12,272 nt of DNA. Source: Pseudomonadota bacterium (GTDB lineage Bacteria; Pseudomonadota; Gammaproteobacteria; Burkholderiales; Burkholderiaceae_C). Below the pieces are notes generated by a model. The model was not told the origin of the DNA. It did no database searches and saw only the letters and a program-made list of their open reading frames with translations. Both the position numbers and the translations under genes were made by a program. The stretch lies in assembly GCA_023460715.1 (NCBI GenBank), contig JAEWPH010000309.1, positions 1 through 12,272 on the forward strand, given 5' to 3'. Position 1 is the stretch's first letter. Each line of letters begins with the position of its first letter. Below, in pieces: positions 1-12,272 of this stretch.

Positions 1-75
1 GGCCCGGCCGCCGCGAGGCCCCAAGGCCGCCAGGGGCGGTACGGCGCCCGGACTGCACGTTCGCGGGGCGCGGAC

Positions 76-81
76 CATAAT
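76..81 (+). promoter_or_regulatory. -10-like box upstream of flavin reductase
   Basis: CATAAT matches the sigma70 -10 consensus at 5 of 6 positions and stands out in very GC-rich DNA. No convincing -35 lies 16-18 nt upstream. It would give a leader of about 33 nt before the GTG at 121. The same CATAAT hexamer precedes the EamA gene and pssA in this window. Confidence 0.4.
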
Positions 82-120
82 AGCCGACCCACCTTTTGCG
101 GCCCCTGCGCCCGCGCCTTC

Positions 121-678
121 GTGAACAGCCCCCTGCCCCGCCCGACCTCTGCCCGCCCGCCCGGCTTCTCTCCCCGCGAATTCCGCGATGCGCTGGGCAT
201 GTTCGCCACGGGCGTGCCCATCGTCACCGCGCGCGGTGCGCAGGGCGAGCTGATCGGCATGACGGCCAGCTCGTTCAACTCGGTGTCGCTGGCGCCGCCG
301 CTGGTGCTGTGGAGCCTGGCGCACAAGGCCTCGTCGCTGCCCGCCTTCGCGGCCGGCTCACACTACGCGATCAACGTGCTGGCGGCGGATCAGCGCGCGC
401 TGGCCGAACGCTTCGCCACGCGCGGCATCGACCGCTGGGCCGGCGTGGACCATGCGCCGGGCATCGCCGGCGCACCGGTGCTGGCGGGGGCGGCCGCGGT
501 GTTCGAGTGCTTCAACCGCAGCCAGTACGTGGAGGGCGACCACACGATCTTCGTGGGCGAGGTGGAGCGCTGCAGCCACCTGGAAGGCGCCTCGCCGCTG
601 CTCTACCACGGCGGCATATTCTATACCGAACACCCGCTGGGCGCCGCGCCGGCCACGGCGCAGACGACGCAAAAATGA
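121..678 (+). CDS. Flavin reductase-like domain protein (FMN-binding split barrel)
   Basis: Predicted soluble 185-residue protein of the flavin_reduct family, whose members bind FMN or FAD and usually reduce free flavin with NAD(P)H for a partner monooxygenase; the partner is not visible here. Diagnostic stretches are FRDALGMFATGVPIVT (21-36), the flavin-binding MTASSFNSVSLAPPLVLWSL (47-66), YAINVLAADQ (82-91), GDHTIFVGEVE (139-149) and PLLYHGGIFY (159-168). Length fits the family (about 160-190). The start is GTG at 121: no in-frame ATG lies upstream and the next ATG (199) would remove conserved residues; no clear Shine-Dalgarno precedes it. The last Lys codon and the TGA stop lie inside a dispersed palindromic repeat (669-722), so the C-terminus was probably rewritten by that element. 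It converges on minE. Substrate and partner are unknown. Confidence 0.88.
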   Translation: MNSPLPRPTSARPPGFSPREFRDALGMFATGVPIVTARGAQGELIGMTASSFNSVSLAPPLVLWSLAHKASSLPAFAAGSHYAINVLAADQRALAERFATRGIDRWAGVDHAPGIAGAPVLAGAAAVFECFNRSQYVEGDHTIFVGEVERCSHLEGASPLLYHGGIFYTEHPLGAAPATAQTTQK

Positions 679-722
679 TAGCTACCTGCGCTTGATACAC
701 AAGCGCTGGAGGCCATTTTGAT
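669..722 (+). repeat. Dispersed ~50-bp palindromic repeat, copy A
   Basis: The element reads AAAAATGATAGCTACCTGCG followed by a perfect hairpin, GCGCTTG (688-694), loop ATACA, CAAGCGC (700-706), then GGAGGCCATTTTGATC. Three other copies occur at 3798-3850, 6601-6652 and 10715-10750. The pattern resembles a repeat I associate with Comamonadaceae intergenic regions (from memory). It overlaps the end of the flavin reductase gene and provides its stop codon. Confidence 0.8.
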
Positions 723-739
723 CCATGGATCAGGCCTCC
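708..739. terminator. Inverted repeat between convergent genes, possible terminator
   Basis: GGAGGCC (708-714) pairs with GGCCTCC (733-739), and TGATCC (719-724) pairs with GGATCA (727-732), leaving ATTT as a bulge on one arm. It overlaps the right end of repeat copy A and lies between the convergent flavin reductase and minE genes. There is no U-run after it, so a role in intrinsic termination is uncertain. A GGCGCCGGCGCC palindrome follows at 757-768, nearer the end of minE. Confidence 0.4.
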
Positions 740-788
740 ACAGCGCCCGCGCGCAAGGCGCCGGCGCCGGGAGACCGCGAACCCGCCC

Positions 789-1058
789 TTACTTGGCCGC
801 AGCGTCCGGCAGTTCGATCTTCACCTCGAGCACTTCCAGGTTGTCCTGGCGCTCCAGCTGCACCTTGAGGTCTTCGGGGCTGATCTTCACGTACTTGGAG
901 ATCACGGCCACCAGCTCGCGCTGCAGCGCGGGCAGGTAGTCGGGCTCGGACGCATTGCGGCCGTTGCGCTCGTGCGCCAGGATGATCTGCAGCCGCTCCT
1001 TGGCGACGCTCGCAGTCTTCTTCTTTTCCCCCAGCAGAAAGGACAGGAATGAGGCCAT
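789..1058 (-). CDS. minE: Cell division topological specificity factor MinE
   Basis: MinE displaces MinC from MinD and stimulates the MinD ATPase at the membrane, driving the pole-to-pole oscillation that confines the FtsZ ring to mid-cell. This is a full-length 89-residue protein. The N-terminal membrane-targeting stretch is [20 protein letters not shown]. It is followed by the MinD contact helix [11 protein letters not shown] (21-31) and the topological specificity domain from about residue 36, with [19 protein letters not shown] (41-59) and the closing strand [11 protein letters not shown]. The ATG at 1058 lies 3 nt after the minD stop, so the two are translationally coupled; GGGAG about 10 nt upstream, inside the minD tail, is a plausible Shine-Dalgarno. 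It is the last gene of minCDE. Confidence 0.97.
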
Positions 1059-1061
1059 GTC

Positions 1062-1877
1062 TTATTTGCTCCCGAAGAGTCGCTTGAAGAAGCCGGGCTT
1101 TTCGGCGTCGATGAAGCGCAGGGGTTTGTCTTCGCCCAGGAAGCGGGCGACGATGTCCTTGTAGGCCTCGGACACATCCGTGCCCTGCAGATGCACGGCG
1201 GGCGTGCCCTGGTTGGAGGCCTGCAGCACGCTTTCGGACTCGGGCACCACGCCGATGAGCTTGATGCGCAGGATGTCCTGGATGTCCTCCAGGCTCAGCA
1301 TCTGGCCGTCTTCCACGCGGCTGGGGTTGTAGCGCGTGATCAGCAGGTGCTCCTTGACGGGCTCCTTGCCTTCGATGGCGCGCTTGGTCTTGCTGCCCAG
1401 CATGCCCAGGATGCGGTCCGAATCGCGCACGGACGACACCTCGGGGTTGGTCACCAGCAGCGCCTCGTCGGCGAAGTGCATGGCCATGAGCGCGCCGCTC
1501 TCGATGCCGGCGGGGGAGTCGCAGACGATGTACTCGAAGTCCATCGCGGCCAGGTCCTTGAGCACCTTCTCCACGCCGTCCTGCGTGAGCGCGTCCTTGT
1601 CGCGCGTCTGGCTGGCGGCCAGCACGAACAGGTTGTCGCACTGCTTGTCCTTGATGAGGGCCTGGTTCAGGTTGGCCTCGCCGTGGATCACGTTGATGAG
1701 GTCATACACCACGCGGCGCTCGCAGCCCATGATCAGGTCGAGGTTGCGCAGGCCGACGTCGAAGTCGATCACGGCGGTCTTGTGGCCGCGCAGAGCGAGG
1801 CCGGAAGCGAAGCTGGCGCTGGTGGTGGTCTTGCCCACGCCACCCTTGCCGGAGGTCACGACGACGATTTTGGCCAT
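1062..1877 (-). CDS. minD: Septum site-determining ATPase MinD
   Basis: Membrane-associated ParA/MinD-family ATPase that recruits MinC to the membrane and oscillates with MinE. The 271 residues show the deviant Walker A KGGVGKTT (11-18, signature K11 and catalytic K16), switch I aspartate D40 in IDFDVGLRNLD, and Walker B YIVCDSPAG (116-124, D120). The C-terminal amphipathic membrane-targeting helix is GFFKRLFGSK (262-271). The ATG at 1877 is chosen because MinD proteins begin MA(K/R)IIVVTSGKGG. A TTG three codons upstream (1886) is also open, but the AAGGA ribosome-binding site would then sit only 2 nt away, against 11 nt from the ATG. It lies 59 nt after minC and 3 nt before minE. Confidence 0.97.
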   Translation of the reverse strand: MAKIVVVTSGKGGVGKTTTSASFASGLALRGHKTAVIDFDVGLRNLDLIMGCERRVVYDLINVIHGEANLNQALIKDKQCDNLFVLAASQTRDKDALTQDGVEKVLKDLAAMDFEYIVCDSPAGIESGALMAMHFADEALLVTNPEVSSVRDSDRILGMLGSKTKRAIEGKEPVKEHLLITRYNPSRVEDGQMLSLEDIQDILRIKLIGVVPESESVLQASNQGTPAVHLQGTDVSEAYKDIVARFLGEDKPLRFIDAEKPGFFKRLFGSK

Positions 1878-1913
1878 TTTGTGCAAAGTCCTTGCGTTGG
1901 TCCGAATGGATAG

Positions 1914-1937
1914 AAAAACAAAAAAATCCGAAAGATT
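1914..1937 (-). promoter_or_regulatory. U-rich tract with weak hairpin in the minC-minD gap
   Basis: On the transcribed strand the minC stop region can form a short stem, AATC (1937-1934) with GATT (1928-1925), around a TTTCG loop. It runs directly into T7-G-T5 (1926-1914). This looks like a weak intrinsic terminator or attenuator. Four base pairs is a poor stem, so any effect would be partial termination between minC and minD. Confidence 0.3.
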
Positions 1938-2698
1938 CAGAGCGGCTCGATGAGCAGCTTCTCGCCGTCCAGCCGCACCTGCGCCGGCTTGCCGCGCACG
2001 TTGTCGGGCAGTTCGGTCTCGGTGGTGCGGTAGATGCCGGCCACGGAAACCAGTTGCGGCTCCAGGCAGGTGCTGAAGATGCGCGCCTCGGTGTTGCCGC
2101 GCGCGCCGGCGATCGCCCGGCCGCGCAGGGGCGCGTAGACGTGGATGTTGCCGTCCGCGATCACCTCGGCGCCGAAGCTCACCACGGCCATCACCACCAG
2201 GTCGCCGCCGCGGGCATACACCTGCTGGCCGGAGCGCAGCGGCTTGTCGACCACCACGGTGGTGGGGCCCGCCACGGGCACCTCGACCGGCACCTCGACC
2301 TCGCGCACCACCTCGCGGACCACTTCGCGCACGGCGGGTTCCGGGGCCTGCTGCACGCGGGCGGGCGGCGCCTCGGGCGCGGCCACCAGGCCGGCGGCGT
2401 GGGCGGCCTGCATCTGCGCGGCATTGCCGCCGCGCACGGCCACGGGCTGCGTGCGGTGCTGGCGCAAAGCCTGGGCCACGGCGTCGAAGTCGATGGGCGA
2501 CTCGGCGTCGCGCACGCCCGCCAGGTCGATCAGCACCGGATCGTTGTCGAAGAAGTCGGGGTCGTCCGCCATGCGCGCGGCCAGGTCGGTGGCCAGGACG
2601 TCGGCGTCGGTGGTCTTGAGCGCCACGGCCACCACCGGCAGCTGGGCGCTCTTGAGGTCAAAGCTGGTGCGGGCAGAGCCCGCCGTATCAACGGCCAT
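1937..2698 (-). CDS. minC: Septum site-determining protein MinC
   Basis: Inhibitor of FtsZ polymerisation carried to the membrane by MinD. It has 253 residues. The N-terminal FtsZ-inhibiting domain spans about 10-105 (FDLKSAQLPVVAVALKT at 13-29, VLIDLAGV at 55-62). A linker at about 106-145 has a repeated acidic/basic pattern, REVVREVVREVEVPVEVPV (124-142). The C-terminal beta-helix spans about 146-253 and includes the MinD-binding RSGQQVYARGGDLVVMA (155-171). The ATG at 2698 begins the conserved domain; the reading frame stays open upstream to 3184 but that part is low-complexity shadow of the divergent EamA gene. No purine-rich ribosome-binding site precedes the ATG. First gene of the minCDE operon, divergent from the EamA permease. 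Confidence 0.95.
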   Translation of the reverse strand: MAVDTAGSARTSFDLKSAQLPVVAVALKTTDADVLATDLAARMADDPDFFDNDPVLIDLAGVRDAESPIDFDAVAQALRQHRTQPVAVRGGNAAQMQAAHAAGLVAAPEAPPARVQQAPEPAVREVVREVVREVEVPVEVPVAGPTTVVVDKPLRSGQQVYARGGDLVVMAVVSFGAEVIADGNIHVYAPLRGRAIAGARGNTEARIFSTCLEPQLVSVAGIYRTTETELPDNVRGKPAQVRLDGEKLLIEPL

Positions 2699-2773
2699 GA
2701 AGAGAAGAGGTGCGGGGAAAAAGGCGCTGCACAGAAGGAGAAGGGGCCGGCTGGCGCCTTCTCGAAGCCGCGA

Positions 2774-2779
2774 AGTGTA
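2774..2779 (-). promoter_or_regulatory. minC: Possible -10 box for minCDE
   Basis: TACACT on the minus strand matches four of six positions of TATAAT, 75 nt upstream of the minC ATG, in the 169-nt divergent gap shared with the EamA gene. No -35 is recognisable, so this is a weak call. Confidence 0.22.
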
Positions 2780-2855
2780 CCCCGCGCCAGCGCCGGCCCT
2801 GCATCCGAACGTGTCCTGGCGCGCCGGGGCGCCGGCAGCCACCGCGCCCGGCTTC

Positions 2856-2861
2856 CATAAT
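2856..2861 (+). promoter_or_regulatory. -10-like box directly before the EamA start (leaderless?)
   Basis: CATAAT ends 6 nt before the ATG at 2868. RNA polymerase usually starts about 7 nt downstream of the -10, so transcription would begin at or next to the start codon, giving a leaderless mRNA. This also fits the absence of a Shine-Dalgarno. No good -35 is seen. Confidence 0.45.
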
Positions 2862-2867
2862 CGCCCG

Positions 2868-3803
2868 ATGTCCCTGCGCCCCAAGTCCCACCTCGACGCC
2901 CTCGCCGTTGCCATCCTGCTGGGCTGCTGCCTGTTCTGGGGCTTCCAGCAGGTGCTGGTGAAAACCACGGTGGCCGAGGTGGCGCCGGTGTTCCAGGCCT
3001 TCGTGCGCTTCGCCATCGCCACGGCGGCCATCGCCGCCTGGTGCGTCTGGCGCGGCGTGCCGCTGCGCAGCACGCGCGAGCCGGCGGGCGCCTGGGGTGC
3101 GGGCCTGCTGGCCGGCGCACTGTTCGCGGGCGAGTTCGCGTGCCTGTACATGGGCATCCAGTACACGACGGCCTCGCGCATCACCCTCTTCGTCTACTGC
3201 GCGCCGTTCTGGGTGGCGCTGCTGCTGCCGCGCTTCATTCCGGGCGAGCGCCTCGCCGGCCTGCAGTGGCTGGGCCTGGCCGGCGCCTTCTGCGGCGTGG
3301 CACTGGCCCTGGGCGACAGCCTGCTCGGCCCGTCGAATGCCAGCCACCCGTTGGGCTGGCTGGGCGATGCGCTGGGCCTGCTCGGCGGCTTGCTGTGGGC
3401 GCTGACCACGGTGGTGATCCGCTCCACGCCCTTCGCCCGCGTGGCGCCCGAGAAGCAGCTGCTCTACCAGGTGGCGATGAGCGCGGCCACGCTGCCGCTG
3501 CTGTCCCTTGCCCTGGGCGAGACCTGGAGCCTGCAGCTGAGCGCCTACGCCTGGGGCTCCATCGTGCTGCAGTCGCTGGTGGGCGCCTTCATCAGCTACC
3601 TGGCCTGGATGTGGATGCTGGCCCACTACCCGGCCACGAAGATCTCCGTCTTCGTGTTCCTCACGCCGGTGTTCGCCCTGCTCTTCGGCGCCGGCCTGCT
3701 GGGCGAACCCGTCACCGCCACCCTGGTGGCCGCCCTGGCCCTGGTGGCGGCCGGCATCGTGCTGGTGAACCGGCGCCCTGCCGCGACGGCACAAGCCAAA
3801 TAG
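2868..3803 (+). CDS. EamA/DMT-family permease (10-TM drug/metabolite exporter family)
   Basis: Inner-membrane protein of 311 residues belonging to the drug/metabolite transporter superfamily; substrate unknown. The hydrophobic pattern gives ten segments in two EamA repeats, at roughly 10-30, 40-60, 74-94, 104-120, 132-150 and 164-184, 197-216, 226-246, 258-278, 283-300. Typical features are LFWGFQQVLVK in the first helix, ASRITLFVYCAPFWVALL (102-119) and the repeat-2 equivalent PATKISVFVFLTPVFALLFG (255-274), followed by the conserved GE (279-280). The ATG at 2868 is chosen because an ATG here starts the first helix properly and a -10-like CATAAT lies 6 nt before it; the open frame further upstream is the shadow of minC. 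The terminal Lys and TAG stop fall within a dispersed repeat (copy C). Confidence 0.9.
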   Translation: MSLRPKSHLDALAVAILLGCCLFWGFQQVLVKTTVAEVAPVFQAFVRFAIATAAIAAWCVWRGVPLRSTREPAGAWGAGLLAGALFAGEFACLYMGIQYTTASRITLFVYCAPFWVALLLPRFIPGERLAGLQWLGLAGAFCGVALALGDSLLGPSNASHPLGWLGDALGLLGGLLWALTTVVIRSTPFARVAPEKQLLYQVAMSAATLPLLSLALGETWSLQLSAYAWGSIVLQSLVGAFISYLAWMWMLAHYPATKISVFVFLTPVFALLFGAGLLGEPVTATLVAALALVAAGIVLVNRRPAATAQAK

Positions 3804-3850
3804 GCCTCTGACGCTTATATAGCAAGCGCAGGCAGCTACAGTATTCAGAG
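3798..3850 (-). repeat. Dispersed ~50-bp palindromic repeat, copy C (inverted)
   Basis: Read on the minus strand this is GTAGCTGCCTGCGCTTGCTA followed by TATAAGCGTCAGAGGCCTATTT, aligning along most of its length with copy A. On the plus strand its edge AAATAGGCCTCT contains the last Lys codon (AAA) and stop codon (TAG) of the EamA gene. The central stem is reduced to CGCTT/AAGCG. Confidence 0.7.
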
Positions 3851-4092
3851 CAAACTGACCGAGACCCAAGGCCTATGGGTAGGCTTCACGCCCAATGGGT
3901 AGGACTGCGAGGTCCGCCAACCAGAGCGTGACCACCGCCGGCAGCCCCTCGCCCCAAAGAGCCAGAAGGCCGCGGAGCAGGCCACACCAGCAGACGCCGT
4001 GGAACCGGCTCCGCCGGGCCACTGGCGTCGTCCCCCCTCCCACGCGCAGCGTGAGAGAGGGGGTGAAGGCGCGCAGCGCCTCAGGGGGGTGT
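3804..4092. other. Non-coding island of stacked repeat elements between EamA gene and pssA
   Basis: I find no credible gene in these 289 nt. From left to right: the body of repeat copy C; a 12-bp direct repeat with one mismatch and 20-nt period (3872-3883 and 3892-3903, CCTATGGGTAGG and CCAATGGGTAGG); a GC-rich stretch; TCCGCCGGGCC (4010-4020); and two hairpins just after pssA. The 118-codon minus-strand reading frame across it (3845-4201) has low-complexity Arg/Ser/Trp-rich composition and overlaps the pssA end, so I treat it as a translated repeat. Confidence 0.6.
4031..4083 (-). terminator. Double stem-loop after pssA
   Basis: A long imperfect stem pairs 4031-4045 with 4049-4063 (core CACGC/GCGTG around GCA, then C-rich against G-rich arms with two mismatches). 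Next to it lies AGGCGC-GCA-GCGCCT (4067-4081). Both are within 65 nt downstream of the pssA stop on the minus strand. There is no U-run, so it may act as an RNA-stabilising or Rho-assisted 3' end, or simply be a REP-like repeat. Confidence 0.4.
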
Positions 4093-4716
4093 TCAGAACT
4101 TCGGTATGCGGATCCGGCTGATCATCAGCGAGCCCGACACCGCGAACAGCAGCACCAGCGGGTGCAGCGTGAAGCCGCCGATCAGCACCTTGCCGAACCA
4201 CAGCTGGTCACGCACCGCACCCATCGACGCCGCCAGGGCCAGCAGCCCCACGAGCACGATGGAGGTGGGAATGGGCGTGCCCTCGAAGTACTTGACCTTG
4301 CCGTCGCCGCCGGACAGCGTCTCCGCCGTGACGTTGTAACGCGCCAGGCGCGACACGCCGCAGGCCACGAAGAAGGCCAGCACCACGCGGTCGTACATGC
4401 CCTGCATGCCGCAGGCGTACGCGATGATGGCCGGCGCCACGCCGAAGGAGATCACGTCGGCCAGCGAATCCAGCTCGCGGCCCATGGCCGAGGACTTCTG
4501 GCGCCAGCGGGCGATGCGGCCGTCGAACACGTCGAAGATCAGCGCCGCCAGCACCAGCGCAGCAGCGAAGTAGATGTGCCGCACTTCCGACGTTTCCAGG
4601 AAGGTCATGGAAGAGAACAGCGCGCCCACGCCGCACACCGCATTGCCCAGCGTGAACCAGTCCGCGAGATGGAACTCGCGGATCATCGAAAAGCGCTTGG
4701 GGGGCGTGGTGCTCAT
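4093..4716 (-). CDS. pssA: CDP-diacylglycerol-serine O-phosphatidyltransferase
   Basis: Integral membrane enzyme that transfers the phosphatidyl group of CDP-diacylglycerol to L-serine, giving phosphatidylserine, the precursor of phosphatidylethanolamine. The 207 residues carry the complete CDP-alcohol phosphotransferase signature: D65-G66-x2-A69-R70-x8-G79-x3-D83-x3-D87 (FDVFDGRIAR ... GRELDSLAD). Hydrophobic segments lie near 19-37, 48-64, 88-104, 109-124, 152-168 and 184-200. The N-terminal HLADWFTLGNAVCGVGALF is typical of the small class II (Bacillus-like) PssA. The ATG at 4716 is preceded by AAGGGA, 4 nt away; upstream in-frame codons are low complexity. A CATAAT box lies about 60 nt upstream. 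It stands alone, without psd next to it. Confidence 0.93.
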   Translation of the reverse strand: MSTTPPKRFSMIREFHLADWFTLGNAVCGVGALFSSMTFLETSEVRHIYFAAALVLAALIFDVFDGRIARWRQKSSAMGRELDSLADVISFGVAPAIIAYACGMQGMYDRVVLAFFVACGVSRLARYNVTAETLSGGDGKVKYFEGTPIPTSIVLVGLLALAASMGAVRDQLWFGKVLIGGFTLHPLVLLFAVSGSLMISRIRIPKF

Positions 4717-4774
4717 GGATTCCCTTTTTCTGTCGGTACGGCGGCAACGGCCAGCCGCGGCGGCCGGCTGAAGC

Positions 4775-4780
4775 ATTATG
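4775..4780 (-). promoter_or_regulatory. pssA: -10-like box for pssA
   Basis: CATAAT on the minus strand (5 of 6 matches to TATAAT) lies 58 nt before the pssA ATG. The predicted leader of about 50 nt would start with a hairpin at 4752-4770 (CAGCCG and CGGCTG around a 7-nt loop). No clear -35 is visible. Confidence 0.4.
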
Positions 4781-4823
4781 GAACGCAGCCACGGCACGGC
4801 CGGTCAGCCAAGTCCTACGGTGC

Positions 4824-4965
4824 CCACACGCCAGGGCGGAGGGTGTGGACGATGGAGCCCGAACGCGTGCATGGCGGCTTCCTAAAAAACCACGGCACTA
4901 ATCACGCCGCCATGCGCCTCCGCGTCATCGGGCAGTCTGCTGCGGCACGCGCTGTCCGCCCGATG
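4824..4965. repeat. Cluster of three inverted repeats between pssA and aacS
   Basis: The 263-nt gap between pssA and aacS (4717-4979) has no convincing gene. It holds three separate palindromes: CCACAC (4824-4829) with GTGTGG (4843-4848); GCATGGCGGC (4869-4878) with GCCGCCATGC (4906-4915), a perfect 10-bp stem; and CATCGGGC (4926-4933) with GCCCGATG (4958-4965), a perfect 8-bp stem. They could be REP-like elements or 3'-end structures of aacS mRNA. Confidence 0.55.
4884..4910 (-). terminator. Possible terminator for aacS
   Basis: On the minus strand CGGC (4909-4906) and GCCG (4896-4893) can form a short stem with a 9-nt loop, followed by TGG and then six T (4889-4884). It lies about 70 nt after the aacS stop. 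The stem is short; an alternative is the 10-bp stem of 4869-4915, which places the T-run in its loop. Confidence 0.3.
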
Positions 4966-4979
4966 CATGCAGAGTCTCT

Positions 4980-7388
4980 CTAGCGGCTGCGCGCAAAGTC
5001 CACGTACCACCCCAGGCACGCCGGATTGGCCATGGCATCGCGGTTGACCACCTTTTCCAGAGGCTGGCCCAGCAACAGCTTCTTGATGGGCAGCTCCTGC
5101 TTCTTGCCGGTGAGCGTGCGCGGCACCTCGGCCACGGCAAAGATGTCGTCGGGCACGAAGCGCGGCGACAGCGCCGTGCGGATGGCGCCGGCGATGCGCT
5201 GGCGCAGGGCGTCGTCCAGCGCCACGCCGCTGCGCAGCACCACGAACAGCGGCATGTAGCTGTCGCGGCCCAGGTATTCCAGGTCGATCACCAGGCTGTC
5301 GAGCACCTCGGGCAGCGCCTCGACGGCGCGGTACAGCTCGCTGGTGCCCATGCGCAGGCCGTGGCGGTTGATGGTGGCGTCGCTGCGGCCGTAGATGGTG
5401 CAGCCGCCGTGGGCGCCCACCTTGAGCCAGTCGCCGTGGCGCCAGACGGCGCCCATCTCCGCCGGGCCGTCGCCGCCGCCGGGAAGCCTTCCGTGACCGG
5501 CCGGGTACATGTCGAAATAGCTGGCCAGATAGCGCGGGCCGAATGCGTCGCCCCCACGCTCCCCCACTGCGTGTGGGTCGCTGCCCCCCGAGGGGGCCTT
5601 CGCACCTTGGGGCGGCCCGGCGGTGCTCACTTCGCCCCCACGCTCCCCCACCACGTGCGGGTCGCTGCCCCCCGAGGGGGCCTTCGCACCTTGGGGCGGC
5701 CCGGCGGTGCTCAAGTCGCCGCCCCGCTCCTCTCCAGCGTGTGCGTCGTCGCGCACGTCGCCCCAGAAGTACAGCGGCATGGACGGCAGCGGCTGCGTGC
5801 AGACCAGTTCGCCCACGGCGTCGACCACCGGGCGGCCCTCGGCGTCCCAGGCTTCCACCGCCGCGCCGAGCATGCGGCACTGCATCTCGCCGGGCACCTG
5901 GGGCAGCTCGCGGTGGCCGCCGATGAAGGCGCCGCAGAAGTCCGTTCCGCCCGAGATGTTGTCCCACCAGATGGGTTCGCCCCCACGCTCCCCCACTGCG
6001 TGTGGGTCGCTGCCCCCCGAGGGGACCGCGCCTTGCTTGGGGCGGCCCGGAGCGGCGGCGGCCGGGACGGTGGGCACGGCGCGCAGGCGCTGGAACTGCT
6101 CGGTACCCCACTCCTGCACCTCGGGCGAGAGCGGCGAGCCCGTGGTGCCCAGCGCCCGCACGCGGGAGAGGTCGCCGCAGTCCGCCAAGGTCAGGCCGGC
6201 CTTCATGCAGCTGGCATAGAACGCGGCGCCGGCGCCGAAGAAGGTCACGCCGGTCTCGGCGGCAAAGCGCCACAGCGTGCCCCAGTCGGGCCGGTCCTTG
6301 CTGCCGCCCGGGTTGCCGTCGTAGATGACGCAGGTGGTGCCCGACAGCAGGCCGCTGACCTGGGCGTTCCACATCACCCAGCCGGTGGAGCTGTACCAGT
6401 GGTAGCGCTCGCCGAAGCTGTTGGCCTCGTAGCTGCAGCCGATGTCGTTGTGCAACACCTTGAGCTGCAGCGCCACCAGCAGCATGCCGCCGTGGCCGTG
6501 CACGATGGGCTTGGGCAGCCCGGTGGTGCCGCTGGAGTAGACGATCCACAGCGGGTGGTCGAACGGCACCCAGCGCGGCGCGAAGGCCGCCGTTTCTGCG
6601 TCGTTTTGCCCTGTAGCGCTTGTGTAGCTTGCGCAGTCAGCTATGTTTTTTGCAGTACCCAGCTGGTCCACCACGATCACATGCTGCAGCGTGGGCAGCT
6701 GCGCGCGCAGTTCCTCCACCACCGCGGTGCGGTCCAGGTCGCGGCCGCCGTAGGCGACGCCGTCCACGGTGATCAGCACCTTGGGCTCGATCTGGCGGAA
6801 GCGGTCGAGCACGGCCTGCGTGCCCATGTCCGGCGCGCAGATGCTCCAGATGCAGCCCAGGCTGACGGTGGCCAGCAGGGCCACCATGGCCTCGGGAATG
6901 TTGGGCAGATAGGCCACCACGCGGTCGCCCGGCTGCAGGCCCTGGCGCTGCAGGTGCAGGGCAAGCGATGCGACCTGCTGGCGCAGCGCGGGCCAGGGCA
7001 GCTCGCGGTGCCGGCCTTTCTCGTCGCGGCTCACCACCGCGGGCAGGCCGGCCGCGTGGGCGGCCTCGACATGCCGCAGCGCCTGCTGCGCATAGTTCAC
7101 CTGCGCGCCGGGAAACCACTGCGCCCCCGGCATGGTGTTGCGGGCCAGCACGGCCGTGTGCGGCGTGGGCGACTGCAGGTCGAAGTAGTCCCACATCGAC
7201 TGCCAGAAGGCATCCAGATCGGTGACCGACCAGCGCCACAAGGCCTGGTAGTCGTCGAACGCCAGGCCGCGCTCGGTGCGCAGCCAGTCCTGGTAGAGCC
7301 GCATCTGCGGAACGAACGGGGGGGTGCCGGCCCCGCCCGCGGCCGGGTGCGCCGTCTCGGCGGATGGTTGTTGTCTGCTTGTCTCCAT
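4980..7388 (-). CDS. aacS: Acetoacetyl-CoA synthetase with in-frame repeat insertions
   Basis: Cytosolic ANL-superfamily enzyme that activates acetoacetate with ATP and CoA, feeding ketone-body or polyhydroxybutyrate breakdown products into acetyl-CoA metabolism. Motifs are intact: P-loop YSSGTTGLPKPI (284-295), GTTGSPLSPEV (414-424), ISGGTD (478-483), HGDWL (651-655), hinge/core YGRSDATINRHGLRMGTSELYR (about 666-687), and TGKKQELPIKKLL (760-772) with the expected catalytic-lysine region. N-terminal WFPGAQVNYA and the C-terminal ANPACLGWY are AacS-like. At 802 residues it exceeds the usual 650-670; the surplus lies in four segments, about 245-263, 441-471, 546-616 and 630-647, three of which correspond to DNA repeats. 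The ATG at 7388 fits the family N-terminus; GTG 7469 and ATG 7424 are also in frame. Whether the enlarged enzyme is active is unknown, but no stop or frameshift interrupts it. Confidence 0.88.
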   Translation of the reverse strand: METSRQQPSAETAHPAAGGAGTPPFVPQMRLYQDWLRTERGLAFDDYQALWRWSVTDLDAFWQSMWDYFDLQSPTPHTAVLARNTMPGAQWFPGAQVNYAQQALRHVEAAHAAGLPAVVSRDEKGRHRELPWPALRQQVASLALHLQRQGLQPGDRVVAYLPNIPEAMVALLATVSLGCIWSICAPDMGTQAVLDRFRQIEPKVLITVDGVAYGGRDLDRTAVVEELRAQLPTLQHVIVVDQLGTAKNIADCASYTSATGQNDAETAAFAPRWVPFDHPLWIVYSSGTTGLPKPIVHGHGGMLLVALQLKVLHNDIGCSYEANSFGERYHWYSSTGWVMWNAQVSGLLSGTTCVIYDGNPGGSKDRPDWGTLWRFAAETGVTFFGAGAAFYASCMKAGLTLADCGDLSRVRALGTTGSPLSPEVQEWGTEQFQRLRAVPTVPAAAAPGRPKQGAVPSGGSDPHAVGERGGEPIWWDNISGGTDFCGAFIGGHRELPQVPGEMQCRMLGAAVEAWDAEGRPVVDAVGELVCTQPLPSMPLYFWGDVRDDAHAGEERGGDLSTAGPPQGAKAPSGGSDPHVVGERGGEVSTAGPPQGAKAPSGGSDPHAVGERGGDAFGPRYLASYFDMYPAGHGRLPGGGDGPAEMGAVWRHGDWLKVGAHGGCTIYGRSDATINRHGLRMGTSELYRAVEALPEVLDSLVIDLEYLGRDSYMPLFVVLRSGVALDDALRQRIAGAIRTALSPRFVPDDIFAVAEVPRTLTGKKQELPIKKLLLGQPLEKVVNRDAMANPACLGWYVDFARSR
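5448..5501 (-). other. Unexplained Gly/Pro-rich extra segment in aacS
   Basis: Residues 630-647 (AGHGRLPGGGDGPAEMGA) interrupt what in other AacS proteins is a short link between MYPG and VWRHGDW (family knowledge from memory). The DNA contains GGAAGCCTTCC and TCCGCCGGGCC (5458-5468). The latter 11-mer also occurs at 4010-4020 in the intergenic repeat island, though in such GC-rich DNA this could be chance. Confidence 0.4.
5548..5631 (-). repeat. 84-bp in-frame repeat in aacS, tandem unit 1
   Basis: This unit is 84 nt (28 codons) and encodes STAGPPQGAKAPSGGSDPH followed by AVGERGG on the minus strand (residues about 587-613). It is nearly identical to unit 2, differing at about five positions. 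Within the DNA, CCCCC-CGA-GGGGG forms a hairpin (about 5584-5596), and CCCAC pairs with GTGGG at the left. Confidence 0.85.
5632..5715 (-). repeat. 84-bp in-frame repeat in aacS, tandem unit 2
   Basis: Second copy of the 84-nt unit, immediately adjacent to unit 1 in the same orientation; it encodes the same peptide with HVVGER in place of HAVGER (residues about 559-585). The exact multiple of three keeps the reading frame open whatever the copy number. Confidence 0.85.
5716..5753 (-). repeat. Degenerate partial third tandem unit in aacS
   Basis: The DNA from 5716 (TCGCCGCCCCGCTCC...) follows the start of the 84-nt unit (TCGCCCCCACGCTCC...) with scattered substitutions. The encoded DDAHAGEERGGD parallels SDPHAVGERGGD of the intact units. 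It looks like an older, decayed copy truncated by the return to normal AacS sequence (FWGD). Confidence 0.55.
5977..6050 (-). repeat. Separate diverged copy of the GC-rich repeat in aacS
   Basis: It shares with units 1 and 2 the block TCGCCCCCACGCTCCCCCAC and GTGGGTCGCTGCCCCCCGAG, then diverges (GGGACCGCGCCTTGCTTGG) before ending in GGGGCGGCCCGG. It encodes GRPKQGAVPSGGSDPHAVGE plus RGGE (residues about 448-471), inserted between EQFQRLR and PIWWDNISGGTD. It is about 260 nt from the tandem pair and in the same orientation and frame. Confidence 0.8.
6601..6652 (-). repeat. Dispersed ~50-bp palindromic repeat, copy B, inside aacS
   Basis: Read on the minus strand: AAAAAACATAGCTGACTGCG, then CAAGCTACACAAGCGCTACAG, aligning with copy A along most of its length, including ATAGCT, CTGCGC and TACACAAGCGCT. 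It is translated in frame as AKNIADCASYTSATGQND (residues about 246-263) just upstream of the AMP-binding P-loop domain. The central stem has decayed (GCGCAAG against CAAGCGC). Confidence 0.75.
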
Positions 7389-7395
7389 GCGGTGC

Positions 7396-7424
7396 AGCGT
7401 AGCGTGCGCCCCGCCGTGCGTCAT
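7396..7424 (-). promoter_or_regulatory. aacS: Possible promoter for aacS
   Basis: On the minus strand ATGACG (7424-7419, 4 of 6 matches to TTGACA) is separated by 17 nt from TACGCT (7401-7396, 3 of 6 to TATAAT). TACGCT ends 7 nt before the ATG at 7388, which would make the mRNA nearly leaderless and agrees with the lack of a Shine-Dalgarno. Confidence 0.3.
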
Positions 7425-7512
7425 CCCGGGATCGTCCCCGGATTGACAGGGCCCGGGCGGAAGGCGCACGCCCCATCAGGGCGGCGTCTGCGGTCCAAGG
7501 ATGTGCACCGCC

Positions 7513-7588
7513 AGCCAGCGGCGCGCTGGCTTTGCCCCTTCCGCATCGCCCAGCGATGCCAGAGAAAGGAGGAAGCGGCCTCGGCCGC
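7513..7588. repeat. Three consecutive stem-loops between aacS and the small acidic gene
   Basis: Three short perfect stems lie in the 215-nt gap: AGCCAGC/GCTGGCT (7513-7519, 7525-7531), GCATCGC-CCA-GCGATGC (7543-7559) and GCGGCC-TC-GGCCGC (7575-7588). They follow the end of the 7604-7840 gene on the minus strand and may protect or terminate its mRNA; no U-run accompanies them. I see no gene in this gap. Confidence 0.45.
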
Positions 7589-7603
7589 CCAGAGGCAGGC
7601 CCC

Positions 7604-7840
7604 TCAGTCCGTCTGCTCGCGCACGCTGGTGATGGCGTAGCCCTTTTCCCGCAGCTGCTGGCCGGGTTCCGGAATGCCGAAATCGTCCCAATGCGCGGCC
7701 TCTTCATCGAGATCCTGGCCCTGCAGTTCGCTCTCCCAGTCGGTGTTGATCGCTTCCTGGGGGATGGGACGGCCCTCGGGCACCACCAGGTGCGAGAACT
7801 TGCCCTCGGCTTCGGCTCGGCGGTAGATGTCCACGCGCAT
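7604..7840 (-). CDS. Small acidic protein of unknown function (DUF6139-like)
   Basis: A 78-residue soluble, acidic protein (many Asp/Glu, no signal peptide or membrane segment). It starts MRVDIYRRAEAEGKFSHLVV and ends GYAITSVREQTD. I recall short Burkholderiales proteins with this MRVDIYRR start and KGYAITSV end annotated as DUF6139; that match is from memory. Function is unknown. The start is well supported: ATG at 7840 preceded by GAAGGAG at 7-nt spacing, the best Shine-Dalgarno in the window. TAGAGT (7879-7874) may be its -10. It is divergent from the aldehyde dehydrogenase across 183 nt, and followed downstream by a group of stem-loops before aacS, so it is probably monocistronic. Confidence 0.8.
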   Translation of the reverse strand: MRVDIYRRAEAEGKFSHLVVPEGRPIPQEAINTDWESELQGQDLDEEAAHWDDFGIPEPGQQLREKGYAITSVREQTD

Positions 7841-7967
7841 GTGTCGACTCCTTCAGTAGTGGGAACACGAACGACTCTAATGGTGCCCCCCGGCGGATGG
7901 CGTAGGAATAGGCGCTCCGGCATCAGGGGAAATTCCAGGGCGGTGCCGCAGGCGGCCCGGCTCCCGC

Positions 7968-7996
7968 TTGCCTTGCCCGGACAGCGCCGTTATGCT
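7968..7996 (+). promoter_or_regulatory. Probable promoter of the aldehyde dehydrogenase gene
   Basis: TTGCCT (7968-7973; 4 of 6 to TTGACA), a 17-nt spacer and TATGCT (7991-7996; 4 of 6 to TATAAT) sit 27 nt before the ATG at 8024. The predicted leader is about 20 nt and contains a tandem 7-bp repeat. Confidence 0.5.
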
Positions 7997-8003
7997 CCCA
8001 CTT

Positions 8004-8017
8004 ATCAGACATCAGAC
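8004..8017 (+). promoter_or_regulatory. Tandem ATCAGAC repeat, possible operator
   Basis: ATCAGAC occurs twice head to tail (8004-8010, 8011-8017), starting 8 nt after the -10 box and ending 6 nt before the ATG, so a protein bound here would block transcription start or translation. Regulator unknown. It could be a chance duplication, but it is AT-richer than its surroundings. Confidence 0.35.
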
Positions 8018-8023
8018 AACATT

Positions 8024-9505
8024 ATGAGCAACACCCTCCAATCCATCGACGCCCGCACGGGCCAACCCCACGGCGACGCCTGGGCCGAATCCACCCCCGC
8101 CCAGATCGAGGCCGCCGTGGCTGCAGCCGCGCAGGCTGCGGACGCGTTTGCCGCCACCCCGGCCGCCGACCGCGCTGCCCTGCTGCGCGACCTGGCCAGC
8201 GCCCTGGAAGCCCAGCGCGAGACCCTGGTGCCGATCGCCGACCGCGAAAGCGGCCTGGGCCCCGTGCGCCTGAACGGCGAGCTGGACCGCACCGCGTTCC
8301 AGCTGCGCGGCTTTGCCGATGTGATCGAGCGCGGCGATGCGCACGCCACCATCGACGACCCGGCCGTCGCCGGCGCGCCCCCCGCCGGCCGCCCGCGCAT
8401 GCTGCGCGTGCGCGTGCCCGTGGGCCCGGTGGCCATGTTCTCGGCCAGCAACTTCCCGTTCGCGTTCTCGGTGCTGGGCGGCGACACCGCCTCGGCCCTG
8501 GCCGCCGGCTGCCCGGTGGTGATCAAGGGCCACCCGGCCCACCCCGAGCTGACCCGCCAGACCGTGGCACTGGCCCAGAAGGTGGTGGCTGCGCGCGGCC
8601 TGCCCGCCGGCGTGTTCCAGGCCATCGAAGGCGGCTCCATCGCCGCCGGCGTGGCCCTGGTGCAGGCGCCCGCGATCGCCGCCGTGGCGTTCACGGGCTC
8701 GTTCAAGGGCGGCACCGCCCTGGCCAAGGTGGCCGCAGAGCGCCCCCGCCCGATCCCCTTCTACGGCGAGCTGGGTTCGGTGAACCCGCTGGTCGCGCTG
8801 CCCCCGGCGCTGGAAGCCAACGGCGCCGCCCTGGCCGAGACGCTGGCCGGCTCCATCTGCCTGGGTTCGGGCCAGTTCTGCACCAGCCCCGGCGTGATCG
8901 TCGTGCGCAAGGACGCCGCGGGCGATGCCTTCGTGGCCACGCTGGCCGAAAAGCTCGCCGCCCTGGCACCGCACGCCATGCTGACCCCCGGCATCCGCAG
9001 CGCCTTCGACAAGGGCGTCGCCGCCTGGAAGGGCCACGCCAAGCTCAAGGCGCTGGTGAGCGACACGGCCGCTGCCGGCGCCACGCCCCGCCCGTTCCTG
9101 GGCGAGGTGCAGGCCGCCGACTTCATCGCCGACGCGCACCTGCATGAGGAAGTGTTCGGCTCCGCCGCGCTGGTGGTGCGCGTGGGCTCGGTGGCCGAGA
9201 CCATCGACGTGCTCAAAGCCGTGGGCGGCTCGCTCACGGTGACGGTCTGGGGCGCCGACGCCGACACCGCCGAGAACCGCGACCTGGTGCGTGCCGCCAC
9301 GCAGATCGCCGGCCGCGTGCTGTTCACCGGCGTGCCCACGGGCGTCGCCGTCACCGCCGCCCAGCACCACGGCGGCCCGTTCCCCGCCTCCACCGCGCCG
9401 TTCACCACCTCGGTGGGCTACGCCGCGCTGGACCGCTTCCTGCGCCCCGTGGCACTGCAGGACGCGCCCGCCTGGCTGGCGGACCGCAAGGGCGTGCCGG
9501 CCTGA
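8024..9505 (+). CDS. NAD(P)+ aldehyde dehydrogenase, alpha-ketoglutarate-semialdehyde (2,5-dioxovalerate) type
   Basis: Predicted cytosolic enzyme of 493 residues oxidising an aldehyde to its acid. The closest family I recognise is the ketoglutarate-semialdehyde/2,5-dioxopentanoate dehydrogenases, which finish oxidative pentose, hexarate or hydroxyproline breakdown by making 2-oxoglutarate. Evidence: oxyanion Asn143 in FSASNFPFAFSVLGGDTASA (139-158), cofactor Lys168 in VVIKGHP, FTGS (223-226), general base Glu249 in GELGSVNP (248-255), nucleophile Cys286 in GSGQFCTSPG (281-290), and EEVFG (375-379). GGDTASALAAGCPVVIKGHP and GELGSVNP are typical of that subgroup. The ATG at 8024 follows a promoter-like sequence; the frame is open further upstream (7532) only as shadow of the opposite-strand small gene. 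No sugar-acid dehydratase or transporter is adjacent, so the substrate remains open. Confidence 0.9.
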   Translation: MSNTLQSIDARTGQPHGDAWAESTPAQIEAAVAAAAQAADAFAATPAADRAALLRDLASALEAQRETLVPIADRESGLGPVRLNGELDRTAFQLRGFADVIERGDAHATIDDPAVAGAPPAGRPRMLRVRVPVGPVAMFSASNFPFAFSVLGGDTASALAAGCPVVIKGHPAHPELTRQTVALAQKVVAARGLPAGVFQAIEGGSIAAGVALVQAPAIAAVAFTGSFKGGTALAKVAAERPRPIPFYGELGSVNPLVALPPALEANGAALAETLAGSICLGSGQFCTSPGVIVVRKDAAGDAFVATLAEKLAALAPHAMLTPGIRSAFDKGVAAWKGHAKLKALVSDTAAAGATPRPFLGEVQAADFIADAHLHEEVFGSAALVVRVGSVAETIDVLKAVGGSLTVTVWGADADTAENRDLVRAATQIAGRVLFTGVPTGVAVTAAQHHGGPFPASTAPFTTSVGYAALDRFLRPVALQDAPAWLADRKGVPA

Positions 9506-9526
9506 ACGGGCTCCGGGCCCTGGATG

Positions 9527-9558
9527 AAAAAAGCGCCGCCTGCCGGCGCTTTTTCTTT
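9527..9558. terminator. Strong bidirectional intrinsic terminator
   Basis: The stem AAAAAGCGCCG (9528-9538) pairs perfectly with CGGCGCTTTTT (9544-9554) around CCTGC. The T-run serves the aldehyde dehydrogenase transcript and the A-run becomes a U-run for the convergent LysR transcript. It lies 22 nt after the dehydrogenase stop and about 50 nt past the LysR stop. Confidence 0.92.
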
Positions 9559-9609
9559 GAGGGGCCGGGTCTTTTCGGGCCGCAGCGCTGACCGATCCTT
9601 CGGTGCCCG

Positions 9610-10563
9610 CTATGGATTTTGAATCGCCGAATCGGGCGCGGGCGCAGGCACGGCAGGCGGCTCCGGCTCGGCCCAGCGCGGCGTCTCGAACCATTCGGCC
9701 AGCAGGTCGATGAGCCGGCGCACCTTGGGCGGCACGTGGCGGCGGCTGCCGTAGACGGCGTAGATACCCAGCTCCAGGGAGCGGTAGCCGGGCAGCAGCT
9801 CCACCAGCCGGCCAGCGGCGATGTCCTCGCCCACGATGAAGCCCGGCTGCAGGATGATGCCCTGGTGCTGCAGCGCGCCGGCGCGGCAGATGTCGCCGTT
9901 GTTGGTGCGGATGCACGGGTGGGTGAGCACGGTGATCGGCCCGCCCGGGCCGTCGAAGGTCCATTCGTCGCGGCCGGACCAGAGGCTGTAGCCCAGCACC
10001 GCGTGCTGCGCCAGCTCGGCCGGGTGCGTGGGCGTTCCGGCGCGGCGCAGGTACTCGGGCGAGGCGCACAGGATCACGCGCGTGGACGACAGCTTGCGGC
10101 ACACCAGGCTGGAGCTGGGCAGCTGGGCGATGCGCACCGCCAGGTCGATGCCTTCGTCCACCAGGTCCACCACCCGGTCGGACACCGTCACGTCCAGCGT
10201 CACCTGCGGGTGGCGCGCGCGGAAGGCGCCCCAGACCTGCGCCAGGTGCAGCACGCCGAAGCTCACCGGCACCGTCACCTTGAGCTGGCCGACGGCCTCG
10301 CCCGTGCGGGAGGTGACCTCGGCCTCGGCTTCGCCGATGGCCTCGATCACCTCGCGGCAGCGCGTCTGGAAGACCTCGCCCTCCTCGGTGAGCGACAGGC
10401 GCCGGGTGGTGCGGTGCAGCAGGCGGGCGCCCAGGCGCGCCTCCAGATCGCCCACATGGCGCGACACGGCCGTCTTGGAGACGCCCAGCGTCTCGGCCGC
10501 GCCGACGAAGCTGCCCGCATCCACCACGGCCAGGAAGGTGCGCATCTCCAGGTACTTGTCCAT
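9610..10563 (-). CDS. LysR-family transcriptional regulator
   Basis: DNA-binding regulator of 317 residues. The N-terminal winged helix-turn-helix spans about 4-62 (FLAVVDAGSFVGAAETLGVS, then KTAVSRHVGDLEARLGARLL, HRTTRRLSLTEEG). A linker helix at about 63-90 follows, then a periplasmic-binding-protein-like effector domain from about 92 to 300 (LKVTVPVSFGVLHLAQVWGA; DLVDEGIDLAVRI; LVCRKLSSTRVILCASPEYL). This pattern is that of the CrgA-like subgroup. The effector is unknown. The start at 10563 has CACAAT 6 nt before the ATG and no Shine-Dalgarno. LysR proteins often control a divergent gene; here that is the ubiM-like gene 419 nt away, a long distance, so this link is weak. It shares a terminator with the aldehyde dehydrogenase. 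Confidence 0.94.
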   Translation of the reverse strand: MDKYLEMRTFLAVVDAGSFVGAAETLGVSKTAVSRHVGDLEARLGARLLHRTTRRLSLTEEGEVFQTRCREVIEAIGEAEAEVTSRTGEAVGQLKVTVPVSFGVLHLAQVWGAFRARHPQVTLDVTVSDRVVDLVDEGIDLAVRIAQLPSSSLVCRKLSSTRVILCASPEYLRRAGTPTHPAELAQHAVLGYSLWSGRDEWTFDGPGGPITVLTHPCIRTNNGDICRAGALQHQGIILQPGFIVGEDIAAGRLVELLPGYRSLELGIYAVYGSRRHVPPKVRRLIDLLAEWFETPRWAEPEPPAVPAPAPDSAIQNP

Positions 10564-10569
10564 GGCGCC

Positions 10570-10575
10570 ATTGTG
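10570..10575 (-). promoter_or_regulatory. -10-like box directly before the LysR start (leaderless?)
   Basis: CACAAT on the minus strand matches TATAAT at 4 of 6 positions and ends 6 nt before the ATG at 10563, the same geometry as the CATAAT before the EamA gene. No -35 is recognisable. Confidence 0.35.
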
Positions 10576-10714
10576 CGGGGCCGGCGGGCGCCGGGGCCAT
10601 GCCGGGGCGCGGAAAACGGCCCGCTTGCGCTGCTGTCCTGCACGGCCTCCGCGCGGGACGCGGTGTGATCCATCTGGCAGCGGCGCAAGCCCCGTGCGCT
10701 GCCGCGGAGAACAT

Positions 10715-10750
10715 CAAAATTGATAGCTACCTGCGCTTTACCAGCAAAGA
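10715..10750 (+). repeat. Dispersed palindromic repeat, copy D (half conserved)
   Basis: The left half AAAATTGATAGCTACCTGCG matches copy A at nearly every base, then CTTTACCAGCAAAG replaces the second half, so the internal hairpin is lost. It is in the same orientation as copy A. Confidence 0.65.
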
Positions 10751-10776
10751 ATTTCAATGCAAAACCCATTGAATTC
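10749..10776. repeat. AT-rich hairpin abutting repeat copy D
   Basis: GAATTTCAATG (10749-10759) pairs with CATTGAATTC (10767-10776), with one bulged T, around CAAAACC. It is not followed by a T-run on either strand. It may be part of a longer repeat variant or an operator in the LysR/ubiM gap. Confidence 0.45.
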
Positions 10777-10982
10777 CTTTCAGGACAAGCGCAAGATGCT
10801 CCTCAATAGTGAGCACACGCCCGACAGGCCACGCCGCGGCGCGCATTGACACACTGCAACCCCGGGCCGGCGCCCACCGACGACAATGGGAACCGCGCCG
10901 AGCGGGCGTCCGCAGCCGGTTCCGCGCGCTTCGCCCGTTTTGCTTTTTTCTTTCCTGCTTTCTGCCCATCCCGGAGACCCGC

Positions 10983-12269
10983 ATGCCCCAGCAGACCCCG
11001 ACGACCCGCCGCAGCCCCGCCCGCAGCGATGTGCTCATCGTCGGTGCCGGCCCGGCCGGTCTGTCGCTGGCCATCTCCCTGGCCGGCGCCGGCTTCACCG
11101 CCACCGTGCTCGACCAGCAGCCCGAGGCGGCGCTGGCCGATCCCGCGCCCGACGGCCGCGAGATCGCGCTCACCCATCCCAGCGGCGACACGCTGCGCCG
11201 CCTGGGGAGCTGGCAGCACCTGGCGCCGCACGAGATCGGCCGCATCCGCGAGGCGCAGGTGCACGACGGCCCGGTGGGCCTGCGCTCGGCGCTGGAGCTG
11301 GACGCCGTGGGCAGCGGCTGCGACCACCTGGGCTGGATCGTGCCCAACCACGCGCTGCGCCGCACCGCCTACCAGGTCGCCGCGCGCACGCCGGGCGTGA
11401 CGGTCATCGCCGGCGCGCAGGTCAGCCGCGTGGCCGCCCTGCCCACGCACGCCGAGCTGGAATACACCCCCGCCGGTGCCGCCCCCGACGCCGCGCCGCT
11501 GCGGCTGGAGGCCCCGCTGCTGGTGGCCGCGGACAGCCGCTTCTCGGCCGCGCGGCGGCAGCTGGGCATCGGCGCCAGCATGACCGACTTCGGCCGCACG
11601 GTCATCGTCTGCCGCATGCGCCACGACGCGCCGCACCACGAGGTCACGCACGAATGCTTCGGCTACGAGCGCACGCTAGCCATCCTGCCGCTGCCCGACG
11701 ACATCGTGGACGGCGCCCAGCAATGCTCGGTGGTGGTCACCGCCAACACGGCCGACGCGCCGCGCCTGATGGCGCAGGACCCGGAGACCTTCGCCGCCGA
11801 GGTGGCCGCCCAGTTCCAGCACCGCCTGGGCGCCATGCGCCTGGTGGGCGAGCGCCACGCCTACCCGCTGGTGGCCGTGTACGCCCACCGCTTCTCCGGC
11901 ACGCGCTGCGCGCTGCTGGGCGACGCCGCCGTGGGTATGCACCCGGTGACGGCGCACGGCTACAACCTGGGCCTCTCGGGCGTGGAAAACCTCACCCGCG
12001 TGCTGGTGGACGCGCGCGCCGCCGGCACCGACATCGGCGCGGCCGGCGTGCTGGAGCGCTATGCCCGCGCCCACCACCGCCATGCCTTTCCGATCTACCA
12101 GGGCACGAACGCCATCGTGAAGCTGTACACCGACCCGCGGCCCCTGCCCAAGCTGCTGCGCCAGGCCGTCATCCAGGGCGCACGCCGCCTGCCGCCGCTG
12201 AAGGCCGCCATCGTGGGCCAGCTCACCGGCCGCGGCCTGGCCGGCGCCCTGCGCGCACCGGCGCGCTGA
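10983..12269 (+). CDS. ubiM: UbiM-like FAD-dependent ubiquinone-biosynthesis hydroxylase (UbiH/UbiF family)
   Basis: Class A flavoprotein monooxygenase of 428 residues; the family uses O2 and NAD(P)H to hydroxylate the ubiquinone ring. Evidence: Rossmann GAGPAGLSLAISLAGAGF (21-38) with the acidic strand end at VLDQQPE (42-48); DGREIALTH (57-65); ADSRFSAARRQLGI (183-196) replacing the usual DG motif; and the FAD-ribityl motif LLGDAAVGMHPVTAHGYNLG (311-330). The combination GMHPVTAHG(Y/F)NLGL with DGREIALTH and ADSRFS matches what I recall of UbiM, a hydroxylase type of patchy occurrence in proteobacteria; UbiH and UbiF instead have HP(I/L)AGQG. The ATG at 10983 has GGAG 6 nt upstream; an open GTG at 10809 would add non-conserved sequence. 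No other ubi gene is adjacent. The exact ring position is not decidable here. Confidence 0.85.
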   Translation: MPQQTPTTRRSPARSDVLIVGAGPAGLSLAISLAGAGFTATVLDQQPEAALADPAPDGREIALTHPSGDTLRRLGSWQHLAPHEIGRIREAQVHDGPVGLRSALELDAVGSGCDHLGWIVPNHALRRTAYQVAARTPGVTVIAGAQVSRVAALPTHAELEYTPAGAAPDAAPLRLEAPLLVAADSRFSAARRQLGIGASMTDFGRTVIVCRMRHDAPHHEVTHECFGYERTLAILPLPDDIVDGAQQCSVVVTANTADAPRLMAQDPETFAAEVAAQFQHRLGAMRLVGERHAYPLVAVYAHRFSGTRCALLGDAAVGMHPVTAHGYNLGLSGVENLTRVLVDARAAGTDIGAAGVLERYARAHHRHAFPIYQGTNAIVKLYTDPRPLPKLLRQAVIQGARRLPPLKAAIVGQLTGRGLAGALRAPAR

Positions 12270-12272
12270 CGC

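Follow-up and report, generated by a model that had tools for sequence, protein, structure and literature searches.

The repeat units that lie within aacS, the acetoacetyl-CoA synthetase gene of the window (here, the whole 12,272-nucleotide stretch of DNA that was analysed), are copies of a dispersed repeat with three hairpins. We consider it likely that this repeat is a palindromic element that has entered the coding sequences of Comamonadaceae again and again, giving rise to near-neutral loops that grow in steps of one unit. According to this model, a GC-rich palindromic element of approximately 78–82 nt, with three hairpins and an array spacing of mostly 80–88 nt, would insert repeatedly into coding sequences of this family, and would survive where the loop it enters is permissive, the insertion amounts to a multiple of three nucleotides and the frame is free of stops. 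Surviving copies would be read as a Pro/Gly/Ser-rich, probably disordered loop with a near-neutral effect at the protein level; once established, a copy could expand into a tandem array in whole-unit steps (of 28 codons in the window), and such arrays might contract again in frame, leaving either longer loops or short scars. As far as the literature we searched goes, such systematic in-frame colonisation of Comamonadaceae housekeeping enzymes, with unit-step growth and scars, is new.

All three full copies of the window are enclosed in a single minus-strand ORF of 829 aa (Table 1). The database record matching this ORF (P0004) is 814 aa long, its product carries the Pfam families AMP-binding and ACAS_N, and its closest solved structure is an acetoacetate-CoA ligase (4WD1, E 1.4e-174). 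The initial annotation, made from the letters alone, had described two adjacent, nearly identical 84-nt units, in frame, free of stops and 28 codons long, and this description holds: TRF returned a period of 84 at positions 5547-5730 (2.2 copies, 92% matches, score 319, with the runner-up array in the window scoring 56), and the two units are identical at 79 of 84 positions, differing at five. Its inventory was correct for these units but overlooked one more full copy, at site 1. When the window was searched with a covariance model derived from 44 copies of the element, a window unit among them, the next match after the three in aacS had an E of 0.1. The decayed third unit that had also been proposed does resemble by eye the 3' half of a unit, but its local score against the element's 3' end is 9, below the cut-off of 10, and such an origin is plausible, not proven. 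Because the nearest compared genome, a separate single contig of 4.57 Mb, has the same three aacS copies, an assembly error is unlikely to lie behind these repeats. In the AF2 model of AacS, five segments have a pLDDT below 50, and the two insert sites are among them, with no secondary structure except a 3-residue helix; a separate single-sequence fold (pLDDT 37) was left out of the results. Judging from sequence, the insert loops are probably translated and harmless, and the insert in aacS would be tolerated. An AT-rich stretch at 6591-6665, tested as a second repeat, found matches among the compared loci only at AacS.

Table 1. The aacS gene and the repeat copies it holds in the window.
Feature	Position	Strand	Basis or remark
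aacS, acetoacetyl-CoA synthetase (acetoacetate--CoA ligase)	4980..7424	-	814 aa from ATG at residue 16 of the 829-aa ORF
Site 2 repeat unit, second in gene direction	5548..5631; element proper 5550-5628	-	TRF; covariance model 89.7 bits
Site 2 repeat unit, first in gene direction	5632..5715; element proper 5634-5712	-	TRF; covariance model 82.8 bits
Tentative remnant (3' half) of another, decayed unit, before the full units in gene direction	5716..5753	-	By eye; also in G001
Third full copy, site 1, directly before EPIWWDNISGGTD	5979..6056	-	Covariance model 74.0 bits; nhmmer 3.2e-15

The search of the family with the 84-nt unit, which the initial annotation had suggested, found units like it in 34 of 36 genomes (2.6–6.1 Mb in size), with 17 matches in genome G001, and an order-wide survey found copies in the host family and nine other families, for a total of 33 of 300 genomes. 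The element is well defined in size, as 105 of the 109 copies that have both anchors measure 78–82 nt, and 34 of 41 neighbour pairs in arrays are spaced 80–88 nt apart. Its hairpins are maintained by paired changes: the covariation score is 0.298, whereas shuffles give 0.110 and slid controls no more than 0.075. Within host groups, 211 hairpin pair-sites were unchanged, 56 had a mismatch and 23 showed a two-sided change, in a count that had two of its 18 pairs set wrongly, which inflates the mismatches, and whose 25 in-frame rows still include clusters of the kind dropped later. The hairpins are visible on the profile alignment and on alignment A2, and RNAalifold found next to no structure when 100 copies were aligned with MAFFT. 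A search of Rfam with the element returned a single match of 14 bits, at chance level, and no target consensus was seen around the copies. Openness in all frames was considered as a special property of the unit and rejected, given that the unit is open in five frames and 2909 of 5000 same-composition shuffles are open in five or six.

When 30 further open codons are required on each side, 76 of 126 sampled copy clusters are in frame within open genes, and only one of the 126 is still in frame upon simulated deletion of one base. A first and looser rule had given 78 clusters in 39 host groups; the stricter one dropped L223, a 49-aa ORF, and L212, where the insert lies upstream of the likely rpoN start. 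Frame calls relied on a codon model trained on AacS loci alone. By the same comparison, 151 of 247 nearby control positions fall in genes, a share close to that of the copies, which therefore do not avoid genes. The in-frame clusters form 37 host-gene groups, with a Pfam family for each, and the hosts reached include MurD, LigA, a ValS-like synthetase, Fmt, RecG and UvrA, to which searching proteins with just the insert sequence added TruB, RadA, PEP carboxylase, a UvrD-type helicase, a MurD-type ligase and others. With in-frame copies in so many unrelated genes, the likening to the Rickettsia palindromic element (RPE) made at the outset was apt. In the other families of the order, most of the copies examined are out of frame. 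The Fmt genes provide filled and empty alleles that differ by exactly 81 nt, as six of 17 genomes are filled (one with a further deletion of 24 nt) and 11 are empty, and in a SpeE-like protein of G011 the element's 3' end alone remains, by reading, as a scar. Copy number varies between genomes by whole units, as anticipated. Array spacings are a multiple of three in 10 of 19 in-frame cases and in 5 of 22 others, counts that neither support nor exclude selection on spacing, because the nhmmer hit starts on which they are based are imprecise (the aacS pair of G001 reads 83, with a true spacing of 84).

AacS itself has been entered repeatedly by the element. In the alignment, 15 of 17 AacS proteins of the same genus are without a recognisable copy at either site, in agreement with the expectation that most orthologues would miss the loop, and the segment is not family-wide, its presence being scattered over the AacS tree. 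Site 2 holds copies in both orientations, and may be undercounted, as its anchor was missed in four copy-bearing loci. Locus L056, excluded from the AacS alignment and tree, has three in-frame units at site 1.

With regard to how the element spread, a transposition-like insertion of a non-autonomous element would account for these distributions. No target-site duplication was found at the filled and empty Fmt sites, the one clean site examined. An unlikely alternative, but one to take seriously, is a REP-type element mobilised by the single-copy RAYT-like transposase of these genomes, as all 22 family genomes searched have exactly one Y1_Tnp match, the element has hairpins, and single-strand transposition would leave no target duplication. 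However, no copy lies within 1.5 kb of any of 30 Y1_Tnp loci, the consensus shows by eye no GTAG or CGTC tag, and copies occur beyond extragenic DNA. It is less probable still that the repeat moved between genes by recombination of copies already present, or by gene conversion among them, and not by transposition of a defined element. Whole-unit differences between arrays are in line with such exchange, as are the 3' partial copies ahead of full units, which reach the cut-off in 9 of 78 in-frame clusters and in 1 of 78 for a control stretch, even though this cut-off of 10 is not strict (a 5' end control stretch reaches it in 6 of 78). On the other hand, the empty Fmt sites contain, by reading, no element-like sequence, and copies in different genes of the host genus are as alike within one genome (0.831) as between genomes (0.832), and there is therefore no homogenisation among copies; concerted evolution was rejected as unsupported on the same figures.

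Returning to the repeated entry of a dispersed element, its predicted peptide evolves in a near-neutral fashion. Pooled dN/dS is 0.92 for the inserts and 0.24 for the flanks, and 0.80 for the inserts of the AacS group. The suggestion of the initial annotation that the insert might be functional is thus unsupported at the protein level, and we regard as very improbable the view that it is a selected AacS loop (serving regulation, binding or partner docking) whose useful peptide spread to other proteins. The RadA and PEP carboxylase loops, among others, do hold copies in many database proteins, and the central reading frame is biased (A/PSGGS in 51, LPPEGA in 17, PLGGQ in 8 and others in 2 of 78 clusters, a set that includes the two dropped later and was labelled from an anchor three columns off, with the frame unaffected), but such bias can reflect the avoidance of one frame that contains a TGA and of readings rich in Cys, Arg or hydrophobic residues, and both the use of two orientations at the same AacS site and the lack of an insert in most AacS proteins speak against a selected peptide. 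Finally, a tandem duplication private to aacS, which the two adjacent and nearly identical units had suggested, or an assembly artefact, can be set aside with near certainty: the adjacent units are real, but the repeat is dispersed in G001 and nearly all family genomes, and a separately assembled genome has the same aacS arrangement.

Synonymous change is also lower in the inserts than in the flanks (pS 0.131 and 0.301, respectively), which is unexpected under plain neutral drift, with detection bias accounting for part of the difference; in Fmt, where all 17 genomes were inspected, pS is 0.052 in inserts and 0.291 in flanks (4 copies compared). Because of the paired hairpin changes and of a synonymous change under half that of the flanks, we tentatively raise the possibility, which we hold as somewhat doubtful, that the element is selected as DNA or RNA inside the coding sequences of ordinary large-genome bacteria. 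If so, genes would be its normal habitat, the peptide would need only be harmless, and gain, unit-step expansion and scarring might represent a general route to longer loops in this family.

Each in-frame copy adds approximately 28 amino acids to an ordinary enzyme and leaves the gene unbroken. Extensive in-frame palindromic insertion is best known from Rickettsia, where, in our reading, relaxed selection in a reduced genome offers an easy explanation; the same phenomenon is common here in a family with genomes of 2.6–6.1 Mb, whose named members are mostly free-living. Because related species differ in whether their alleles are empty, filled, multi-copy or scarred, loop evolution by mobile repeats becomes directly testable. 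Caution is also called for in annotation and assembly, as loops derived from repeats can lead alignments astray and may yield chimeric proteins.

Among known repeats, REP elements and their RAYT genes (PMC3733652, as far as the parts available to us describe them) share with this element the short dispersed hairpins, and a single RAYT-like gene is present per genome here; the Comamonadaceae copies differ in being unlinked to that gene, in not being confined to extragenic DNA, and in that neither GTAG nor CGTC is seen by eye as a tag in the consensus or the flank frequencies. Other MITEs fused in frame to host ORFs, namely the 107-bp Correia/NEMIS of Neisseria (abundantly intragenic in this form), ERIC, YPAL/RU-2 and RU-3, are likewise small elements with open frames, yet several have terminal inverted repeats and target duplications (PMC2229807, in the portions at hand), neither of which was found for our element, the latter at the one clean site examined. 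The Beta-proteobacterial repeat element (BRE), of about 90 bp, was described in 2011 (Hot et al., PMC3110155), and, in a comparison made with its published description, probably belongs to the same family as the aacS-type element. According to the BRE section of that paper, BRE occurs in several families of Betaproteobacteria, including Acidovorax, Delftia and Polaromonas of the Comamonadaceae, in tandem copies with no or few nucleotides between them and a strain-variable number. Our element is also tandem, in Comamonadaceae and within the 75–91 bp of the Bordetella copies; the GC content of the latter is 63.7–78.9%, and that of the window copies, at 80–81%, is just above. BRE copies are "usually in IGRs", some lying wholly inside coding sequences, and that section is silent on translation in frame, on the proteins that host copies, on covariation and on scars. 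At lexA, a Bordetella BRE locus, no clear adjoining copy was seen in 21 loci that may not include Bordetella (the model gave E of 0.014 and 0.044 at best), and nhmmer gave one weak match in 25 loci to which the same restriction applies. As a phenomenon, the closest analogy is the RPE (Ogata et al. 2000), a small palindromic repeat of about 105–150 bp in Rickettsia, described in the parts of PMC2229807, PMC10969869 and PMC3733652 available to us as residing in frame within numerous conserved protein genes that are unrelated to one another, and as being translated there; the gmk product that contains one is translated, and the enzyme is active (PMC2229807). The Comamonadaceae element resembles it in the breadth of its in-frame hosts, and is set apart, as judged from the described length, in its GC-rich units of 78–84 nt, which moreover are repeated in tandem in frame, reside in genomes of 2.6–6.1 Mb, and for the most part use two reading frames, one for each orientation.

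The aacS gene of the window (acetoacetyl-CoA synthetase, AacS) carries three full copies of a dispersed GC-rich palindromic element. The two adjacent units claimed by the initial annotation were found by both TRF and a covariance model of the element and, on direct reading, are unlike at 5/84 positions; a third full copy in the same gene had been overlooked. All three were recovered by the covariance model, whose next matches had E values of 0.1 or worse. The decayed partial unit also described there is plausible, but its score fell under the cut-off used. Placing the start of aacS at the ATG of residue 16 would fit the length of the matching database record. An AT-rich stretch of the gene (window 6591-6665) had similar DNA only at other AacS loci among the loci compared, and no length difference between same-genus orthologues was seen there.

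Features of the aacS gene and of the repeat copies within it
Feature	Position	Strand	Basis
aacS ORF	4980-7469	minus	matching database record 814 aa
Two abutting 84-nt units in aacS	5548-5715	minus	TRF
Third full copy, same aacS gene	5979-6056	minus	covariance model of element

The explanation that we favor, and regard as rather likely, is that a dispersed palindromic element has repeatedly entered coding sequences, where it is translated as near-neutral loops; our confidence is slightly lowered because two in-frame cases were dropped under a stricter rule. That the repeat might be private to aacS is ruled out, as the nearest relative genome (G001) holds 17 element matches, namely the same three aacS copies and 14 more, and because matches were present in 34/36 genomes of the host family, Comamonadaceae. 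Judging by the named relatives of its AacS, the host is probably a comamonad close to Acidovorax/Paracidovorax. Outside that family 1/24 relatives had matches, for a total of 35/60. In 300 genomes of the order, a structure-aware model with strict filters identified 33 positives, of which 24 came from nine other families and nine from the host family, the latter being a plain count and not a share of the host-family genomes tried.

Position relative to genes was classed by a codon model in 126 clusters of one or more neighbouring copies, obtained after removing duplicates from the stretches around 107 clusters among the matches listed and the loci returned by the searches of G001 and the other relatives; this sample is biased toward window-like copies, as it drew on the best matches in a list ranked by similarity to the window unit. 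The element was in frame, with an ORF coding on both flanks, in 78/126 clusters (first rule), and in 76/126 when 30 further open codons were demanded on each side (stricter rule). The others under the first rule were on the same strand in a different frame (19), coding on one side (14), in the same frame with a stop (9), neither (3), convergent (2) or divergent (1). With the stricter rule, a simulated 1-base deletion left 1/126 clusters in frame. Since 151/247 control positions 0.6-0.7 kb away passed the in-frame test, as against 76/126 clusters, the element in this sample shows no stronger avoidance of genes than positions chosen arbitrarily in its neighbourhood. Under the first rule, the in-frame share was 46/67 clusters for the host genus and 28/55 for other genera of the host family (26/55 once the two dropped cases are taken out). 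Elsewhere in the order the majority of copies examined were out of frame, with exceptions in family f44. In f44 or f21, the in-frame call is doubtful for two kinds of locus in which a stop lies just upstream. At L357 and L387, loci of one f44 genome (G237), three units lie in frame in a gene, so in-frame copies also occur beyond the host family. At L212 (genome G026), two opposite-orientation units sit just upstream of a likely rpoN start and in frame with it, perhaps as an N-terminal extension or a mere leader.

The 78 in-frame clusters correspond to 39 host groups (37 under the stricter rule), and a Pfam scan of 38 representatives (L223 left out; L212, sigma-54, scanned but among the dropped cases) gave a family at E 1e-8 or better in 38/38. 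The genes colonised include ACR_tran, spermine synthase, Fmt, GcvP, RecG, RecQ, UvrA, LigA, biotin carboxylase, NuoE/F, a class I (ValS-like) tRNA synthetase, MoeA and MurD, and in several the insert falls within a single Pfam domain (e.g. MoCF_biosynth 295-462, insert from residue 409). Biotin carboxylase genes of three genomes (L180, L232, L360) have it in the same loop, directly before the conserved MEMNTRLQVEHP. With the 69-residue insert alone as a protein query, 208 proteins matched at an E value of 0.01 or lower. Apart from AacS, the best 120 of them include 19 Pfam combinations, among them TruB, RadA, PEP carboxylase, UvrD-type helicases and RecJ. Some of these proteins have the insert close to the N terminus, where the start is possibly mis-called, and one combination has a chimeric look. 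Database protein P0053 (503 aa) begins Fmt-like and continues RadA-like with the junction at the repeat, and is either an assembly chimera or a true recombination of two repeat-bearing genes. Four PEP carboxylases of 919 to 1056 aa (P0012, P0015, P0026, P0031) bear multi-unit in-frame arrays just before the LRMFHGRGGT stretch.

Comparison of orthologous sites revealed filled, empty and scarred states. Most same-genus AacS genes lack a copy, in keeping with the initial annotation, and unit number varies: by alignment reading, 2/17 have copies, those of G001 (as in the window) and G015 (two units at site 1, the loop holding the third window copy), and the remaining 15 have short loops of variable length. 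Among more distant AacS loci a copy was present in 17/80, at site 1 in 10 (including L056, with three units), at site 2, the loop holding the abutting units, in 5, and elsewhere in the gene in 2. At L031 and L081 the element lies, in opposite orientation, at another position in AacS some 0.3 kb downstream of site 1. In the phylogeny of 80 AacS proteins, 10 positives at site 1 need 9 changes (shuffled mean 9.6) and 6 at site 2 need 5 (shuffled mean 5.8); with counts so near the shuffled means, the scatter of copies is about that of random labels, a result compatible with recurrent gain, recurrent loss or the two together. The occurrence of both orientations at site 2 argues for independent insertions. 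In Fmt, filled (6/17 genomes, one with a 24-nt deletion) and empty sites (11/17) differ by exactly 81 nt. A SpeE-like protein, found in 15/17 genomes with the pattern matching 14, occurs with two units, with one, with a scar or with no insert; in G011 nothing but the element's 3' end remains.

At the element centre, the 78 clusters of the first rule read plus A/PSGGS in 51, minus LPPEGA in 17, plus PLGGQ in 8, two other frames in 1 each and the sixth in 0, a usage that we read as steering clear of Cys-, Arg- and hydrophobic-rich readings; one frame is shut by a TGA at the left end of the element. Unit spacing is 84 in the window and the G001 SpeE-like gene, as it is across most of the six units arrayed in a G002 transporter. 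Spacings, based on nhmmer hit starts imprecise by a base or two, were divisible by three in 10/19 in-frame cases and 5/22 others. The AF2 model of AacS (38 sequences, mean pLDDT 74.8, pTM 0.78; top Foldseek match AacS 4WD1, TM 0.86 by target) had pLDDT under 50 at 1-30, 296-303, 452-480 (site 1), 552-635 (site 2) and 716-718. Given this, and at most a 3-residue helix as secondary structure at either site, both inserts are predicted to be unstructured loops, low confidence being no proof of disorder.

Pooled over the 15 host groups that have two or more members, in which pairs are non-independent, dN/dS was 0.92 for inserts (pS 0.131, pN 0.121; 0.25 to 2.09 in single groups) and 0.24 for flanks (pS 0.301, pN 0.087), which points to a peptide under almost no constraint. 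Insert DNA nonetheless changes less than host synonymous sites (pS 0.131 vs 0.301), a comparison in which detection bias favours conserved copies; in Fmt, where all 17 genomes were inspected, insert pS was low too (0.052 vs 0.291, four copies compared). Copy identity was 0.90 at the same site between genomes and 0.83 between different genes, within one genome as between two same-genus genomes, a pattern that reads as vertical inheritance with no homogenisation. The three hairpins are constrained: across 44 diverse copies 89.3% of cells are paired, with two-sided changes at 13/22 pairs, and the covariation score was 0.298 (shuffles 0.110; slid structures at most 0.075, over which a structure drawn from the alignment that scored it has an advantage). 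In-frame copies alone (25 rows) had 461/523 cells paired and two-sided changes at 12/22 pairs. Much of this covariation may be older than insertion, as subfamilies.

The element would have spread by insertion as a non-autonomous element. A Y1_Tnp (RAYT-like) transposase gene matched exactly once per genome in 22/22 family genomes searched (22 of loci L236-L262), a domesticated-looking pattern; because no element copy lay within 1.5 kb of Y1_Tnp loci (0/30), this gene is only a candidate agent. Our literature search, with most subscription papers outside its reach, turned up no account of this element inserting in frame in a systematic way. The Beta-proteobacterial repeat element (BRE), probably of the same family as the window element, is described in PMC3110155, which notes some copies wholly inside coding sequences. 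PMC2229807 and PMC10969869 describe the Rickettsia palindromic element (RPE) and other in-frame MITEs (Neisseria, ERIC, Yersinia), and a similar mechanism in other prokaryotes is called "conceivable" in the latter.
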